A model generated the notes under the pieces. That model made no database searches. It was not told where the DNA came from and was given only the letters and a program-made list of their open reading frames with translations. A DNA stretch of 64,000 nucleotides, taken from assembly GCF_041053105.1 (NCBI RefSeq), contig NZ_CP163444.1, positions 7,038,501-7,102,500 on the forward strand. Direction: 5' to 3'. Below are positions 1-64,000 of the stretch, one piece after another. The DNA is from Streptomyces sp. R44 (lineage in GTDB: Bacteria; Actinomycetota; Actinomycetes; Streptomycetales; Streptomycetaceae). Each line of letters starts with the position of its first letter. The first letter of the stretch is position 1. Position numbers and translations under genes: made by a program.

Positions 1-1
1 G

Positions 2-706
2 ATCAACAAGACGCCGATCGTCGTCAACGACTCGCGCGGCTTCTTCACCTCCCGGGTGATCGGCCACTTCATCAACGAGGGCGTCGCCATGGTCGGCGAG
101 GGCATCGAGCCCGCCTCGATCGAGCAGGCCGCCGCCCAGGCCGGCTACCCGGCGAAGGTCCTCTCCCTCATGGACGAGCTGACCCTCACCCTCCCGCGCA
201 AGATCCGCAACGAGACGAAGAAGGCGGTCGAGGAGGAGGGCGGCACCTGGGTCACGCACCCGGGCGAGTCCGTCATCGACCGCATGGTCGACGAGTTCGG
301 CCGCCCCGGCCGCAGCGGCGGCGCGGGCTTCTACGAGTACGGCGAGGACGGCAGGCGCGGCAAGCTCTGGCCGGGGCTGCGCGAGCACTTCACCAAGCCC
401 GGGTACGAGATCCCGTTCCGCGACATGCAGGAGCGGATGCTGTTCTCCGAGGCCCTGGACACCGTCCGGCTCCTGGAGGAGGGCGTCCTCACCTCGGTCG
501 CCGACGCCAACATCGGCTCCATCATGGGCATCGGCTTCCCGGCCTGGACCGGCGGCATCCTGCAGTACATCAACGGCTACGAGGGCGGGGTCGCCGGCTT
601 CGTGGCCCGCGCGCGCGAGCTGGCGGAGACGTACGGCGAGCGGTTCGCCCCGCCGGCCCTCCTGGTGGAGAAGGCCGACCGGGGCGAGACCTTCACCGAC
701 TCCTGA
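2..706 (+). CDS. 3-hydroxyacyl-CoA dehydrogenase, C-terminal part (FadB/FadJ-like), cut by window start
   Basis: The reading frame is open from base 2, so the 5' part lies outside the window. The visible ~234 residues begin with the hinge motif KTPIVVNDSRGFFTSRV, which follows the NAD domain in bacterial fatty-oxidation alpha subunits, and then show both 3HCDH C-terminal helical domains (GGAGFYEY; NIGSIMGIGFPAWTGG). The enzyme would oxidise L-3-hydroxyacyl-CoA in fatty acid beta-oxidation; an enoyl-CoA hydratase half may lie upstream but is not visible. The 3' end overlaps the convergent MerR gene by 14 bases. I am confident of the family and less so of the full domain set. Confidence 0.92.
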   Translation: MNKTPIVVNDSRGFFTSRVIGHFINEGVAMVGEGIEPASIEQAAAQAGYPAKVLSLMDELTLTLPRKIRNETKKAVEEEGGTWVTHPGESVIDRMVDEFGRPGRSGGAGFYEYGEDGRRGKLWPGLREHFTKPGYEIPFRDMQERMLFSEALDTVRLLEEGVLTSVADANIGSIMGIGFPAWTGGILQYINGYEGGVAGFVARARELAETYGERFAPPALLVEKADRGETFTDS

Positions 707-1433
707 AGGCCGTCCGCAGCTCCTCGCTCAGCGAGCGCTGAAAAGCGGTGAGGAGGGCCTGGACCACCATCGGCTGCATGTGCGCCGAGAGCGACTTCAT
801 CGCGCTCAGGTGGTCCGGGTCCTCCCCGCTCTCCCGGTACGGGCTCCACACCTCGTCCCGGAAGAGCCGGGAGAGCTCCTGGGCGGCCGCGCGCGCGTGC
901 TCCAGGAGCACCGTCCGGGAGGCGAGGATCGTCTCGTGCTCGATCGGCACGTCGAGCAGCTCGACCCCGAGCCGCAGCAGCGCCCCGTCGAGCCGGTACG
1001 TGTCGGCCTCGTCGGTCCGGTCGAGCACGCCCATCGCGGCCAGCCGGTCCACGTCCCGCTCGGCCAGCGCCCGCCCGGCCCGCCGCTCCAGCTCGCGCAG
1101 GGTGATCGTCTCCGCGGACTCGGGCGCCCAGGAGGCCACGAGGGCCCGGTGGATCGCGAGGTCCTGCGCGCTGAGATCGGCCGGCAACTGCTCCAGATAC
1201 CGCTCGATCGCGGCCAGCGTCATCCCCTGCCGCTGCAACTCCTCGATGAGCGCGAGCCGCGACAGATGGCCGGCGTCGTAGCGCCCGACCCGCCGCGGCC
1301 CGATGACGGGCGGCGGCAGCAGCCCCCGGGTCCCGTAGAACCGCACGGTCCGCACCGTGACCCCCGCCCGAGCGGCCAGCTCGTCCACGGTGTAGCCGGG
1401 CACCAGGTCCTCGTCGCTCGCGTCGTCCTCCAT
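693..1433 (-). CDS. MerR family transcriptional regulator
   Basis: A 246-residue protein with an N-terminal MerR winged HTH: YTVDELAARAGVTVRTVRFY at about residues 14-33, then the wing and the basic GRRVGRY-like segment. The remainder is helical, with no conserved cysteines for a metal site, so it is probably an effector or acyl-CoA responsive MerR rather than a metalloregulator. It converges on a beta-oxidation gene, and MerR proteins of this size often control fatty-acid genes in actinobacteria; that link is inference. A candidate operator dyad lies only a few bases upstream of the start codon. Confidence 0.88.
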   Translation of the reverse strand: MEDDASDEDLVPGYTVDELAARAGVTVRTVRFYGTRGLLPPPVIGPRRVGRYDAGHLSRLALIEELQRQGMTLAAIERYLEQLPADLSAQDLAIHRALVASWAPESAETITLRELERRAGRALAERDVDRLAAMGVLDRTDEADTYRLDGALLRLGVELLDVPIEHETILASRTVLLEHARAAAQELSRLFRDEVWSPYRESGEDPDHLSAMKSLSAHMQPMVVQALLTAFQRSLSEELRTAFRSR

Positions 1434-1439
1434 GGTTCA

Positions 1440-1452
1440 ACAGTATTGCTGT
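1440..1452. promoter_or_regulatory. candidate operator dyad for the MerR regulator
   Basis: ACAGTATTGCTGT is an imperfect inverted repeat (ACAG/CTGT arms around TATTG) ending 6 bases before the MerR start codon at 1433. Its position fits autorepression. No binding data are implied. Confidence 0.35.
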
Positions 1453-1488
1453 CTCACCATCGCTGTAAAAGACCTTGGCGGGTCCGGA

Positions 1489-2043
1489 TCAGCAGGGCGT
1501 GGGGGAGGACAGGGCCGTGTCGACGGAGGCGTAGGTGACGCCGTGGTCGGCCAGCGCCTCGGCGACGACGCCGCCGAGGACGGTGAGGGCGAGCAGGAGG
1601 TGCTCGTCGCCGATCTCGCGGTCCTTGCGGGCCAGGGCCAGGCGGAGCGACTTCTCCAGGACGGTCTTCGCCTCGCGGGAGAAGCCGAGGCGGCCCGACC
1701 ACCACCCGCTGTCCTTGCGGTCGCCGGCCAGCGCGCCCGCGCCGTGGCTCTCCTCGACGCGCTCGACGATCGCGCCGACGTCGATGCCGAGGCCGGCCAG
1801 GGCCTCCGCGTCCGCCCGGGACAGTCCGGCCCGGCGCCGCGCGTCCGAGAGCGCGGAGACCAGGGACGGGCGGCGCTCCGGCGGGCACAGCCGGCCGAGC
1901 ACCGCCGCCGCGCGGGTGTCCTCGCGGTCGAGCAGGGCCAGGAGCAGGTGCTCCGGGGTGACGGCGGCCGCGCCGCCGCGCTCCGCGTACGCGGCCGCCC
2001 CCCTCACCGTGGCGCGCGCGGCCTTCGTGAACCGTTCGAACAT
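1489..2043 (-). CDS. Clp N-terminal domain protein (ClpA/ClpC N-domain like)
   Basis: A 184-residue protein starting at MFERFTKAARATV. It contains two Clp-N type repeats: TPEHLLLALLDRED near residues 28-41 and IGDEHLLLALTVLGG near 150-164. There is no AAA+ module, Walker A motif or ClpP-binding loop, so it is a free-standing N domain, which in Clp ATPases binds adaptors or substrates. I chose the ATG at 2043 because it overlaps the stop of the upstream HTH gene (TGATG on the coding strand), implying translational coupling; the longer open frame to 2118 would overlap that gene extensively. It likely works with the HTH protein as a regulator or adaptor pair. Confidence 0.85.
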   Translation of the reverse strand: MFERFTKAARATVRGAAAYAERGGAAAVTPEHLLLALLDREDTRAAAVLGRLCPPERRPSLVSALSDARRRAGLSRADAEALAGLGIDVGAIVERVEESHGAGALAGDRKDSGWWSGRLGFSREAKTVLEKSLRLALARKDREIGDEHLLLALTVLGGVVAEALADHGVTYASVDTALSSPTPC

Positions 2044-2252
2044 CACTGCCTCCCGTACTTCTTGTGGACGGCCTGCCGGCTGACACCCAGCTCGGTCGCG
2101 ATCTCCTGCCACGACCATCCGTGGTTGCGCGCGCTGCGCACCTGGACGGCCTCCAGCTGTTCCAGCAGTCGCCGCAGTGCGGAGACGGCCCGCAGTCCGA
2201 CCCGGGGGTCGCGGTCGCCGGCCCGTGCGGCGAGATCGGTCGCATCGGTCAT
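2043..2252 (-). CDS. small helix-turn-helix DNA-binding protein
   Basis: A 69-residue protein from the ATG at 2252 (MTDATDLAARAG). The C-terminal half is a clear HTH: WSWQEIATELGVSRQAVHKK. Its stop overlaps the start of the Clp-N gene, so the two are one transcription unit. The promoter region holds two copies of a TGTCAA-N6-TTGACA palindrome, one straddling the region just upstream of the start codon, which strongly suggests autoregulation. The frame stays open further upstream to 2417, but that extension would run through the palindromes, so I reject it. Confidence 0.85.
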   Translation of the reverse strand: MTDATDLAARAGDRDPRVGLRAVSALRRLLEQLEAVQVRSARNHGWSWQEIATELGVSRQAVHKKYGRQ

Positions 2253-2254
2253 GC

Positions 2255-2272
2255 TGTCAATGTAGGTTGACG
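2255..2272. promoter_or_regulatory. operator copy 1, TGTCAA-N6-TTGACG
   Basis: An inverted repeat immediately upstream of the HTH gene start (ATG at 2252). It matches operator copy 2 in arms and 6-base spacer length, with one arm base different. Confidence 0.6.
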
Positions 2273-2280
2273 CCGGGAGG

Positions 2281-2302
2281 GATGTCAACCCTGGTTGACA
2301 TC
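2281..2302. promoter_or_regulatory. operator copy 2, perfect 22-bp palindrome
   Basis: GATGTCAACC-CT-GGTTGACATC has perfect 10-bp arms. Its centre is 28 bases from the centre of copy 1. It is the likely binding site of the HTH protein encoded at 2043-2252. It also lies about 45 bases upstream of the degraded macro-domain gene on the other strand. Confidence 0.65.
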
Positions 2303-2345
2303 CGGTGTGCGGCCCCCTGTCAGTGCCGCCTCCTACGGTGATCCC

Positions 2346-2587
2346 ATGACCGTGATCGAGTACGTACGAGGGGACGCCACCGCACCCCGGGGCAAGGGCG
2401 TCCGGATCGTCGCCCACGTCTGCGACGACCTGGTGCGGACAAGGCCGTCGAGCTGGGGGCCTCGGTCCACAGGCCCCGGATCGGCTGCGGACTCGCGGGC
2501 GGCAGGTGGGACCGGGTGGAGCCGTCGGTCCGGGAGCGGCTGACGGCGCGGGGGATACCGGTCACCGTGTACGACTTCGGTGGGTAA
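2346..2587 (+). pseudogene. macro-domain (Appr-1''-p processing) protein remnant, internally deleted
   Basis: The N-terminal piece (ATG at 2346; MTVIEYVRGDATAP...VRIVAHVCDD) is a typical macro-domain start. After about 30 codons the frame becomes nonsense. From about 2438 a different frame reads DKAVELGASVHRPRIGCGLAGGRW, then IPVTVYDF, to a stop at 2585-2587; this is the conserved C-terminal part of the same family (ADP-ribose loop GCGLAGG). The central ~70 residues expected for a ~150-residue macro domain are missing and the two halves are in different frames. I read this as an internal deletion that killed the gene; an assembly error is the alternative. Confidence 0.8.
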
Positions 2588-2682
2588 CGGGCGCGGGGGC
2601 GGGGTGTCGTAGGAGTGTTCGACCCGGCGGGCTAGAGTCGGCGGCTGTTCACAGTCGGGGGCACAGGAGTGCAGGGGGAGAG

Positions 2683-3165
2683 ATGTACGCGCAACTCAGG
2701 GAGACGGCCGACGAGTTGGCCGGGGTCCTGTGGCGGGAGCACACCGTCTACCGGGAGCGGGGCGGCGGTGTGGTGATCCGCGGCGAGCACGTGCGCCGCT
2801 GGATCAGCCTCGCCCCGACCGGGGGCAAGGACCGGGCGCTGCTGCGGGCCGGGCGGATCCTGGACGGCGGGACGACCGCCCCGGCCCGTACGGAGGTGGT
2901 CGTCGACCTGACCGCCGGGACGGCGGAGCTCGCGGCCGTCTGCCGCCGGCTGCTCGCCGAGGTCGCCGCGGCCGCCGCGCCCGCCGAGCCGGTGCGGGAA
3001 GAGGGAAGGGACAGGAAGGCGGGGCGGGCGGCTCGCGCCGACCGCCCCGCCCGGCCGCCCCGCAGGGAGCGGCACACGAGTCTCGGTTCCTTCTTCGTCC
3101 TGCTCTGCGTCGCCGGAGTGCTCGGTGTCTGGCTGTACGGCGTCTTCGGCGGCTACGGGTACTGA
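2683..3165 (+). CDS. hypothetical protein with C-terminal membrane anchor
   Basis: A 160-residue protein from ATG 2683, preceded by a purine-rich GGGGGAG site. Residues 1-100 are soluble and mixed alpha/beta with no motif I recognise. Residues ~100-130 are rich in Arg, Ala and Pro (PARPPRRERHTS), and residues ~133-153 form one transmembrane helix (FFVLLCVAGVLGVWLYGVF) near the C terminus, suggesting a tail-anchored protein facing the cytoplasm. The gene ends inside a perfect 20-bp palindrome shared with the end of the convergent sphingomyelinase-like gene. No function can be assigned. Confidence 0.75.
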   Translation: MYAQLRETADELAGVLWREHTVYRERGGGVVIRGEHVRRWISLAPTGGKDRALLRAGRILDGGTTAPARTEVVVDLTAGTAELAAVCRRLLAEVAAAAAPAEPVREEGRDRKAGRAARADRPARPPRRERHTSLGSFFVLLCVAGVLGVWLYGVFGGYGY

Positions 3166-3178
3166 CCCGGGTCAGTAC
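3159..3178. terminator. palindrome spanning two convergent stop codons
   Basis: GTACTGACCC followed by GGGTCAGTAC is a perfect 20-bp palindrome containing the stop codons of both convergent genes (2683-3165 and 3172-4152). It could form a short hairpin on either transcript. There is no T tract, so a terminator role is tentative. Confidence 0.4.
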
Positions 3179-4152
3179 GCCGTGACGGGGTAGTGGTCCG
3201 AGAGGTTCGTGTAGGTGTACTGCGTGCCCCAGCTGGACACCGTCCACGGCGCGCTCCGCTCCGGGACCACGTTGTTGGTCCAGCCGGCGGGCCGGGCGTT
3301 CCCGGAGCGGTAGAGGACGTAGTCGAGGTCCTCGCGCGGGTCGTCCGGGTAGCGGTAGGACGCGATCGAGTTCAGCTCGGTGTCGAAGGAGTACGGGTGG
3401 CCGGTGCGGGCGTCGGCCGGCGCCAGGTCCGCGTCGGCGAGCATCGTGCCGTACTCGGGGCTGTGCGAGTCGACGTTCATGTCACCGGCGACGATGACCT
3501 GCTCGTTCGCCGGGATGTTCTTGGCGTCGAGGAAGGCGTCGATCGTCTTGAACTGCCGGCTGCGCATCTGCGCCGCCTCGCCCGCCGAGCAGCCCGGGTC
3601 GGTGGACTGGGCGTGCGTGCCGACGACGTGGACGCGGGTGCCGTTCACGTCGAGCACCGTGTAGGCGAAGCCCTTGTTCGAGTACCAGTCGGCACCGCAG
3701 GCGTCCTTGTAGACGTACTGCTCCTTGCGGACGATCGGCCACTTGCTGAGGATCGTCACGCCGCCGTCCTCGGGCGTGGTCGAGGAGTAGGACCCGCCGG
3801 TGGCGTCCCAGCCGGTCTTGCTGCGGCCGACGACGGGCGTCTGGTACGGGTACTGCGCGGCGGCGTTCGCCTTGAGGGCGTCCGAGGCGGAGTTGTCGAA
3901 GATCTCCTGGAGCACCACGACGTCCTGCCCCTGGAAGAAGGGGGCGGCGGGGATCGCCTTGGCCCGGTGGTCCTGGCCCCAGTTCGGGTACAGGGTCTTG
4001 GAGAACAGGAACGTGTTGTACGTGAGCACCTTCAGGCGCGGGGCCTCCGTGGAGGCGGCGGACGCGGCCGGGGCGGCCGTCGCCAGGGTGGCGGCGGCGA
4101 GCGCGAGCGAAAGGGCGGCGCCGGGGGCGCGGCGGAGCGCGGCGAACGACAC
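3172..4152 (-). CDS. secreted sphingomyelinase C-like phosphodiesterase (endonuclease/exonuclease/phosphatase fold)
   Basis: The mature part carries DNase I-fold signatures: LTYNTFL, VVLQEIFD, VGTHAQS, VAGDMNVDS and NLSDHYPV, giving the metal-binding Asn/Glu and the Asp-His pair expected in bacterial neutral sphingomyelinases. These hydrolyse sphingomyelin to ceramide and phosphocholine. An N-terminal signal peptide (ALSLALAAATLATAAPAASA) indicates export. I chose the GTG at 4152 because GGGAG sits 5 bases upstream; an ATG at 4164 and the open frame to 4200 are possible but lack a ribosome site. The product is 326 residues, close to family length. The substrate could instead be another phosphodiester. 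Confidence 0.85.
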   Translation of the reverse strand: MSFAALRRAPGAALSLALAAATLATAAPAASAASTEAPRLKVLTYNTFLFSKTLYPNWGQDHRAKAIPAAPFFQGQDVVVLQEIFDNSASDALKANAAAQYPYQTPVVGRSKTGWDATGGSYSSTTPEDGGVTILSKWPIVRKEQYVYKDACGADWYSNKGFAYTVLDVNGTRVHVVGTHAQSTDPGCSAGEAAQMRSRQFKTIDAFLDAKNIPANEQVIVAGDMNVDSHSPEYGTMLADADLAPADARTGHPYSFDTELNSIASYRYPDDPREDLDYVLYRSGNARPAGWTNNVVPERSAPWTVSSWGTQYTYTNLSDHYPVTAY

Positions 4153-4210
4153 GTGAACTCCCATGGGTACGTGGGGGGTTGGGCTGGCGCGCACATACAA
4201 TCAGCCGTGG

Positions 4211-4223
4211 TTACCTTCCGGTA
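4211..4223. promoter_or_regulatory. TTACC-N4-GGTA dyad between divergent genes
   Basis: TTACC-TTCC-GGTA lies in the 169-base gap between the sphingomyelinase-like gene and the ATP-synthase-b-like gene. The same half-sites with the same spacing recur at 11039-11051. It may be an operator for an unlinked regulator. Confidence 0.3.
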
Positions 4224-4321
4224 GCCTCCGGGTGCCGGGAATCTTGCCGAGCCCGCAAGATCACGCCAACTCTCCTCACGGTGTCCGATTTGACGTGATT
4301 TGGAGCAGGTAGAATGCGCGC

Positions 4322-4810
4322 ATGACCCTCGCTACGAACTCCACTGTCTTCAAGATGGACCTCGGTCCGCTCAACCCCGTCTGGGCCGAGCTCATCCTCG
4401 GTCTGGTGTTGTTCGGGATCACCTTCCTGATCCTGGCGAAGGGCATCCTTCCGAAGATCAAGCGCACCCTCGACGAGCGCGACGACGCCATCGAGGGCGG
4501 CACCGGCCGCGCCGACGACCTGCGCGCCGAGGCCACCGCCATCCGCGAGCAGTACGAGGCGGAGCTCGCCGAGGCCCGCCACGAGGCCGCGCGCATCCGC
4601 TCCCAGGCCACCGAGGAGGGCTCGGCCGCCATCGCCGCCGCCCGCGCCGAGGGCCAGGTCGAGCGCGACGCGATCCTCGCCGCCGGCACCGCCAGGATCG
4701 CCGAGGAGCGCGCCGCCGCCGAGCGCGAGCTCAACGCCGACGTCGACGCCTGGGCCCACGCCCTCGCCGCCCGCATCGTCGGCGAGCCGGTCGGCGCCGA
4801 CCGCGCCTGA
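4322..4810 (+). CDS. orphan F-type ATP synthase subunit b-like protein
   Basis: A 162-residue protein with one N-terminal membrane helix (residues ~23-42, ELILGLVLFGITFLILAKGI) followed by a long charged coiled coil rich in Ala, Glu and Arg (DERDDAIEGGTGRADDLRAE onward). This is the architecture of the b stator subunit. No other ATP synthase gene is nearby: its neighbours are a secreted phosphodiesterase and an MpaB-type oxygenase. It is therefore a paralogue outside the atp operon, with an unknown role. A strong hairpin terminator follows 16 bases after the stop, so it appears monocistronic. Confidence 0.8.
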   Translation: MTLATNSTVFKMDLGPLNPVWAELILGLVLFGITFLILAKGILPKIKRTLDERDDAIEGGTGRADDLRAEATAIREQYEAELAEARHEAARIRSQATEEGSAAIAAARAEGQVERDAILAAGTARIAEERAAAERELNADVDAWAHALAARIVGEPVGADRA

Positions 4811-4825
4811 CCCCGTACTCCCCGG

Positions 4826-4869
4826 AAGGGGCCGTCACCCGGGCCGCAGCGCCCGCGTGACGGCCCCTT
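4826..4869. terminator. intrinsic terminator
   Basis: AAGGGGCCGTCAC (4826-4838) pairs perfectly with GTGACGGCCCCTT (4857-4869) across an 18-base loop, directly after the b-subunit-like gene. Confidence 0.8.
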
Positions 4870-4906
4870 CGTCATGGGTGCAGCCTGGACAGAGGAGGAG
4901 AAGGCG

Positions 4907-5797
4907 ATGGCCATGGACCGTGTGAAGCCGCTCGACCGGGCCCCGGCCGGTCACGAGCCCGTACCGCCGCCCGTCGGCGGAGTGCTGTGGAGCGTCGCGG
5001 GGGACGTCCGGGCGCTGCTGATGCTGCCCGCCGCCCTCACCCTCCAGGTCGCCCACCCCGCGATCGGCGCCGGCGTCGACGACCACTCCGTCTTCCGTAC
5101 AGACCCCTGGGGACGCGGCGAGCGCTCCCTGCGCTCGCTCCAGCTGTGGATCTACGGCGGCGAGGAAGCCGCCAGGGAGGGCCGCCGGCTCCGGGAACTG
5201 CACCGGACCATCCAGGGCACCGACGCCCACGGCCGCCGCTACCACGCCCTCACCCCGGCCTACTACTCCTGGGTGCACGCCACCGGCTTCCCCGTCTACC
5301 GGCACGGGCTCCGCCTCCTCGCCCGCCCGCTTACCGAGGCGCAGGAACGGCAGCTGTACGCCGAGTGGCTCCAGGTCGGCCGGATCCTCGGCATCCACGA
5401 CCGGGACATGCCGCAGACGATCGAGGCGTTCTGGCCGTACTACCGGAAGGTCCTCGCCGAGGAGATCGAGGCCACCACCGTCGTACGGGAGCTGCTCGAC
5501 ACGGATCTGCCGCTGCCCGCCCCGGACCGCGGCCCGCTGCCGCTCCGGCTCGTCCTCCGCCTCCTCTGGCCCGTCCTGCGCCGCCCCTTCCTGCGGCTGC
5601 GCGCCTTCCTCACCGTCGGCCTCATGCCGCCGGACGCCCGCGAGGCCATCGGCCTGGAGTGGACGGACGCCCAGGAACGCGCCCTGCGCCGGTTCGCCCG
5701 GATCGTCCGGGCCGTGGTCCCGGTCCTCCCCGAGCGCCTGCGCTACCTGCCCCTGGCCCGGAAGGCCCGCGAGGCCGCCCGCCGCGCCCAGCGCTGA
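4907..5797 (+). CDS. MpaB-type oxygenase (DUF2236 family)
   Basis: A 296-residue soluble protein of the DUF2236 family, which includes the latex-clearing/MpaB heme-type oxygenases. Family features visible are the early VAHPAIGAGVDDHS segment with the likely heme-ligand His, the FRTDPWGR motif, and HATGF followed by the downstream helical core. The ATG at 4907 is chosen because GGAGGAG lies 7 bases upstream; the in-frame codon at 4874 has no site. No partner genes suggest a substrate. It converges on the M1 peptidase gene with about 40 bases between stops. Confidence 0.8.
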   Translation: MAMDRVKPLDRAPAGHEPVPPPVGGVLWSVAGDVRALLMLPAALTLQVAHPAIGAGVDDHSVFRTDPWGRGERSLRSLQLWIYGGEEAAREGRRLRELHRTIQGTDAHGRRYHALTPAYYSWVHATGFPVYRHGLRLLARPLTEAQERQLYAEWLQVGRILGIHDRDMPQTIEAFWPYYRKVLAEEIEATTVVRELLDTDLPLPAPDRGPLPLRLVLRLLWPVLRRPFLRLRAFLTVGLMPPDAREAIGLEWTDAQERALRRFARIVRAVVPVLPERLRYLPLARKAREAARRAQR

Positions 5798-5839
5798 CGG
5801 ACGGCCTCGCGGTGCCGGGTCCCTCGGGGTTCCTCGGGA

Positions 5840-7390
5840 TCAGTGCCCGGCGTGGTTCCCGGGAGCCTCGTTCTCGTGGATCGTGTTCGTCTCCGCGATC
5901 TTCTTCCACGACTTCGGCTGGGCGGGCTTCGCCGGCTTCGCGGCGGAGCGGGACGACGGCGCCGCCGCCGGGGCGGACAGGCCCGCCGCCGTCGCCGAGG
6001 AGGCGGCCGGCTTCGACGGCTGGTACAGCCAGGTGTCGAAGAGACCGGCGAGCGGCTTGCCGGAGATCCGCTCCGCGTACCGCACGAAGTCCGAGACGTG
6101 CGCGTTGCCGTAGGCGTTCTCCTGCGGCCAGCCCTTCAGGATCGCGAAGAAGTCCTCGTCGCCGAGCTCGTTGCGCAGCGCCTGGAGCGCCAGCGCACCC
6201 CGGTCGTACACGGCGATGTGGAACTGGTTGTCGGCGCCCGGGTCACCCGGCTTCACCGTCCAGAACGGGTCGTCGGCCGTCCGCGTGGCGTACACGTAGT
6301 CCGCCAGCTCCTGGGCCGTGCCCTCGCCCTCCTTCTCCGACCACAGCCACTGGCTGTAGCGGGCGAAGCCCTCGTTGACCCAGATGTCCTTCCAGTCCTT
6401 GACGGACACGCTGTCGCCGTACCACTGGTGCGCCAGCTCGTGGACGACCACCGACACGTTCGCGCCGTTGGCGAACTGCCGCGGGCTGTAGAACGGACGG
6501 GTCTGCGTCTCCAGGGCGAAACCGCTGGTCACGTTCGGCACGTAGCCGCCGAGGGAGTTGAAGGGGTACGGCCCGAAGACCGACTCCAGCCACTCCGCCA
6601 CCTCGGTCGTGCGCTCGATCGAGGCGCGCGCCGCGCCCGCGTTGTCGCCGAGGTCCTTGCTGTAGGCGTTGAGGACGGGCAGCCCGTTCGCGGTCTTGTC
6701 CGTCGTGATGTCGAACCTGCCGACGGCCAGCGTCGCCAGGTAGGTCGCCTGCGGCTTGTTGGAGCGCCAGTTGTAGCGGGTCCAGCCGAGCCGCGAGGAC
6801 TGCGACTGCAGCACACCGTTGCTGATGGCCTGGTGGCCGTCCGGCACCAGGACCGACACGTCGAAGGTCGCCTTGTCCAGCGGGTGGTCGTTGGACGGGA
6901 ACCACCAGACGGCCGAGTCCGGCTCCTGCGCGGCGACGCCGCCGTCCGGGGTGCGGGCCCAGGCCGACCAGCCGTCGATCTTGAACTCGGAGGGCTTGCC
7001 CGCGTAGCGGACGACCACCGAGATCGACGTGTTCTTCGCCAGCGGGCTCGCCGGGGTGACCTCCAGCTCGTGGTCGCCCGAGGAGGCGAACTTCGCCAGG
7101 CGCCCGTTCACCCGGATCTCACTGACCTTCAGACCGAGGTCCAGGTTGAAGCGGGACAGGTCCTGCTTGGTGGTGGCCAGGATCGTGGCCGTGCCCTCCA
7201 GCAGGTCCGTGGCCGGCTGGTACTTCAGGCGCAGGTCGTAATGGGAGACGTCGTAGCCGCCGTTGCCGCTGGCGGGGTAGTAGGAGTCGCCGATGCCCGG
7301 GGCGCCCGGGGTGAAGGAGGCGGCCGATGCCGGGATCGCCAGCAGCAGCGAGGCCGCGAGGGCGCTCGGAACGATGAGTCTGCGGTGCAC
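5840..7390 (-). CDS. secreted M1 family metallopeptidase
   Basis: A 516-residue protein with a clear signal peptide (IVPSALAASLLLAIPASAA). The gluzincin active site is complete: HELAH at residues 317-321 and NEG with Glu340, that is HExxH-x18-E, binding one zinc ion. The upstream half is the M1 beta-domain (SHYDLRLKY; VAAQEPDSAVWWFPSNDHP). It would cleave N-terminal residues of peptides outside the cell. The GTG at 7390 is preferred over the ATG at 7408 because GGGGAG sits just before it. The C-terminal ~50 residues are a low-complexity Ala/Ser/Pro/Lys tail. Confidence 0.92.
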   Translation of the reverse strand: MHRRLIVPSALAASLLLAIPASAASFTPGAPGIGDSYYPASGNGGYDVSHYDLRLKYQPATDLLEGTATILATTKQDLSRFNLDLGLKVSEIRVNGRLAKFASSGDHELEVTPASPLAKNTSISVVVRYAGKPSEFKIDGWSAWARTPDGGVAAQEPDSAVWWFPSNDHPLDKATFDVSVLVPDGHQAISNGVLQSQSSRLGWTRYNWRSNKPQATYLATLAVGRFDITTDKTANGLPVLNAYSKDLGDNAGAARASIERTTEVAEWLESVFGPYPFNSLGGYVPNVTSGFALETQTRPFYSPRQFANGANVSVVVHELAHQWYGDSVSVKDWKDIWVNEGFARYSQWLWSEKEGEGTAQELADYVYATRTADDPFWTVKPGDPGADNQFHIAVYDRGALALQALRNELGDEDFFAILKGWPQENAYGNAHVSDFVRYAERISGKPLAGLFDTWLYQPSKPAASSATAAGLSAPAAAPSSRSAAKPAKPAQPKSWKKIAETNTIHENEAPGNHAGH

Positions 7391-7604
7391 GGGTGCTCCC
7401 CAAGTCATAAGAAACGTAAGACGCGCGGGTGGTCGTCGGTCCTTAGTTCGGACCCTATTCAGCCCCCCGACGCACCGTCACGTCCAGAGGACCCCCTGTC
7501 ACACGATCGCCATTCGGCCGACATGTACCGTGCGCCACCCGAATCCCACCCGAATGCCTCCGGCACTCTTTTGCCCGGGAGTTGACCGGGGTACGTTCCG
7601 GCGC

Positions 7605-9638
7605 ATGCCGATGCGAAAGCGGAGAACCCGCGGAGCCCGACTGACGTACGGAACCCTCGTGTCCGCGGCCACGGCCGCCCTGTTCGCCACCCTGGTCACC
7701 CCCGCCGGAGCCCTGCCGGAACCGGCCGCGCCCGCCGCGCCCTTCGTACGGGAGTCCCGCCCGGTCCACTCGTACGCCGACGCCATCCGTGAGTCCGTCT
7801 GGGTGGACACCGGCCTCGACGGCGACGGCGACGGACGCGCCGACCGGGTCGCCGTCGACATCGTGCGCCCCCGCGAGCCCGCCGCGGCCGGCCGGAAGAT
7901 CCCGGTCATCATGGACGCCAGCCCGTACTACGCCTGCTGCGGACGCGGCAACGAGGGCCAGAAGAAGACCTACGACACCGACGGGAACCCCGTCCAGCTC
8001 CCGCTCTTCTACGACAACTACTTCGTCCCCCGCGGCTACGCCTTCGTCGCCGTCGACCTCGCCGGCACCAACCGCTCCGACGGCTGCGACGACGTCGGCG
8101 GACGCTCCGACGTCCGGTCCGCGAAGGCCGTCGTCGACTGGCTGAACGGCCGCGCCCGCGGCTACACCTCCCGCACCGGAGGGAACCCGGCCCGCGCCAC
8201 CACCTGGAGCACCGGGAACGTCGGCATGATCGGCAAGAGCTGGGACGGCACCATCGCCAACGGCGTCGCCGCCACCGGCGTCGAAGGGCTGAAAACGATC
8301 GTTCCGATCGGTGCCATCTCGTCCTGGTACGACTACTTCCACTCACAGGGCGCCCCGCTCTACAACGCCAACCCGAGCTGGCTCTCCGCGTACGTGAACA
8401 GCCCCGAGGCGCAGGGCCGCTGCGGCGCCGTCCAGGACCGCGTCACCGCCGCCACCCCCTACAGCGGCGACTGGACCCCGGCCTGGACCGAGCGCGACCA
8501 CGTCAAGGACGCCGGCAAGGTCAGGGCCAGCGTCTTCGTCGTCCACGGACAGCAGGACCTCAATGTCCGCGCCGGCCAGTTCGGCCAGTGGTGGGACGCG
8601 CTCGCCGCCCACGGCGTCGAGCGGAAGATCTGGCTCTCCCAGACCGGCCACGTCGACCCCTTCGACTTCCGGCGCGCCGACTGGGTCCGCACCCTGCACC
8701 GCTGGTTCGACCACTACCTCCTCGGCTACGACAACGGCGTCGACCGCGAGCCCGTCGCCGACATCGAGCGCGCCCCGGACGTCTGGACCACCGACCGGCA
8801 GTGGCCGGCGCGCGGCACCGCGACCACCACCATGCGCCCGGTGCGCACCGCCCAGCCCGGCGCGGGCGGCCTCGGCCTCACCCCCGCCGCGCCCGGCTCG
8901 ACCGCCGCCTTCACCGACGACCCGGGCCTCGGCGAGCTCGACTGGGCCGCCCGGATCGACGAGGACACCCCGGAGAAGGCCGGGTTCGTGACCCGCCCGC
9001 TCTCCCGTGACCTGCGGATCTCCGGCTCCTCGAAGGTGACGGTCACCGCGACCCCCACCACCTCCACCGCGCACCTCTCCGCCGTCCTCGTCGACCTCGG
9101 GCCCGACACGATCCGGGACTACGGCGCCGCCGGCGAGGGCATCACCACCCTCACCGACCGCACCTGCTGGGGCGCGAGCACGCCGGGCGACAGCGCCTGC
9201 TTCAAGGAGACCGCGGCCCGGACGACGGACGTCGCGTACAACGTCGTCAGCCGGGGCTGGGCCGACCTCGGCACCTGGGCCGATCCGGGCAAGGAGCGCC
9301 CGCTGACCCCCGGAAGGGCGTACACCCTCACCCTGAACCTCGCCGCGACCGACCACGTCGTGCCGGCCGGCCACCGGCTCGCCCTGATCGTCGGCGGCAC
9401 CGACAGGGACCTCCTCGACCCTCCGTCGACCACCCCGACCCTCACCCTCGACCTCTCCCGCACCTGGGCGAAGGTGCCGCTGGTCGGCGGCGCCGGGGCG
9501 TTCGCCCGGGCGACGACGGGCCCGGCCCCCGCCGTGCCCGCGCTCACCTCCGCCCCGTCCCTGACCAGCCCCGTCCCGCCGGCCGCCGTCAGCGGACCCC
9601 GCCTGCCGGGCCCGGTCCGTGAGGGAGCCGCCCGATGA
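7605..9638 (+). CDS. secreted S15 family X-Pro dipeptidyl-peptidase
   Basis: A 677-residue protein with an Arg-rich N terminus and signal sequence (TLVSAATAALFATLVTPAGA). The alpha/beta hydrolase core has the nucleophile Ser212 in GKSWDG, Asp318 in GQQDL and His349 in TGHVD, the catalytic triad of X-Pro dipeptidyl peptidases. The C-terminal part is the jelly-roll PepX_C domain (residues ~410-640). It releases Xaa-Pro dipeptides from peptide N termini. The next gene, a carboxypeptidase on the same strand 37 bases downstream, probably shares the transcript, making an extracellular peptide-degradation pair. Confidence 0.9.
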   Translation: MPMRKRRTRGARLTYGTLVSAATAALFATLVTPAGALPEPAAPAAPFVRESRPVHSYADAIRESVWVDTGLDGDGDGRADRVAVDIVRPREPAAAGRKIPVIMDASPYYACCGRGNEGQKKTYDTDGNPVQLPLFYDNYFVPRGYAFVAVDLAGTNRSDGCDDVGGRSDVRSAKAVVDWLNGRARGYTSRTGGNPARATTWSTGNVGMIGKSWDGTIANGVAATGVEGLKTIVPIGAISSWYDYFHSQGAPLYNANPSWLSAYVNSPEAQGRCGAVQDRVTAATPYSGDWTPAWTERDHVKDAGKVRASVFVVHGQQDLNVRAGQFGQWWDALAAHGVERKIWLSQTGHVDPFDFRRADWVRTLHRWFDHYLLGYDNGVDREPVADIERAPDVWTTDRQWPARGTATTTMRPVRTAQPGAGGLGLTPAAPGSTAAFTDDPGLGELDWAARIDEDTPEKAGFVTRPLSRDLRISGSSKVTVTATPTTSTAHLSAVLVDLGPDTIRDYGAAGEGITTLTDRTCWGASTPGDSACFKETAARTTDVAYNVVSRGWADLGTWADPGKERPLTPGRAYTLTLNLAATDHVVPAGHRLALIVGGTDRDLLDPPSTTPTLTLDLSRTWAKVPLVGGAGAFARATTGPAPAVPALTSAPSLTSPVPPAAVSGPRLPGPVREGAAR

Positions 9639-9675
9639 CCCCCCGTAACCGACCGGCCAGGACCGGGAGCAGCCG

Positions 9676-10983
9676 ATGAACCCCCGTACCGGACACCGGC
9701 GTTCCCGCCGGACCCTCGCCCTCGCCGTGGGTGCCGCAGCCCTGGCCCTGCCGCTCGTCACCGTCCCCGCCAAGGCGGCGGACAGCGCGCCCGTCCAGGC
9801 CCTCCCGCGCACCGGCTTCGAGGAGAGCCGGGGCGGCCGGTGGACCACCGAGGCCGAGGAGGGGGAGTTCCTCGCGGCGGTCGACCGGGGGAGCGACCGG
9901 GTGGCGCTGCGCACGATCGGCACCACCGGGCAGGGCCGCCCGCTGCGGCTCGCCACCCTCGGCGCGGGCCCCACGACCGTGCTGCTCGTCTGCAGCCAGC
10001 ACGGCGACGAGCCGGCGGGCCGGGAGGCCTGTCTGAGCACCGTGCGCGACCTCGCGTACGGCCGGGACGAGGAGACCCTGCGCGTCCTCGCCCGCACCAC
10101 CCTCCTCGTCGTCCCCACCGCGAACCCCGACGGCCGCGAGGCCGACACCCGGGGCAACGGCGACGGCGTCGACGTCAACCGCGACCACCTCGCCCTGCGG
10201 ACCGCCGAGGCGCGCGCGATCGCCGCCGTGATCCGCGACCGGAAGCCCGCACTCGTCTACGACCTCCACGAGTACGGCGCCACCCCCCGCTACTACGACA
10301 AGGACCTGCTCGCCCTCTGGCCCCGCAGCCTCGACGCCGACCCGCACGTCCACGACGAGTCCCGGACGCTCTCGGAGTCGTACGTCCGGCCGGCCGCCGG
10401 GCTCGCCGGCTACAGCAGCGGCATCTACGGCATCTGGACCGACCCCCTCACCGGCGAGCCGGTCAAGCAGGTCGCCGGTGACGGCCAGGAGCGGATCCTG
10501 CGCAACACGGCCGGCATCAAGCACTCCGCCGGACTGCTCGTCGAGACCCGGGTCGACGCCCTCGACCAGGCCGAGAAGGACGATCCGGCCCGCAACCACC
10601 GGCGCCGGGTCGCCACCCAGCACGCCGCCCTGGAAGGGGCGTTCGCCTACCTGGACGAGCGGCGCGGTCCGCTCACCGCGGCCACCGCCCTCGCCCGGGG
10701 CGCCGGCTTCGCCGACCGGGGCCCGGTCTACCTCGGCGGTGCCGACAACGATCCGGCCGAGCCGGCGGAGATCCTCGCCGACCCGCCCTGCGGCTACCGC
10801 CTGGACGCCGCCCAGTACGCCGAGGTGGGCGACGAACTCGCCCTGCACGGCGTGACCGTACGGAAGGAGGGAGCGGGGGTGTTCGTGCCGCTGCGCCAGT
10901 CGCAGCGCGCGCTCGTCCCACTGCTCCTGGACGCGCGGGCGGCCTATCACCTCGTCAGTGGGGGTCCTGTGGAGAGGTGTTGA
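9676..10983 (+). CDS. secreted M14 family zinc carboxypeptidase
   Basis: A 435-residue protein with a signal peptide ([21 protein letters not shown]). Zinc ligands are visible as His109 and Glu112 (QHGDE) and His198 (YDLHEYG); Glu290 in LLVETR fits the catalytic glutamate. DVNRDH supplies the substrate-carboxylate Arg region. It resembles the M14 subgroup related to succinylglutamate desuccinylase-like carboxypeptidases. It follows the S15 peptidase closely, so both likely act on peptides outside the cell. Confidence 0.88.
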
Positions 10984-11038
10984 CGATCGGGTGCCCCCGG
11001 CACGGCGTGGCGCGATTCCGATGTTTGCCGAGGTAAAG

Positions 11039-11051
11039 TTACCTGCTGGTA
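11039..11051. promoter_or_regulatory. TTACC-N4-GGTA dyad upstream of small secreted protein
   Basis: TTACC-TGCT-GGTA lies about 50 bases before the start of the gene at 11102, and matches the dyad at 4211-4223 in arms and spacing. Confidence 0.3.
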
Positions 11052-11101
11052 CTGACCATGCCTCGAACGGGCCGACCAGGCCCTGGAGTTGGAGAACCAC
11101 C

Positions 11102-11404
11102 ATGCGCCACATCAAGCCCGCGCGCCGTGCCCTGACGGCGCTGCTCGCCACGACGCTGCTCGCCGGGGGCGTGCTGCTCGGACAGACGGTGACGGCCGAG
11201 CCGGCCGCCGCCAAGACCATCACCTGCAACGTCAGCAAGCTGCGGGCGGACGCCCACAAGGAGCGCGACCGGGGCAACCAGCTCAAGCGCCTCGGCGCCA
11301 AGGACGAGGCCCGCAAGGCCTTCGCCCGCGCCGACGCCCTGGAGCGCAAGGCCAAGGCGTGCGCCGACGCGGACAACAACAGCAAGCCGCCGCTCTGGAA
11401 GTAG
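11102..11404 (+). CDS. small secreted protein of unknown function
   Basis: A 100-residue protein. The signal peptide (LTALLATTLLAGGVLLGQTVTA) ends near residue 35, leaving a short, highly charged helical mature domain (KLRADAHKERDRGNQLKRLG) with two cysteines (Cys near residues 41 and 92) that could form a disulfide. GGAG lies a few bases upstream of ATG 11102. No family recognised. A TTACC-N4-GGTA dyad lies in its promoter and a hairpin terminator follows its stop. Confidence 0.75.
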   Translation: MRHIKPARRALTALLATTLLAGGVLLGQTVTAEPAAAKTITCNVSKLRADAHKERDRGNQLKRLGAKDEARKAFARADALERKAKACADADNNSKPPLWK

Positions 11405-11412
11405 TACGTCAC

Positions 11413-11452
11413 GCGGGGCGGTTGCCATCCGAAAGGACGGCGACCGCCCCGC
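11413..11452. terminator. bidirectional terminator between convergent genes
   Basis: GCGGGGCGGTTGCC (11413-11426) pairs with GGCGACCGCCCCGC (11439-11452) with one G-T wobble and is followed by a short T-rich run. It separates the secreted-protein gene from the oxidase gene. Confidence 0.75.
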
Positions 11453-11469
11453 GGTCGTTTCCGGACACG

Positions 11470-12426
11470 TCAGCCCATCGCCAGCTCCGCCGCCGCCTCC
11501 GCGCAGCCCCAGGCCACCGTCACCCCGGCGCCGCCGTGCCCGTAGTTGTGGACGAGCCGGCCGCCACCGGGCAGCGGCACCGCCTCGATCCGCACCCCGC
11601 CCACCCGCGCGGGCCGCAGGCCCACCCGGTGGCCCAGGACCCGGGCCCCCGCGATCTCCGGCCGCACCCGCGCGCACCGCGCCACGATCGCCGCCGCCGT
11701 CGCCGGATCCGGCGCGAGCCGCTCGTCGCCGTCCTCCGCCGTCCCGCCGAGCACCAGCCGGTCCTCGTGCGGGAAGTAGTAGGTGGTCTCGCCCGCCGAC
11801 TCGTCCGCCGCCGTGAACCACTCCTCGATCCCCGGGTTCTCCACCAGGACCAACTGCCCCCGCACCGGCCGCAGTCCGGGATCCGGTACGAGCTCCCGCG
11901 CCGCGAGCCCCGTGCAGTCGACGACCACCGGGGCCTCCGCCGCCACCTCCTCGAAGCCGACGACCTCGCGCCGCTCGAAGGTCCCGCCCAAGGCCTCGAA
12001 CCGGCCCCGCAGGAAGGCGAGATGGACCGGCATGTCGATCAGCGGCAGGCGCGCCGCGAGCCCCGTCCGGTACGGCCCCGGCACCTCCTCCGGCGCCAAC
12101 TGCCGCAGCCCCTCGACCTCCCCTGCCCAGGGGCCGAGCCCGTCGAGGACCGTGCCCGCGTGGACCCCGGCCACCCACTGGACCCCGGTCCGCTCCGGAC
12201 CGACGGCCATCCGCTCGTACACCCGCAGGGAGGTCAGCGCCCACGCGCCGACCTCGGCCGCGGGCTCGATCCGGTACGGCCACCACAGGGCGCCCGCCAC
12301 CGCCGACGTCGTCCCCCACAGGTCGTCCCGGGACCAGATCCGCACCCGACGCCCGCGCTCCGCCAGCCGCGTCGCCGTCGCCAGGCCGACGACCCCGCCC
12401 CCCACCACGATCACGTCGTTCCTCAT
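11470..12426 (-). CDS. FAD-dependent D-amino-acid oxidase-like enzyme
   Basis: A 318-residue protein beginning MRNDVIVVGGGVVGLATATRL, a Rossmann FAD site at the very N terminus. The C-terminal signatures GHRVGLRPARVGG and LVHNYGHGGAGVTVAWG are those of D-amino-acid/D-aspartate oxidases, including the Arg that binds the substrate carboxylate. It would oxidise D-amino acids to 2-oxoacids with hydrogen peroxide release. The start at 12426 is chosen because the FAD motif must be close to the N terminus; upstream open frame lacks homology. Substrate specificity cannot be read from sequence. Confidence 0.9.
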   Translation of the reverse strand: MRNDVIVVGGGVVGLATATRLAERGRRVRIWSRDDLWGTTSAVAGALWWPYRIEPAAEVGAWALTSLRVYERMAVGPERTGVQWVAGVHAGTVLDGLGPWAGEVEGLRQLAPEEVPGPYRTGLAARLPLIDMPVHLAFLRGRFEALGGTFERREVVGFEEVAAEAPVVVDCTGLAARELVPDPGLRPVRGQLVLVENPGIEEWFTAADESAGETTYYFPHEDRLVLGGTAEDGDERLAPDPATAAAIVARCARVRPEIAGARVLGHRVGLRPARVGGVRIEAVPLPGGGRLVHNYGHGGAGVTVAWGCAEAAAELAMG

Positions 12427-12496
12427 GCCCGGGACCGTACCGGGACCATGACATTTCCGGGACGGTGCGGCCACGGAAGCGGGAAACACTGGAGTC

Positions 12497-12946
12497 ATGC
12501 CGGTCCCGTACACGCCCCTCGACCTCGTCTCCGCCGCCAGCCCGGTCGGCGAGCACCTCCACCACGACTTCCTCGTCGACGGCAGGCCGCTGCTCCACCG
12601 GCTCGACGAGACCGACGGCTTCGACACCGTCTCGCCCCTCGCGGCGGACCTCCCGCCGACCGTCCGCCCCGAGCACGCCCACCGTCTCCTCCTCGCCGAC
12701 GGCACGCGCCAGGTGATCCACTCCTGCCCCGACTGCGAGGACCCCGGCTGCGGCACGGTCACCGCCGTCGTCGCCCGCGAGGGCTCGGACGTCGTCTGGC
12801 GCGACTTCGCGTGGCAGACCGGCCCCGCCGTCGACCTCGTACGCGAGGGCTACCCCGGCGTCGGCCCGTACCGCTTCCACGGCGCCGGCTACCGCTCCGT
12901 GCTCCTGCGGCTCCTCGAATCCTCGGCGTGTCGCCGCGTCGCCTAG
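12497..12946 (+). CDS. hypothetical protein with CxxCxxxxC motif
   Basis: A 149-residue soluble protein divergent from the oxidase gene. The one notable feature is SCPDCEDPGCG at about residues 76-86, a possible small zinc or redox knuckle, followed by beta-rich sequence (VVWRDFAWQTG). I do not recognise a family. It ends 13 bases before the ABC-F gene and is probably co-transcribed with it. Confidence 0.7.
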   Translation: MPVPYTPLDLVSAASPVGEHLHHDFLVDGRPLLHRLDETDGFDTVSPLAADLPPTVRPEHAHRLLLADGTRQVIHSCPDCEDPGCGTVTAVVAREGSDVVWRDFAWQTGPAVDLVREGYPGVGPYRFHGAGYRSVLLRLLESSACRRVA

Positions 12947-12959
12947 GATTCGTTCCCTG

Positions 12960-14597
12960 ATGACTGCAACCCTCGTCGCCAAGGACCTCGCCGCCGGCCA
13001 CGGCGAACGCACCCTCTTCGCCGGGCTCGACCTCGTCGTCGCCCCCGGTGACGTCATCGGCCTCGTCGGCGTCAACGGCGCCGGCAAGTCGACCCTGCTG
13101 CGGCTGCTCGCCGGGCTCGACACCCCGGAGGAGGGCGAGCTGCGGCTCTCCCCGCCCACCGCCGTCGTCGGCCACCTCCCGCAGGAGCCCGAGCGGCGCC
13201 CGGGGGAGACGGTGCGCGAGTTCCTCGCCCGCCGTACCGGGGTCGCCGCCGCCCAGACCGCCATGGACGAGGCCACCCAGGGCCTCGTCGACGGCACGCC
13301 CGGCGCCGACGACGCGTACGCGATCACCCTGGAGCGCTGGCTGAACCTCGGCGGCGCCGACCTCGACGAGCGCGCCGAGGAGGTCGCCGACTCCCTCGGC
13401 CTCACCGTCGGCCTCGACCAGCCGATGACCGCCCTCTCCGGCGGCCAGGCCGCCCGCGCCGGTCTCGCCTCGCTGCTCCTCTCCCGCTACGACGTCTTCC
13501 TGCTCGACGAGCCCACGAACGACCTCGACCTCGAAGGCCTGGAGCGCCTGGAGGCCTTCGTGAAGGGGCTGCGCGCCGGGACGGTCGTCGTCAGCCACGA
13601 CCGCGAGTTCCTCACCCGCACCGTCACCAAGGTCCTCGAACTCGACCTCGCCCAGCAGCAGATCACCCTGTACGGCGGCGGTTACGAGTCCTACCTGGAG
13701 GAGCGGGACACCGCCCGGCGGCACGCGCGCGAGGAGTACGAGGAGTACGCCGACAAGAAGGCCGCCCTGGAGGGGCGCGCCCTCATGCAGCGCAACTGGA
13801 TGGACAAGGGCGTCCGCAACGCCCGCCGCAAGGCGTCCGACAACGACAAGATCGGCCGGAAGCTGCGCGGCGAGGCCAGCGAGAAGCAGGCCGCGAAGGC
13901 CCGGCAGACCCAGCGCATGATCGAGCGCCTCGACGTCGTCGACGAGCCCCGCAAGGAGTGGGAGCTGCGCATGGAGATCGCCGCCGCGCCGCGCTCCGGC
14001 TCGGTCGTGGCGACCCTGCGGGAGGCCGAGGTGCGCCGCGGCGACTTCTCCTTCGGTCCTGTCACCCTCCAGGTCGACTGGGCCGACCGGGTCGCCGTCA
14101 CCGGGGCCAACGGCGCCGGGAAGTCGACCCTGCTCGCCGCGCTCCTCGGGCGTCTCCCGCTGGACTCCGGCGACGCGGTCCTCGGCTCGGGCGTCGTCGT
14201 GGGCGAGGTCGACCAGGCCCGGAAGCTGTTCCACGGCACGGAGACGCTCCTGGAGGCGTTCTGCGCGGCCGTGCCCGACACCGAGCCCGCCGAGGTGCGG
14301 ACGCTGCTCGCCAAGTTCGGCCTGAAGGCCGTCCATGTGCTGCGGCCGGCCACCACGCTCTCCCCGGGCGAGCGGACGCGCGCCGCGCTCGCCCTGCTGC
14401 AGGGCCGGGGCGTGAACCTGCTCGTCCTGGACGAGCCGACCAACCACCTGGACCTGCCGGCCATCGAGCAGCTGGAGTCGGCCCTCGACTCGTACACCGG
14501 CACGCTGCTGCTCGTCACCCACGACCGGCGCATGCTGGACGCGGTCCGCACCACCCGCCGCATCGAGGTCGCCGACGGCAAGGTGACCGAGCTCTGA
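12960..14597 (+). CDS. ABC-F family ATP-binding protein
   Basis: A 545-residue protein with two ABC domains and no membrane segments, the ABC-F plan. Domain 1 has Walker A GVNGAGKST (37-45), signature LSGGQAARAG and LLDEPTND; domain 2 has GANGAGKST, LSPGERTRAAL and LDEPTNHLDLP. The linker between them (residues ~235-310) is charged and helical, like the P-site tRNA interaction motif. ABC-F proteins bind the ribosomal E site, and some confer resistance to ribosome-targeting antibiotics; which role applies is not visible. The likely operon continues with the 2-phosphosulfolactate phosphatase-like gene. Confidence 0.93.
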   Translation: MTATLVAKDLAAGHGERTLFAGLDLVVAPGDVIGLVGVNGAGKSTLLRLLAGLDTPEEGELRLSPPTAVVGHLPQEPERRPGETVREFLARRTGVAAAQTAMDEATQGLVDGTPGADDAYAITLERWLNLGGADLDERAEEVADSLGLTVGLDQPMTALSGGQAARAGLASLLLSRYDVFLLDEPTNDLDLEGLERLEAFVKGLRAGTVVVSHDREFLTRTVTKVLELDLAQQQITLYGGGYESYLEERDTARRHAREEYEEYADKKAALEGRALMQRNWMDKGVRNARRKASDNDKIGRKLRGEASEKQAAKARQTQRMIERLDVVDEPRKEWELRMEIAAAPRSGSVVATLREAEVRRGDFSFGPVTLQVDWADRVAVTGANGAGKSTLLAALLGRLPLDSGDAVLGSGVVVGEVDQARKLFHGTETLLEAFCAAVPDTEPAEVRTLLAKFGLKAVHVLRPATTLSPGERTRAALALLQGRGVNLLVLDEPTNHLDLPAIEQLESALDSYTGTLLLVTHDRRMLDAVRTTRRIEVADGKVTEL

Positions 14598-14625
14598 TGC
14601 GGGTCTCCTTCGTGCGGGGCCCGCG

Positions 14626-15369
14626 GTGACGGTCTCCTTCGGCTGGGGCCCCGTCGAGGCGCGGGTCCTGGCCCCGGCGGCCGCCTGCGTGGTCGTCGTC
14701 GACGTGCTGTCCTTCACCACGGCCGTCGGCGTCGCCGTCGAGGGCGGCACCGCCGTCCTGCCGTACCGCTGGCGGGACGCCACGGCCGCCGCGTACGCCC
14801 GGGAGCACGGCGCCGCGCTCGCCGTCGGCCGGCGCGAGGCCACCGGGACGCACCCCTGGACCCTCTCCCCGGCCACCCTGCGCACGGCCACCATGCCCGA
14901 CCGCCTGGTCCTGCCCTCCCCGAACGGCTCCACCATCGCGGCCGAGGCCGCCGCGGGCGGCGCGAGCGTCGTCGCCGCCTCCCTGCGCAACCACTCGGCC
15001 GTCGCCCGTCTGCTCGCCGACCGGGGCTACGGCACGGCGGACCGCCCGCTCGCCGTGATCGCCTCCGGCGAGCGGTGGCCCGACGGCTCGCTGCGCCCGG
15101 CGCTCGAAGACCTGCTGGGCGCGGGCGCGGTGCTGTCCGCCTTCGCGGGGACGCGTGCGGCGCAGACGCACACCCTGACCCCGGAGGCGACCGCGGCGGC
15201 CACGCTGTGGGACGCGACCGAGGACCCGGTCGCCGCCTTGCACGGCTGCGACTCGGGCCGTGAACTGTACGAGTACGGCTTTCCGCAGGACGTGGCCGTG
15301 GCCGCCGAGCTCGACGGCTCGACGCTCGTCCCGGTCCTGGTGGACGGCGCTTTCCAGGAGGCACGATGA
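14626..15369 (+). CDS. 2-phosphosulfolactate phosphatase (ComB-like)
   Basis: A 247-residue protein matching the ComB family: VVVVDVLSFTTAVGVAVEGG near the N terminus, LPSPNGSTIA and VIASGERW. ComB dephosphorylates (2R)-2-phospho-3-sulfolactate in coenzyme M synthesis in archaea. Many bacteria carry homologues without that pathway, so the real substrate here is uncertain. The start is a GTG at 14626. Its stop overlaps the next start by 4 bases (ATGA). Confidence 0.82.
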   Translation: MTVSFGWGPVEARVLAPAAACVVVVDVLSFTTAVGVAVEGGTAVLPYRWRDATAAAYAREHGAALAVGRREATGTHPWTLSPATLRTATMPDRLVLPSPNGSTIAAEAAAGGASVVAASLRNHSAVARLLADRGYGTADRPLAVIASGERWPDGSLRPALEDLLGAGAVLSAFAGTRAAQTHTLTPEATAAATLWDATEDPVAALHGCDSGRELYEYGFPQDVAVAAELDGSTLVPVLVDGAFQEAR

Positions 15370-15767
15370 CCGACCTACTGACCCGGCTGACCGAGATGCT
15401 GGACGATCTGGACGCGGACGTGGACGAGACGATCGACCTCGCCGACGAGATCGCCGCATCGGGCGACACCGGTCTCCTGCCGCGCCTCCAGGCGGAGCTG
15501 GACCGCGCCCTCGCCGAGCGGAACGCCTACGCGCGGGAACTCCTCGGCGGCGTCCTCGCCGCCATCGGCGGACCGGACGTGCTCCCGGCCCTGATCCGTG
15601 CCTCCGCCGTGGACCTCGGGGACGACCAGGACGGCCTGGCCACCGAGATCGTCGAGCTCGTCCAGGCGGACCCGAAGGAGGCGCGCCGGCTCCTCCAGGC
15701 GATGACGGAGGACGACGACCTCTCGGTCGCCAACCGCGCCGACTGGGCGCTGCGCTTCCTGCCGTAG
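15366..15767 (+). CDS. small acidic helical-repeat protein
   Basis: A 133-residue, strongly acidic all-helical protein that looks like two or three HEAT-like repeats (GLLPRLQAELDRAL; DVLPALIRASAVDL; PKEARRLLQAM). It overlaps the upstream phosphatase gene by ATGA, so it is translationally coupled to it. No catalytic motif is seen; a protein-binding or immunity-like role is possible but unsupported. Confidence 0.75.
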   Translation: MTDLLTRLTEMLDDLDADVDETIDLADEIAASGDTGLLPRLQAELDRALAERNAYARELLGGVLAAIGGPDVLPALIRASAVDLGDDQDGLATEIVELVQADPKEARRLLQAMTEDDDLSVANRADWALRFLP

Positions 15768-15783
15768 CCGCTCCGCGCGCGAA

Positions 15784-15812
15784 GAGGCCACAGCCCGATG
15801 GACTGTGGCCTC
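15784..15812. terminator. intrinsic terminator
   Basis: GAGGCCACAG (15784-15793) pairs perfectly with CTGTGGCCTC (15803-15812) across a 9-base loop, between convergent genes. Confidence 0.75.
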
Positions 15813-15838
15813 GTCGACGCGGGCGCGGGGCCTGCGGT

Positions 15839-16285
15839 CTACCAGAAGTTGCTGCAGGTCACGTTGCCGTTGTCGTTGATGCAGACGCGGTAGTAGGCGC
15901 TGCCGCTGCCCAGCATGTTGGACCAGTCGGCGCCCGCCTCGTAGGGGAACTGCACCGAGAGGCTGCGCTGGAAGTCGGTGCCGGGGCCCAGCCACTTCTC
16001 GATGGAGCCGTACCGGGGCCACCACTGGCTTCCGGAGGGGGACGTGGCGCGGACCCATCCGGCCTGACACGTGTTGGACCAGCGCAGCTCGGCCTTGAAG
16101 CCGTTGCCGTTGACCGTGCTCGCCTTGGTGACGGCGTCCTTGTCGCAGCCCTGGGAGACGGGGCCGGTGTTGTCGCAGCCGGAGCCGGAGCAGCCGGCGG
16201 CGTACGAGGTGCCCGCGAGCGGGACCAGGGCCATGGTCATGGCGGCGGCGGACACGCCCGCGATCTTTGCGAGTGCGTGCTTCAT
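15839..16285 (-). CDS. secreted DUF2690-type protein, copy 1
   Basis: A 148-residue protein from ATG 16285 (MKHALAKIAGVSAAAMTMAL...GTSYAAG signal peptide). The mature part has the DUF2690 pattern: GCSGSGCDNTGPVSQGC, then ELRWSNTCQAGWVRAT, with a terminal CSNFW cysteine. Six cysteines suggest an extracellular disulfide-bonded domain. It is a paralogue of the next gene on the same strand, clearly a tandem duplication. Function unknown; in some proteins DUF2690 follows HTH or sigma-related domains, but here it stands alone behind a signal peptide. Confidence 0.82.
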   Translation of the reverse strand: MKHALAKIAGVSAAAMTMALVPLAGTSYAAGCSGSGCDNTGPVSQGCDKDAVTKASTVNGNGFKAELRWSNTCQAGWVRATSPSGSQWWPRYGSIEKWLGPGTDFQRSLSVQFPYEAGADWSNMLGSGSAYYRVCINDNGNVTCSNFW

Positions 16286-16415
16286 CTGTTGCGGATACCT
16301 CCGGGTGCGGACTCCGGCCCGCCGTGGAGGCCGAAGTTGATCTTGCAAGTCTGACATGTCTGCATCAGTCGGCAGGGTGGGGGCAGCCTGCGCGTCGACG
16401 CGGGGGCCGGCGGGT

Positions 16416-16865
16416 CTACCAGAAGGTGCTGCAGTCGATGTGGCCCGTGCCGGTGTCCTTGATGCAGGTGCGGTAGTAGTAGCCGCTGCCGCCGAGCATG
16501 TTGGACCAGTCCGAGCCCGGGTTGGGGAACTTCACCGAGAGGCTGCGCACGAAGCCGGTGCCGTAGCCCGACCACTTCTCGATGTAGCCGTACTTGTCCC
16601 ACCACTGGCCACCGCTGGAGTCGGTCACGCGGACCCAGGCGGCCTGACAGGCGGGGGACCAGCGCAGCTCGGCCTTGAGGCCGCCGTCGGCGGTGGCGGT
16701 CGCCTTGGTGGTGGCGTCCTTGTCGCAGGCCTGCGAGACCGGGCCGAGGTTGTCGCAGCTGGTGCCGTAGCAGCCGGCGGCGTACGAGGTGCCGGCCAGC
16801 GGGATCAGGGCCATGGTCATCGCGGCGGCGGAAACTCCCGCCACCTTCGCGATCGCGCGCTTCAT
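16416..16865 (-). CDS. secreted DUF2690-type protein, copy 2
   Basis: A 149-residue protein sharing signal peptide, cysteine pattern and nearly all motifs with copy 1 (GCYGTSCDNLGPVSQAC; ELRWSPACQAAWVRVT; SNMLGGSGYYYRTC; CSTFW). The two differ mostly in the middle loop. It lies upstream of copy 1 in the direction of transcription with 130 bases between, enough for a separate promoter. The retained cysteines and aromatic residues in both copies suggest both are functional. Confidence 0.82.
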   Translation of the reverse strand: MKRAIAKVAGVSAAAMTMALIPLAGTSYAAGCYGTSCDNLGPVSQACDKDATTKATATADGGLKAELRWSPACQAAWVRVTDSSGGQWWDKYGYIEKWSGYGTGFVRSLSVKFPNPGSDWSNMLGGSGYYYRTCIKDTGTGHIDCSTFW

Positions 16866-16996
16866 CTGTCGTCACTACCTCTGGGAGCAGGAACATGTCA
16901 CGGCCTTCCGCGGAGGCCGGAGATGATCTTGGTCCCTTGTTCTGCTCGCGTCAACGGAAAAAACGGACGACCTGATTCAACATCCGGTGAACGCAC

Positions 16997-17037
16997 GTCG
17001 TCCCCGCACACGCCCGATCGGGGTGTACGGGGACGAC
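16997..17037. terminator. intrinsic terminator downstream of tex
   Basis: GTCGTCCCCG (16997-17006) pairs with CGGGGACGAC (17028-17037), with further nested pairing (ACACgCCCGATCGGGgTGT) inside, giving a long hairpin 40 bases beyond the tex stop. Confidence 0.7.
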
Positions 17038-17076
17038 TCCGGCAGTCCGGTCGGAAACCGCCTCCGACCTGCGGTT

Positions 17077-19515
17077 CTATCGGCGCTTGCCGCCGCCTTC
17101 GCCGAGCAGGCCGGCCTTGCGGAGGGCGTCGGCCATCGCGCTGTTGGCGGGCGCGGGAGCCGTCGAGCGGTCCCGGCCGCCGCGGTCGTTCCGGTTGCCG
17201 CCCCGGTCCCCGCGGTCGTTCCTGTTCCCGCCCTCGGCCCGGCGGCCGCCGCCCTGACGCTGCTGCGGCGGACGGCCGGAGCGCTCGCCGCGGTCGCCGC
17301 GGTCGCCCCGGTCGCGCCGGGGCGCGCCGCCCTGGCCGTCGGCGCCCGGCTCGTCGTCGAGCCGCAGCGTCAGCGAGATCCGCTTGCGCGGGACGTCCAC
17401 GTCCAGGACCTTCACCTTGACCACGTCGCCGGGCTTCACCACGTCGCGCGGGTCCTTGACGAAGGTCTTCGACATCGCCGACACATGGACCAGACCGTCC
17501 TGGTGCACACCGACGTCCACGAACGCGCCGAACGCGGCCACGTTGGTGACGACGCCCTCCAGGACCATCCCGGACTCCAGGTCGCCGATCTTCTCGACGC
17601 CCTCCTTGAAGGTCGCCGTGCGGAACGCCGGACGCGGGTCGCGGCCCGGCTTCTCCAGCTCGCGCAGGATGTCCGTCACCGTCGGCAGACCGAAGGTCTC
17701 GTCGACGAAGTCGTTCGCCCGCAGCGAGCGCAGCGCGCCCGTGTCGCCGATCAGGGCCGCGACCTCGCCGCCCGTCGCCTTCACCATCCGGCGCACCACC
17801 GGGTAAGCCTCCGGGTGTACCGCCGAGGCGTCGAGCGGGTCCTCGCCGCCCCGGATGCGCAGGAAGCCCGCGCACTGCTCGTACGCCTTCGGGCCGAGCC
17901 GCGCCACGTCCTTGAGCGCCTTGCGGGAGCGGAAGGGGCCGTTGGCGTCGCGGTGCGCGACGATGTTCTCGGCGAGGCCGCCGCTGATGCCCGAGACCCG
18001 CGAAAGCAGCGGCGCCGAGGCGGTGTTGACGTCCACGCCGACGCCGTTCACACAGTCCTCGACCACCGCGTCGAGCGAGCGCGAGAGCTTCACCTCGGCC
18101 AGGTCGTGCTGGTACTGGCCGACGCCGATGGACTTCGGGTCGATCTTCACCAGCTCCGCGAGCGGGTCCTGGAGCCGCCGGGCGATGGAGACGGCGCCGC
18201 GCAAGGACACGTCCAGGCCCGGGAGTTCCTGCGAGGCGAAGGCGGAGGCCGAGTAGACCGAGGCGCCGGCCTCCGAGACCATCACCTTGGTGAGCTGCAA
18301 CTCGGGGTGCTTGGCGAGGAGTTCGGCCGCCAGCTTGTCGGTCTCGCGGGAGGCCGTGCCGTTGCCGATCGCGATCAGCTCGACCGCGTGCTCCTTCGCG
18401 AGCCGCGCCAGCTTCTCCAGCGCCTGGTCCCACTTGTTGGCGGGGACGTGCGGGTAGATCGTGTCGGTCGCGACGACCTTGCCGGTCGCGTCGACGACGG
18501 CGACCTTCACGCCCGTACGGAAACCGGGGTCGAGCCCGAGCGTCGCCCGGGTGCCGGCCGGGGCGGCGAGCAGCAGGTCCCGCAGGTTCGCCGCGAAGAC
18601 CCGGACCGCCTCGTCCTCGGCGGCCGTCCGCAGCCGCAGCCGCAGGTCGATCCCGAGGTGCACCAGGATGCGGGTCCGCCAGGCCCAGCGGACCGTGTCC
18701 TGCAGCCACTTGTCACCGGGGCGGCCACGGTCGGCGACGCCGAAGCGGCCCGCGACGATCCCCTCGTACGAGGAAGGACCCTCCGTGGGCTCCTCCGGCT
18801 CCAGCTCCAGGCTGAGGGCGTCCTCCTTCTCGCCGCGCAGCATGGCGAGCACCCGGTGCGAGGGCAGCGCGGTGAAGGGCTCGGCGAAGTCGAAGTAGTC
18901 GGCGAACTTCGCTCCCGCCTCCTCCTGGCCCTCGCGCACCTTCGCCACCAGCCGTCCGCGGCCCCACATGCGCTCGCGCAGCTCGCCGATGAGGTCGGCG
19001 TCCTCGGAGAACTTCTCGGCGAGGATCGCCCGCGCGCCCTCCAGGGCCGCCGCGGCGTCCGCGACGCCCTTGTCGCCGTCCACGAAGGCCGCGGCGGCGG
19101 CCGCCGGCTCGACGGACGGATCGGCGAGCAGCCCCTCGGCCAGCGGCTCCAGACCGGCCTCGCGGGCGATCTGCGCCTTGGTCCGGCGCTTGGGCTTGAA
19201 GGGCAGGTAGATGTCCTCCAGGCGCGCCTTGGTGTCGGCCGCCCGCAGGGCCGCCTCCAGCTCCTCCGTCAGCTTGCCCTGCTCGCGGACCGAGTCGAGG
19301 ATCGCCGACCGGCGGTCCTCCAGCTCGCGCAGATAGCGCAGCCGCTCCTCCAGGGTGCGCAGCTGCGCGTCGTCGAGCATCTCGGTCGCTTCCTTGCGGT
19401 AGCGCGCGATGAACGGCACGGTCGAACCGCCGTCGAGGAGCTCGACGGCTGCCTTCACCTGTCGCTCGCGTACGCCGAGCTCCTCGGCGATCCTTGCTTC
19501 GATGGACGTCGTCAC
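17077..19515 (-). CDS. tex: Tex family RNA-binding transcription accessory protein
   Basis: An 812-residue protein starting [15 protein letters not shown], with the Tex order: N-terminal helical HTH-like region ([15 protein letters not shown]), YqgF/RuvX-like nuclease fold ([17 protein letters not shown]), helix-hairpin-helix motifs ([20 protein letters not shown]), and an S1 domain ([20 protein letters not shown]) near residues 640-710. The C-terminal ~90 residues are an Arg/Gly/Asn/Asp-rich disordered tail typical of actinomycete Tex and likely to bind RNA. The GTG at 19515 is preferred to the TTG at 19545, matching the usual start of the family. Tex influences transcription and is generally essential or fitness-related. 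Confidence 0.95.
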
Positions 19516-19624
19516 GGTGTCCCGACTCGCCTTCTCGTGCCTCAAGCTTGCGAGTGCATTCTGCCGGGTCGGTCACCCGGACGCGGTAACCGACCCGTCC
19601 CGCGCGCGTCCCCGGCCCGGGAAC

Positions 19625-20491
19625 TCAGCCCTTGCCGACCAGGTCCGCGGGGAAGGCGCCCGCGCCGGCCGCCGCGAACAGGAAGCCGCGGCCCAGCTCG
19701 GTGAGCCGCTCGACGCCGGCCGCGCCCAGGTGCTCGTACGGGGCGGAGTCGAGCCGGTCGGTGTGGTCCTCCAGCTCGGCGCGCAGGGCCGTGCCCGACT
19801 CCGTCAGCTCGCCGTCGGCGTCGAGCAGCCCGCGCTCGCGCAGCCGCTCCACCGCCGCGTCCCAGTCGGCCCGCCGCCAGCCGCGCGTGCCGAGGACCCA
19901 GCGCGGGGCCATGCCCTTGCCGGTGGCGGTGTGCGAGGCGAGGGCCTCGACGGGGTCGAGCCCGGCGGAGAGCAGCGCCGTGAGGTGGCCGTCGCCCCGG
20001 TGCTCGCGGAGCAGGGTGGCGGCGTACCAGTACGCGAGGTGGGGCTGCTCGGGCACCGGCAGGTCGGCGTTGGCCGAGTAGAGCGGCCGGGCGTGCCGGG
20101 TGCAGGCCTCGGTGGCGCGCAGGGCGAGCTCCGCCGCCTCGGCCATCTCCGCGGAGGCGACGGCCTCGTCGCCCAGCAGCCGGCGCAGGGTCGCGTCGGC
20201 CGTCCGCAGCCGCGCGTCGAGGACCTCGGCGGGGGAGGCGGTCTCCCAGACGGCCGGGAGGTGCCCGGAGAGGAACGCGTGGCTGTAGTTGTAGAAGGTC
20301 GCGGCGATCGTGCCCGCGCCCACCGCGCCGAGCGCGGCGCTCCGCGCGGCGAGCCGCATCGCGCTCGGGTCGGTGAATCCGAGGGCGCCGAACTCGCGGT
20401 CCAGGTCGGGCGAGAAGTACAGCGTGGAGTGGATCGGGTTGAGGGCGTTGTGGCAGCGGCGGCCCGCGCGCGGGGGAAGAGCAGTCGTCAT
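19625..20491 (-). CDS. SCO6745-family protein (helix-turn-helix-like)
   Basis: A 288-residue, mostly alpha-helical protein. It begins MTTALPPRAGRRCHNALNPIHST, followed by YFSPDLDREFGALGF, which resembles a family common in Streptomyces near this locus (named after SCO6745). The C-terminal ~90 residues (WDAAVERLRERGLLDADGEL) look like a MarR-type winged helix, while the N-terminal ~190 residues are a helical bundle. No catalytic residues recognised. A perfect TetR-type palindrome sits 13 bases upstream of the start codon. Confidence 0.75.
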   Translation of the reverse strand: MTTALPPRAGRRCHNALNPIHSTLYFSPDLDREFGALGFTDPSAMRLAARSAALGAVGAGTIAATFYNYSHAFLSGHLPAVWETASPAEVLDARLRTADATLRRLLGDEAVASAEMAEAAELALRATEACTRHARPLYSANADLPVPEQPHLAYWYAATLLREHRGDGHLTALLSAGLDPVEALASHTATGKGMAPRWVLGTRGWRRADWDAAVERLRERGLLDADGELTESGTALRAELEDHTDRLDSAPYEHLGAAGVERLTELGRGFLFAAAGAGAFPADLVGKG

Positions 20492-20503
20492 GGAACCGAA
20501 CGT

Positions 20504-20519
20504 TACCGACTGGTCGGTA
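20504..20519. promoter_or_regulatory. TetR-type operator palindrome TACCGAC-TG-GTCGGTA
   Basis: A perfect 16-bp inverted repeat in the 127-base gap between the divergent SCO6745-family and GlxA-type genes, right against the former's start. The ACCGAC/GTCGGT arm type is common for TetR-family sites; no TetR gene is adjacent. Confidence 0.5.
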
Positions 20520-20618
20520 CGACGGGAACAGTCGGGCCCGGCAGGCTGCCGTCGGCAGGGCAGAAAAGGTGGGTTACCCGTCGTTGCGGACGCCACCCGC
20601 CCTGCCGAGGATGGAGAC

Positions 20619-21590
20619 ATGCCCCAGCGCCCCGTCCTCGTCGTCCTCTTCGACGACGTCCAGAGCCTCGACGTCACCGGCCCCGTCGAGGTGTTCGCCG
20701 GTGCCGCCCGCGCCGCCGGGGACCCGTCCGCCTACCCGATCCGCACCGCCTCCCTGGACGGCGGGCCGGTCCGTACGCACAGCGGTCTGCGCCTGCTCCC
20801 CGACACCGACCTCGGCACCGCGCTCGCCGACGGACCCCCGCACACCCTCGTCGTCCCCGGCGGCGAAGGCACCCGCGCACCCGACCCGGCCCTGATCGAC
20901 TGGCTGCGCGTCCACGCCCCGCGGGCCGAGCGCCTGGTCTCCGTCTGCACCGGGGCGCTGCTCCTCGCCGAGGCCGGGCTCCTCGACGGACACCGGGCCA
21001 CCACCCACTGGATCGCCTGCGACCACCTCGCCCGCCGCTACCCCGGGGTCGACGTGGACCCCGACCCCATCTTCGTACGGGACGGGCGGCTCGCCACCTC
21101 CGCCGGCGTCACCGCCGGCATCGACCTGGCCCTCGCCCTCGTCGAGGAGGACCTCGGCCGTGACGTCGCCCTCACCGTCGCCCGCCACCTGGTCGTCTTC
21201 CTGCGCCGCCCCGGCAACCAGGCCCAGTTCAGCGCCCAGTTGTCCGCCCAGACCGCGCGCAGGGAGCCGCTGCGGGACCTCCAGGCCTGGATCACCGAGC
21301 ATCCCGAGGCGGACCTCTCCGTCGAGTCGCTGGCCGCCCGCGCCCGGCTCTCGCCCCGCCACTTCGCCCGCGCCTTCCACGCGGAGACCGGCATCCCACC
21401 CGGCCGCTATGTCGACCGGGTCCGCCTCGAACACGCCCGCCGCCTCCTGGAGGAGACCTCGCGCGGCGTCGAGGAGGTCGCCCGCACCTCCGGCTACGGC
21501 ACGCCCGAGGCCATGCGCCGCGCCTTCCTGAAAACCCTGGGGACGGGCCCGGCGGAGTACCGCCGCCGCTTCCACGCGGTCCTGCCCTGA
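20619..21590 (+). CDS. GlxA family transcriptional regulator (DJ-1/PfpI + AraC)
   Basis: A 323-residue two-domain protein. Residues 1-190 form a DJ-1/PfpI domain (VLVVLFDDVQSLDVTGPVEVF; Cys in SVCTGALLLAEAG); residues ~220-320 are an AraC-type double HTH (LSVESLAARARLSPRHFARAF; VEEVARTSGYGTPEAMRRAF). Members of this family regulate diverse catabolic or stress genes; the DJ-1 part is thought to sense a ligand. The next gene encodes a free DJ-1 protein of the same subgroup and is a likely target. Confidence 0.9.
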   Translation: MPQRPVLVVLFDDVQSLDVTGPVEVFAGAARAAGDPSAYPIRTASLDGGPVRTHSGLRLLPDTDLGTALADGPPHTLVVPGGEGTRAPDPALIDWLRVHAPRAERLVSVCTGALLLAEAGLLDGHRATTHWIACDHLARRYPGVDVDPDPIFVRDGRLATSAGVTAGIDLALALVEEDLGRDVALTVARHLVVFLRRPGNQAQFSAQLSAQTARREPLRDLQAWITEHPEADLSVESLAARARLSPRHFARAFHAETGIPPGRYVDRVRLEHARRLLEETSRGVEEVARTSGYGTPEAMRRAFLKTLGTGPAEYRRRFHAVLP

Positions 21591-21747
21591 CCGTCCGCCC
21601 ACGCCGTCGTCGGCCTCTGCCGTCGCCAGTCGACCTGGTGTCGATCAAGCGCCGTCCGGAGATCCCTTCGTGGATCGACCCTTCGCCCGGGGACCCCCTG
21701 GTCGATCGGGCCCGCCACCGACGTTCCCACCTACCGAGAGGAACCCC

Positions 21748-22386
21748 GTGCAGATCGCCGTCCTGCTCTACGACCGCTTCACCACCCTCGACGCCGTCGG
21801 CCCCTACGAGCTGCTCGCCCGTCTCCCCGGTGCCGAGACCGTCTTCGTGGCCAAGGAGGCCGGGCCGGTCCGCAACGACCAGGGGAGTCTCGCGCTCGTC
21901 GCCGACCGGTCCCTCGCCGAGGTCCCGCGGCCGGACATCGTCCTGGTGCCCGGCGGCCCCGACGCGAGGGTCGCCATGGACGACCCGGAGATCCTCGACT
22001 GGCTCCGTACCGCCGACGCCACCAGCACCTGGACCACCTCCGTCTGCACCGGCTCGCTCGTCCTCGCCTCGGCGGGCCTCCTGAAGGACCGCCGGGCGAC
22101 CACCCACTGGCTCGCCTTCGACGAACTGCGGGCGCTCGGCGTCGAGCCCACCGGCGAGCGGGTCGTCTTCGACGGCAAGTACGTCACGGCCGCCGGCGTC
22201 TCCTCCGGCATCGACATGGCGCTGCACCTGCTCGGCCGGATCGCCGGCGACGAGACCGCCCAGACGATCCAGCTGCTCACCGAGTACGACCCGCAGCCGC
22301 CGTACGACGCCGGCTCCCCCGAGAAGGCCCCGGCCGCGATCGTCGCGCACTGGCGCGGCCAGAAGGTGCCGGTACGGGAGGGCTGA
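21748..22386 (+). CDS. DJ-1/PfpI family protein (isonitrile hydratase-like)
   Basis: A 212-residue single-domain DJ-1/PfpI protein with VLLYDRFTTLDAVGPYELL, VLVPGGPDARV and the nucleophile-type Cys in TSVCTGSLVLASAGLL. Isonitrile hydratases belong to this group and convert isonitriles to N-formamides. The assignment to that activity is tentative because many relatives are uncharacterised. The GTG at 21748 follows a GAGAGGA site. The 157-base gap to the GlxA-type regulator allows its own promoter. Confidence 0.8.
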   Translation: MQIAVLLYDRFTTLDAVGPYELLARLPGAETVFVAKEAGPVRNDQGSLALVADRSLAEVPRPDIVLVPGGPDARVAMDDPEILDWLRTADATSTWTTSVCTGSLVLASAGLLKDRRATTHWLAFDELRALGVEPTGERVVFDGKYVTAAGVSSGIDMALHLLGRIAGDETAQTIQLLTEYDPQPPYDAGSPEKAPAAIVAHWRGQKVPVREG

Positions 22387-22389
22387 GCC

Positions 22390-23133
22390 TCAGAGCCCGT
22401 AGGTGAAGCGGGGCGCGCGGCGCTCCAGGAAGGCGGCGACACCCTCGGCGGTGTCGCCGCTGCCGCGTGCCTGCTCCGCCCAGTGCTCGTCCCGGTCGAG
22501 CCGCCCGTCGGCGAACTCCTTGGCCGCCGCCTGGGTGAGCAGCGAGCGGGAGGCGAGCAGCCGGGCGAACTCGGCCACCCGCTTGTCCAGCGCGCCCGCC
22601 GGGTGCAGCTCGTCCACGAAGCCCGTCCGCAGCGCCCGCTCCGCGTCCATCAACTCACCGGAGAACAGCAGGTACTTGGCGGTCGAGGGCCCGACCAGGG
22701 CGGTGAGCCTGCGGGTCGAGGAGGACGGGTAGACGATGCCGAGCTTCGAGGGCGTGATCCCGAAGCGGGCGCCCTCCTCGGCGAAGCGCAGGTCGCAGGC
22801 GGCGGCGAGCTGGCTGCCGCCCCCGACACAGAAGCCCCGCACCGCGGCGAGGCTCGGCTTGGGGAAGGCCGCGAGCGCGTCCTCGGCCCGTACCGCGAGG
22901 GTCTGCTGCTCGTCGCCCGGCTCCCGCAGCCCCGCGATGTCCGCCCCGGCGCAGAACGTGTCGCCCTCGCCGGTGAGCACCAGGACCCGGACGGCGGGGT
23001 CGGCGGCGAGCCGCTCCAGGACGCCGGGCAGGGCACGCCACATTCCGGCGCTCATGGCGTTGCGCTTGGCGGGGTTGGCGATGACGACGGTGGCGATCCC
23101 GTCCGTGACGCTTTCCTTCAGCTGCGGCTCCAT
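22390..23133 (-). CDS. enoyl-CoA hydratase/isomerase family protein
   Basis: A 247-residue crotonase-fold protein: NPAKRNAMSAGMWRAL, oxyanion-hole residues in FCAGADIAGL and GFCVGGGSQLA, then PSSSTRRLTALVG. It would hydrate or isomerise enoyl-CoA in fatty acid or related acyl-CoA breakdown. One expected catalytic Glu is not obvious in the GITPSKLGIVYP segment, so the exact reaction is open. The ATG at 23133 gives the usual family length. It faces the DJ-1 gene tail to tail with 3 bases between. Confidence 0.88.
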   Translation of the reverse strand: MEPQLKESVTDGIATVVIANPAKRNAMSAGMWRALPGVLERLAADPAVRVLVLTGEGDTFCAGADIAGLREPGDEQQTLAVRAEDALAAFPKPSLAAVRGFCVGGGSQLAAACDLRFAEEGARFGITPSKLGIVYPSSSTRRLTALVGPSTAKYLLFSGELMDAERALRTGFVDELHPAGALDKRVAEFARLLASRSLLTQAAAKEFADGRLDRDEHWAEQARGSGDTAEGVAAFLERRAPRFTYGL

Positions 23134-23199
23134 GGGCCGGATGCTATCCACCGGACCCGAACGTACGATCAGGAAGGGGTCGCTCCGAGGAGGCACCAC

Positions 23200-23865
23200 A
23201 TGGCCGAGGACGCCCGCGGGACGGATGCCGACCCGAACCCGGTCCGGGAGATGAGGCGCGAGGGGAAGAAGCTCAGCCGCAGCTTCAGCCGGCTGGCCGT
23301 GCTCGGCTTCCTGCTCGTGCTCGGCGGAGTCGTGGGTCTCGTCTACACGGCCGCCGCCACGCTGACCTCGATGCTGCTCTTCGGCTGGCTGCTGCTCATC
23401 GGCGGTGTGGTGGGTCTCCTCCAGGCCATCCAGTCGCGCGGCACCAGCTACTTCTGGCTCGCGGCGGTGGTGGCGGCGCTGAACATCGCCGCCGGTGTCG
23501 TGGTCATCCGTCACCCGGAGGGCTCGGCGGAGGCGCTGACGCTGTTCGCCGCCCTGCTGTTCCTCACCGGCGGGCTGTTCCGTCTGGTCGGCAGTGTGGT
23601 GGTGCGCGGGCCGCAGTTCGGCTGGACGCTGCTCCAGGGGGCCTTCGGTCTGCTGCTCGGTCTGCTGGTCCTGTTCGACTGGCCGCACAGCAGTCTGTAC
23701 GTCCTCGGCGTCTTCTTCTCGCTGGCCCTGCTCTTCGACGGTCTGGGCCTGATCGCGATCGGGGTGGGCGGGCGGCGGATCGTCAGTATGGTGACCCCGT
23801 CGGCAGCGGCCAAGGGCCCATTTCCAGAGTCCTCAGAAACCGGACAGGAACAGTCGAACAACTGA
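23200..23865 (+). CDS. HdeD/DUF308 family membrane protein
   Basis: A 221-residue protein with a charged cytoplasmic N terminus and six predicted membrane helices, arranged as three repeats of the DUF308 hairpin (FGWLLLIGGVVGLLQAI; ALLFLTGGLFRLVGS; SLALLFDGLGLIAIGV). HdeD in E. coli is linked to acid resistance; in actinobacteria the role is not known. The ATG at 23200 is preceded by GAGGAGG. It diverges from the enoyl-CoA hydratase gene. Confidence 0.85.
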   Translation: MAEDARGTDADPNPVREMRREGKKLSRSFSRLAVLGFLLVLGGVVGLVYTAAATLTSMLLFGWLLLIGGVVGLLQAIQSRGTSYFWLAAVVAALNIAAGVVVIRHPEGSAEALTLFAALLFLTGGLFRLVGSVVVRGPQFGWTLLQGAFGLLLGLLVLFDWPHSSLYVLGVFFSLALLFDGLGLIAIGVGGRRIVSMVTPSAAAKGPFPESSETGQEQSNN

Positions 23866-23959
23866 CGTTGGCATACTCAGCCGATCAGAAGGCGGCCGAT
23901 AAGTGTCGACTTCTGGTCAGTAGGCCGGTCCGCCCGCGCGCATTGCCAAGACTCGATCC

Positions 23960-24448
23960 GTGGCGAGAATCGAGCACGAGGGTGGGAACGGGACCGTGGA
24001 GACCCACGGAGGCGTCCCCGCCCGGCAACCGTCCTACGAAGGAGTCTGGCGCTTCACCGCTGCAGCGGTCGACGTCTCCGTCCCGCAGGCCCGGCACGCC
24101 GTACGCGACCTGCTGGTCCGCCAGGGCGTCCCCGTCCATGAGGAGATCATGGACGGCCTGCTGCTGATCGTCTCCGAGCTGGTGACCAACGCCGTGCGGC
24201 ACGCGGCGCTGCTCTCCCCCGAGATAGCGGTGGAGGTCGCGATCGGCCCCGAGTGGGTCAGGGTGTCCGTCGAGGACAACCACCCCTACCGCCCCAAGGC
24301 ACTGGAGGCGGACTGGGGGCAGACCGGCGGCCGTGGGCTCCTCCTCGTCCGCGAGATCGCCCAGGAGGCCGGCGGCGCCTGCGACGTCGAGCACACCGCG
24401 AGCGGCGGGAAGATCATCTGGGCGGCGCTGCCCCTCGGGCCCGTGTGA
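23960..24448 (+). CDS. ATP-binding anti-sigma-type regulator (HATPase_c)
   Basis: A 162-residue single-domain GHKL ATPase of the RsbW/SpoIIAB type common in Streptomyces. The N box reads ELVTNAVRHA, followed by VRVSVEDNHPY and the G-box GGRGLLLVREIA. Such proteins act as anti-sigma factors or partner-switch kinases, binding a sigma factor and phosphorylating an antagonist; no partner is encoded nearby. The start may be the GTG at 23960 or the GTG at 23996, which has a better GGGA site. A strong terminator follows. Confidence 0.85.
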   Translation: MARIEHEGGNGTVETHGGVPARQPSYEGVWRFTAAAVDVSVPQARHAVRDLLVRQGVPVHEEIMDGLLLIVSELVTNAVRHAALLSPEIAVEVAIGPEWVRVSVEDNHPYRPKALEADWGQTGGRGLLLVREIAQEAGGACDVEHTASGGKIIWAALPLGPV

Positions 24449-24473
24449 CGGTTCCCGGGAGGCGCACGGCGGG

Positions 24474-24514
24474 AAGGCCCCGGCCCCGATGGCACCGGGG
24501 CCGGGAGGCGCCTT
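24474..24514. terminator. intrinsic terminator between convergent genes
   Basis: CCCGGCCCCG (24479-24488) pairs perfectly with CGGGGCCGGG (24496-24505), with an outer AAGGC/GCCTT extension. It lies between the anti-sigma-type gene and idi. Confidence 0.75.
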
Positions 24515-24520
24515 CGGTGG

Positions 24521-25141
24521 TCACCAGCCGCCGGTCGGACCCGTCAGCTCCCTGATCGCCGGACGCGCCGCGTCCAGGACCGTCATGAACCAGGCCGAGA
24601 AGGGCACGGCGGCGTGCCGCGCGACCAGCTCGTCGGCGGTCACGAAGGCGGTGGACTCGATCTCCTCCGGGTCCGGCCGCGGATCGGCCTGCACCAGGCC
24701 GACGAAGAGGTGGTTGAACTCCTGCTCCACCAGGCCCGAGGCCGGGTCCGGGTGGTTGTAGCGGACGGTGCCGGCCTCCGCGAGCAGCGTCGGCGAGACG
24801 CCCAGCTCCTCGAAGGTGCGCCGGGCCGCCGCGGCGAACGGCGCCTCGCCCGGGTACGGGTGGCCGCAGCAGGTGTTCGACCAGACGCCGGGGGAGTGGT
24901 ACTTGCCGAGCGCCCGCCGCTGGAGCAGCAGCCGGCCCGACTCGTCGAAGAGGAAGACGGAGAAGGCGCGGTGCAGCTGACCCGGCGCCTGGTGCGCGGC
25001 GAGCTTCTCCGCGGTGCCGATGGTCCTTCCCTCCTCGTCGACCAGTTCGAGCATGATCGGCGCCGGGACTCCGGACGGCTGGACGCCGTTCGACGCGGTC
25101 TCCGGCGAGATCTGAGCCGCGGTGGCTGGTGTGATCGGCAT
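24521..25141 (-). CDS. idi: isopentenyl-diphosphate delta-isomerase, type I
   Basis: A 206-residue Nudix-fold enzyme that interconverts IPP and DMAPP. Visible motifs are VFLFDESGRLLLQRRA, YHSPGVWSNTCCGHP with the active-site Cys, RRTFEELG of the Nudix helix, and VEQEFNHLFVG carrying the catalytic Glu. The ATG at 25141 is chosen because AAGGA lies 5 bases upstream; ATG 25147 is less well placed. It sits about 11 kb before the hopanoid operon, and in Streptomyces idi commonly lies near those genes, so supplying DMAPP for squalene synthesis is a reasonable inference. Confidence 0.93.
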   Translation of the reverse strand: MPITPATAAQISPETASNGVQPSGVPAPIMLELVDEEGRTIGTAEKLAAHQAPGQLHRAFSVFLFDESGRLLLQRRALGKYHSPGVWSNTCCGHPYPGEAPFAAAARRTFEELGVSPTLLAEAGTVRYNHPDPASGLVEQEFNHLFVGLVQADPRPDPEEIESTAFVTADELVARHAAVPFSAWFMTVLDAARPAIRELTGPTGGW

Positions 25142-25233
25142 ACCCATCCTTCGCTTCGGTCCTCGGCCCGGTGGGGCCACCACAGTCTGCCGTACAAAAC
25201 CGGCTTGTCCGTACTTCAGCGGCCGGACGTGGC

Positions 25234-25274
25234 CGCTCCCACCGCACCGGAGTACAGCCGGTGCGGTGGGAGCG
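25234..25274. terminator. strong intrinsic terminator
   Basis: A 17-bp perfect stem (25234-25250 with 25258-25274, CGCTCCCACCGCACCGG type arms) around a 7-base loop, 20 bases beyond the stop of the methyltransferase-acetyltransferase gene. Confidence 0.8.
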
Positions 25275-25293
25275 GGAGCGGCTCAATCGGGCA

Positions 25294-26553
25294 CTACACC
25301 CCGAAAGGTGCCGGATAGGCGAGCGTGCCCGACGGAAGGGGTACGGAACCGTCCAGGACGAGCGCCATCATCGCCTCGTCCGGAACCTCGAAACCTGGCC
25401 GGATTCCATACTCGGACGCCCGTACGAACCCGAACCGTGGGTAGTACTCCGGATGGCCCAGGACGAGCACGAGCGGCTCGCCGCGCAGCCGGGCCGCGTC
25501 GAGCACCGCCCGGACGACGGCCTGCCCGGCCCCCGTCCGCTGGTGGGCGGGAGCCACCGAGACCGGGGCGAGCGCGGCCGCGGGGGCGCCGTCCACCAGA
25601 CAGCGGGTGATCAGCGCGTGCGCCGCGACCGTGCCGTCCGGGGCCTCGGCCACGTACGACAGGCCCGGCAGCCAGGCCTCGTCGAGACGGAGCGCCTCGA
25701 CGAGATCGGCCTCCGTCGCCGACGGCTCGGCTTCCGACCCGAAGGCCGTGGCCACGACCCGCCGGATCTCCGCCGCGTCCGCGGCGGTCTCCGGGCGGGT
25801 GCGCCAGCGTGGATCGGCGGGCCGCAGGACGAATCCGGCGTACCCGTAGTCGGCGCCGTGCTCGCGTCGCAGCGCGATCTCGGCGCGGGCTCCGGCCACC
25901 GCCTCGGCCATGCCGGGCACGGTGGTGTCCGCCGCGTCGGCGTGCGCCGCGAGGGGGACGTAGTACTCGTCCCAGTCGCTCTGGGGCTGCGGGACGGTCC
26001 CCAGGACGTGGTAGCCGGCCTCGACCGCCGCCGCCGCGTTCCCGGCGATCGTACGGAGCCGGTAGTGGTCCTCCCAGAACGCGCGGGCCGCCGGGCCCGG
26101 CTGCGCGGTGGTCCAGACGCACTCGGTGAGCACCAGGACGCCGCCGGGCGCGAGGAGCCTGCGCCATTCGGCCAGGGCCCGGTCGAAGCCGAGGACGAAG
26201 ACCGAGCTCTCCGCCCAGACCAGGTCGAAGGAGCCGTCGGGGAACGGCAGCGCTCCCATGTCGGCGTTCAGGGTGTGGATCGCACCGTCGAGCCCGCGGG
26301 CGGCGGCGGTCTCCCGCAGCTCCGCGAGGAACGGTTCATGGGTGTCGACGGCGGTCACCTCGGCGCCCGCCTCGGCGGCCAGGAGCAGCGCGGAGCGGCC
26401 GGGGCCGCAGCCCAGGTCGAGCACGCGGGGGCGCTCCGGAAGCCTCCCCGCGAGCGCGAGGAGCCGACGGGTGGTGGTGTCGGAGCCGGGACCCTGCCGC
26501 GGCAGACCGTGGTGCAGGGCGAAGAAGGAGTCGTGCAGAGCGTTGTCGGACAA
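25294..26553 (-). CDS. fused SAM-dependent methyltransferase and GNAT acetyltransferase
   Basis: A 419-residue two-domain protein. Residues ~1-235 are a class I methyltransferase with motif I VLDLGCGPGRSALLL, the acidic post-I motif VTAVDTHEPF, and a motif IV region DLVWAESSV. Residues ~250-419 are a GNAT domain with the acetyl-CoA loop VSVAPAHQRTGAGQAVVRAV and a YPRFGFVRA signature close to predicted acetyltransferases. The fusion joins two modification activities that could act in sequence on one substrate, which is unknown. A possible 23-codon leader ORF lies 70 bases upstream and a strong terminator follows. Confidence 0.88.
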   Translation of the reverse strand: MSDNALHDSFFALHHGLPRQGPGSDTTTRRLLALAGRLPERPRVLDLGCGPGRSALLLAAEAGAEVTAVDTHEPFLAELRETAAARGLDGAIHTLNADMGALPFPDGSFDLVWAESSVFVLGFDRALAEWRRLLAPGGVLVLTECVWTTAQPGPAARAFWEDHYRLRTIAGNAAAAVEAGYHVLGTVPQPQSDWDEYYVPLAAHADAADTTVPGMAEAVAGARAEIALRREHGADYGYAGFVLRPADPRWRTRPETAADAAEIRRVVATAFGSEAEPSATEADLVEALRLDEAWLPGLSYVAEAPDGTVAAHALITRCLVDGAPAAALAPVSVAPAHQRTGAGQAVVRAVLDAARLRGEPLVLVLGHPEYYPRFGFVRASEYGIRPGFEVPDEAMMALVLDGSVPLPSGTLAYPAPFGV

Positions 26554-26623
26554 CGTGGGAAACCCTTTGTGAAGAGGGTCCCGGCCGACGACGTGACGGA
26601 CCGGTGGGAGAACCGGGATCAGG

Positions 26624-26695
26624 TCAGCCGGAGACCCGGAGGCTGAGGGACGACCGGGCGCTGCCGCACTGGGCAGCCTCCATCGCGACGGTCAT
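26624..26695 (-). CDS. possible leader peptide upstream of the methyltransferase-acetyltransferase gene
   Basis: A 23-codon ORF (ATG 26695; MTVAMEAAQCGSARSSLSL then RVSG) preceded by GGAG-type purines. It contains one Cys and several Ser codons. Its place between a promoter palindrome and the main gene suggests a regulatory leader, but no clear attenuator hairpin was identified. Coding status is unproven. Confidence 0.35.
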   Translation of the reverse strand: MTVAMEAAQCGSARSSLSLRVSG

Positions 26696-26718
26696 CAACC
26701 TCAGCTCCTCTCCACACG

Positions 26719-26732
26719 TGTTCGTACGAACA
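26719..26732. promoter_or_regulatory. 14-bp perfect palindrome TGTTCGTACGAACA
   Basis: The palindrome sits in the intergenic promoter region ~25 bases upstream of the possible leader ORF. It is not a LexA-type site, because the GAAC/GTTC halves are in the opposite order. It is a candidate operator for an unknown regulator. Confidence 0.4.
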
Positions 26733-26757
26733 GACTAACAGGCGGCCCTCCGGAGCG

Positions 26758-27699
26758 TCAGAGGCAGAGCCTCGCCTCGTGTTCCGCGTGCCCGGCCGGC
26801 TCCAGCTGGAAGGTGCAGTGCTCCACGTCGAAGTGCGAGCCCAGGCAGCCCTGGAGGGCGTGCAGCATCTTCTCGTGCCCGACCGAGTCCAGCGCGTCCT
26901 GGTCGACGACCACGTGCGCCGAGAGCACCGGCATCCCCGAGGTGATCGTCCAGGCGTGCAGGTCGTGCACGTCCTCGACGCCCGGCAGGGCCAGGATGTG
27001 CGCCCGCACCTCCGCCATGTCGACGCCCTTGGGGGCCGCCTCCAGGAGCACGTCGAGGGTCTCGCGCAGAAGCTTGAGGGTCCGCGGCACGATCATCAGA
27101 CCGATCACGATCGAGGCGATCGGGTCGGCGTACTGCCAGCCCGTCGCCAGGATGATCCCGGCCGCGACGATCACGGTGACCGAACCCAGCGCGTCCGCGA
27201 GCACCTCCAGATAGGCCCCGCGCACGTTGAGGCTCTCCTTCTGGCCCCGCATGAGCAGCGACAGCGAGATGACGTTGGCCACCAGGCCGATCACCGCGAA
27301 CGCGATCGCGAGCCCGCCCTTGGTCTCGGCCGGCTCGATGAACCGCTGGATCGCCTCGTACAGCACGTAACCGCCGACGACGAGCAGCAGCAGACAGTTG
27401 GCGAGCGCCGCCAGGATCTCGGCCCGGGCGTACCCGAAGGTGCGGTTCCCCGAGGGCGGCCGGTTCGCGAAGTGGATCGCGAGGAGCGCCATCGCGAGGC
27501 CGACGGCGTCGGTCGCCATGTGGGCCGCGTCGGCGATCAGCGCGAGCGAGTCGGCGGCCAGACCGCCGATGATCTCGATCACCATCACGGAGAGCGTGAT
27601 GCCGAGCGCGATCCGCAGTCGGTTCCGGTACCCGGCGGCCGCCGTACCCGTCGGCGGCGGGCCGCCGTGGCTGTGCCCGTGGTCGTGTCCAGCCCCCAT
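26758..27699 (-). CDS. cation diffusion facilitator family metal exporter
   Basis: A 313-residue CzcD-like CDF protein that exports divalent metal ions (typically Zn, Co or Cd) in exchange for protons. The N terminus is His-rich (GAGHDHGHSHGG). Six membrane helices follow, with metal-site pairs HMATD in helix 2 and EVLADALGS in helix 5, and a cytoplasmic C-terminal domain (residues ~215-313) with several His residues. The ATG at 27699 precedes the His-rich segment directly; the open frame further upstream runs through the promoter. Metal specificity cannot be read with certainty. Confidence 0.92.
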   Translation of the reverse strand: MGAGHDHGHSHGGPPPTGTAAAGYRNRLRIALGITLSVMVIEIIGGLAADSLALIADAAHMATDAVGLAMALLAIHFANRPPSGNRTFGYARAEILAALANCLLLLVVGGYVLYEAIQRFIEPAETKGGLAIAFAVIGLVANVISLSLLMRGQKESLNVRGAYLEVLADALGSVTVIVAAGIILATGWQYADPIASIVIGLMIVPRTLKLLRETLDVLLEAAPKGVDMAEVRAHILALPGVEDVHDLHAWTITSGMPVLSAHVVVDQDALDSVGHEKMLHALQGCLGSHFDVEHCTFQLEPAGHAEHEARLCL

Positions 27700-27762
27700 G
27701 ACAAGGCCTCCCGGTCGTGTCTCTTGTGTGCCCCGATTCGCAAGTGAACTACGGGTGGGGGG

Positions 27763-27796
27763 TATGTGCAACACGGTACTGAACACCGTTGTCATA
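27763..27796. promoter_or_regulatory. imperfect inverted repeat in the cation-exporter promoter
   Basis: The arms are TATG-tg-CAAC and GTTG-t-CATA around a 21-base core. It lies 64 bases upstream of the CDF start and could be a metalloregulator site; weak evidence. Apart from this, the 387-base gap (27700-28086) shows no gene, only a GC-rich leader ending in the AAGGAG site of the next operon. Confidence 0.25.
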
Positions 27797-28086
27797 TGCT
27801 CTGACCTGCGACAACACCCAAACGGAGAGTCGGGGCCGCCGGCCTGCCGGAGCGGGTTTGTGGGGCGGGCCGCCGATCGCCCATGATGATCTCCGCAGTA
27901 CGCGGCGCACCCGGACGGACACGGTCGGTCCCGGGGGAGTCCGGGCGGCGAAGCCTCGGTGAACTCGATTCCGTTCATCCGATAGCCTCAGCCGACGTGT
28001 CGCCGCCCGGTGCCGGGCCACACCGCCGCGCCCGGAGCCGCCATGGCCCCGCCGGCCCCTCCGTCAGCTTCAAGGAGTGAGTTCGT

Positions 28087-29889
28087 CTGTCGACCGCCAT
28101 CCTCACCGGCCCGCCGGTACCCGGATCCTCGCTCGACGGCGATCTGCGGTCGCTCGGCTTCGACGTCCGGATCGCCTCCGGCGCCGAGGAGACCGGTGCC
28201 CTGCTCGCCGCCGTCCCGGCGGGTGAGCGCGTCGCGCTCGTCGACCCCCGGTTCGTCGGTCATCTGCACGCGCTGCGCCTCACCCTGACCGACCCCCGTT
28301 TCCCCGCGGCCGCCGCCCCCGGCGCGCTCACCGCGCAGCGCGAGGCCCGCCCCGCGCTCGCCCGCGCCCTGGCCACCGTCTCCGCGACCTCCGGGGCCGC
28401 AGGCACCGGCACGCTCACCGACGGCCTCACCGACGCGCTCGCCGAGGCACTCGACGCCGAGAGCGTCGCCGTGCACCGGCCCCAGCTCGGCACCCTCGTC
28501 GCCACCGTGCCCACCGACGCCGAGGCCCGCCACGAGGCCCGCGCCGCCGTCGAGGCCGTCGACGACGAGGCCGTACGCCTGCGCTCCGCAGTCAAGGCGC
28601 ACGACGGCTTCTTCACCACCTTCTTCATCAGCCCGTACTCGCGCTACATCGCCCGCTGGTGCGCGCGCCGCGGCCTCACCCCCAACCAGGTCACCACCGC
28701 CTCGCTGCTCACCGCGCTGATCGCGGCCGGCTGCGCGGCCACCGGCGAACGGGGCGGCTACATCGCCGCCGGCGTCCTGCTCCTGGTCTCCTTCGTCCTC
28801 GACTGCACGGACGGGCAGCTCGCCCGCTACGCGCTCAAGTACTCGACGATGGGCGCCTGGCTCGACGCCACCTTCGACCGGGCCAAGGAGTACGCCTTCT
28901 ACGCGGGCCTCGCCCTCGGCGCCGCCCGCGACGGTGACGACGTATGGGCGCTCGCGCTCGGCGCGATGGTCCTCATGACCTGCCGGCACGTCGTGGACTT
29001 CTCCTTCAACGAGGCCAACCACGACGCCACGGCCAACACCAGCCCGACCGCCGCCCTCTCCAGCAAGCTGGACAGCGTCGGCTGGACGGTCTGGGCCCGC
29101 CGCATGATCATCCTGCCGATCGGCGAGCGCTGGGCGATGATCGCCGTCCTCACCGCCGCCACCAGCCCCCGGATCGTCTTCTGGGCCCTGATCATCGGCT
29201 GCGCCTTCGGCGCCTGCTACACCACGGCCGGCCGCGTCCTGCGCTCCCTGACCCGCAAGGCCAAGCGCACGGACCGCGCGGCCCAGGCCCTGGCGGACCT
29301 CGCGGACTCGGGGCCGCTGGCCGAGCTGGTGGGCCGGGTGTGGAAGCACCACCCGATGCGCCTCCCGTTCGCCGTGGCAGGAGCCGCCCTCCTGCTCGCC
29401 ACCGCATGGGTGGAGCCGTTCGGCTCCTGGATCACGGTCTCCGCGGCGATCGTCTACGTCCTGACGAGCGGCAGCGCGGTCGCCAAGCCCCTGAAGGGCG
29501 CCCTCGACTGGCTCGTACCGCCCGTCTTCCGCGCCGCCGAGTACGGCACCGTGCTCATCCTCGCGGCCAAGGCGGACGCCGCCCACGCCCTCCCCGCCGC
29601 ATTCGGGCTGGTCGCGGCCGTCGCCTACCATCACTACGACACGGTGTACCGCATTCGCGGCGGCACCGGCGCGCCGCCCGCCTGGCTGGTGCGCGTCACC
29701 GGCGGACACGAGGGGCGCACGCTCCTGGTGACCGTCCTCGCCGCCCTGCTGGCGGACCGCGGCGACGACTTCACCCTGGCACTGACCGCGATGGCGGTCG
29801 CCGTCGCGCTGGTGGTGCTCGTGGAGTCCATCCGCTTCTGGGTCTCCTCCGGAGCACCCGCCGTTCACGACGAAGGAGAAACAGCATGA
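28087..29889 (+). CDS. CDP-alcohol phosphatidyltransferase with DUF5941-like regions, apparent CTG start
   Basis: About 600 residues. Sequence with clear coding character runs in frame from just after the stop at 28078-28080, but contains no ATG, GTG or TTG until 28471. The codon at 28087 is CTG, 9 bases after AAGGAG, so I propose a CTG start (LSTAILTGPPVPGSS); an early frameshift from GTG 28077 is the alternative. The catalytic motif is complete: D239-xx-D242G-xx-AR-x8-G256-xxx-D260-xxx-D264. Multiple membrane helices surround it. It transfers a phospho-alcohol from a CDP-activated donor. First gene of a seven-gene operon; ATGA overlap with the next. Confidence 0.82.
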   Translation: MSTAILTGPPVPGSSLDGDLRSLGFDVRIASGAEETGALLAAVPAGERVALVDPRFVGHLHALRLTLTDPRFPAAAAPGALTAQREARPALARALATVSATSGAAGTGTLTDGLTDALAEALDAESVAVHRPQLGTLVATVPTDAEARHEARAAVEAVDDEAVRLRSAVKAHDGFFTTFFISPYSRYIARWCARRGLTPNQVTTASLLTALIAAGCAATGERGGYIAAGVLLLVSFVLDCTDGQLARYALKYSTMGAWLDATFDRAKEYAFYAGLALGAARDGDDVWALALGAMVLMTCRHVVDFSFNEANHDATANTSPTAALSSKLDSVGWTVWARRMIILPIGERWAMIAVLTAATSPRIVFWALIIGCAFGACYTTAGRVLRSLTRKAKRTDRAAQALADLADSGPLAELVGRVWKHHPMRLPFAVAGAALLLATAWVEPFGSWITVSAAIVYVLTSGSAVAKPLKGALDWLVPPVFRAAEYGTVLILAAKADAAHALPAAFGLVAAVAYHHYDTVYRIRGGTGAPPAWLVRVTGGHEGRTLLVTVLAALLADRGDDFTLALTAMAVAVALVVLVESIRFWVSSGAPAVHDEGETA

Positions 29890-30623
29890 TCGGCCTCGTA
29901 CTGGCAGCCGGTGCCGGACGGCGTCTGCGCCCCTACACCGACACCCTTCCGAAGGCCCTCGTGCCTGTCGACGGCGACACCACCATCCTCGACCTCACGC
30001 TGAAGAACTTCGCCGAGATCGGCCTCACCGAGGTCGCGATCGTCGTCGGCTACCGCAAGGAGGCCGTCTACGACCGCAAGGACGCCCTGGAGGCCACGTA
30101 CGGCCTCAAGCTGACCCTCATCGACAACGACAAGGCCGAGGAGTGGAACAACGCCTACTCCCTGTGGTGCGCCCGTGAGGTCCTCAAGCGCGGTGTGATC
30201 CTCGCCAACGGCGACACCGTCCACCCGGTCTCCGTCGAGAAGACCCTGCTCGCCGCCCGCGGCGACGGCAAGAAGATCATCCTCGCCCTCGACACGGTGA
30301 AGAACCTCGCCGACGAGGAGATGAAGGTCATCGTCGCCGAGGGCAAGGGCGTCGAGCGCATCACCAAGCTGATGGACCCGGCCACCGCCACCGGCGAGTA
30401 CATCGGTGTCACCCTCATCGAGGCCGAGGCCGCCGAGGAGCTCGCGGACGCGCTCAAGGCGACCTTCGAGCGCGACCCCGACCTCTACTACGAGGACGGC
30501 TACCAGGAGCTCGTCAACCGCGGCTTCACCGTCGACATCGAGCCCATCGGTGACGTCAAGTGGGTCGAGATCGACAACCACGACGACCTCGCGAAGGGCC
30601 GTGAGATCGCGTGCCAGTACTGA
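29886..30623 (+). CDS. nucleotidyltransferase (sugar-1-phosphate/alcohol phosphate NTP transferase)
   Basis: A 245-residue single-domain enzyme of the GT-A nucleotidyltransferase fold. It begins MIGLVLAAGAGRRLRPYTD, the NTP-binding signature, continues with LPKALVPVDG, and has a metal-binding Asp in LANGDTVHP. It probably makes a CDP- or UDP-activated head group from a phosphorylated alcohol. Its position between a CDP-alcohol phosphotransferase and a glycerol-1-phosphate dehydrogenase-like gene suggests a CDP-activated polyol, but this is inference. ATGA overlap upstream and 13-base overlap downstream show tight coupling. Confidence 0.88.
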   Translation: MIGLVLAAGAGRRLRPYTDTLPKALVPVDGDTTILDLTLKNFAEIGLTEVAIVVGYRKEAVYDRKDALEATYGLKLTLIDNDKAEEWNNAYSLWCAREVLKRGVILANGDTVHPVSVEKTLLAARGDGKKIILALDTVKNLADEEMKVIVAEGKGVERITKLMDPATATGEYIGVTLIEAEAAEELADALKATFERDPDLYYEDGYQELVNRGFTVDIEPIGDVKWVEIDNHDDLAKGREIACQY

Positions 30624-31672
30624 CCCGGCTGATCCCTTCGCCGGTCGTCGTCGACATCCGCCGGGGAGCGCTGGACGACCTGTCCGCGCTCCTCGCGGAC
30701 CAGCGGATCTCCAGCAACGGCAAGATCGCCGTCGCCATCAGCGGCGGCTCGGGCCTCAAGCTGCGTGACCACTTCGCCCCCGAGCTGCCCGGCGCCGACT
30801 GGTACCCGGTCGCGGGCGGCACGATCGACGAGGCCGTCAAGCTCGCCGACGCCATGCGCGGCAAGCGGTACGACGCCGTGGTCGCCCTCGGCGGCGGCAA
30901 GATCATCGACGTGACCAAGTACGCGGCGGCCCGGGTCGGGCTGCCGCTGGTGGCCATCGCCACCAACCTGTCGCACGACGGGATCTGCTCGCCGATCTCC
31001 ACCCTGGACAACGACAACGGGCGCGGCTCCTACGGGGTGCCCACCCCGATCGCGCTGGTCATCGACCTCGACGTGATCCGGGACGCCCCGGTGCGGTACG
31101 TCCGCTCCGGCATCGGCGACGCGATCTCCAACCTGTCCGCCATCGCGGACTGGGAGCTCTCGCACCGCGAGACCGGCGAGAAGGTCGACGGCCTCGCGGC
31201 CGCCATGGCCCGCAGCGCCGGAGAGGCCGTGCTCCGCCACCCCGGCGGCGTCGGCGACGACGACTTCCTCGTCACGCTCTCCGAGGGTCTGGTGATGTCC
31301 GGCATCGCCATGTCGATCAGCGGTGACAGCCGTCCTTCCTCGGGCGCCTGCCACGAGATCAGCCACGCCTTCGACCTGCTCTTCCCGGCCCGCGCCGCCA
31401 GCCACGGCGAGCAGTGCGGTCTCGGCGCGGCCTTCGCCATGCACCTGCGCGGCGACCGCGACGCGTCCGCGCTGATGGTCGAGACCCTGCGCCGGCACGG
31501 GCTGCCCGTCCTGCCGGAGGAGATGGGCTTCACCGTGGACGAGTTCGTCCGGGCGGTGTCCTTCGCCCCGCAGACCCGGCCGGGCCGCTTCACCATCCTC
31601 GAACACCTCGACCTGTCCGACGACGAGATCAGGGACGCGTACGCCGACTATGCCAAATCCATCGGTAGCTGA
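30611..31672 (+). CDS. sn-glycerol-1-phosphate dehydrogenase-like iron-containing alcohol dehydrogenase (AraM/EgsA type)
   Basis: A 353-residue enzyme of the dehydroquinate synthase/glycerol dehydrogenase superfamily. NAD(P)-binding residues lie in VVALGGGKIIDVTKY (94-97 GGGK). Metal ligands fit Asp170 (SGIGDAI), His248 (GACHEISH) and His265 (ASHGEQCG). The ATNLSHDGICSP segment matches G1P dehydrogenases better than glycerol dehydrogenases. It would reduce dihydroxyacetone phosphate to sn-glycerol-1-phosphate, the stereochemistry of archaeal lipids. The GTG start at 30611 overlaps the upstream gene by 13 bases. Dehydroquinate-like alternatives are unlikely given the motif pattern. Confidence 0.85.
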   Translation: MPVLTRLIPSPVVVDIRRGALDDLSALLADQRISSNGKIAVAISGGSGLKLRDHFAPELPGADWYPVAGGTIDEAVKLADAMRGKRYDAVVALGGGKIIDVTKYAAARVGLPLVAIATNLSHDGICSPISTLDNDNGRGSYGVPTPIALVIDLDVIRDAPVRYVRSGIGDAISNLSAIADWELSHRETGEKVDGLAAAMARSAGEAVLRHPGGVGDDDFLVTLSEGLVMSGIAMSISGDSRPSSGACHEISHAFDLLFPARAASHGEQCGLGAAFAMHLRGDRDASALMVETLRRHGLPVLPEEMGFTVDEFVRAVSFAPQTRPGRFTILEHLDLSDDEIRDAYADYAKSIGS

Positions 31673-32462
31673 GGTCCGTCCTGTGCGGAAGCCCTCGGTG
31701 GCGGAACTCCGCCCGGTCGTCCACCCGCCGGGTGTGAAGGACCGGCGGAGCGGTGAGCACTGGGGCGGCCGGCTGTACATGCGGGAGATCTCCCTCAGGA
31801 TCACCCGGCAGCTCGTCGGCACCAAGGTGACGCCGAACCAGCTCACGTACGTCATGACGCTCGCGGGCGTCCTCGCCGCACCCGCCCTGCTCGTGCCCGG
31901 GATCCCGGGGGCGCTGCTCGGCGCGCTCATGGTCCAGCTCTACCTGCTGCTCGACTGCGTCGACGGCGAGGTGGCCCGCTGGAAGAAGCAGTACTCGCTG
32001 GCCGGGGTCTATCTGGACCGGGTCGGCGCCTATCTGTGCGACGCGGCCGTCCTCGTCGGCTTCGGCCTGCGCGCCGCCGACCTGTGGGGCTCGGGACGGA
32101 TCGACTGGCTGTGGGCCTTCCTGGGCACGCTCGCCGCCCTCGGCGCCATCCTGATCAAGGCCGAGACCGACCTCGTCGGCGTCGCCCGCCACCAGGGCGG
32201 TCTGCCGCCGGTCAAGGAGGCCGCTTCCGAGCCGCGCTCCTCCGGCATGGCGCTCGCCCGCCGGGCCGCCGCCGCGCTCAAGTTCCACCGGCTCGTCCTC
32301 GGCATCGAGGCCTCGCTGCTCATCGTGGTCCTGGCGATCGCGGACCAGGCCAGGGGAGACCTCTTCTTCTCCCGGCTCGGTGTCGCCGTCCTCGCCGGCA
32401 TCGCCCTGCTCCAGACCGTGCTGCACCTGGTGTCGATCATGGTCTCCAGCAGGCTGAAGTGA
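31650..32462 (+). CDS. CDP-alcohol phosphatidyltransferase family protein with variant active site
   Basis: A 270-residue membrane protein. The family motif is D102CVD105G106EVAR...G119VYLD123, with spacing intact, but the fourth Asp, which is D264 in the partner enzyme at 28087-29889, is Ala127 here (codon 32028-32030). That residue is considered the general base in characterised members, so the enzyme may be inactive, use another residue, or work on a different substrate. Membrane helices cover most of residues 65-265. It overlaps the upstream gene by 23 bases. Confidence 0.85.
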   Translation: MPNPSVAEVRPVRKPSVAELRPVVHPPGVKDRRSGEHWGGRLYMREISLRITRQLVGTKVTPNQLTYVMTLAGVLAAPALLVPGIPGALLGALMVQLYLLLDCVDGEVARWKKQYSLAGVYLDRVGAYLCDAAVLVGFGLRAADLWGSGRIDWLWAFLGTLAALGAILIKAETDLVGVARHQGGLPPVKEAASEPRSSGMALARRAAAALKFHRLVLGIEASLLIVVLAIADQARGDLFFSRLGVAVLAGIALLQTVLHLVSIMVSSRLK

Positions 32463-32470
32463 GGCCGGCC

Positions 32471-33355
32471 GTGAGTACGCCGCTCAGGGTGGGTGCCGTC
32501 GTCATCACGATGGGCACCCGCCCCGACGACCTGCGCGCGCTCATCGACTCGATCGCGAAGCAGGAGGGCGACCCGGTCGAGGTCGTCGTCGTCGGTCAGG
32601 GCACCCCGGTCACCGGGGTGCCCGACTGGGTCCGGACCGTCGACCTGCCCGAGAACCTCGGCATCCCCGGCGGCCGGAACGTCGGCATCGAGGCCTTCGG
32701 ACCCGGCGGCACCGACGTCGACGTCCTGCTCTTCCTCGACGACGACGGGCTGCTCGCCCACACCGACACCGCCGAGCTGGTCCGGCAGGCCTTCACCGCC
32801 GACCCGCGCCTCGGCATCATCAGCTTCCGGATCGCCGATCCGGAGACCGGGGTCACCCAGCGCCGGCACGTGCCCCGGCTCCGCTCGGCCGACCCGATGC
32901 GCTCCTCGCGGGTGACCACCTTCCTCGGCGGCGCCAACGCCGTCCGCACCAAGGTCTTCGCCGAAGTCGGAGGTCTGCCGGACGAGTTCTTCTACGCGCA
33001 CGAGGAGACCGACCTCGCCTGGCGCGCGCTCGACGCCGACTGGATGATCGACTACCGTTCCGACATGGTGCTGCTGCACCCCACCACAGCCCCGTCACGG
33101 CACGCCTCGTACCACTTCAACGTGGCCCGCAACCGAGTGTGGCTGGCACGTCGCAATCTGCCCGCACCCCTGGTGCCGGTCTATCTCGGCGTCTGGCTCC
33201 TGCTCACCCTGGCCCGGCGGCCCTCGCCCTCCGCGCTGAAGGCGTGGCTCGGCGGATTCCGCGCGGGCTGGACGACCCCCTGCGGACCTCGCCGCCCCAT
33301 GAGGTGGCGTACGGTGTGGCGGCTGACCCGGCTGGGTCGCCCCCCGGTCGTCTGA
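32471..33355 (+). CDS. family 2 glycosyltransferase
   Basis: A 294-residue GT-A enzyme. The N-terminal strand VVITMGTRPDDLRALIDSI, the NLGIPGGRNVGIE motif, and LLFLDDDGLLA (nucleotide-sugar DxD site) are typical of GT2 rhamnosyl or galactosyl-type transferases; FFYAHEETDLAWRA supplies the acceptor-site acidic pair. The C-terminal ~80 residues are basic with one hydrophobic segment (VPVYLGVWLLLTLA) that may dock to the membrane. The GTG start at 32471 lies 8 bases after the preceding stop. It likely adds a sugar to the lipid-linked product of this operon. Confidence 0.9.
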   Translation: MSTPLRVGAVVITMGTRPDDLRALIDSIAKQEGDPVEVVVVGQGTPVTGVPDWVRTVDLPENLGIPGGRNVGIEAFGPGGTDVDVLLFLDDDGLLAHTDTAELVRQAFTADPRLGIISFRIADPETGVTQRRHVPRLRSADPMRSSRVTTFLGGANAVRTKVFAEVGGLPDEFFYAHEETDLAWRALDADWMIDYRSDMVLLHPTTAPSRHASYHFNVARNRVWLARRNLPAPLVPVYLGVWLLLTLARRPSPSALKAWLGGFRAGWTTPCGPRRPMRWRTVWRLTRLGRPPVV

Positions 33356-33405
33356 CATCGTGGTACCCGACGTGCCGCGCATCTTGAACACGAAAGTTTC
33401 GACTT

Positions 33406-34335
33406 GTGAGTGACACACACCAGGGCGGGGCGGTCGCGACGAGCGCGCCTCCGTCCGTCGACGAGGGCCTCCCCTCGGCCGCGCTGGCCGCGAAGTACGG
33501 CCTCTCGGTCAGCGGCGCGCGGCCCGGTCTCGGCGAGTACGTCCGCGAGCTGTGGAGCCGCCGCCACTTCATCCTGGCCTTCTCCTCCGCGAAGCTCACC
33601 GCCCAGTACAGCCAGGCGAAGCTCGGCCAGGTGTGGCAGGTGGCGACCCCGCTCCTGAACGCCCTGGTCTACTACCTGATCTTCGGGCTCATCCTGCAGG
33701 CCGGCCGGGGCATGTCCAAGGGGGTCTACATCCCCTTCCTGGTCACCGGCATCTTCGTGTTCACCTTCACCCAGAGCTCGGTCATGGCGGGCGTCCGGGC
33801 GATCTCCGGGAACCTCGGGCTCGTCCGGGCCCTGCACTTCCCGCGCGCCACCCTCCCGATCTCCTTCTCGCTCCAGCAGCTCCAGCAGCTGCTGTACTCG
33901 ATGATCGTGCTCGTGGCGGTCGCCGTCTTCTTCGGCAGCTACCCCTCGCTGCGCTGGCTGCTCGTGATCCCGGCGCTCTCCCTGCAGTTCGTGTTCAACA
34001 CGGGCCTCGCCATGATCGTGGCCAGGATGGGCGCGAAGACGCCCGACCTCGCCCAGCTGATGCCCTTCATCATGCGCACCTGGATGTACGCGTCGGGCGT
34101 GATGTTCTCGATCCAGACGATGCTCGCCGACAAGCCGGCCTGGATCGCCGACATCCTCATGTACAACCCGGCGGCCGTGTACATGGACCTGATGCGTTAC
34201 GCCCTCATCGAGGGCTACGGCGCGCAGAACCTGCCGGACCACGTCTGGATCACCGCGCTCGCCTGGGCCCTGCTCTTCGGCATCGGCGGTTTCGTCTACT
34301 TCTGGAAGGCCGAGGAGAGGTACGGCCGTGGCTGA
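33406..34335 (+). CDS. ABC-2 type polysaccharide/polyol phosphate exporter permease (TagG/Wzm-like)
   Basis: A 309-residue permease with an N-terminal cytoplasmic amphipathic region (ELWSRRHFILAFSSAKLTAQY) characteristic of Wzm/TagG proteins and six membrane helices. It starts with a GTG at 33406 and overlaps the ATPase gene by 8 bases. Together they form an exporter for a lipid-linked glycan or teichoic-acid-like polymer across the plasma membrane. Confidence 0.92.
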   Translation: MSDTHQGGAVATSAPPSVDEGLPSAALAAKYGLSVSGARPGLGEYVRELWSRRHFILAFSSAKLTAQYSQAKLGQVWQVATPLLNALVYYLIFGLILQAGRGMSKGVYIPFLVTGIFVFTFTQSSVMAGVRAISGNLGLVRALHFPRATLPISFSLQQLQQLLYSMIVLVAVAVFFGSYPSLRWLLVIPALSLQFVFNTGLAMIVARMGAKTPDLAQLMPFIMRTWMYASGVMFSIQTMLADKPAWIADILMYNPAAVYMDLMRYALIEGYGAQNLPDHVWITALAWALLFGIGGFVYFWKAEERYGRG

Positions 34336-35113
34336 CACGAACCAGGGCAAGGTCCCCACCGTCATCTGCGACGACGTCCACATCGTCTACCGGGTCAACG
34401 CCGGTGGCGGCGGCAAGGGCAGCGCCACGGCGGCGCTCAGCCGGATCGTCGGCCGAGGCAAGGCCGAGGTCTCCCGGGGCGTCCGCAAGGTCCACGCGGT
34501 CCGCGGCGTCACCTTCACCGCCTACCGCGGCGAGGCCATCGGCCTCATCGGCTCCAACGGCTCCGGCAAGTCCACCCTGCTGCGCGCCATCGCCGGTCTG
34601 CTCCCCACCGAGAGCGGCAGCGTCTTCACCGACGGGCAGCCCTCGCTCCTGGGCGTCAACGCGGCGCTCATGAACGACCTCACCGGCGAGCGCAACGTGA
34701 TCCTGGGCGGCCTCGCCATGGGCATGAGCCGCGAGGAGGTGAAGGACCGCTACGAGGGCATCGTCGACTTCTCCGGCATCAACGAGAAGGGCGACTTCAT
34801 CAGCCTTCCCATGCGGACGTACTCCTCCGGCATGGGCGCCCGGCTCCGCTTCGCCATCGCGGCGGCCAAGAACCACGACGTCCTCCTCATCGACGAGGCC
34901 CTCGCCACCGGTGACCGCAAGTTCCAGATCCGCTCCGAGGAGCGCATCCGCGAGCTCCGCAAGGAGGCCGGCACGGTCTTCCTGGTGAGCCACAGCAACA
35001 AGTCCATCCGGGACACCTGTGACCGGGTGCTCTGGCTGGAGAAGGGGCAGCTCCTGATGGACGGCCCCACGGAGGAAGTCCTCAAGGCGTACGAGCGCGA
35101 GACCGCGCGCTGA
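34328..35113 (+). CDS. ABC transporter ATP-binding protein (TagH/Wzt-like)
   Basis: A 261-residue ATPase with Walker A GSNGSGKST, signature YSSGMGARLRFA, Walker B VLLIDEAL and the H-loop His in LVSHSNKS. It has the N-terminal extension and the replaced-signature pattern (SSGM rather than SGGQ) typical of O-antigen and teichoic-acid exporters, but no C-terminal glycan-binding domain, so it resembles TagH more than long Wzt proteins. Last gene of the operon; a strong terminator follows 17 bases after the stop. Confidence 0.93.
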   Translation: MADTNQGKVPTVICDDVHIVYRVNAGGGGKGSATAALSRIVGRGKAEVSRGVRKVHAVRGVTFTAYRGEAIGLIGSNGSGKSTLLRAIAGLLPTESGSVFTDGQPSLLGVNAALMNDLTGERNVILGGLAMGMSREEVKDRYEGIVDFSGINEKGDFISLPMRTYSSGMGARLRFAIAAAKNHDVLLIDEALATGDRKFQIRSEERIRELRKEAGTVFLVSHSNKSIRDTCDRVLWLEKGQLLMDGPTEEVLKAYERETAR

Positions 35114-35130
35114 GCCCCGTCGCCCGAGAG

Positions 35131-35160
35131 CCCCTACCGGATTCCTTCATCCGGTAGGGG
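35131..35160. terminator. strong intrinsic terminator
   Basis: CCCCTACCGGAT (35131-35142) pairs perfectly with ATCCGGTAGGGG (35149-35160) and is followed by a T-rich run. It closes the 28-35 kb operon. Confidence 0.9.
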
Positions 35161-35232
35161 TTCTTCCGTTTTCCGCGCGTCGCGACCCCCACCCTGAATG
35201 TTCATGCGGTTAACTTCGGGCAGGATGAGCCC

Positions 35233-35880
35233 ATGGCAGCGAGCTCGGCGGGAAAGACCTACCACCACGGCGATCTGCGCAACGCGCTGATCTGCGCGGC
35301 CGTCGACCTCGCCTGCGAAGGCGGCCCCGAGCGGGTCGTCCTGCGCGAGGCGGCCCGCCGGGTCGGCGTCTCGCCCACCGCCGCCTACCGTCACTTCGAC
35401 GGGCGCGGCGAACTCCTCCGTACCGTCCGGGCCCATGCCCGCCGGGAGCTCGCCGCGTCCATGGAGCGGGCCGCCGCCCGCGAACCCGGCGCGGACGACC
35501 CCGTCCTCGCCGCCGAGCGCCGGGTCACCGCCCTCTGCCGGGGGTACGTCGGCTTCGCCGTGGAGCAGCCCGGCCTCTACCGGGCCGCGTTCTGCGTCCC
35601 CCGCCCCGGCGCGGCGGGGGAGCCCGGGCCGGACCGGCCGCCGGCCGAGCCCGAGATCCGCGCGTTCACCCTGCTCAGGGAGGCGCTCGAAGCGCTCACG
35701 GCGCTCGGCACCGCGCGGCCCGGCGCCCGCCCCGCCACCGGCGCCGCCGCGTGGTCGGCCGTGCACGGACTGTCACTCCTCCTGGTGGACGGGCCCCTTC
35801 GCCGTCTCTCCGCCCAGGGCAGGAGCGTCGTCGTCGAGGCGACCCTCGCCATGGTGGTCTCCGGGACGACCGCCGACTGA
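35233..35880 (+). CDS. TetR/AcrR family transcriptional regulator
   Basis: A 215-residue protein with an N-terminal TetR HTH (residues ~12-58, LREAARRVGVSPTAAYRHF) and a C-terminal helical ligand-binding domain containing AAWSAVHGLSLLLVDG, which matches the WHG-type TetR C-terminal domain. Monocistronic, between the strong terminator and the hopanoid operon promoter region. Regulation of either neighbour is possible but no operator was matched to it. Confidence 0.88.
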   Translation: MAASSAGKTYHHGDLRNALICAAVDLACEGGPERVVLREAARRVGVSPTAAYRHFDGRGELLRTVRAHARRELAASMERAAAREPGADDPVLAAERRVTALCRGYVGFAVEQPGLYRAAFCVPRPGAAGEPGPDRPPAEPEIRAFTLLREALEALTALGTARPGARPATGAAAWSAVHGLSLLLVDGPLRRLSAQGRSVVVEATLAMVVSGTTAD

Positions 35881-36123
35881 ACCCGAACTCCCTTGCGGGG
35901 AAGGTCCGTTGAGGGATCGTACGGGCGAGGGGTGCGATGTCCGCCACCCCGGAATGGCGAAGGTCGTCGTACAACGTAAGCTGGACCGGTCTGTTTCGCG
36001 GCAAGTAGGGCGATACCCCGCGGCCATCGGGCCCCCGGGTGGCGGCCCTACGGGCAGGGGTCGGCGGCGTGTCCGAAATAGGATGGATTGGATCGGCAGT
36101 GTAGAACGGGAGACGTGACGGCC
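35881..36123. other. intergenic region upstream of the hopanoid operon
   Basis: About 240 bases with slightly lower GC, including runs such as TACAACGTAAGCTGG and GAAATAGGATGGATTGGAT, where promoter elements probably lie. I could not pick a confident -35/-10 pair or a sigma-specific motif. The region ends at a small upstream ORF. Confidence 0.4.
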
Positions 36124-36186
36124 ATGACGCAGATTCTCCAGCTCCACGAGGGTGTCGCCGTCCCTCCGTCGGGAACCGCCCAGTGA
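36124..36186 (+). CDS. 20-codon upstream ORF overlapping hpnC start
   Basis: ATG 36124 reads MTQILQLHEGVAVPPSGTAQ and stops at TGA 36184-36186, which overlaps the GTG start of hpnC (36183). GGGAG lies upstream of the ATG, while hpnC itself has only a weak site, so translation of hpnC may depend on ribosomes finishing this ORF. Peptide function unknown. Confidence 0.45.
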   Translation: MTQILQLHEGVAVPPSGTAQ

Positions 36187-37094
36187 CGGAGACCCGGCAG
36201 GCGCGCACCGACGCCTCCTCGCGCGCCACACTCGGCAAGGCCGCGGACGAGAACTTCCCCGTGGCCCCCTTCTTCCTGCCCCGCGCCTGGCGCGACGACC
36301 TCATGGCCGTCTACGGCTTCGCCCGGCTCGTCGACGACATCGGCGACGGCGACCTCGCGCCCGGCGGCGCCGACGCCCGCCACCTCGGCGTCGACCCCGC
36401 GGACGCGGCGGACCGGCTCGTCCTCCTCGACGCCTTCGAGGCCGACCTCCACCGGGTCTTCGACTCCACCCCGCACCACCCCCTGCTGCGCGCGCTCCAG
36501 CCGACCGTGCGCCGGCGCGGGCTCACCCCCGGGCCCTTCCTCGGCCTGATCGCCGCCAACCGGCAGGACCAGCTGGTCCGCCGCTACGAGACGTACGACG
36601 ACCTCCTCGCGTACTGCGAGCTCTCCGCCAACACCGTCGGCCGGCTCGTCCTCGCGATCACCGGCACCGACACCCCCGAGCGGATCCGCCGCTCCGACGA
36701 GATCTGCACCGCCCTGCAGATCGTCGAGCACCTCCAGGACGTCGCCGAGGACCTCGCCCGCGACCGGATCTACCTGCCGGCCGAGGACCTCAAGCGCTTC
36801 CACGTCACCGAGCGCGACCTCGCCGCGCCCACCGCCGGCGCCTCCGTGCGGGCCCTGATCGCCTTCGAGGCCGAGCGGGCCCGCGCACTCCTGCACGCGG
36901 GCACCCCGCTCGTCGGCAGCGTCCACGGACGGCTCCGCCTCCTCCTCGCCGGGTTCACCGCCGGCGGACTCGCCGCGCTCGACGCCGTCACCGACGCCGG
37001 ATACGACGTGCTGGCCGGCCCACCGAAGTCCACCAAGCCGAGCCTGATGCGCCAGGCGGGAGCCGTACTGCTCCGGGCGCGGAGAGAGGGGTGA
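36183..37094 (+). CDS. hpnC: squalene synthase HpnC (hydroxysqualene-forming)
   Basis: A 303-residue trans-prenyltransferase of the squalene/phytoene synthase family. First Asp-rich motif LVDDIGDGD lies near residue 50; second region is QIVEHLQDVAEDLARDRIYLP. HpnC converts presqualene diphosphate to hydroxysqualene in the three-enzyme HpnC/D/E route to squalene. It is the first enzyme of the hopanoid operon; its stop overlaps the start of hpnD (GTGA). Translation is possibly coupled to a small upstream ORF. Confidence 0.92.
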   Translation: MTETRQARTDASSRATLGKAADENFPVAPFFLPRAWRDDLMAVYGFARLVDDIGDGDLAPGGADARHLGVDPADAADRLVLLDAFEADLHRVFDSTPHHPLLRALQPTVRRRGLTPGPFLGLIAANRQDQLVRRYETYDDLLAYCELSANTVGRLVLAITGTDTPERIRRSDEICTALQIVEHLQDVAEDLARDRIYLPAEDLKRFHVTERDLAAPTAGASVRALIAFEAERARALLHAGTPLVGSVHGRLRLLLAGFTAGGLAALDAVTDAGYDVLAGPPKSTKPSLMRQAGAVLLRARREG

Positions 37095-38041
37095 GCGCGA
37101 CCGTGGAGGCACAGCACCAGCCGTCCGCACCGGTCCAGGCCGCCTACAGCTACTGCGAGGCGGTCACCGGACAGCAGGCCCGCAACTTCGCCTACGGGAT
37201 CCGGCTGCTCCCGGCCGAGAAGCGACAGGCGATGTCCGCGCTGTACGCCTTCTCGCGGCGCGTCGACGACATCGGCGACGGCACGCTCCCGCCCGAGGAG
37301 AAGCGGGAGCGGCTCGAAGCCACCCGGGACATCCTCGAGCGCATCCGCAAGGGCCTCGTCGAGGAGGACGACACCGACCCCGTCGCCGTCGCCCTCGCCG
37401 ACTCCGCCCGCCGCTTCCCGATCCCGCTCGGCGGCCTCGACGAGCTCATCGACGGCGTCCTCATGGACGTGCGCGGCGCGACCTACGAGACCTGGGACGA
37501 CCTCAAGGTCTACTGCCGCTGCGTCGCCGGCGCGATCGGCCGGCTCTCCCTCGGCGTCTTCGGCACCCAGCCCGGCGCCCAGGGCGCCGACCGGGCACCC
37601 GAGTACGCCGACACCCTGGGCCTCGCTCTCCAACTCACCAACATCCTCAGGGACGTACGCGAGGACGCCGGGAACGGGCGCACCTATCTGCCCGCCGACG
37701 ACCTCGCCAAGTTCGGCTGCTCCGACGGCTTCGGCAGCGAGACGATGCCCCCCGGGGGCGACTTCGCCGGGCTCGTCCACTTCGAAGTGCGGCGCGCCCG
37801 CGCCCTGTTCGCCGAGGGCTACCGGCTCCTGCCCATGCTCGACCGGCGCAGCGGCGCGTGCGTCGCCGCCATGGCCGGCATCTACCGGCGCCTCCTCGAC
37901 CGGATCGAGCGCGACCCCGAGGCCGTCCTGCGCGGCCGCGTCTCCCTGCCGGGCCGCGAGAAGGCGTACGTCGCGGTGCGCGGCCTCTCCGGCCTCGACA
38001 CCCGCCACATCGCCCGCCGCACCGTCAGGAGGCGCGCCTGA
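37091..38041 (+). CDS. hpnD: presqualene diphosphate synthase HpnD
   Basis: A 316-residue squalene/phytoene synthase family enzyme condensing two farnesyl diphosphates to presqualene diphosphate. Motifs: ALYAFSRRVDDIGDG (first Asp-rich site), VYCRCVAGAIGRLSLGVFG, and ALQLTNILRDVREDAGNGR (second site). The GTG start overlaps hpnC, and its stop overlaps the next small ORF. An unusual Gly/Pro-rich loop (MPPGGDFAG) is seen near residue 220. Confidence 0.93.
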   Translation: MSATVEAQHQPSAPVQAAYSYCEAVTGQQARNFAYGIRLLPAEKRQAMSALYAFSRRVDDIGDGTLPPEEKRERLEATRDILERIRKGLVEEDDTDPVAVALADSARRFPIPLGGLDELIDGVLMDVRGATYETWDDLKVYCRCVAGAIGRLSLGVFGTQPGAQGADRAPEYADTLGLALQLTNILRDVREDAGNGRTYLPADDLAKFGCSDGFGSETMPPGGDFAGLVHFEVRRARALFAEGYRLLPMLDRRSGACVAAMAGIYRRLLDRIERDPEAVLRGRVSLPGREKAYVAVRGLSGLDTRHIARRTVRRRA

Positions 38042-38148
38042 TGCGCCCGCGCGCCGCCGCCCGCCGGGCAACCCCGGGCGCCGTTCCGGCGTCCCTGCCC
38101 GAGGTGCCCCCGAATCCGACCACGACGACCCGAACGGAGGCCGCGTGA
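38041..38148 (+). CDS. 35-residue coupled ORF between hpnD and hpnE
   Basis: ATG 38041 overlaps the hpnD stop (TGATG), and its stop overlaps the hpnE GTG (GTGA at 38145). The peptide (MRPRAAARRATPGAVPASLP, then EVPPNPTTTTRTEAA) is rich in Ala, Pro, Arg and Thr with no membrane segment. The double overlap suggests it is translated; it may only serve coupling. I recall a small gene at this place in other Streptomyces hopanoid clusters. Confidence 0.6.
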   Translation: MRPRAAARRATPGAVPASLPEVPPNPTTTTRTEAA

Positions 38149-39635
38149 ACCCCGAAGGAACCGAGCACGACACCCCGCCGGCCGCACCCGGCACCGGGCA
38201 CGTCCCCGGCACCGGCCGGCAGCCCACCGCCGTCGTCGTCGGCGGCGGACTCGCCGGGATCACCGCCGCGCTCCAGCTCGCCGAGAGCGGCGTCCGCGTC
38301 ACCCTGCTCGAAGGCCGGCCCCGGCTCGGCGGCCTCGCCTTCTCCTTCCGGCGCGGCGACCTGACCGTCGACAACGGCCAGCACGTCTACCTGCGCTGCT
38401 GCACCGCCTACCGCTGGTTCCTCGACCGGGTCGACGGCGCCCGGCTCGCACCCCTCCAGGACCGCCTCGACGTCCCCGTCCTCGACGTCGCGCACCCGCG
38501 CGGCCCCCGGCTCGGCCGGCTCCGCCGCGACAATCTCCCCGTACCGCTGCACCTCGCGCGCAGCCTCGCCACGTACCCGCACCTCTCCCTCGCCGAGCGC
38601 GCCTCCGTCGGCCGGGCCGCGCTCGCCCTGAAGAAGCTCGACCCCGCCGACCCGGCGCTCGACGGCATCGACTTCGCCACCTGGCTCGGCCGCCACGGAC
38701 AGTCCCCGCGGGCCGTCGAGGCACTCTGGGACCTCGTCGGCATCCCCACCCTCAACGCCCCCGCCCCGCAGGCCTCCATGGGGCTCGCCGCGATGGTGTT
38801 CAAGACCGGACTCCTCTCCGAGCCCGGCGCCGCCGACATCGGCTGGGCCCACGTCCCGCTCGGCGAACTCCACGACACCCGCGCCGCGAAGGAGCTCGAC
38901 GCCCTCGGCGTCCGCACCGCGCTGCGCACCAAGGCCGAGCGGATCTCCCGTACCGACGACGGGCGTTGGGCCGTCGACGTACCGGGGGAACGGATCGAGG
39001 CCGACGCCGTCGTCCTCGCCGTCCCGCAGCACGAGACCCACGGCCTGCTGCCCGAGGGCGCCCTCGACGACCCCGACCGGCTCCTCGACATCGACACCGC
39101 CCCCATCCTCAACCTGCACGTCGTCTACGACCGCAAGGTGCTGAGGCAGCCCTTCTTCACCACGCTCGGCTCCCCGGTGCAGTGGGTCTTCGACCGCACC
39201 GACTCCTCGGGACTACTGAGGGGCGGGGCCGAAGGGCCCTCGGACAAGGGTGGCGGTGGGCGACGGGTGGGCGGCCAGTACCTCGCGGTCTCCCAGTCCG
39301 CCGCCCAGGACGAGATCGACGAACCCGTCGCCGCCCTGCGCGAGAAGTACCTGCCCGAACTGGAGCGGCTCCTTCCCGCCGCGCGCGGCGCCGGGATCCG
39401 CGACTTCTTCGTCACCAGGGAGCGGACGGCCACGTTCGCCCCCACCCCGGGCGTCGGCCGGCTCCGGCCCGGCGCCCGGACCAGGGCCCCGGGGCTGTAT
39501 CTGGCCGGGGCCTGGACCGCCACCGGCTGGCCCGCGACCATGGAGGGTGCCGTCCGCAGTGGTTTCAGCGCCGCGGGCGCCGCGCTCTCCGCCCTCGGCC
39601 GCCGCCATGACCACCCGCTGCAGGAGGCGGTATGA
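38145..39635 (+). CDS. hpnE: hydroxysqualene dehydroxylase HpnE
   Basis: A 496-residue FAD-dependent amine-oxidase-fold protein. The dinucleotide motif AVVVGGGLAGITAALQLAE lies at about 26-44, followed by VTLLEGRPRLGG, and the C-terminal FAD segment is GLYLAGAWTATGWPATMEGAV. It reduces hydroxysqualene to squalene, the last step of the HpnC/D/E route. An apparent ~20-residue Gly/Arg-rich insertion (DNA 39216-39275) interrupts the region before GQYLAVSQSAA. Overlaps the next gene by ATGA. Confidence 0.92.
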   Translation: MNPEGTEHDTPPAAPGTGHVPGTGRQPTAVVVGGGLAGITAALQLAESGVRVTLLEGRPRLGGLAFSFRRGDLTVDNGQHVYLRCCTAYRWFLDRVDGARLAPLQDRLDVPVLDVAHPRGPRLGRLRRDNLPVPLHLARSLATYPHLSLAERASVGRAALALKKLDPADPALDGIDFATWLGRHGQSPRAVEALWDLVGIPTLNAPAPQASMGLAAMVFKTGLLSEPGAADIGWAHVPLGELHDTRAAKELDALGVRTALRTKAERISRTDDGRWAVDVPGERIEADAVVLAVPQHETHGLLPEGALDDPDRLLDIDTAPILNLHVVYDRKVLRQPFFTTLGSPVQWVFDRTDSSGLLRGGAEGPSDKGGGGRRVGGQYLAVSQSAAQDEIDEPVAALREKYLPELERLLPAARGAGIRDFFVTRERTATFAPTPGVGRLRPGARTRAPGLYLAGAWTATGWPATMEGAVRSGFSAAGAALSALGRRHDHPLQEAV

Positions 39636-40732
39636 GTGTGAGTACCGGAACAAGAGGAGAGACCGTGCCGACAGTGCCGCCGGACAATCCGGCCGTCGAC
39701 ACCGCGGACGTGTCCGCACTGCTGGAGCGGGGGCGGACCCTGTCCACCCCCGTACTGCGGGCGGCCGTCGACCGCCTCGCGCCGCCCATGGACACCGTGG
39801 CCGCCTACCACTTCGGCTGGATCGACGCCCACGGCAACCCGACGGACGCCGACAGCGGCAAGGCCGTCCGTCCGGCGCTCGCCCTGCTGTCGGCCGAGGC
39901 CGCGGGTGTCGGGCCCGAGGTCGGGATCCCCGGCGCCGTCGCCGTGGAGCTCGTGCACAACTTCTCGCTGCTCCACGACGACCTGATGGACGGCGACGAG
40001 CAGCGCCGCCACCGCGACACGGTGTGGAAGGTGCACGGCCCCGCGCAGGCGATCCTCGTTGGCGACGCCCTCTTCGCCCTCGCCAACGAGATCCTGCTCG
40101 AACTCGGCACCGTCGAGGCCGGCCGCGCCACCCGCCGGCTGACCACGGCCAGCCGCAAGCTCATCGACGGGCAGGCCCAGGACATCTCCTACGAGCACCG
40201 CGAGCGGGTCACCGTCGAGGAGTGCCTGGAGATGGAGGGCAACAAGACCGGCGCCCTGCTCGCCTGCGCCGTCTCCATCGGCGCCGTCCTCGGCGGCGCC
40301 GACGACCGCACCGCCGACAAGCTGGAGGAGTACGGCTACCACCTCGGCCTCGCCTTCCAGGCCGTCGACGACCTGCTCGGCATCTGGGGCGACCCGGAGG
40401 CCACCGGCAAGCAGACCTGGAGCGACCTGCGCCAGCGCAAGAAGTCCCTCCCGGTCGTCGCCGCCCTCGCCGCGGGCGGACCGGCCTCCGAGCGGCTCGG
40501 CGAGCTGCTCGCCGCGGACGCCAAGTCCATCGACTTCGACACCTTCTCCGAGGAGGAGTTCGCCACCCGCGCGGCCCTCATCGAGGAGGCCGGAGGACGC
40601 GAGTGGACCTCCCAGGAGGCCCGCCGCCAGCACGCGATCGCGATCGCGGCGCTGAACGAGGTGGACATGCCGGCACGGGTGCGGGACCAGCTCGTCGCAC
40701 TGGCCGACTTCGTGGTCGTACGGAAGAGATGA
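39632..40732 (+). CDS. polyprenyl (probably farnesyl) diphosphate synthase
   Basis: A 366-residue trans-isoprenyl diphosphate synthase. The first Asp-rich motif is LLHDDLMDGDEQRR and the second is FQAVDDLLGIWGD; GKAVRPAL near the N terminus binds IPP. Position inside the hopanoid operon suggests it makes the C15 farnesyl diphosphate used by HpnD, but residues before the first motif do not let me fix chain length with certainty. Start by ATGA overlap with hpnE. A 107-base gap separates it from shc. Confidence 0.9.
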   Translation: MSVSTGTRGETVPTVPPDNPAVDTADVSALLERGRTLSTPVLRAAVDRLAPPMDTVAAYHFGWIDAHGNPTDADSGKAVRPALALLSAEAAGVGPEVGIPGAVAVELVHNFSLLHDDLMDGDEQRRHRDTVWKVHGPAQAILVGDALFALANEILLELGTVEAGRATRRLTTASRKLIDGQAQDISYEHRERVTVEECLEMEGNKTGALLACAVSIGAVLGGADDRTADKLEEYGYHLGLAFQAVDDLLGIWGDPEATGKQTWSDLRQRKKSLPVVAALAAGGPASERLGELLAADAKSIDFDTFSEEEFATRAALIEEAGGREWTSQEARRQHAIAIAALNEVDMPARVRDQLVALADFVVVRKR

Positions 40733-40839
40733 TCACCATCACCCTGATATGAGTTCGCGGTCGCCGGCCGGTGCCACCCGGCGCCGGCCGACGGCAGACC
40801 CGCAGGAGCAGAAGCAACCGACTGCACAAAGGGGAAGCC

Positions 40840-42825
40840 ATGACAGCGACGACCGACGGAAGCGCCGGGGCCGTGGGCCCCCGGGCGGCCTCGGCCAGCA
40901 AGACGAACGACACCGACGCCTTCGCGTCCGGCCTCGACGGCACCGCCGCACGGGCCGCCGAACGGGCCGTCGAGCACCTGCTCGCCCGGCAGGACCCGGC
41001 CGGCTGGTGGAAGGGCGACCTGGAGACCAACGTCACCATGGACGCCGAGGACCTCCTCCTCCGCCAGTTCCTGGGCATCCTCGACGCCGACACCACCCGC
41101 GCCGCCGCCCTCCACATCCGCCGCGAGCAGCGTGAGGACGGCGCCTGGGCCACCTTCTACGGCGGACCGGGCGAGCTCTCCGCCACCGTCGAGGCGTATG
41201 TGGCCCTGCGGCTCGCCGGAGACCCGCCCGAGGCCCCGCACATGGCCCGCGCCTCCGCCTGGGTCCGCGCCGCCGGCGGGATCGCCGCCACCCGGGTCTT
41301 CACCCGCATCTGGCTGGCCCTCTTCGGCTGGTGGCGCTGGGAGGACCTGCCCGAGCTGCCACCGGAGCTGCTCTTCCTGCCGAAGTGGTTCCCGCTCAAC
41401 ATCTACGACTTCGGCTGCTGGGCCCGGCAGACGATCGTGCCGCTCACCGTCGTCTCCGCGAAGCGCCCGGTCCGGCCCGCGCCCTTCCCCCTCGACGAAC
41501 TGCACACCGACCCGGCGCGGCCGAACCCGCCCCGGCCGCTCGCCCCCGCCACCGGCTGGGACGGGATCTTCCAGCGGCTCGACAAGGCGCTGCACGTCTA
41601 CCACCGCTTCGCCCCGCGCGGGGTGCGCACGACGGCGATGAACGTCGCCGCCCGGTGGATCGTCGAGCGGCAGGAGAACGACGGCTGCTGGGGCGGTATC
41701 CAGCCCCCCGCCGTCTACTCGGTCATCGCCCTCCACCTCCTCGGCTACGACCTCCGGCACCCGGTCATGCGGGCCGGCCTGGAATCCCTCGACCGCTTCG
41801 CCGTGTGGCGCGAGGACGGCTCGCGGATGATCGAGGCCTGCCAGTCGCCCGTCTGGGACACCTGCCTCGCCACCATCGCCCTCGCCGACGCCGGGCTCCG
41901 GCCCGACCACCCGGCGCTCGTGAAGGCCGTGGACTGGATGCTCGACGAGGAGATCACCCGCACCGGGGACTGGGCGGTGCGCCGGCCCGGACTCCCGCCG
42001 GGCGGCTGGGCGTTCGAGTTCCACAACGACAACTACCCCGACATCGACGACACCGCCGAGGTCCTGCTCGCCCTGCGCCGGGTGGACCACCCCGACCCGG
42101 CCCGGGTGGAGGCGGCCATCGCGCGCGGCACCCGCTGGACCCTCGGCATGCAGTCGAAGAACGGCGCCTGGGGAGCCTTCGACGCCGACAACACCAGCGT
42201 CTTTCCCAACAAGCTGCCGTTCTGCGACTTCGGCGAGGTGATCGACCCGCCCTCCGCCGACGTCACCGCCCACGTGGTGGAGATGCTCGCCTACGAGGGG
42301 ATGGCCCAGGACCCGCGCGCCCGCCGGGGCATCGAGTGGCTGCTCGCCGAACAGGAGCCGCACGGCGCCTGGTTCGGCCGCTGGGGCGTCAACCACGTGT
42401 ACGGCACGGGCTCGGTGGTCCCCGCGCTCGCCGCCGCCGGACTGCCCGCCTCCCACCCCGCGATCCGCCGGGCCGTCGACTGGCTCGGCTCCGTGCAGAA
42501 CGAGGACGGCGGCTGGGGCGAGGACCTCCACTCGTACTCCGAGAAGCAGTGGATCGGGCACGGCACCTCCACCGCCTCCCAGACCGCCTGGGCCCTGATC
42601 GCCCTCCTCGCCGCGGGGGAGCGTGAATCCGAGCCCGTCCGGCGGGGCGTCGCCTGGCTGGCCGCGGCCCAGCGGGAGGACGGCTCCTGGGACGAGCCGC
42701 AGTTCACCGGCACCGGCTTCCCCTGGGACTTCTCCATCAACTACCACCTCTACCGGCAGGTGTTCCCGCTCACGGCGCTCGGGCGCTATGTGTACGGGGA
42801 GCCCTCGCCGCGCAAGGAGGACTGA
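40840..42825 (+). CDS. shc: squalene-hopene cyclase
   Basis: A 661-residue class II triterpene cyclase that converts squalene to hopene and hopanol. The catalytic acid motif is D401-I-D403-D404 (YPDIDDTAEVL). Several QW repeats are visible (QDPAGWWKGDLE; QREDGAWATFYGG; QNEDGGWGEDLHSY; QREDGSWDEPQFTG). ATG 40840 follows AAAGGGGAAG. The monotopic membrane-binding segment likely lies around residues 200-240. Its stop overlaps the start of hpnG. Confidence 0.96.
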   Translation: MTATTDGSAGAVGPRAASASKTNDTDAFASGLDGTAARAAERAVEHLLARQDPAGWWKGDLETNVTMDAEDLLLRQFLGILDADTTRAAALHIRREQREDGAWATFYGGPGELSATVEAYVALRLAGDPPEAPHMARASAWVRAAGGIAATRVFTRIWLALFGWWRWEDLPELPPELLFLPKWFPLNIYDFGCWARQTIVPLTVVSAKRPVRPAPFPLDELHTDPARPNPPRPLAPATGWDGIFQRLDKALHVYHRFAPRGVRTTAMNVAARWIVERQENDGCWGGIQPPAVYSVIALHLLGYDLRHPVMRAGLESLDRFAVWREDGSRMIEACQSPVWDTCLATIALADAGLRPDHPALVKAVDWMLDEEITRTGDWAVRRPGLPPGGWAFEFHNDNYPDIDDTAEVLLALRRVDHPDPARVEAAIARGTRWTLGMQSKNGAWGAFDADNTSVFPNKLPFCDFGEVIDPPSADVTAHVVEMLAYEGMAQDPRARRGIEWLLAEQEPHGAWFGRWGVNHVYGTGSVVPALAAAGLPASHPAIRRAVDWLGSVQNEDGGWGEDLHSYSEKQWIGHGTSTASQTAWALIALLAAGERESEPVRRGVAWLAAAQREDGSWDEPQFTGTGFPWDFSINYHLYRQVFPLTALGRYVYGEPSPRKED

Positions 42826-43496
42826 TGGGCCGCGAGCCCGGCCCGGGCGCCGGTCCGCCGCTGCTGATCGCCTGCGCGCTCGGCATCGAGCAGTTCGCCC
42901 TGCGCAGCGGGGACCGGGGCGGCGCGCCGGGACCCGTCACCGTGCTGCGCACCGGCATGGGACCCGAACGGGCCGGGCGGGCCGTGTCCCGCCTGCTCGG
43001 CGAGGAGCCCTGGCGGGACGCCGCGGTGATCGCCTCCGGCTTCTGCGCGGGCCTCGCCCCCGGCATGCACCCGGGCGACCTGATCGTCGCCGACGAGACC
43101 CGCGCCCCCGACGGTACGACCCTCTGCGCCGGGACCGAGCTCCTGGTGAAGGCCCTGGTCAAGGCGGTGCCCGGGCGCGCCGTCCACACCGGGCCGCTGA
43201 TCGGCTCCGACCACGTGGTCCGTGGCCCCGAGCGGGCCGCGCTGCGGGCCGGCGGCGCGATCGCCGTCGACATGGAGTCCGCCGCCACGCTCCGTACCGC
43301 CCGGGCCGCCGGAGCGTTCGGGGAGGGCCCGGACGCGCGTCCGGTTGCGGCCGTCCGGGTGGTCGTGGACGCTCCGGAACATGAACTGGTCCGGATCGGC
43401 ACGGTACGCGGGGGAATATCAGCCTTCCGTGTTCTTCGTGCCGTCCTTCCCGCGTTCTTCGAATGGCACCGTTCTTTGCTGCTCCCCAGGAGGTGA
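42825..43496 (+). CDS. hpnG: adenosylhopane nucleosidase HpnG (phosphorylase family)
   Basis: A 223-residue nucleoside phosphorylase/MTA-nucleosidase-like protein: TVLRTGMGPERAGRAV, ASGFCAGLAPGMHPGDLIVAD, and AVDMESAATL, which holds the ribose-binding Glu. In hopanoid clusters HpnG removes adenine from adenosylhopane to give ribosylhopane. The ATG at 42825 overlaps the shc stop (TGATG). Confidence 0.88.
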   Translation: MGREPGPGAGPPLLIACALGIEQFALRSGDRGGAPGPVTVLRTGMGPERAGRAVSRLLGEEPWRDAAVIASGFCAGLAPGMHPGDLIVADETRAPDGTTLCAGTELLVKALVKAVPGRAVHTGPLIGSDHVVRGPERAALRAGGAIAVDMESAATLRTARAAGAFGEGPDARPVAAVRVVVDAPEHELVRIGTVRGGISAFRVLRAVLPAFFEWHRSLLLPRR

Positions 43497-43503
43497 ACGA
43501 GTT

Positions 43504-44529
43504 ATGGCCATGCCGCTCCGTCAGTCCATCCGGGTCGGGACCTACCTCTTCGAACAGAAGCTCCGCAAGCGGGACAAGTTCCCGCTGATCGTCGAGCTGG
43601 AGCCGCTCTACGCCTGCAACCTCAAGTGCGAGGGTTGCGGAAAGATCCAGCACCCGGCGGGTGTCCTCAAGCAGCGCATGCCGGTCGCCCAGGCGGTCGG
43701 CGCGGTCCTGGAGTCCGGCGCCCCCATGGTCTCCATCGCGGGCGGCGAGCCCCTGATGCACCCTCAGATCGACGAGATCGTGCGCCAGTTGGTGGCCCGG
43801 CGGAAGTACGTCTTCCTCTGCACCAACGCCCTGCTGCTGCGCAAGAAGCTGGAGAAGTTCACCCCCTCCCCGTACTTCGCCTTCGCCGTCCACATCGACG
43901 GGCTGCGCGAGCGGCACGACGAGTCCGTCGCCAAGGAGGGCGTGTTCGACGAGGCGGTGGCGGCCATCAAGGAGGCCAAGCGGCGCGGCTTCCGGGTCAC
44001 CACCAATTCGACCTTCTTCAACACCGACACCCCGCAGACCATCATCGAGGTGCTCAATTTCCTCAACGACGACCTCCAGGTCGACGAAATGATGATCTCG
44101 CCCGCCTACGCCTATGAGAAGGCTCCCGACCAGGAGCACTTCCTCGGCGTCGAGCAGACCCGCGAACTCTTCAAGAAGGCCTTCGCCGGCGGCAACCGGC
44201 GCCGCTGGCGCCTCAACCACTCGCCGCTCTTCCTGGATTTCCTGGAAGGAAAGGCGGACTTCCCCTGCACCGCCTGGGCCATTCCCAACTACTCGCTCTT
44301 CGGCTGGCAGCGCCCCTGCTATCTGATGAGCGACGGATACGTCCCCACGTACCGCGAACTCGTCGAGGACACCGACTGGGACAAGTACGGCCGGGGCAAG
44401 GACCCGCGCTGCGCCAACTGCATGGCGCACTGCGGCTACGAGCCCACCGCCGTCCTCGCCACCATGGGTTCCCTCAAGGAGTCCCTGCGCGCGATCCGTG
44501 AGACGGTCTCCGGGAACACCACGTCATGA
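43504..44529 (+). CDS. hpnH: adenosyl-hopene transferase HpnH (radical SAM)
   Basis: A 341-residue radical SAM enzyme with cluster cysteines C38, C42, C45 (YACNLKCEGCGKI), GGEPLMHP in the SAM-binding strand, and further C-terminal cysteines in RCANCMAHCGYEP. It adds the 5'-deoxyadenosyl group to hopene, the first side-chain step. A very good ribosome site (AGGAGGTGA) lies 9 bases before ATG 43504. Its stop overlaps directly the start of hpnO. Confidence 0.95.
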   Translation: MAMPLRQSIRVGTYLFEQKLRKRDKFPLIVELEPLYACNLKCEGCGKIQHPAGVLKQRMPVAQAVGAVLESGAPMVSIAGGEPLMHPQIDEIVRQLVARRKYVFLCTNALLLRKKLEKFTPSPYFAFAVHIDGLRERHDESVAKEGVFDEAVAAIKEAKRRGFRVTTNSTFFNTDTPQTIIEVLNFLNDDLQVDEMMISPAYAYEKAPDQEHFLGVEQTRELFKKAFAGGNRRRWRLNHSPLFLDFLEGKADFPCTAWAIPNYSLFGWQRPCYLMSDGYVPTYRELVEDTDWDKYGRGKDPRCANCMAHCGYEPTAVLATMGSLKESLRAIRETVSGNTTS

Positions 44530-45911
44530 CCGGCGGGTTCGACCTGCGGGCGCTGCTCTCCGAGCGCGGCGCGGAGCGGTACGAGCTGCACGCCAAGTAC
44601 CTCAACCACCAGCTGCCCCGCATGCTGCACACCATCGGCTTCGACAAGGTCTACGAGCGGGCCGAGGGCGCCCACTTCTGGGACGCCGACGGCGTCGACC
44701 ACCTCGACATGCTCGCCGGTTTCGGCGTGATGGGCCTCGGACGGCACCACCCCGTCGTCCGCAAGGCCCTCCACGACGTCCTGGACGCCCAGCTCGCCGA
44801 CCTCACCCGCTTCGACTGCCAGCCGCTGCCGGGACTCCTCGCCGAGCGGCTGCTCGCCCACAGCCCGCACCTCGACCGGGTCTTCTTCGGCAACAGCGGC
44901 ACCGAGGCCGTGGAGACCGCCCTCAAGTTCGCCCGGTACGCCACCGGGCGGCCGAGGGTCCTCTACTGCCACCACGCCTTCCACGGGCTCACCACCGGCT
45001 CCCTCTCCGTCAACGGCGAGCAGGGCTTCCGGGAGGGCTTCGACCCGCTCCTGCCGGACACGGCGATCCCGCTGGGTGATCTCGGGGCGCTGGAGCGGGA
45101 GCTGCGGAAGGGCGACGTGGCCGCCTTCGTCGTCGAGCCCATCCAGGGCAAGGGCGTCCACGAGGCACCGCCGGGCTTCCTCAGGGGTGCCCAGGAGCTG
45201 CTTCACCGGCACGGCGCGCTGCTCATCGCGGACGAGGTGCAGACGGGCCTCGGCAGGACCGGCGACTTCTACGCCTACCAGCACGAGGAGGGCGTCGAGC
45301 CGGACCTGGTCTGCGTCGCCAAGGCGCTCTCCGGCGGCTATGTGCCGGTCGGCGCCACCCTCGGCAAGGACTGGATCTTCAAGAAGGTCTACTCGTCGAT
45401 GGACCGGGTCCTGGTCCACTCGGCCAGCTTCGGATCGAACGCGCAGGCCATGGCCGCCGGGCTCGCCGTCCTCTCGGTCATGGAGGACGAGGGCACCGTC
45501 GCCCACGCGCGCCGGATCGGCGAGCTGCTGTCGGGCCGGCTGAAGGAGCTCGTACCCCGGTACGAGCTGCTGCACGAGATCCGCGGGCGCGGCCTGATGA
45601 TCGGGATCGAGTTCGGGCGGCCCTCCTCGCTCGGGCTGCGCGGGCGCTGGACGATGCTCCAGGCGGCCCGCAAGGGCCTCTTCGCCCAGATGGTCGTCGT
45701 CCCGCTGCTCCAGCGGCACCGGATCCTCACGCAGGTCTCCGGGGACCACCTGGAGGTGATCAAGCTGATCCCGCCGCTGATCATCGACGAGGGCGACGTG
45801 GACCGGTTCGTCACCGCCTTCACGGCGGTCATGGACGACGCCCACGGCGGCGGCGGGCTGATGTGGGACTTCGGGAAGACGCTGGTCAAGCAGGCGGTCG
45901 CGCAGCGCTGA
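44526..45911 (+). CDS. hpnO: aminobacteriohopanetriol synthase-like class III aminotransferase HpnO
   Basis: A 461-residue PLP-dependent class III aminotransferase. Motifs: FFGNSGTEAVETALKFAR, LLIADEVQTGLGRTG (Asp binding the PLP ring) and CVAKALSGG with PLP Lys266. In hopanoid operons this enzyme makes aminobacteriohopanetriol from ribosylhopane. A longer N terminus than average (HAKYLNHQLPRMLHTIGFD) matches the HpnO group. It starts by ATGA overlap with hpnH, leaving no room for the ispG and dxs genes I recall at this point in S. coelicolor. Confidence 0.9.
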   Translation: MTGGFDLRALLSERGAERYELHAKYLNHQLPRMLHTIGFDKVYERAEGAHFWDADGVDHLDMLAGFGVMGLGRHHPVVRKALHDVLDAQLADLTRFDCQPLPGLLAERLLAHSPHLDRVFFGNSGTEAVETALKFARYATGRPRVLYCHHAFHGLTTGSLSVNGEQGFREGFDPLLPDTAIPLGDLGALERELRKGDVAAFVVEPIQGKGVHEAPPGFLRGAQELLHRHGALLIADEVQTGLGRTGDFYAYQHEEGVEPDLVCVAKALSGGYVPVGATLGKDWIFKKVYSSMDRVLVHSASFGSNAQAMAAGLAVLSVMEDEGTVAHARRIGELLSGRLKELVPRYELLHEIRGRGLMIGIEFGRPSSLGLRGRWTMLQAARKGLFAQMVVVPLLQRHRILTQVSGDHLEVIKLIPPLIIDEGDVDRFVTAFTAVMDDAHGGGGLMWDFGKTLVKQAVAQR

Positions 45912-45931
45912 CCGGATCTCGCTGAAGGGTT

Positions 45932-45946
45932 TTGCCTCTGAGGCAA
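45932..45946. promoter_or_regulatory. operator palindrome TTGCCTC-T-GAGGCAA
   Basis: Perfect 7-bp arms, located 41 bases upstream of the XRE-cupin start. Centre-to-centre spacing to the next copy is 20 bases (about two helical turns). Confidence 0.65.
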
Positions 45947-45951
45947 GAAAC

Positions 45952-45966
45952 TTGCCTCAGAGGCAT
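45952..45966. promoter_or_regulatory. operator palindrome TTGCCTC-A-GAGGCAT
   Basis: Second copy of the site at 45932-45946, one terminal base off perfect symmetry, 21 bases before the XRE-cupin start codon. Likely autoregulation. Confidence 0.65.
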
Positions 45967-45986
45967 GATCCTGGCGGAATGGACGC

Positions 45987-46616
45987 ATGGACCACGTCCC
46001 CGGGGACACCTCCCCGGACCCCGTCACCCCCGACGTCCTGCCCGAGGTCGCCCCCCAGCTGCGGGCCCTGCGCCGCCGCCGGGGACTCACCCTGGAGGCC
46101 GCCGCCCAGCGGGCCGGTCTCTCGCCGGCCCACCTCTCGCGCCTGGAGACCGGCAACCGGCAGCCCTCGCTGCCGATGCTGCTCGTCCTGTCCCGTATCT
46201 ACGGTACGACGGTCTCCGAGCTCCTGGGCGAGACGCCCCCCGAACGCGACCCCGTCGTCCGGGCCGGCCGCTCCGAGCCCGTCGAGGCCGACGGCTGGAT
46301 CTACCGCCAGGCGGGCGGTGCCGGGCGCGCCCTCCAGTGCCTGCGGGTCCACGTGCCGTACGCCACCCGGGCGGACATCGTGCGCGTCCACCCCGGCGAG
46401 GAGTGGATCCACGTCCTGGAGGGGCGGGTGCGGCTCGCGCTCGGCGAGGCCGTCCATGTGCTCGATCCCGGGGACAGCGCGCACTTCGACTCGCTCACCC
46501 CGCACCGGATCGGCGCCGCCACACCCGGCGGGGCCGAGCTGCTCTTCGTCCACACCCTGATGCAGAGCCCCGCCGCCGAGCTGTGCCTCGGCGACGGGAC
46601 CCCGCATCGGCGCTGA
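45987..46616 (+). CDS. XRE family regulator with cupin sensor domain
   Basis: A 209-residue protein: XRE HTH at residues ~27-80 (LRALRRRRGLTLEAAAQRAG; LSPAHLSRLETGNRQPS) and a cupin fold at ~125-195 (HPGEEWIHVLEGRVRLALGE; PHRIGA). Such proteins sense small ligands through the cupin pocket. Two tandem palindromes precede the gene. It follows the hopanoid operon on the same strand and may regulate it, but no copy of its site was found at 35.9-36.1 kb, so that is only a possibility. Confidence 0.9.
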   Translation: MDHVPGDTSPDPVTPDVLPEVAPQLRALRRRRGLTLEAAAQRAGLSPAHLSRLETGNRQPSLPMLLVLSRIYGTTVSELLGETPPERDPVVRAGRSEPVEADGWIYRQAGGAGRALQCLRVHVPYATRADIVRVHPGEEWIHVLEGRVRLALGEAVHVLDPGDSAHFDSLTPHRIGAATPGGAELLFVHTLMQSPAAELCLGDGTPHRR

Positions 46617-46649
46617 TGCTCCATGACGATTCTTCAGGAAAGGACCGAT

Positions 46650-46805
46650 ATGTCCGAGAAGTCCGTACCGGTCACCGGCGAGGAGCGCGGTGAAGGCAAG
46701 TTCCCCAAGGGGCTCGTGCTCCGTCTCTTCGCCTATCTGATCGCCGGCCACCTCTTCGCCGGTTTCCTCTACCTGCTCTTCATGCTGGGCGGGCAGAACC
46801 AGTAG
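46650..46805 (+). CDS. small single-pass membrane protein
   Basis: A 51-residue protein: polar acidic N terminus (MSEKSVPVTGEERGEGKFPK) then one membrane helix (LVLRLFAYLIAGHLFAGFLYLLFML). ATG 46650 follows AGGAAAGGA. It resembles a short Streptomyces family that I associate with DUF6126, uncertainly. It is 33 bases downstream of the XRE-cupin regulator and probably co-transcribed with it; a membrane partner or sensor role would be speculation. Confidence 0.75.
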   Translation: MSEKSVPVTGEERGEGKFPKGLVLRLFAYLIAGHLFAGFLYLLFMLGGQNQ

Positions 46806-46811
46806 CCGTGG

Positions 46812-47633
46812 CTACGCCTCGGTGAGGAACCGCTCCCGCAGCCGCTCGCGGGTCTCCGGGGCCAGCTTCAGGCCCTCGGAGAGATAGGCGTCCACCGATC
46901 CCCAGGTCGTCTCGATCGTGTCGAACGCGGCCCGCAGATACTCCACCCGCGCGTCGAAGAGCGGGCTGAGCAGCTCCATCACCTCGGGCGACATCGCGTC
47001 CGGGGAGGTGGAGCTGCGGCGCAGGTTGTAGCGGCGGTGCGGGGCGTTCGACTTCACGTAGTCGGCCTCGATGGCCTCCCGCTCGACCCCGACCGCGAGC
47101 AGGGTGATCGCGATGGCGACCCCGGCCCGGTCCTTGCCGGCCGCGCAGTGCAGCAGGGCCGGGACGCTCTCCTCGGCCATGGAGTGCAGAAGCCGGCTGT
47201 GCTCCGCGGTCCGCTCCAGCACGTTCCTGCGGTACGAATCGGACATCCGGGCGGCCGCCTTGCCGTCGCCGAGGATCTCCCGCAGCTGCGTGATCTCGCC
47301 CTCGCGCACCAGTCGCCAGAACTCCTTGCCGTCGGCCGGGTCGCTGAACGGTATGTTCACGTTCCGCACGCCGGGCAGCTCGACGTCCGTGCCCTCGTAC
47401 TTCCGGTCCGCCTCGTTCCGGAAGTCGAAGACGGTGTGCAGGCCCAGCGAGGCGAGGAAGGCGGCGTCGTCCTCCGTCGCGTGCGCGAGGTGGCCGCTGC
47501 GGAAGAGGCGGCCGGCGCGGACGGCGCGCCCGTCCGTCGTCGGCAGGCCACCCACGTCCCGGAAGTTGCGGACCTCCGTCAGCTCGGGCTCGTCGGCTTC
47601 GGCGGGCGGGACCTGCGGCAGCTGCTGCGTCAC
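46812..47633 (-). CDS. tyrosine-protein phosphatase (PTP/DSP-like)
   Basis: A 273-residue phosphatase with the P-loop HCAAGKDRAGVA (CxxxxxR) around residues 168-179, preceded by NFRDVGGLPTTDGR, the signature of the PtpB/Iphp family that includes phosphoinositide-active members. The general-acid Asp probably lies in NIPFSDPADG. The GTG at 47633 is preferred to a TTG at 47669 because AGGAG lies just upstream. It faces the small membrane protein tail to tail with 6 bases between. Confidence 0.88.
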   Translation of the reverse strand: MTQQLPQVPPAEADEPELTEVRNFRDVGGLPTTDGRAVRAGRLFRSGHLAHATEDDAAFLASLGLHTVFDFRNEADRKYEGTDVELPGVRNVNIPFSDPADGKEFWRLVREGEITQLREILGDGKAAARMSDSYRRNVLERTAEHSRLLHSMAEESVPALLHCAAGKDRAGVAIAITLLAVGVEREAIEADYVKSNAPHRRYNLRRSSTSPDAMSPEVMELLSPLFDARVEYLRAAFDTIETTWGSVDAYLSEGLKLAPETRERLRERFLTEA

Positions 47634-47976
47634 GGCTGCTCCTGTTCTGTAGATCGGTTCCTGGGGCAATCATCTCGGGTGGGGGCCGGAACACGCACCC
47701 CCTCGGACGGGAATGGGTGATCTGTCCGTATTGAGGTGTTCGGGGTAACCCGCCCCGGTTGCAGGGGAGATGGGGATCGGCGCGTGAGCAGCGTCATAAC
47801 CGTGACGGACCGTGCCTGATCGTCTTTTCCAAATACCCCCCGGGAAAAGGAGATCGAGGGGCCGTCATCCACGGAGGGTGACCGGATATCAGGCCGGATA
47901 TCACGCGATTCGCGAGCACTTGAAAATCGTGGCTTGTTCACGCCGACCCCCCTCGTCTAGCGTCGCGCTCACTCCG
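47634..47976. other. divergent intergenic region upstream of the c-di-AMP riboswitch
   Basis: About 340 bases without a convincing gene. It should hold the promoter for the phosphatase and that of the M23 peptidase transcript. I could not assign -35/-10 elements with confidence. Confidence 0.4.
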
Positions 47977-48158
47977 GTCGGACCGCCGAATCCTGCCACC
48001 GCCCGGAATCCGCACTCACCCGTACAAGGCAGGAGCGGGGGACCCAGGTAAGTACGCCGATCCCTCGAAGAAGGACGGCTCGGGGTGAAGTCGCGTGAGA
48101 ACGCGGCCGGACATCTCCAGTCCGAACCCGACAGCTCACCTCGCAGGCGACGGAGAGG
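47977..48158 (+). ncRNA. ydaO/yuaA-type c-di-AMP riboswitch
   Basis: Conserved actinobacterial elements appear in order: GACCGCCGAATCCTGCC near the 5' end, AGGAGCGGGGGACCCAGGT (48031-48049), CTCGGGGTGAAG (48079-48090), and CCGAACCCGACAGCTCACC then TCGCAGGCG (48122-48149), ending just before the ribosome site of the peptidase gene. These are the signature blocks of the ydaO class, which binds c-di-AMP and turns off cell-wall hydrolase genes such as rpf and M23 peptidases in Streptomyces. Exact boundaries are approximate. Confidence 0.88.
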
Positions 48159-48166
48159 AATTCGCC

Positions 48167-49108
48167 ATGCCCGCGAAGGGTAAGCACCGCCGCCCCAAGG
48201 TCAACCGCCTGACCCGTGGCATCGCCGCCGCCGGCACCGGCGGCGCCGTCGTCGCCCTCCCGCTCCTCGGAGCCACCGGCGCCCACGCCGCCGAGCAGGC
48301 CGCCCCGGCCGCCGCTCCCGTCCACGCCGTCGCCCAGACGAAGGCCGCGCCCGCCGTCCAGGCGAAGGCCGCGCCGAAGACGTACTCCGTCGTCCGAGGC
48401 GACTACCTGTCGAAGATCGCCGCCGAGCACCACCTCGTCGGCGGCTGGCAGAAGCTCTACCAGGACAACCGCCAGGTCATCGGCGAGAACCCCTCGCTGA
48501 TCCTGCCCGGCATGAAGCTCACCCTCGGCGCCAAGGGCACCGGGAAGGCCCACCCGAAGGCCACGCACAAGAGCACGCAGAGCGCCGGCAAGAACGGCGA
48601 CACCCAGCGCGCCTCCCGCGGCAGCGAGCGCTCCTCGGCCCCGGCCGCCGCGACCACCTCCTCCTCTTCGTCGTCCTCCTCGTCGGCCGGCACGACCTCC
48701 TCCTCCGGCTGGGTCGCCCCGGTCAGCGGCGGCATCAGCACCCCGTACCGCGCCGCGGGCTCCATGTGGTCCTCCGGCTACCACACCGGTGTCGACTTCA
48801 TCGCCTCCACCGGCACCACCGTCGTCGCGGTCGGCCCCGGCACCGTCTACTCCGCCGGCGACGGCGGCGCGTACGGCAACCAGGTCGTCATCCAGCACGC
48901 CGACGGCACCTTCTCGCAGTACGCCCACCTCTCCTCGATCTCCGTCTCCGCCGGCCAGACCGTCACCGGCGGCGAGCAGATCGGCCTCTCCGGCGCGACC
49001 GGCAACGTGACCGGCCCGCACCTGCACTTCGAGATGCGCACCGGGCCGGAGTACGGCTCCGACATCGACCCGCTGGCCGCGCTGCGGTCGCACGGCGTGA
49101 GCATCTGA
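48167..49108 (+). CDS. secreted LysM/M23 peptidoglycan endopeptidase
   Basis: A 313-residue protein. The signal peptide (RGIAAAGTGGAVVALPLLGA) is followed by a LysM domain at about 72-120 (YSVVRGDYLSKIAAEHHL), a Ser/Ala-rich linker with a run of nine serines, and an M23 domain at ~185-310. Zinc ligands are H206 and D210 (YHTGVDF) and H287 of H285-L-H287 (GPHLHFE). It should cut peptide cross-links in peptidoglycan. The c-di-AMP riboswitch directly upstream implies control with wall growth or turgor. A hairpin terminator follows. Confidence 0.95.
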   Translation: MPAKGKHRRPKVNRLTRGIAAAGTGGAVVALPLLGATGAHAAEQAAPAAAPVHAVAQTKAAPAVQAKAAPKTYSVVRGDYLSKIAAEHHLVGGWQKLYQDNRQVIGENPSLILPGMKLTLGAKGTGKAHPKATHKSTQSAGKNGDTQRASRGSERSSAPAAATTSSSSSSSSSAGTTSSSGWVAPVSGGISTPYRAAGSMWSSGYHTGVDFIASTGTTVVAVGPGTVYSAGDGGAYGNQVVIQHADGTFSQYAHLSSISVSAGQTVTGGEQIGLSGATGNVTGPHLHFEMRTGPEYGSDIDPLAALRSHGVSI

Positions 49109-49137
49109 CCCCACGTCAACATGCCCTCGTCATCAGG

Positions 49138-49163
49138 GAGCCCGGCACGTACGTGCCGGGCTT
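49138..49163. terminator. intrinsic terminator
   Basis: CCCGGCACGT (49141-49150) and ACGTGCCGGG (49151-49160), extended by AG/CT pairs, form a perfect hairpin after the M23 peptidase gene. Confidence 0.8.
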
Positions 49164-49271
49164 CCGGCGTATTCCGGCTTGGCGGAATCTTTATCGGTGG
49201 CATATGTCACCCGGCGTCAACCCCTCCTTACGGTCGCGTAGGTCACACCCGAAGGGGAAAAATGTGCTCCC

Positions 49272-50066
49272 GTGGCAGACGATTCGAGATCAACAGACAA
49301 GAACGCATTCGGGTCGTACGCGGCGATCGGTGACAGCTTCACCGAGGGCGTCGGAGACCCCGGGCCCGACGGGACGTACGTCGGCTGGGCGGACCGCTTC
49401 GCGGTCCTGCTCGCCGACCAGCTGCCGGAGCACGACGACTTCCGCTACGCCAACCTGGCCGTACGCGGGCGCCTTCTCGACCAGATCGTGGCGGAACAGG
49501 TCCCCCGGGCGAAGGAACTCGCCCCCGACCTGGTGACCTTCTGCGCAGGCGGCAACGACATCATCCGCCCCGGGACGGACCCCGACGAGGTGGCCGAGCG
49601 CTTCGAGCGCGCCGTCGCCGACCTCACCTCCGCCGTCGGCACCGTCATGGTGACCACCGGCTTCGACACCCGTGACGTGACCCTGCTCAAGCACCTGCGC
49701 GGCAAGATCGCCACGTACAACGGACACGTCCGGGCCATCGCGGACCGCTACGACTGCCCGGTCCTCGACCTGTGGTCGCTGAAGTCCGTCCAGGACCGCC
49801 GTGCCTGGGACGACGACCGGCTGCACCTCTCGCCCGAGGGACACACCCGCGTCGCCCTGCGCGCCGCCCAGGTCCTCGGCATGCCGGTGCCCGCCGACCC
49901 CGACCAGCCCTGGCCGCCGGTCCCGCCGCGCGGCACGCTCGAGGTGCGCCGCGACGACATCCACTGGGCCAGGGAGTACCTGGTGCCGTGGATCGGGCGC
50001 CGGCTGCGCGGCGAGAGCTCCGGCGACCACGTCGAGGCCAAGCGCCCCGACCTCATGCCCCTGTAG
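49272..50066 (+). CDS. SGNH/GDSL hydrolase
   Basis: A 264-residue cytoplasmic SGNH hydrolase. Block I is AAIGDSFTEGVGDP (Ser nucleophile), block III is FCAGGNDIIRPG, and the Asp-His pair lies in WDDDRLHLSPEGH. It would hydrolyse an ester, perhaps a lipid or acylated sugar; the substrate is unknown. The C-terminal ~60 residues extend past the core. GTG start at 49272 after a GAAGGGGAAAA purine run. It overlaps the convergent STM4011-type gene by 14 bases. Confidence 0.9.
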   Translation: MADDSRSTDKNAFGSYAAIGDSFTEGVGDPGPDGTYVGWADRFAVLLADQLPEHDDFRYANLAVRGRLLDQIVAEQVPRAKELAPDLVTFCAGGNDIIRPGTDPDEVAERFERAVADLTSAVGTVMVTTGFDTRDVTLLKHLRGKIATYNGHVRAIADRYDCPVLDLWSLKSVQDRRAWDDDRLHLSPEGHTRVALRAAQVLGMPVPADPDQPWPPVPPRGTLEVRRDDIHWAREYLVPWIGRRLRGESSGDHVEAKRPDLMPL

Positions 50067-50916
50067 CGGACGGTACGGCGGCGGGGATCCGCTCCAGGAC
50101 CCCGCCGGCGAACACGTCGTACAGCGGCAGCGTCTCCAGGTGGACGTAGCCGATGTGGCAGTCGCAGACGGCGAGGGGGCAGGCGCGGGGACGCAGGGCG
50201 GCACGGTACGAGCCGTCGTACAGGTTCCCCAGCTCGGCCCTGACGAAGTGGCAGCGCCGCACCGTCCCCTCGCCGTCCACCGAGATCACCGATTCACCGG
50301 TGCGGCAGGGCAGCCCCGCCGAGCGGTGCGGATGCCGGCTGTACGGGAACAGCGGGTCGAGCTCCGTCCAGCCCTCGGCCTCCGCGTCGGTGTACGTGTG
50401 GCCCTCGGCCGCGTTCACCCAGAGGTAGACGTGCGGCGGCAGCGCCGCCCGCAGCCGGCGGGCCTCCTCCCGGTGCTCCGGAAGACCGACCACCCCGACG
50501 CTGTAGCGGACGTTCCGCCGGGTGAGCTCCCGGCACTTCGTGAGGAACCGCTCGTACGGAGTCTGCCCCGGGTGGTACGTGCACCAGAGCGCCACGCTCT
50601 CCGGGTCCGCCTCGGCCAGCCACTCCGTCCGGCAGCTCAGATTGGTCTGGATCGCCACCCGCTCCACCTGGGGGAGCCGCGACAGCTCGACCAGCGCCCG
50701 CCGGTACCAGGAGCGGACCAGGCCCTCGCCCCACGGGGTGAAGAGGATCCGCAGCCGGTCCCCGGTCTGCGCCGCGGCCCAGCCGGTGAACCGTTCCAGC
50801 GCCGCCCGGTCCGCGCGCAGCTGCTCCCGGCTGTCCCGGCGCTTGGCGAAGGGACAGTACGGGCAGTCGAAATCGCAGGAGGAGAGCGGGCCCCGGTAGA
50901 GCAGGGTGAGATCCAC
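50053..50916 (-). CDS. STM4011 family radical SAM protein
   Basis: A 287-residue radical SAM enzyme, last gene of a five-gene operon. The SAM-cluster cysteines are C14, C18, C21 (CDFDCPYC). The C-terminal part has more cysteines: LPCRTG, RRCHF and CPLAVCDC, resembling an auxiliary iron-sulfur cluster domain as in peptide- or protein-modifying radical SAM enzymes. The family name comes from Salmonella; its reaction is not known. It lies 9 bases downstream of the STM4012-type gene. Confidence 0.85.
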   Translation of the reverse strand: MDLTLLYRGPLSSCDFDCPYCPFAKRRDSREQLRADRAALERFTGWAAAQTGDRLRILFTPWGEGLVRSWYRRALVELSRLPQVERVAIQTNLSCRTEWLAEADPESVALWCTYHPGQTPYERFLTKCRELTRRNVRYSVGVVGLPEHREEARRLRAALPPHVYLWVNAAEGHTYTDAEAEGWTELDPLFPYSRHPHRSAGLPCRTGESVISVDGEGTVRRCHFVRAELGNLYDGSYRAALRPRACPLAVCDCHIGYVHLETLPLYDVFAGGVLERIPAAVPSATGA

Positions 50917-50925
50917 GGCCGCCCC

Positions 50926-52257
50926 CTACTTCGCTTCGTACGCGGCCATCGCGGCCGCCACGGAGGGGGAGAACAGCTCGGGGCCGAGCCCGTCCGAGTG
51001 CGCGAGCCCCTCGGGCGAAAGCCGCAGCAGCCCCGCCGGGGCGTCCGCCAGCCAGCCGTACTCCGCGAACCGGGCGAGCTCCGGGCCGAAGTCCGCGAAC
51101 GGCGAGGACCCGAACCGCTCCTCGTACCCGGCGACCGGCATGCCCTCGGCCTGGAGCAGCGACTGGAGGAGATGACGGCGACGGGCCTCGTCCCCGTCCA
51201 CCGCCCGGCCCACCTCCGCGCGGGAGAAGTCCTCCGTCTCCGTGTACGCGTCGATGATCGAGCGGATCTCCCGCATGTCGACGGCGTAGTCGAAGGAGTA
51301 GTGCAGGGCCGAGGTGTACGAGCGGGCGCCGCAGCCCAGGCCGATCATGCCGTCCGTCTGGCAGGCGTAGTCGTCCGGGCCCGCGGGAGCGGCGTCCACG
51401 CGGCGGAACATCCGCATCGACACCTGCTCGTAGCCGTGGGCGAGGAGATGGTCCCGGCCGTACCGGTAGAGGCGTAGCCGCCGCTCGTCCCACTCCCGGT
51501 CGGCGGCCGCCGGATCCTGGAGCCGGCCGAGACCGGTCAGCGGGCGCACGTACAGCGGATAGAGGTACAGCTCCTCGGGCTTCCAGGCGAGGGCCGCGTC
51601 GAGCGAGACCCGCCAGGACCGCTCCGTCTGACCGTCGATCCCGTAGATCAGGTCGATGTTGAGCACGGGCACGCCGGTGTCACGGATCCGGCCGAGCGCC
51701 GCCTCGACGTCCGCGCGGTGCTGCGGCCGGACGGCGGCCCTCGCCTCGGCCTCCACGAAGCTCTGCACGCCGATGCTGAGCCGGGTCGCGCCCCGGTCCG
51801 CGAGGAGCGCGAGCCGGTCGGCGGTCGCGGTCGCCGGCGAGGTCTCCACGGAGAGCGGCACCGCGCGCAGGTCCACGCCCATCCGCTTCTCGGCGATGTC
51901 GCAGAGCCGCTCCAGCTCGGCGGCGGTGAGGAAGGTGGGCGTGCCGCCGCCGAACGCGGCCGTGGCGAACCGCACCGGTGCCGCGTCGCCGAGGGCCTCG
52001 CGGACGGCGGTCGCCTGGCGGTCGAGGGCGTCGAGGTAGCGGGTGGTCAGCTCGTCCGGGGCGCCGATCCGGGTGAAGAGGTTGCAGAAGCCGCAGCGGA
52101 CCTCGCAGAACGGTATGTGCGCGTAGAGCGAGAGCGCGTCCTTCGGCTCGGCGGCCCAGAGGGCGGCGAGCCCGGGGGGCTCGGGGAGCGCGCGGTAGGC
52201 CGTCTTGTGCGGGTAGGCGTAGACGTAGCTGCGGTACGGGCGGGGGGTCGGGCTCAT
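50926..52257 (-). CDS. STM4012 family radical SAM protein (HemN-like)
   Basis: A 443-residue protein close in plan to HemN/HemW: YAHIPFCEVRCGFCNLF with cluster cysteines C51, C55, C58, then GGGTPTFLTAAELERL and RLSIGVQSFVE, with a C-terminal winged-helix-like part. HemN-like enzymes include heme chaperones and methylases; this family's role is unknown. It starts by ATGA overlap with the STM4013-type gene, so the two are made together. Confidence 0.87.
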   Translation of the reverse strand: MSPTPRPYRSYVYAYPHKTAYRALPEPPGLAALWAAEPKDALSLYAHIPFCEVRCGFCNLFTRIGAPDELTTRYLDALDRQATAVREALGDAAPVRFATAAFGGGTPTFLTAAELERLCDIAEKRMGVDLRAVPLSVETSPATATADRLALLADRGATRLSIGVQSFVEAEARAAVRPQHRADVEAALGRIRDTGVPVLNIDLIYGIDGQTERSWRVSLDAALAWKPEELYLYPLYVRPLTGLGRLQDPAAADREWDERRLRLYRYGRDHLLAHGYEQVSMRMFRRVDAAPAGPDDYACQTDGMIGLGCGARSYTSALHYSFDYAVDMREIRSIIDAYTETEDFSRAEVGRAVDGDEARRRHLLQSLLQAEGMPVAGYEERFGSSPFADFGPELARFAEYGWLADAPAGLLRLSPEGLAHSDGLGPELFSPSVAAAMAAYEAK

Positions 52258-53090
52258 GCGGCTTCACCGTCCTCGGGGCCGGGCAGGACGAACTGTGCGT
52301 ACGGCACGGTCCACACGACGTCGTGGCCGAGCCGGTGGCCGGTGAAGCCGTCCTCGCCGTACGCGGTGCCGTGGTCGGAGCAGACGATCGCGAAACAGGG
52401 GCGGCGGCTGCTCATCGCGGCGAAGAGCCGCCCGATGTGCCGGTCGACGTACTCCAGGGCGGCCGCGTGGGTCTCCCGGGAGTCGCCGGCCTCGCGGGTC
52501 GCCCCCGGCAGATGGAACCAGTTGGGCTGGTGCAGCGCCGACACGTTGACGAAGAGGAAGAGGCGCTCCTCCCGGGGGAGGCCGGCGACGACCTCCTCGG
52601 CGCGTGCGACCTGGGACTCGAAGGAGGACGGGGAGGCGACGCCGAAGGAGGGCTCCCAGTGGCTCTCGCGGAACAGGCCGGGGAGTACCGAGCCGAGGGG
52701 TGGCTGCTTGTTGAAGAAGCCGACCCCGCCGACGCAGACCGTCCGGTAGCCCTCCCGCGCGAGGGCGGAGACGAAGTCGGGGGTGTCGTGGACCCATGTG
52801 CCGTCGGCGGTCGACTCGCTGCCCGCGAAGCGGGCCGCGAACAGCCGGGGGTGCGGCCCCTGCGACGCGGGGGTCGGCAGGAAACCGGCGAAGATCGCCT
52901 GGTGGGAGGCGTACGTGAAGCTCCCGGGCGCGTGCCGCCGCTCCCAGACGCCGCCGGGCAGATGCCGGGCCAGGTTCGGGATGCGGCCCTCGGCCGCGAG
53001 CTCCGCCGCCACGTCGTACCGGAGGGTGTCGAGGGTGACCAGGAGCAGATCGTGGCTGCCGACGATCGCGTTCATGTCGGGCTGGTTCAC
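52254..53090 (-). CDS. STM4013/SEN3800 family sulfatase-like hydrolase
   Basis: A 278-residue alkaline-phosphatase-superfamily hydrolase. Metal-binding Asp appears at once in LLLVTLDTLRYD, and the second site in CSDHGTAYGEDG; HLPGGVWERRHAPGSFTYASH supplies the nucleophile region, with Thr or Ser candidates. No Cys-based formylglycine signature is evident, so it is more likely a phosphodiesterase or phosphatase type than a classical sulfatase. Start by GTGA overlap with the ATP-grasp gene; no signal peptide, so it acts in the cytoplasm. Confidence 0.85.
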   Translation of the reverse strand: MNQPDMNAIVGSHDLLLVTLDTLRYDVAAELAAEGRIPNLARHLPGGVWERRHAPGSFTYASHQAIFAGFLPTPASQGPHPRLFAARFAGSESTADGTWVHDTPDFVSALAREGYRTVCVGGVGFFNKQPPLGSVLPGLFRESHWEPSFGVASPSSFESQVARAEEVVAGLPREERLFLFVNVSALHQPNWFHLPGATREAGDSRETHAAALEYVDRHIGRLFAAMSSRRPCFAIVCSDHGTAYGEDGFTGHRLGHDVVWTVPYAQFVLPGPEDGEAA

Positions 53091-54280
53091 GTGGTGCTCG
53101 TTCCTGTGGTGCTGGTACCTGTGGTGCTGGTTTCGTAGGGGTGCGGAAACTGCGCCGCGACCTGGGCACCGTACGTGTCGAGCCCCTCGGCTCCGCTGCC
53201 GGGCAGGCCCGTGAGGCCGGGCAGCAGATCGCCGAAGGCGTTCACCTCGCCCACCGCGAACCGGCGCCAGCCGCTCGCGGGCAGCAGATCGACGCCCACG
53301 CACCGGGTGCCGGGGAAGGCGGCGGCGGCCCGCTCGCACACCCCGAGGGCGTCCGCCCAGCGGCCGCCGGCCGCGGCGATCGCCGTGCGCGCGGCGGCCA
53401 GATCGCCCCGGGTGCCGCCCAGGTGCAGATTGGTCATGGGGGAGCGGCTGGTGCGGAGCACGGCATGGGTGGCGCGCCCGTCGACCACCACCACCCGCAG
53501 ATCGGCGGCCCGGCCGTCCTGCGTGGCCTTCGGCAGCCAGCGCTCCACGTGCAGACCGTCGGGGGCGAGGGCGTCCACGATCGCGGCGACCTCCCGCTCG
53601 CTCGTGTAGCGCCGTACCCGCAGGGAGTTGAAGAGCCGTCCGTCGGCTGCGCGCTCCACCGAGGTGGTGGCCTGGACGCGGCCCGCGCCGTTCGTCTCCA
53701 GCGCGAGGACCCCCGAGGCGGAGGAGCCGTGCGCGAGCTTCACGAACACCCGGCGCATACCGCTCTCGGCGGTCAGCGTCCTGACGTCCGCCCAGCCGCG
53801 CACCACCGGGGCGCCGGGTCCCGACGTCGGCGACTCGGGCACCGGGACACCGGCCGTCCTTAGCCGGCCGTGGCTCAGCCGCTTGTCGAACAGGACCGCG
53901 AGCTCGGCGGGGTCGTCGACGAGGACGGCGCCCGCCTCGGCGACGGAGCGGGCGAGGTCCGCCACGGCGGCGGTGAACCGCCCGTACCAGCGGCCGGTGC
54001 CCTCGACCCGGGCCGGATCGTCGACCCCGCGCAGCAGCCGGTCCGCCTCCGGATCCTCGCCGGGGGAATCCAGCCGCACGGTCTCGCCCGCTTCGAACCG
54101 CGCCCGGCCCCGGAGCACGTCCGGCCACGTCACCGCCCGCGCCTCGGGCAGCCCGGCGGTCCGCAGCGCGTCCTGGAAGAACGCGACGCGGCGGCCCGCC
54201 GGATCGCCGACGACGACGAGGCGCGACCTTCGGCGGTCCGTCGGGTCGCCGACGGCCACGGGGCGCGGGCCGGAGGTCAT
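53087..54280 (-). CDS. STM4014 family ATP-grasp-like protein
   Basis: A 397-residue protein. From residue ~130 it has ATP-grasp features: LFDKRLSHGRLRTAGVPVP (entry to the fold), RRVFVKLAHGSSASGVLAL (ATP-binding Lys and Gly-rich loop), LHVERWLPKA, and CVGVDLLPA with VGEVNAFGDLLPG (Mg-binding Glu and Asn). ATP-grasp enzymes form amide or related bonds via acyl phosphates. The N-terminal ~100 residues are family-specific. The tail ends in repeated TSTTG units from three 15-bp DNA repeats at 53091-53135. Overlaps both neighbours by 4 bases. Confidence 0.85.
   Translation of the reverse strand: MTSGPRPVAVGDPTDRRRSRLVVVGDPAGRRVAFFQDALRTAGLPEARAVTWPDVLRGRARFEAGETVRLDSPGEDPEADRLLRGVDDPARVEGTGRWYGRFTAAVADLARSVAEAGAVLVDDPAELAVLFDKRLSHGRLRTAGVPVPESPTSGPGAPVVRGWADVRTLTAESGMRRVFVKLAHGSSASGVLALETNGAGRVQATTSVERAADGRLFNSLRVRRYTSEREVAAIVDALAPDGLHVERWLPKATQDGRAADLRVVVVDGRATHAVLRTSRSPMTNLHLGGTRGDLAAARTAIAAAGGRWADALGVCERAAAAFPGTRCVGVDLLPASGWRRFAVGEVNAFGDLLPGLTGLPGSGAEGLDTYGAQVAAQFPHPYETSTTGTSTTGTSTT
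53091..53135. repeat. three tandem 15-bp repeats at the end of the ATP-grasp gene
   Basis: The units GTGGTGCTCGTTCCT, GTGGTGCTGGTACCT and GTGGTGCTGGTTTCG encode (TSTTG)n on the minus strand, immediately before the overlapping stop/start with the hydrolase gene. Confidence 0.8.
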
Positions 54281-55236
54281 TCGGCGACCGCGACGTAGCG
54301 CCAGACGTCCCCGTCGCCGTCGTCCTCCGCCACCTGCGCGTCGGCGAGGTCGACCGTCACCCCGTGCGGGACGAGCGCGGCGCGGACGCGCTCGCACATG
54401 GCCTCCGACAGGTAGTGGTGCGAGAGGTCGAGGTGGGCGAGATGGGTCAGCGGCTGCCCGTCGAGGAGGGCCGCCGCGCCCTCGTCGGTGAGCACGCCCA
54501 TGGAGAGGTCGAGCCGCTCGATCCGGGCGACGACGGGCGCGCCCGCGACAGCGGCTGCCACGGCGTCCTGGATCACGCTGTCGCACAGGCCCAGGTCGCG
54601 CAGGGCGGGGAACGCCGTGCCGGCGAGCAGCGGCGCCAGGTCGTCGGTGGTGCTGTCGCCGCCGTACTCGTCGGTGCCGAGCCAGAGTTCCAGCTTCTCC
54701 AGGGCGGGCAGGTCGCTGCCGACGATGCCGCGCACCACCTCGGCGCGCAGGCCGCCGGTCTGGACGACCAGGGTCCGCAGACCGGTGTGCCGGATCGACG
54801 GGAACGCCAGCTCCGAGCCACCGCGCACCCCGAACTCCGCCAGAGCCGGGTAGGCGGCGAGCAGCGGAGTCACGTCGGACTGGATGATCCAGGAGATCTC
54901 GCAGTCCTCGCCCGTCATGTCGCCGAGGAACACCGCCTCCAGGGCCGACAGCCGGTTGTTGGCGCCGATCAGCGCGGTGACGATGTCGGCGGACGAGTTC
55001 TCGTAGGCCTCGTCCCAGCCGCCGACGACCAGCGCGCGCACCCGCCCCGGGTCGACCGTCTTCAGGAACCGCTCGAACTGCTGCCCCCACAGCTCGTCGC
55101 CGGGATCGGAGTACGTCGGGGCGGAGATCCGCCAGGCGACCGTGTCCGTCGCGGGCAGCTCGACCTGTGCGTCCGCGCCCGGGAAGTCGAACACGGGCAG
55201 GCCGTGGAATTCCTGCAGGTGGGTGCCAACGGTCAT
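54277..55236 (-). CDS. STM4015 family leucine-rich-repeat-like protein
   Basis: A 319-residue protein from ATG 55236 (MTVGTHLQEFHGLPVFDFPG). The N-terminal half is family-specific (RISAPTYSDPGDELWGQQFERFL; VVGGWDEAYENSS). The second half has several LRR-like repeats (LPALEKLELWLG; FPALRDLGLCDS; LTHLAHLDLSHHYLSE). LRR folds usually bind proteins. First gene of the operon; its stop overlaps the ATP-grasp gene (ATGA). A 166-base divergent promoter region separates it from the gene at 55403. Confidence 0.87.
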   Translation of the reverse strand: MTVGTHLQEFHGLPVFDFPGADAQVELPATDTVAWRISAPTYSDPGDELWGQQFERFLKTVDPGRVRALVVGGWDEAYENSSADIVTALIGANNRLSALEAVFLGDMTGEDCEISWIIQSDVTPLLAAYPALAEFGVRGGSELAFPSIRHTGLRTLVVQTGGLRAEVVRGIVGSDLPALEKLELWLGTDEYGGDSTTDDLAPLLAGTAFPALRDLGLCDSVIQDAVAAAVAGAPVVARIERLDLSMGVLTDEGAAALLDGQPLTHLAHLDLSHHYLSEAMCERVRAALVPHGVTVDLADAQVAEDDGDGDVWRYVAVAE

Positions 55237-55402
55237 GACGGTGCTCCAGACAACGGTCGGGGTGGGTCGGCTGATGGAGAGAGTTCTACCAAGCCGCACC
55301 GACAACGCCCTTCGCCGGGTGGTGTCCGGACCGATTGTCAGTGCCGGGCCCTAGCGTCGTTCTCGTGTTCGGCCGCACGTGCCGGACGGGGAGGGGAGAG
55401 CC

Positions 55403-55729
55403 ATGTACCGGCAGGGAGACGTGCTGATCGCGCCCGTCGCGGAGACCGCGGTTCCGGAGCGGGCCAAGGCGGCGGCGGGGGAACCGAGGGACGCCCGGGG
55501 GCGCCTGCTCCTCGCCCTCGGCGAGGTCACCGGGCACGCCCACGCGATCCCCGGCCCCGGCCGGCTCGTGCGCGAACCGGGACCATTGGGCCCGCTCCTG
55601 CTCGAACTGCCCGAGGGCGGGCGGGTGGTGCACGAGGAGCACGCGCCGATACCGCTGCCCAAGGGCTGGTACCGGGTCGTGCGGCAGCGGGAGTACGTGC
55701 CGGGGGCGTACCGGATCGTGGCGGACTGA
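55403..55729 (+). CDS. small conserved hypothetical protein
   Basis: A 108-residue soluble protein with distinctive segments: YRQGDVLIAPV, LALGEVTGHAHAI, HEEHAPIPLPKGWYRVVRQREY. The conserved His residues suggest metal binding or catalysis, but I do not recognise a characterised function. ATG 55403 follows GAGGGGAGA. Its stop overlaps an ATG of the next gene (TGATG), so the pair forms one unit divergent from the STM4015-4011 operon. Confidence 0.8.
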   Translation: MYRQGDVLIAPVAETAVPERAKAAAGEPRDARGRLLLALGEVTGHAHAIPGPGRLVREPGPLGPLLLELPEGGRVVHEEHAPIPLPKGWYRVVRQREYVPGAYRIVAD

Positions 55730-55770
55730 TGTCCGCCGGAGAGAAGCGAAGGGCAATGGGGGAGAACGAG

Positions 55771-56772
55771 ATGAACCGCACCACCGCCGCGGACACATGG
55801 CCGGCCGTCGCCGCCGCCACCGGGCCCGCCGACCGCGCCGCCGCCGAGGCCGGCGTCCGGTTCGCCTACCGCTCGGCGGCCCTCGTCCCTCCGGAGCGCG
55901 TGCTCTGGGCGGACTCGCCGCTCGCCGCCGTCACGCTCGTACGGGGCCTGGCGGACCGGGGGCGTTCGGTACGGGACGAGGTGCGCACCCGGCCGTGGGC
56001 CGAGGAGCGCCGCCGCCTCCACGACGCGCTCGGCCCGGCCGGCTGGGCAGCACACTGGCAGGCGACCGGAGCCCAGCTCTGGGACCTGACGCGGAGCCTC
56101 GCGGACCGGATACGGGCGGGAGTGACGGAAGCGGCGGGCGCCGACGCGGCCGACGTGCGGCTGCTGCTCCTCGACGCCGTCCTCGGGCAGCACGACGCGG
56201 CCTGGCTCGCCGCCTTCGACGGACACGGCGTACGGCTCGCGGGACTCGTCACCGCCGCCGAGCACGCGGGCTGGTGGTGGCCCTACGAGAACGCCGTCGT
56301 GATCTGCGAGCGGCCCGTCGAGCTCCACCGGGACGAGGCCGGCCGCCTCGACCGGGGCGACGGCCCCGCGCTCGCCTTCCCGGACGGGTTCGCCCTCCAT
56401 GCCTGGCGGGGCATGCCGGTGCCCGCCGAGTTCCTCGCCGGCCTCGCCGGACTCGCCCCCGAGCGGATACGCGAGGAGGAGAACGCCGAACTGCGGCGGG
56501 TGATGCTGGAGTACTACGGCTACGACCGCTACCTCGCCGCCTCCGGCGCCCGGCACGAGCACAGCGACGAGACGGGCGTCCTCTGGCGGATCGAACTCGC
56601 CGACGACGAGGACGTGGTGATGGTCGAGGTCGTCAACTCCACGCCCGAACCGGACGGCACCCACCGGACGTACTGGCTGCGGGTGCCGCCCACGACCCGG
56701 ACCGCGCGGGAGGGCGTCGCCTGGACCTTCGGGCTCCGGCCCGAGGAGTACGAGCCGCTCGTCCAGACCTAG
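55771..56772 (+). CDS. DUF6745-like protein
   Basis: A 333-residue protein from ATG 55771, chosen for GGGGGAG 6 bases upstream; ATG 55729, overlapping the previous stop, and ATG 55756 are in frame and possible. The region RPVELHRDEAGRLDRGDGPALAFPDG is the recurring motif of the DUF6745 group, a domain found in multi-copy proteins in actinobacteria and phages with unknown activity. N-terminal half is helical; C-terminal half has an acidic beta-rich segment (ELADDEDVVMVEVVNS). Its DNA abundance in Trp and His motifs is unlike secreted proteins; likely cytoplasmic. Confidence 0.75.
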   Translation: MNRTTAADTWPAVAAATGPADRAAAEAGVRFAYRSAALVPPERVLWADSPLAAVTLVRGLADRGRSVRDEVRTRPWAEERRRLHDALGPAGWAAHWQATGAQLWDLTRSLADRIRAGVTEAAGADAADVRLLLLDAVLGQHDAAWLAAFDGHGVRLAGLVTAAEHAGWWWPYENAVVICERPVELHRDEAGRLDRGDGPALAFPDGFALHAWRGMPVPAEFLAGLAGLAPERIREEENAELRRVMLEYYGYDRYLAASGARHEHSDETGVLWRIELADDEDVVMVEVVNSTPEPDGTHRTYWLRVPPTTRTAREGVAWTFGLRPEEYEPLVQT

Positions 56773-56895
56773 GGCACGGTTGGTGCGGAGAGGTGAAGGG
56801 AGCCGCCGGTCAGGAGTGGCGCGCGGGAGGCGGCGGCGCCGGGTGCTGGGATGTGCCCGCCGGAGCCCCGGCACCCACCCCCGAAGGGACCGCCT

Positions 56896-57675
56896 GTGAG
56901 ATTCCGCCGGCCCAGCGCCGCCCGCACCGCCCGTCTGCTCGCCGCCACCGCCGTGCTCGGCGGCCTCCTCGCCGGCACCGCGGCCCCCGCCCTGGCCGCC
57001 GCGCCCGGTCGGACCGCCCTCCGTGCCGCCCCGGACCCGGCCACGACCCCAACCACTGCCACCGTCACCGTCACGGGCAACGGGCGCGCGTCCGCCGCGC
57101 CCGACCTGGCGATCCTGTCCGTCGGGGTCGAGGCCAGCCGCCCGACGGCGAAGGAGGCGATGTCGGCGCAGACCACCGCCGCCGAGGCGCTCCTCGACGT
57201 CCTGCACAAGCAGGGGATCGCCGACCGGGACATCCGGACCGACAACCTCTCGCTGGCCCCGGTCTACACCCAGAACACCGCCGGGGACAGCAAGGTGACC
57301 GGTTATCAGGCGGGGCAGTCCTTCTCGGTGAAGGTCCGCGACCTCGACAGGACCGGCCAGGTCATCGGCGCCGTCAACGAGGCCACCGGCAACGCGGGCC
57401 GGGTCAACGGTGTCGTCTTCGACGTCGCCGACCCCTCGGCGCTGCGGGCGAAGGCCCGGGAGGCCGCCTACCGGGACGCGTACGACAAGGCCTCGCAGCA
57501 CGCCCAGCTGAGCGGCCACCGGCTCGGCCGGCTGGTCTCCCTCAGCGAGGGGGAGTCGGTCCGCCCGGGACCGGGCGCGGCCCCCACGATGCCGGTGGAC
57601 GAACCGACGGTGCCGCTGGCTCCGGGCGAGATCGAGGAGCAGGTCACGGTCTCGGCGGTCTACGAACTGATCTGA
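56896..57675 (+). CDS. secreted SIMPL domain protein
   Basis: A 259-residue protein with a signal peptide (LLAATAVLGGLLAGTAAPALA) and a SIMPL/DUF541 domain: VTGNGRASAAPDLAILSVGVE, IRTDNLSLAPVYTQN, VKVRDLDRTGQVIGAV, AREAAYRDAYDKA. The fold is shared with E. coli YggE and mammalian SIMPL; bacterial members are periplasmic or extracellular, linked to oxidative stress, but their activity is not settled. GTG start at 56896. Convergent with a TetR gene, separated by a hairpin. Confidence 0.88.
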   Translation: MRFRRPSAARTARLLAATAVLGGLLAGTAAPALAAAPGRTALRAAPDPATTPTTATVTVTGNGRASAAPDLAILSVGVEASRPTAKEAMSAQTTAAEALLDVLHKQGIADRDIRTDNLSLAPVYTQNTAGDSKVTGYQAGQSFSVKVRDLDRTGQVIGAVNEATGNAGRVNGVVFDVADPSALRAKAREAAYRDAYDKASQHAQLSGHRLGRLVSLSEGESVRPGPGAAPTMPVDEPTVPLAPGEIEEQVTVSAVYELI

Positions 57676-57677
57676 CG

Positions 57678-57700
57678 GGCCCGCGCGCCGACCGCGGGCC
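57678..57700. terminator. intrinsic terminator between convergent genes
   Basis: GGCCCGCG (57678-57685) pairs with CGCGGGCC (57693-57700); a second small hairpin (CCGGTC/GACCGG) follows. Confidence 0.6.
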
Positions 57701-57707
57701 GGTCGGA

Positions 57708-58421
57708 TCAGACCGGCGACTCGCCACCGGCCCCGGCCGCCGGGTTCTCGGTGGTTCCCGTCTCGCCGGCCCCGGCCGCCGGGTTCTCGCCGTTTCCCGC
57801 CTCCCCGGCCTCCGCCATCGCGGCCTCGGCCGGGAGGGCCAGTTCCCGGGTGAGGGCCTCGTCCGCCCAGCGGAGCAGGGCGGCGCGGGAGAGGGCACCG
57901 GCGTAGGCCGTCGTCTGTACGGCGAGGCCGTCGAGGAAGGCGGTGAGCCGCCAGGCGGCCGCGGCCGGATCCGGGCAGCGGAACTCCCCGGCGGCCGCCC
58001 CCTCCTCGATCACCCGGGCCAGAGCCGCCTTCCACTCCAGGTCGAGGGAGGCGGCGACCCGGCGCAGCTCGGGGTCGCGCAGCGAGGCCGCCCAGCCCTC
58101 GATCCACAGCCGCCAGCCCTTGGCCTGGCCGGTGGGGGCGTACCAGCGGACGGCGGCCCGCAGCCGCCGCACCGCCGTGGAGCGGCGTCCGAGCAGCTGC
58201 CGCAGCCGGGCGAGGTCGGCCTCGGCGGCGTGCGCGAAGGCCGCGGCGACCAGCTGTTCCTTCGACGAGAAGTGGTAGAGCACGAGCGCGTTGCTCACCC
58301 CGAGCGCGGCGGCCACGTCGGAGATCCGGACGGCCGCGACACCGCGCGCCTCGATCTGCTCGACTGCGGCCCTCAGCAGTTCGTCCCGCCGCTCGGCCAC
58401 GCTCAACCGCACTCTCGCCAC
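57708..58421 (-). CDS. TetR family transcriptional regulator
   Basis: A 237-residue protein with a TetR HTH at residues ~12-52 (VAAVRISDVAAALGVSNALVLYHF) and a TetR_C-type helical domain (WRLWIEGWAASLRDPELRR). The C terminus carries two copies of a 13-residue unit containing ENPAAGAG, encoded by a 24-bp direct repeat (57727-57750 and 57766-57789). The GTG at 58421 (MARVRLSVAERRDELL) is preferred to the GTG at 58442, which lacks a ribosome site. It diverges from the MBL hydrolase gene and may control it. Confidence 0.88.
   Translation of the reverse strand: MARVRLSVAERRDELLRAAVEQIEARGVAAVRISDVAAALGVSNALVLYHFSSKEQLVAAAFAHAAEADLARLRQLLGRRSTAVRRLRAAVRWYAPTGQAKGWRLWIEGWAASLRDPELRRVAASLDLEWKAALARVIEEGAAAGEFRCPDPAAAAWRLTAFLDGLAVQTTAYAGALSRAALLRWADEALTRELALPAEAAMAEAGEAGNGENPAAGAGETGTTENPAAGAGGESPV
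57727..57789. repeat. 24-bp direct repeat (two copies, 39-bp period)
   Basis: CCGGCCCCGGCCGCCGGGTT plus CTCG occurs identically at 57727-57750 and 57766-57789 in the 3' end of the TetR gene, an in-frame 13-codon duplication. Confidence 0.85.
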
Positions 58422-58597
58422 GCTCTGCAGCCTACACAGCACATGACAAGAGCATGATCATCAAAGGTCACGGCGCGTGTCGGGTTCACCACCGGCCGCA
58501 GTGCCGTACTGAACGGGCTTTCAGCATGGCCGACCGCCCGGCCGTCTCCGTCCCGGGCCGCCCATAATGGAACGACCCCCAGAGATCAGGAGGTCCT

Positions 58598-59800
58598 GTG
58601 ACCGGTACCGGCTCCGACCGTTCGCCGCGGGCCCGGCTGCGCGCGCTGCGCCCCGAGTCCTTCGGCGCGGAACCCACGGGCGAGCGCCTCGCCCGGATCC
58701 GCCGCTCGCCGAACTTCGCGGACGGGATCTTCCAGAACCCCGAACCGGCGCGACGCGGCCCCTCCGGGTCCAGCATCGAGTTCGCCAAGATCTACTTCGA
58801 GAAGGAGGGACGTGCGCGCCGAGCCCCCACCGGCGCGATCCCCGTCCACCCCACCACCCTGGCCGACCTGGCCCGGCCGCCGGCCACCGGTCTGCGCCTG
58901 ACCTGGATGGGACACTCCGGCGTCCTCGCGGAGATCGACGGCCACCGGGTCCTCTTCGACCCGGTCTGGGGCGACCGCTGCTCCCCGTTCCCCTTCGCGG
59001 GCCCCAAGCGGCTCCACCCCGTACCCGTGCCGCTGGCCGAGCTCGGCCCGGTCGACGTGGTCGTGATCTCGCACGACCACTACGACCACCTCGACCTGCC
59101 GACGATCAAGGCGCTGGCCGGCACGGACACGATCTTCGCGGTGCCGCTCGGCGTCGGCGCGCACCTGGAGCACTGGGGCGTGCCCGCGTCCCGGCTGCGC
59201 GAGCTGGACTGGAACGAGTCCACCGAGATCGGCGACCTGCGGCTCACGGCGACACCGGCCCGGCACTTCTGCGGGCGGGGCCTGCGCAACAAGCAGCACA
59301 CGCTCTGGGCGTCCTGGGTCGTGCGGGGACCGGCCCACCGGATCTTCCACAGCGGCGACACCGGCTACTTCTCCGGCTTCAAGGACATCGGCGCCGCCCA
59401 TGGCCCCTTCGACGCCACCATGATCCAGATCGGTGCCTACTCGGAGTTCTGGACGGACATCCACATGACGCCCGCCGAGGGCGTCCAGACCCACCTCGAC
59501 CTCCAGGGAGGCGCTCCGGGCGGGGTGCTGCTGCCGATCCACTGGGGCACGTTCAGCCTGGCTCCGCACGCGTGGGCGGAACCGGGTGAGTGGACGAGGG
59601 ACGCGGCCGAGGAGGCCGGCCAGGCGGTGGCCTTCCCCCACCCCGGCGAGCCGTTCGAACCCGCGGGGAAGCTGCCCGGGGAGTCGTGGTGGCGCGGAGT
59701 GTCGCTCCCGATCCCGAGCCCGTGGCGCAGCCCCAGGGGCGTCGAGGTAGCGACCGAGGAGACCCGCAGCGACGCCCTGGACCTCGCGGGCGACCGCTGA
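58598..59800 (+). CDS. MBL fold metallo-hydrolase (UlaG/NAPE-PLD-like)
   Basis: A 400-residue metallo-beta-lactamase fold protein. The metal motif is VVISHDHYDHLD (HxHxDH); further ligands are in TPARHFCGRG, IFHSGDTGYF and LPIHWGTF. The N-terminal ~100 residues (GIFQNPEPARR; EFAKIYFEKEG) place it near the L-ascorbate-6-phosphate lactonase/NAPE-PLD-like group. GTG start at 58598 after AGGAGG. It would hydrolyse a phosphodiester or ester; substrate unknown. Confidence 0.9.
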   Translation: MTGTGSDRSPRARLRALRPESFGAEPTGERLARIRRSPNFADGIFQNPEPARRGPSGSSIEFAKIYFEKEGRARRAPTGAIPVHPTTLADLARPPATGLRLTWMGHSGVLAEIDGHRVLFDPVWGDRCSPFPFAGPKRLHPVPVPLAELGPVDVVVISHDHYDHLDLPTIKALAGTDTIFAVPLGVGAHLEHWGVPASRLRELDWNESTEIGDLRLTATPARHFCGRGLRNKQHTLWASWVVRGPAHRIFHSGDTGYFSGFKDIGAAHGPFDATMIQIGAYSEFWTDIHMTPAEGVQTHLDLQGGAPGGVLLPIHWGTFSLAPHAWAEPGEWTRDAAEEAGQAVAFPHPGEPFEPAGKLPGESWWRGVSLPIPSPWRSPRGVEVATEETRSDALDLAGDR

Positions 59801-59807
59801 GGCCTGG

Positions 59808-59855
59808 CGGGACCTGACGCACCTGGATCGCTGTGCCGGTGCGCGTCAGGTCCCG
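59808..59855. terminator. intrinsic terminator between convergent genes
   Basis: CGGGACCTGACGC (59808-59820) pairs perfectly with GCGTCAGGTCCCG (59843-59855); it overlaps the 3' end of the frameshifted gene below. Confidence 0.75.
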
Positions 59856-60279
59856 TCCGCGACCGTGAGATGGTGACGGAGCTCGTCGGCCAGAAGCGCC
59901 GCGTCCCCGCGGGCAGGCAGGCGCCAGTCCGCCTCGATGCCCCGCTCCACGGCCGGCTCGCTGCTGAAGCGGACGCGGTCGGGAGCGGGCAGGTGGCCGT
60001 CGCGCAGCCAGAGGAGAAAGCGGGCCGCCTCACCGGCCGTGGCGTCGGTCAGCATCAGGCAGTCCCGTCCGTGGACGGCGGCGGTCCCGTCGTACTCGGT
60101 GCCGTCGCCGGTCGCCACCCAGAACGAGAGGTACGGCTCTCCCGGACCTGGTACCGGACCTCGGTGAACGATTCCCGCAGGGCTTCGCCCAGGCCGGCGA
60201 GGTCGAGGGCCCAGGCATGCGGTTCCCGTTCCGGGGCGTAGAACAGGAAAGTGGTCCGGTGGTCGTCGTCATGCGCCAT
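59846..60279 (-). pseudogene. frameshifted small hypothetical gene
   Basis: From ATG 60279 (MAHDDDHRTTFLFYAPEREP) the frame is coding-like for ~45 codons, up to VRYQVRES. It then loses sense, while another frame picks up cleanly as EPYLSFWVATGDGTEYDGTA and ends HHLTVADGT with a stop at 59846. At about 60137-60141 the coding strand reads GAGAGCC where GAGCC would keep one frame, so a 2-base (AG) duplication is the likely cause. The intact protein would be ~144 residues. I recognise no family. A sequencing error or programmed frameshift remains possible. Confidence 0.75.
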
Positions 60280-60562
60280 CCCGTGTGTCCTTCCTGAGGC
60301 GGCATCACTTCCCGTACCGGAAGCCGTCGGAGCGGGCACGGAAGGGCTTTCGCGTCGAGCTCCCGTGCCCCCTCGTGGTCGGGGCCGAGCCTACGAGACC
60401 GGTCGGCCGGGCGTGACGTTCGTGCGGGGCGGGGTGTGCGCTGTCGTGCCAACTCCTGGGCACGGGGAGGAAAGTCGGTCGGGCCGGATGGTCCTAGTTT
60501 TCGGGTGTGCCGGGCCGCGAGGTGCGGACGGCACCGTACCGACCGCTCCGAAAGGACCCCTC

Positions 60563-61225
60563 ATGTTCGACATCGCCCAGGTGCAGGCCGCCCCGAGCAA
60601 GGACCTCCTGACGCCCGACAACTCGGTCATGCTCTTCGTGGACCACCAGCCGCAGATGTTCTTCGGCACGGGCAGCGGCGACCGTGCCGCGATCATCAAC
60701 AGCACCGTGGGTCTCGCCAAGGCGGCCCAGGCGTTCGACGTGCCGGCCGTTCTGACCACGGTGGCCGCCGAGTCGTTCTCGGGGCCCCTGCTGCCGCAGC
60801 TCGCCGAGGTGTTCCCCAAGCACGAGGTCATCGACCGCACGACCATGAACGCCTGGGAGGACGAGGCGCTCGTGGCGGCGGTCAAGGCGACCGGTCGCAA
60901 GAAGATCATCCTGTCGGGTCTGTGGACCGAGGTCTGCCTGGTGCTGCCCGCGCTCTCCGCCCTTGAGCAGGGTTACGAGGTGTACGTGGTCTCCGACGCC
61001 TCCGGCGGCGTCAGCCCGGCCGCCCACGAGCACGCGCTCCAGCGGATGATCGCCGCCGGCGCGGTGCCGGTGACCTGGGTGCAGGTGCTCCTGGAGCTGC
61101 AGCGCGACTGGGCGCGCCAGGAGACGTACGGCGACGTCATGGAGATCGTCAAGGCCCACGCGGGCGCGTACGGCCTGGGTGTCGTGTACGCGCAGAGCGT
61201 CATCGGCGCGCACGCGGCGGGCTGA
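60563..61225 (+). CDS. isochorismatase-like cysteine hydrolase (YcaC-like)
   Basis: A 220-residue isochorismatase-fold enzyme. The catalytic Asp is in MLFVDHQPQMF and the nucleophile Cys in LWTEVCLVLPAL, followed by VVSDASGGVSPAAHEHAL. It is closest in pattern to YcaC-type hydrolases of unknown substrate. ATG 60563 follows GAAAGGA. First of a same-strand group with DoxX, Dps and a flavin disulfide reductase, suggesting a stress-response set. Confidence 0.87.
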   Translation: MFDIAQVQAAPSKDLLTPDNSVMLFVDHQPQMFFGTGSGDRAAIINSTVGLAKAAQAFDVPAVLTTVAAESFSGPLLPQLAEVFPKHEVIDRTTMNAWEDEALVAAVKATGRKKIILSGLWTEVCLVLPALSALEQGYEVYVVSDASGGVSPAAHEHALQRMIAAGAVPVTWVQVLLELQRDWARQETYGDVMEIVKAHAGAYGLGVVYAQSVIGAHAAG

Positions 61226-61230
61226 CCTCC

Positions 61231-61752
61231 TTGGACACCGGCATTCTGATCCTGCGTCTGCTGGTGGGCCTGCTCGTCGCCGGCCACGGGGTGCAGAAGA
61301 TCAGCTCGCATCTCGGCGGCAGGGGACTGCGGGGCGGCACGGAGGAGTTCCGCGCCGACGGCTTCCGGGGCGGAGCCCTCACCGCCCTGGCGGCGGGCGG
61401 CGGCCAGATCGGATCCGGTCTGCTGCTCGCCACCGGCCTCCTGACCCCGCTCGCCGCGACCGGGGCCATCGGGGTCATGACGGTCGCCCTCACCGTGAAG
61501 TGGCACAACGGCCTCTGGGTGCAGAACGACGGCTACGAGTACCCGCTCGTCCTCATCGGCACCGCCGCCGCCCTCGCCGCCACCGGACCCGGCGCCTGGT
61601 CCCTCGACGCGGCCCTCGGCCTCACCCCGTACCCCCTGTGGTGGGCCGCCCTCGCGCTCGTCGCCGGTCTCGGCAGCGGGCTCCTCACCCGGCTCGTCCT
61701 GCACCGGACCGCCCCTGCGGCTCCGCGGACCGCCACGCCCGGCGCGCACTGA
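61231..61752 (+). CDS. DoxX family membrane protein
   Basis: A 173-residue protein with four membrane helices and the family pattern LILRLLVGLLVAGHGVQKI, then GGQIGSGLLLATGLLTPLAA. DoxX relatives are linked to redox or thiol stress in actinobacteria. The start is a TTG at 61231, 5 bases after the preceding stop; no ATG or GTG lies nearby in frame before the first helix. Probably co-transcribed with the isochorismatase-like gene. Confidence 0.85.
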   Translation: MDTGILILRLLVGLLVAGHGVQKISSHLGGRGLRGGTEEFRADGFRGGALTALAAGGGQIGSGLLLATGLLTPLAATGAIGVMTVALTVKWHNGLWVQNDGYEYPLVLIGTAAALAATGPGAWSLDAALGLTPYPLWWAALALVAGLGSGLLTRLVLHRTAPAAPRTATPGAH

Positions 61753-61847
61753 CCGCTCGCCGCGCAGCCGGGTCCGGTCGTCGTCCACGCCCCGCCCGTG
61801 CCGACGGCCGGACCCTCTCCCCCTTCCCCTCCGACCAGGAGTCGTCG

Positions 61848-62429
61848 ATGGACACCACCACCGCACCCCCGCTCGGCGGCGGCCAGCCGCTGCTGCACCA
61901 GAAGGGCGCCGAGACCCAGGCGTTCGGCACGCTCAAGCAGCTGCCGATCGGCCTCGGCCACGACACCCGCATGTACGCGTGCCAGCGGCTCAACCGCGTA
62001 CTCGCCGACACACAGATCCTGTACTCCCTCTACAAGAAGCACCACTGGCTGATGCGCGGGGCGACCTTCTACTCGCTCCACCTCATGCTGGACAAGCACG
62101 CGGAGGCCCAACTGGCCATCGTGGACGCGCTGGCCGAGCGGATCCAGAGCCTCGGCGGCGTCGCCGTCGGAGACCCGCGCCACGTCGCGGAGCTGACGTC
62201 GATCCCGCGGCCGCCGGACGGCGTGGAGCCGGTTCCCGTCATGCTGTCGCGGCTCCTCGACGCGCACGAGCGGATCCTGATCGACGCCCGGGACGCCGCC
62301 GCCCGGCTCTCCGGGGAGGGCGACGAGGGCAGCACCGACCTGCTCGTCTCCGACGTCATCCGTACCGGCGAGGCGCAGGTGTGGTTCCTGGCCGAGCACC
62401 TCGTCGACACCCCTCTGGTACGCGGCTGA
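61848..62429 (+). CDS. Dps/ferritin-like DNA protection protein
   Basis: A 193-residue four-helix ferritin-like protein. The inter-subunit ferroxidase ligands fit YKKHHWLMRGATFYSLHLML (His) and DKHAEAQ (Asp/Glu). Dps proteins oxidise Fe(II) with peroxide and protect DNA. ATG 61848 follows CAGGAG. Its stop overlaps the next gene (TGATG). A longer N-terminal segment (residues 1-40) than E. coli Dps is present. Confidence 0.88.
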   Translation: MDTTTAPPLGGGQPLLHQKGAETQAFGTLKQLPIGLGHDTRMYACQRLNRVLADTQILYSLYKKHHWLMRGATFYSLHLMLDKHAEAQLAIVDALAERIQSLGGVAVGDPRHVAELTSIPRPPDGVEPVPVMLSRLLDAHERILIDARDAAARLSGEGDEGSTDLLVSDVIRTGEAQVWFLAEHLVDTPLVRG

Positions 62430-63868
62430 TGGAGGACGCGTACGGGGACGCGTACGACGTGGTCGTCGTCGGCGGCGGACCCGGCGGTGAGGTCGTCGCC
62501 GACCGGGTCGTCCGGTCCGGGCTGACCGCCGTCGTCGTCGAGGCCGACGAGGTCGGCGGCGAGTGCTCCTACCGTGCCTGCGTGCCCAGCAAGGCCCTGC
62601 TGCGGCCCGCCGCCGCCCTGGAGGCCGCGCGGTCGGTCGACGGGGCACGCCAGGCGGTGACCGCGGCGCCCGACCCGGAGCGTGTCCTGGCCCGCCGCGA
62701 CCGGTTCACCGGGCGCGGCGACGACTCCGGTCAGGCCGACTGGCTGCACGGCGCCGGCATCACCCTCGTACGAGGACACGGGCGGCTCGCCGGAGAGCGC
62801 CGCGTGGAGGTGACCGGGGCCGACGGCACGGTCCGCACCCTGCGGGCCCGGCTCGCGGTCGTCCTCGCCCCCGGCACGGAACCCGCGCTGCCGCCGGTCG
62901 ACGGGCTCGACCGGATCGGTGTGTGGACCAACCGGCAGGCGACCACGGCCGGCGCGGTGCCCGGGCGGCTCGTCGTCATCGGCGGGGGAGTGGTGGCCTG
63001 CGAGATGGCCACCGCGTGGCGCTCGCTCGGCTCCTCCGTCACCCTGCTCGTCCGGGACCAGGCCCTGCTGACCGGCTGGGAGCCGTGCGCCGGCGAAGAG
63101 GTCACCCGGGGGCTCACCGGCCTGGGCGTCACGATCCGCTTCGGGGTCTCGGCCACCCGGGTCGCCCGCGACGCGACCACCCGCACCGTGACCGTGGAGA
63201 CCGACGACGGCGCCACCCTCGTCTGCGACGAGCTCCTGGCCGCGGTGGGCCGTCGCCCGCGCACCGCCGGCCTCGGCCTGGAGACCGTCGGACTGCCGTC
63301 CGGTGACTGGCTCCCGGTCGACGACACCTGCCGCGTCACCGCCCTCGACGGCGACTGGCTCTACGCCGTCGGCGACGTCAACCACCGTGCGCCGCTGACC
63401 CACATGGCCAAGTACCAGGCCCGCGCCTGCGCGGCGGCGATCGCCGAGCGCGCCGCGGGCCGCCCCGCCGACACCGGCCGCCGCCAGGCCTGGAGTGCGG
63501 AGGCCGACCGCTTCGCCGTCCCGCAGGCCGTCTTCACCCAGCCCGAGATCGCGAGCGTCGGTCTCACCGAACGCGCGGCACGCGAAGCCGGAGTCGCCGT
63601 GCGCGCGGTGGAGTACCGCATCGACGACGTCGCCGGAGCCGCGCTGCACGCGGACGGCTACCGCGGCCACGCGAAGCTCGTCGTCGACGAGGCCCGGGGT
63701 GTCGTCGTCGGCTGCACACTCACCGGCCCGATGGCGACCGAACTGATCCACACGGCCACCGTCGCCATCGTCGGAGAAGTCCCGCTCGAACGGCTGTGGC
63801 ACGCCGTCCCCGCCTTCCCGACGGTCAGCGAGGTCTGGCTGCGCCTCCTGGAGGCCTACGGCCTCTGA
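62429..63868 (+). CDS. FAD-dependent pyridine nucleotide-disulfide oxidoreductase
   Basis: A 479-residue enzyme of the dihydrolipoamide dehydrogenase/mercuric reductase group. FAD site VVVVGGGPGGEVVAD near residue 11; redox-active Cys46 and Cys51 (GGECSYRACVPSKALL); NAD(P) site LVVIGGGVVACEMATAW; C-terminal dimerisation domain from ~345 (FTQPEIASVGLTE) with the catalytic-base region LWHAVPAFPTVSE. The exact disulfide substrate is unknown. Coupled to the Dps gene by TGATG, suggesting redox recycling during oxidative stress. Confidence 0.9.
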   Translation: MEDAYGDAYDVVVVGGGPGGEVVADRVVRSGLTAVVVEADEVGGECSYRACVPSKALLRPAAALEAARSVDGARQAVTAAPDPERVLARRDRFTGRGDDSGQADWLHGAGITLVRGHGRLAGERRVEVTGADGTVRTLRARLAVVLAPGTEPALPPVDGLDRIGVWTNRQATTAGAVPGRLVVIGGGVVACEMATAWRSLGSSVTLLVRDQALLTGWEPCAGEEVTRGLTGLGVTIRFGVSATRVARDATTRTVTVETDDGATLVCDELLAAVGRRPRTAGLGLETVGLPSGDWLPVDDTCRVTALDGDWLYAVGDVNHRAPLTHMAKYQARACAAAIAERAAGRPADTGRRQAWSAEADRFAVPQAVFTQPEIASVGLTERAAREAGVAVRAVEYRIDDVAGAALHADGYRGHAKLVVDEARGVVVGCTLTGPMATELIHTATVAIVGEVPLERLWHAVPAFPTVSEVWLRLLEAYGL

Positions 63869-63915
63869 GCACCCATCAACCCCCGCCCCGCACCCCCTCC
63901 GAAGGAGACCCCCTC

Positions 63916-64000
63916 ATGACGGACCGGCCGACCCTCGAACCCGCCGCCCAGGCCTTCGCCGACGCCACCGCCCAGCCGCCGTACCTCTACCAGATCCCTG
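63916..64000 (+). CDS. alpha/beta hydrolase, N-terminal fragment cut by window end
   Basis: Only 28 codons are visible (MTDRPTLEPAAQAFADATAQ then PPYLYQIP). The AQAFADATAxPPYLY pattern matches the N terminus of acetyl-esterase type alpha/beta hydrolases in Streptomyces. GAAGGAG lies 9 bases before ATG 63916. Confidence 0.65.
   Translation, partial: MTDRPTLEPAAQAFADATAQPPYLYQIP

Follow-up and report, generated by a model that had tools for sequence, protein, structure and literature searches.

A fixed C-terminal glutamate on the LRR protein of the STM4011–STM4015 operon: a candidate attachment site for ATP-grasp and radical SAM chemistry

The STM4011–STM4015 operon of Streptomyces sp. R44

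The window analysed here, a 64,000-nucleotide stretch of Streptomyces sp. R44 DNA (contig NZ_CP163444.1), carries the known but uncharacterised STM4011–STM4015 cassette at 50053–55236, where all five genes lie on the minus strand and are read in the order STM4015, STM4014, STM4013, STM4012, STM4011. The STM4015 homologue (54277..55236; 319 aa; NF038076, 394 bits, cut-off 275) is an LRR protein with a solved relative, 2ra8 (E 1.5e-40), and is the proposed carrier or target of the system. It is followed by the STM4014 homologue, an ATP-grasp ligase (53087..54280; 397 aa; NF038074, 452 bits, cut-off 175); STM4013, an alkaline-phosphatase-fold hydrolase (52254..53090; GTG start, with an alternative ATG start at 53075; NF038075, 425 bits, cut-off 250); STM4012, a HemN-like radical SAM enzyme (50926..52257; NF006067, 639 bits, cut-off 380); and STM4011, a radical SAM enzyme with a SPASM/twitch-like C-terminal domain (50053..50916; GTG start; NF038073, 420 bits, cut-off 200), all five proteins scoring above the curated NCBIfam cut-offs for the cassette. 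Successive genes overlap by four bases at STM4015/STM4014 (ATGA, 54277–54280), STM4014/STM4013 (GTGA, 53087–53090) and STM4013/STM4012 (ATGA, 52254–52257), with a spacing of 9 bases between STM4012 and STM4011, as described in the initial annotation; the fixed stoichiometry proposed there from the overlaps cannot be read from such an arrangement, and up to four STM4015 copies accompany one enzyme set in some genomes. The 3′ end of STM4011 overlaps a convergent GDSL-lipase gene (49272–50066, plus strand) by 14 bases (50053–50066).

Co-occurrence and gene order of the five families

Presence of the five families is nearly all-or-none among 61 genus-mates, beyond what chance would give: at least four of the five are found in 23 genomes, two or three in none, exactly one in nine and none in 29, in counts that are not conditional on an STM4011 query. 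The same 23 genomes hold STM4014, STM4015, STM4012 and STM4011, with STM4013 in 22 of them, missing only from the fragmented assembly G224. Single-family genomes carry STM4015 (G222), STM4012 (G205, G219), STM4011 (G212) or, most often, STM4013 (G199, G217, G231, G243, G253). An unlinked, lower-scoring STM4013 paralogue occurs in five operon-free genus-mates and one operon-bearing genome (L131–L136). In a larger set of 392 genus-mates, STM4014 is found in 189 and STM4015 in 194, with all 189 falling inside the 194; in a wider phylum sample the STM4014 cut-off is passed in 5 of 198 genomes, all Streptomyces, the genus of the window.

One gene order on one strand is retained for all five genes in 86 of 92 loci, comprising 80 contig loci found by an STM4011 query (80 of at least 426 relatives, co-occurrence there being conditional on STM4011) and 12 taken from plasmid searches. 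Loci with conserved order are distributed over Actinomycetota, Bacillota, Pseudomonadota, Deinococcota, Cyanobacteriota and Acidobacteriota; the possibility that the families are confined to close relatives, named beforehand as refuting a shared system, is thus not what is seen. The six exceptions comprise a Bacteroides locus (L032) in which only weak remnants of STM4013 and STM4012 survive, a lone STM4012 (L038), two loci at contig edges (L087, L115), and L110 and the planctomycete L122, in which all five genes are present with STM4014/STM4015 on the opposite strand. One split frame apiece is found in L088 and L092. The patchy occurrence of the cassette suggests horizontal transfer.

Accessory genes and neighbourhood

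Divergent from the operon lies a pair of plus-strand genes at 55403–56772, missed in the initial annotation, encoding a 108-aa protein (55403..55729; present in 34 of 92 loci) and a DUF6745 protein (55771..56772; PF20530, 381 bits). A strong DUF6745 match (at least 380 bits) is found in 18 of 23 operon genomes and in none of the 38 others, with three weaker matches (94–107 bits) in operon-free genomes. The pair adjoins the operon in the window and at loci from Streptomyces, Nocardia, Nonomuraea, Deinococcus and Methylobacterium, as well as at L110 and L122; none of the 44 Paenibacillus-type loci has it. The 108-aa protein ends in Asp in 34/34 locus copies and 120/120 listed homologues (117 VAD, 3 IAD), and all six sequences compared retain its GH[AS]H and H[ED]EH motifs.

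A separate short precursor gene beside the loci had also been envisaged; none was found, with no ORF of 20–120 aa common to different groups within 1.5 kb on each side (blastp, E 1e-4) at 22 of 93 places (the 92 loci and the window), in a search with the 108-aa partner masked and no sensitivity control. Beyond the five genes and the accessory pair, 41 recurrent ORF clusters are present near the loci, most of which reflect one-genus synteny; the widest, at 19 of 92 loci (11 Paenibacillus-type, 7 actinobacterial, 1 Methylobacterium), resembles a generic ABC-transporter ATPase, and the impression gained is that a conserved exporter or release gene is absent. A role in anti-phage defence was considered and set aside, the five proteins giving no PADLOC match worth pursuing (best 2e-6, to part of STM4012).

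The conserved C-terminal tail of STM4015

The conserved tail of STM4015 is a new element that was missed in the initial annotation and provides a specific, testable candidate for the attachment site. In the window, the codons of WRYVAVAE and the stop occupy 54277..54303 on the minus strand (terminal Glu codon 54280–54282), preceded by an acidic linker between LRR body and tail (54304..54345, minus strand); averaged over 100 proteins, D/E make up 44% of residues −9 to −24 and 16% of the body. Across 100 closed STM4015 frames the consensus following this linker is W-R-Y/F-x-x-x-[TGSA]-E, with Glu last in 100/100, Arg at −7 in 97, an aromatic residue at −6 in most (Y 78, F 19, S 2, N 1), always T, G, S or A at −2 (Ser/Thr in 60) and, in the tails printed, Lys at none of the positions −1 to −7. 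When 101 STM4015 proteins are thinned to below 60% body identity, Glu remains last in 27/27 (zero entropy), with 0.61 bits at −7 and 1.76 to 3.43 bits across −9 to −24, positions −10 and −11 being no more variable than −2 (1.94 bits). The Salmonella tail keeps the Glu but neither the R nor the Y.

Comparable ends are found in more distant proteins. Of the best 120 of 418 Bacteroides-type homologue matches, 101 align through the C-terminal region (the other 19, unaligned there, being left out), and 99 of these end in TE; of the two lacking the final Glu, one ends in N and one in F, and one of them (P0350) is probably a chimera. The solved structure 2ra8, from a close relative of the Bacteroides STM4015, carries ITE at residue 354 in a chain of 362 residues, the remainder being presumably a tag. 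WGR domains are present on Bacteroides and Undibacterium STM4015 proteins, from which a recognition role for the body might be speculated. At the DNA level, the tail pattern has one match in the window and none in 100 shuffles; in four whole genomes it has 8 matches, all at STM4015 ends, recovering 8 of 9 known tails, with 1 match for a reversed control pattern. Locus copies of STM4011–STM4014 have no fixed last residue; a fixed C-terminal residue is nevertheless not unique to STM4015, because near-fixed ends are also seen in the 108-aa protein (D, 34/34) and the DUF6745 protein (T, 30/33).

Loss of the tail in the absence of STM4014

The tail is coupled to STM4014. Five of the 392 genus-mates, in assemblies that are 99–100% complete, carry STM4015 without STM4014, and the terminal Glu is missing from all five copies, which end in ISVGPLTY, ICVGPVSY, FVADGRDF, SICVEGLP and RYVSIAV; no Glu-ended STM4015 copy was seen in an STM4014-free genome among the 392. 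Unlinked STM4015 copies in operon-bearing genomes keep the Glu in 15 of 20 cases and have lost it in 5, six of these copies being the full listed set from the 61 genomes (Glu retained in 4) and 14 coming from genomes chosen for having at least three copies. The one-sided chance of the 15/20 versus 0/5 contrast is ∼0.005, for copies that are not independent and many of which were not randomly drawn.

In a tree of 91 STM4015 bodies, built with the tail excluded, the ten tail-less copies fall into three groups requiring three losses, and the comparison amounts to three independent events only; all 66 copies labelled operon (every STM4015 copy not known to be unlinked) keep the Glu. Tail loss does not require ligase loss, since two of the three tail-less groups also include copies from operon-bearing genomes. 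An interrupted copy in G262 fell below the score filter of the tree, and a short piece (G556:C366, 164 bits) also lies outside the examined set. The G262 operon (L163) looks decayed, with an in-frame stop in STM4015 before the tail and STM4014 in pieces; a second decayed-looking operon, in G504 (L161), has split STM4014 frames. In the operon of G346 (L183), STM4015 is present as four tandem genes, each of which encodes the tail.

The ATP-grasp ligase and its nearest relatives

The STM4014 model (pLDDT 91) places the protein in the RimK/LysX-type ATP-grasp fold class, with ArgX, LysX and RimK as the nearest solved folds in VIA-align, at a Z gap of about 2 from other ATP-grasp enzymes. The graspetide ligase PsnB ranks first in Foldseek with the same model; its absence from the VIA-align matches listed is given no weight as evidence. 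By sequence, RimK is the best profile match, with an inositol-phosphate kinase (9gr8, E 1.5e-4) scoring equally well, and STM4014 falls below the cut-offs of both the RimK family TIGR00768 (25.4 bits, cut-off 143.4) and the LysX family (19 bits, cut-off 276). Its closest named relatives are Streptomyces proteins. The GSWGR motif is absent from the window protein, which ends in a short repeat, TSTTGTSTTGTSTT (53090–53131, minus strand). RimK acts on the C-terminal Glu of ribosomal protein S6. STM4014 resembles the RimK/S6 (RpsF) system in having RimK as best profile match and, on the reading proposed below, in acting on a protein C-terminal Glu, and differs from it in lying below the family cut-off, in having another substrate and in sharing its operon with three further enzymes.

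The radical SAM enzymes and the phosphoesterase

STM4011 contains a CxxxCxxC motif and five further Cys that are invariant in 41 aligned sequences, and its model (pLDDT 90) has BlsE, SkfB and anSME as nearest folds at identities of 12–20%. A profile match to the SPASM part of SkfB is found (E 0.0014); Pfam SPASM lies below cut-off on the Bacteroides STM4011 and is not listed for the window protein. STM4012 carries a HemN_C domain and has HemN (1olt, E 7e-27) and NocN (9p2u) as solved relatives. Taken together, SkfB, BlsE and BtrN for STM4011, and NocN for STM4012, are the nearest folds or sequences, with low identity (12–20% for STM4011). The best profile matches of STM4013 are phosphodiesterase-nucleotide pyrophosphatases (7n1s, 2gsn); its invariant residues in 16 sequences are D21, T59, H187, D239, H240, H252 and H256, of which Thr59 is probably the nucleophile.

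Phosphatases of another type adjoin some loci. On the Bacteroides finegoldii plasmid (L032, 11009–12938), STM4011 (11373–12938) carries a fused HAD phosphatase domain and is preceded by the STM4013/STM4012 remnants in 364 bases without a listed gene; in Salmonella (L033), a Cof-type HAD hydrolase gene (10084–10818) shares 16 bases with the end of STM4011. That a HAD phosphatase belongs to the core as a sixth gene was rejected: in the 92 loci, a phmmer search with three of these sequences matched those three alone.

Comparison with carrier-protein and peptide-modification systems

LysX couples its substrate, through the amino group, to Glu54 of LysW, a carrier with the tail EDWGE (PMC10433800). 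The cassette shares with LysW/ArgW and LysX/ArgX an ATP-grasp ligase beside a protein with an invariant final Glu after an acidic stretch, and the LysX/ArgX enzymes are the closest solved folds of STM4014 in VIA-align. Unlike LysW/ArgW, however, the carrier is an LRR protein of about 280–360 aa rather than a small zinc protein, ending RYVAVAE in the window rather than EDWGE; processing is by radical SAM enzymes and a phosphoesterase, no release enzyme is recognised, and several carriers occur in some genomes. The cassette may well work like LysX/LysW by analogy; the different type of carrier is the reason for not placing it among the amino-group carrier systems.

Pearlins are 3-thia-amino acids made on a carrier peptide with a radical SAM step (PMC9303977). 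They resemble the chemistry proposed for the cassette in that a ribosomal scaffold has a small group assembled at its C-terminus, whereas the cassette has an ATP-grasp ligase and an LRR scaffold in place of a PEARL ligase and a carrier peptide. Graspetides such as that of PsnB likewise involve an ATP-grasp ligase acting on a ribosomal substrate, but the STM4015 tails printed offer no Lys for a lactam, and a short precursor was not recovered. The consulted parts of PMC4431377 and PMC8939145, on RimK-related ATP-grasp clades and graspetides, contain no mention of an LRR protein or alkaline phosphatase. In the portions of the open-licence literature covered, the five locus tags, 2RA8, STM4010 and the family names appear in passing mentions only and DUF6745 in none, which does not establish that a description is absent.

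A proposed modification of the STM4015 C-terminus

On balance, it is probable that STM4014 attaches an amine to the C-terminal Glu of STM4015, where the two radical SAM enzymes and the phosphoesterase then remodel the product. STM4015 would act as a protein-bound scaffold; STM4014 would activate its C-terminal Glu and join an amine to it, probably an amino acid or amino sugar; STM4011 and STM4012 would then act on the tethered group by oxidation, rearrangement or addition of carbon, and STM4013 would remove or transfer a phosphoryl group. We infer that the finished group more likely remains attached to the LRR protein and serves there as a built-in prosthetic group than is released. Retention is favoured because one enzyme set can serve four tandem STM4015 genes or unlinked tail-bearing copies, the presence of several LRR copies per genome suggesting that the group stays on the protein; a weaker point is that no hydrolase or exporter stood out among the recurrent, unannotated neighbour clusters. 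Modification by radical SAM and ATP-grasp enzymes, as initially proposed, is the best fit, and the LRR protein as substrate or carrier gains support because its C-terminal Glu is invariant and absent in the five ligase-free genomes; this much of the earlier interpretation is supported, and a separate precursor and fixed stoichiometry are the parts that are not.

An RiPP-like pathway is an unlikely explanation, in which WRYVAVAE would be a core peptide whose residues are cross-linked or oxidised by the radical SAM enzymes and which is cut off as a peptide-derived cofactor in the style of PQQ or mycofactocin, with STM4014 closing or capping it. The match of the SPASM-type domain of STM4011 to the RiPP maturase SkfB, the conserved aromatic residues of the tail and the Foldseek rank of PsnB would all be accommodated by such a pathway; the aromatics vary, however, the last Glu alone being fixed, and neither a lactam nor a general ester within the tail is expected, because Lys is lacking at −1 to −7 in the printed tails and Ser/Thr at −2 is confined to 60/100. 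The LRR body of 280–357 aa is a further point against a core peptide, and no peptidase stood out among the unannotated neighbour clusters.

The tail might alternatively serve only as a recognition motif, with STM4015 an adaptor bringing the enzymes to another substrate. C-terminal docking motifs are commonly fixed up to the last residue, and the WGR domains of some homologues suggest other binding partners; we nevertheless regard docking as quite improbable, given that the solved structures closest to STM4014 belong to ligases that target a C-terminal Glu and that most of the unlinked, divergent STM4015 copies retain the tail. A role in ordinary heme or porphyrin metabolism, exerted through STM4012, had been singled out as a finding that would count against a dedicated pathway; it is suggested by the resemblance of STM4012 to HemN and by its HemN_C domain, but is very improbable: STM4012 falls below the curated cut-offs for HemW (127/205 bits), HemN (125/325) and ChuW/HutW (136/400), passes that of its own family, and is found together with an LRR protein and a ligase.

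Implications

With attachment to the STM4015 C-terminal Glu as the preferred reading, a broader and more tentative possibility is that one shared enzyme set equips a whole class of LRR proteins, sometimes several per genome, with a common prosthetic group that is built by radical SAM chemistry on the C-terminal Glu itself and stays there permanently, such that different recognition bodies would carry the same reactive or sensing end-group. The cassette is found in several phyla and its ligase in almost half of the genus-mates (189/392), while Salmonella locus tags are the only names that its families have; once the proposed attachment residue is fixed on a known protein, an open-ended search narrows to one mass-spectrometry experiment. 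If the proposal is true, carrier-protein chemistry would extend from small zinc and peptide carriers to LRR proteins, and an end-group shared among LRR bodies would represent a new kind of protein cofactor.
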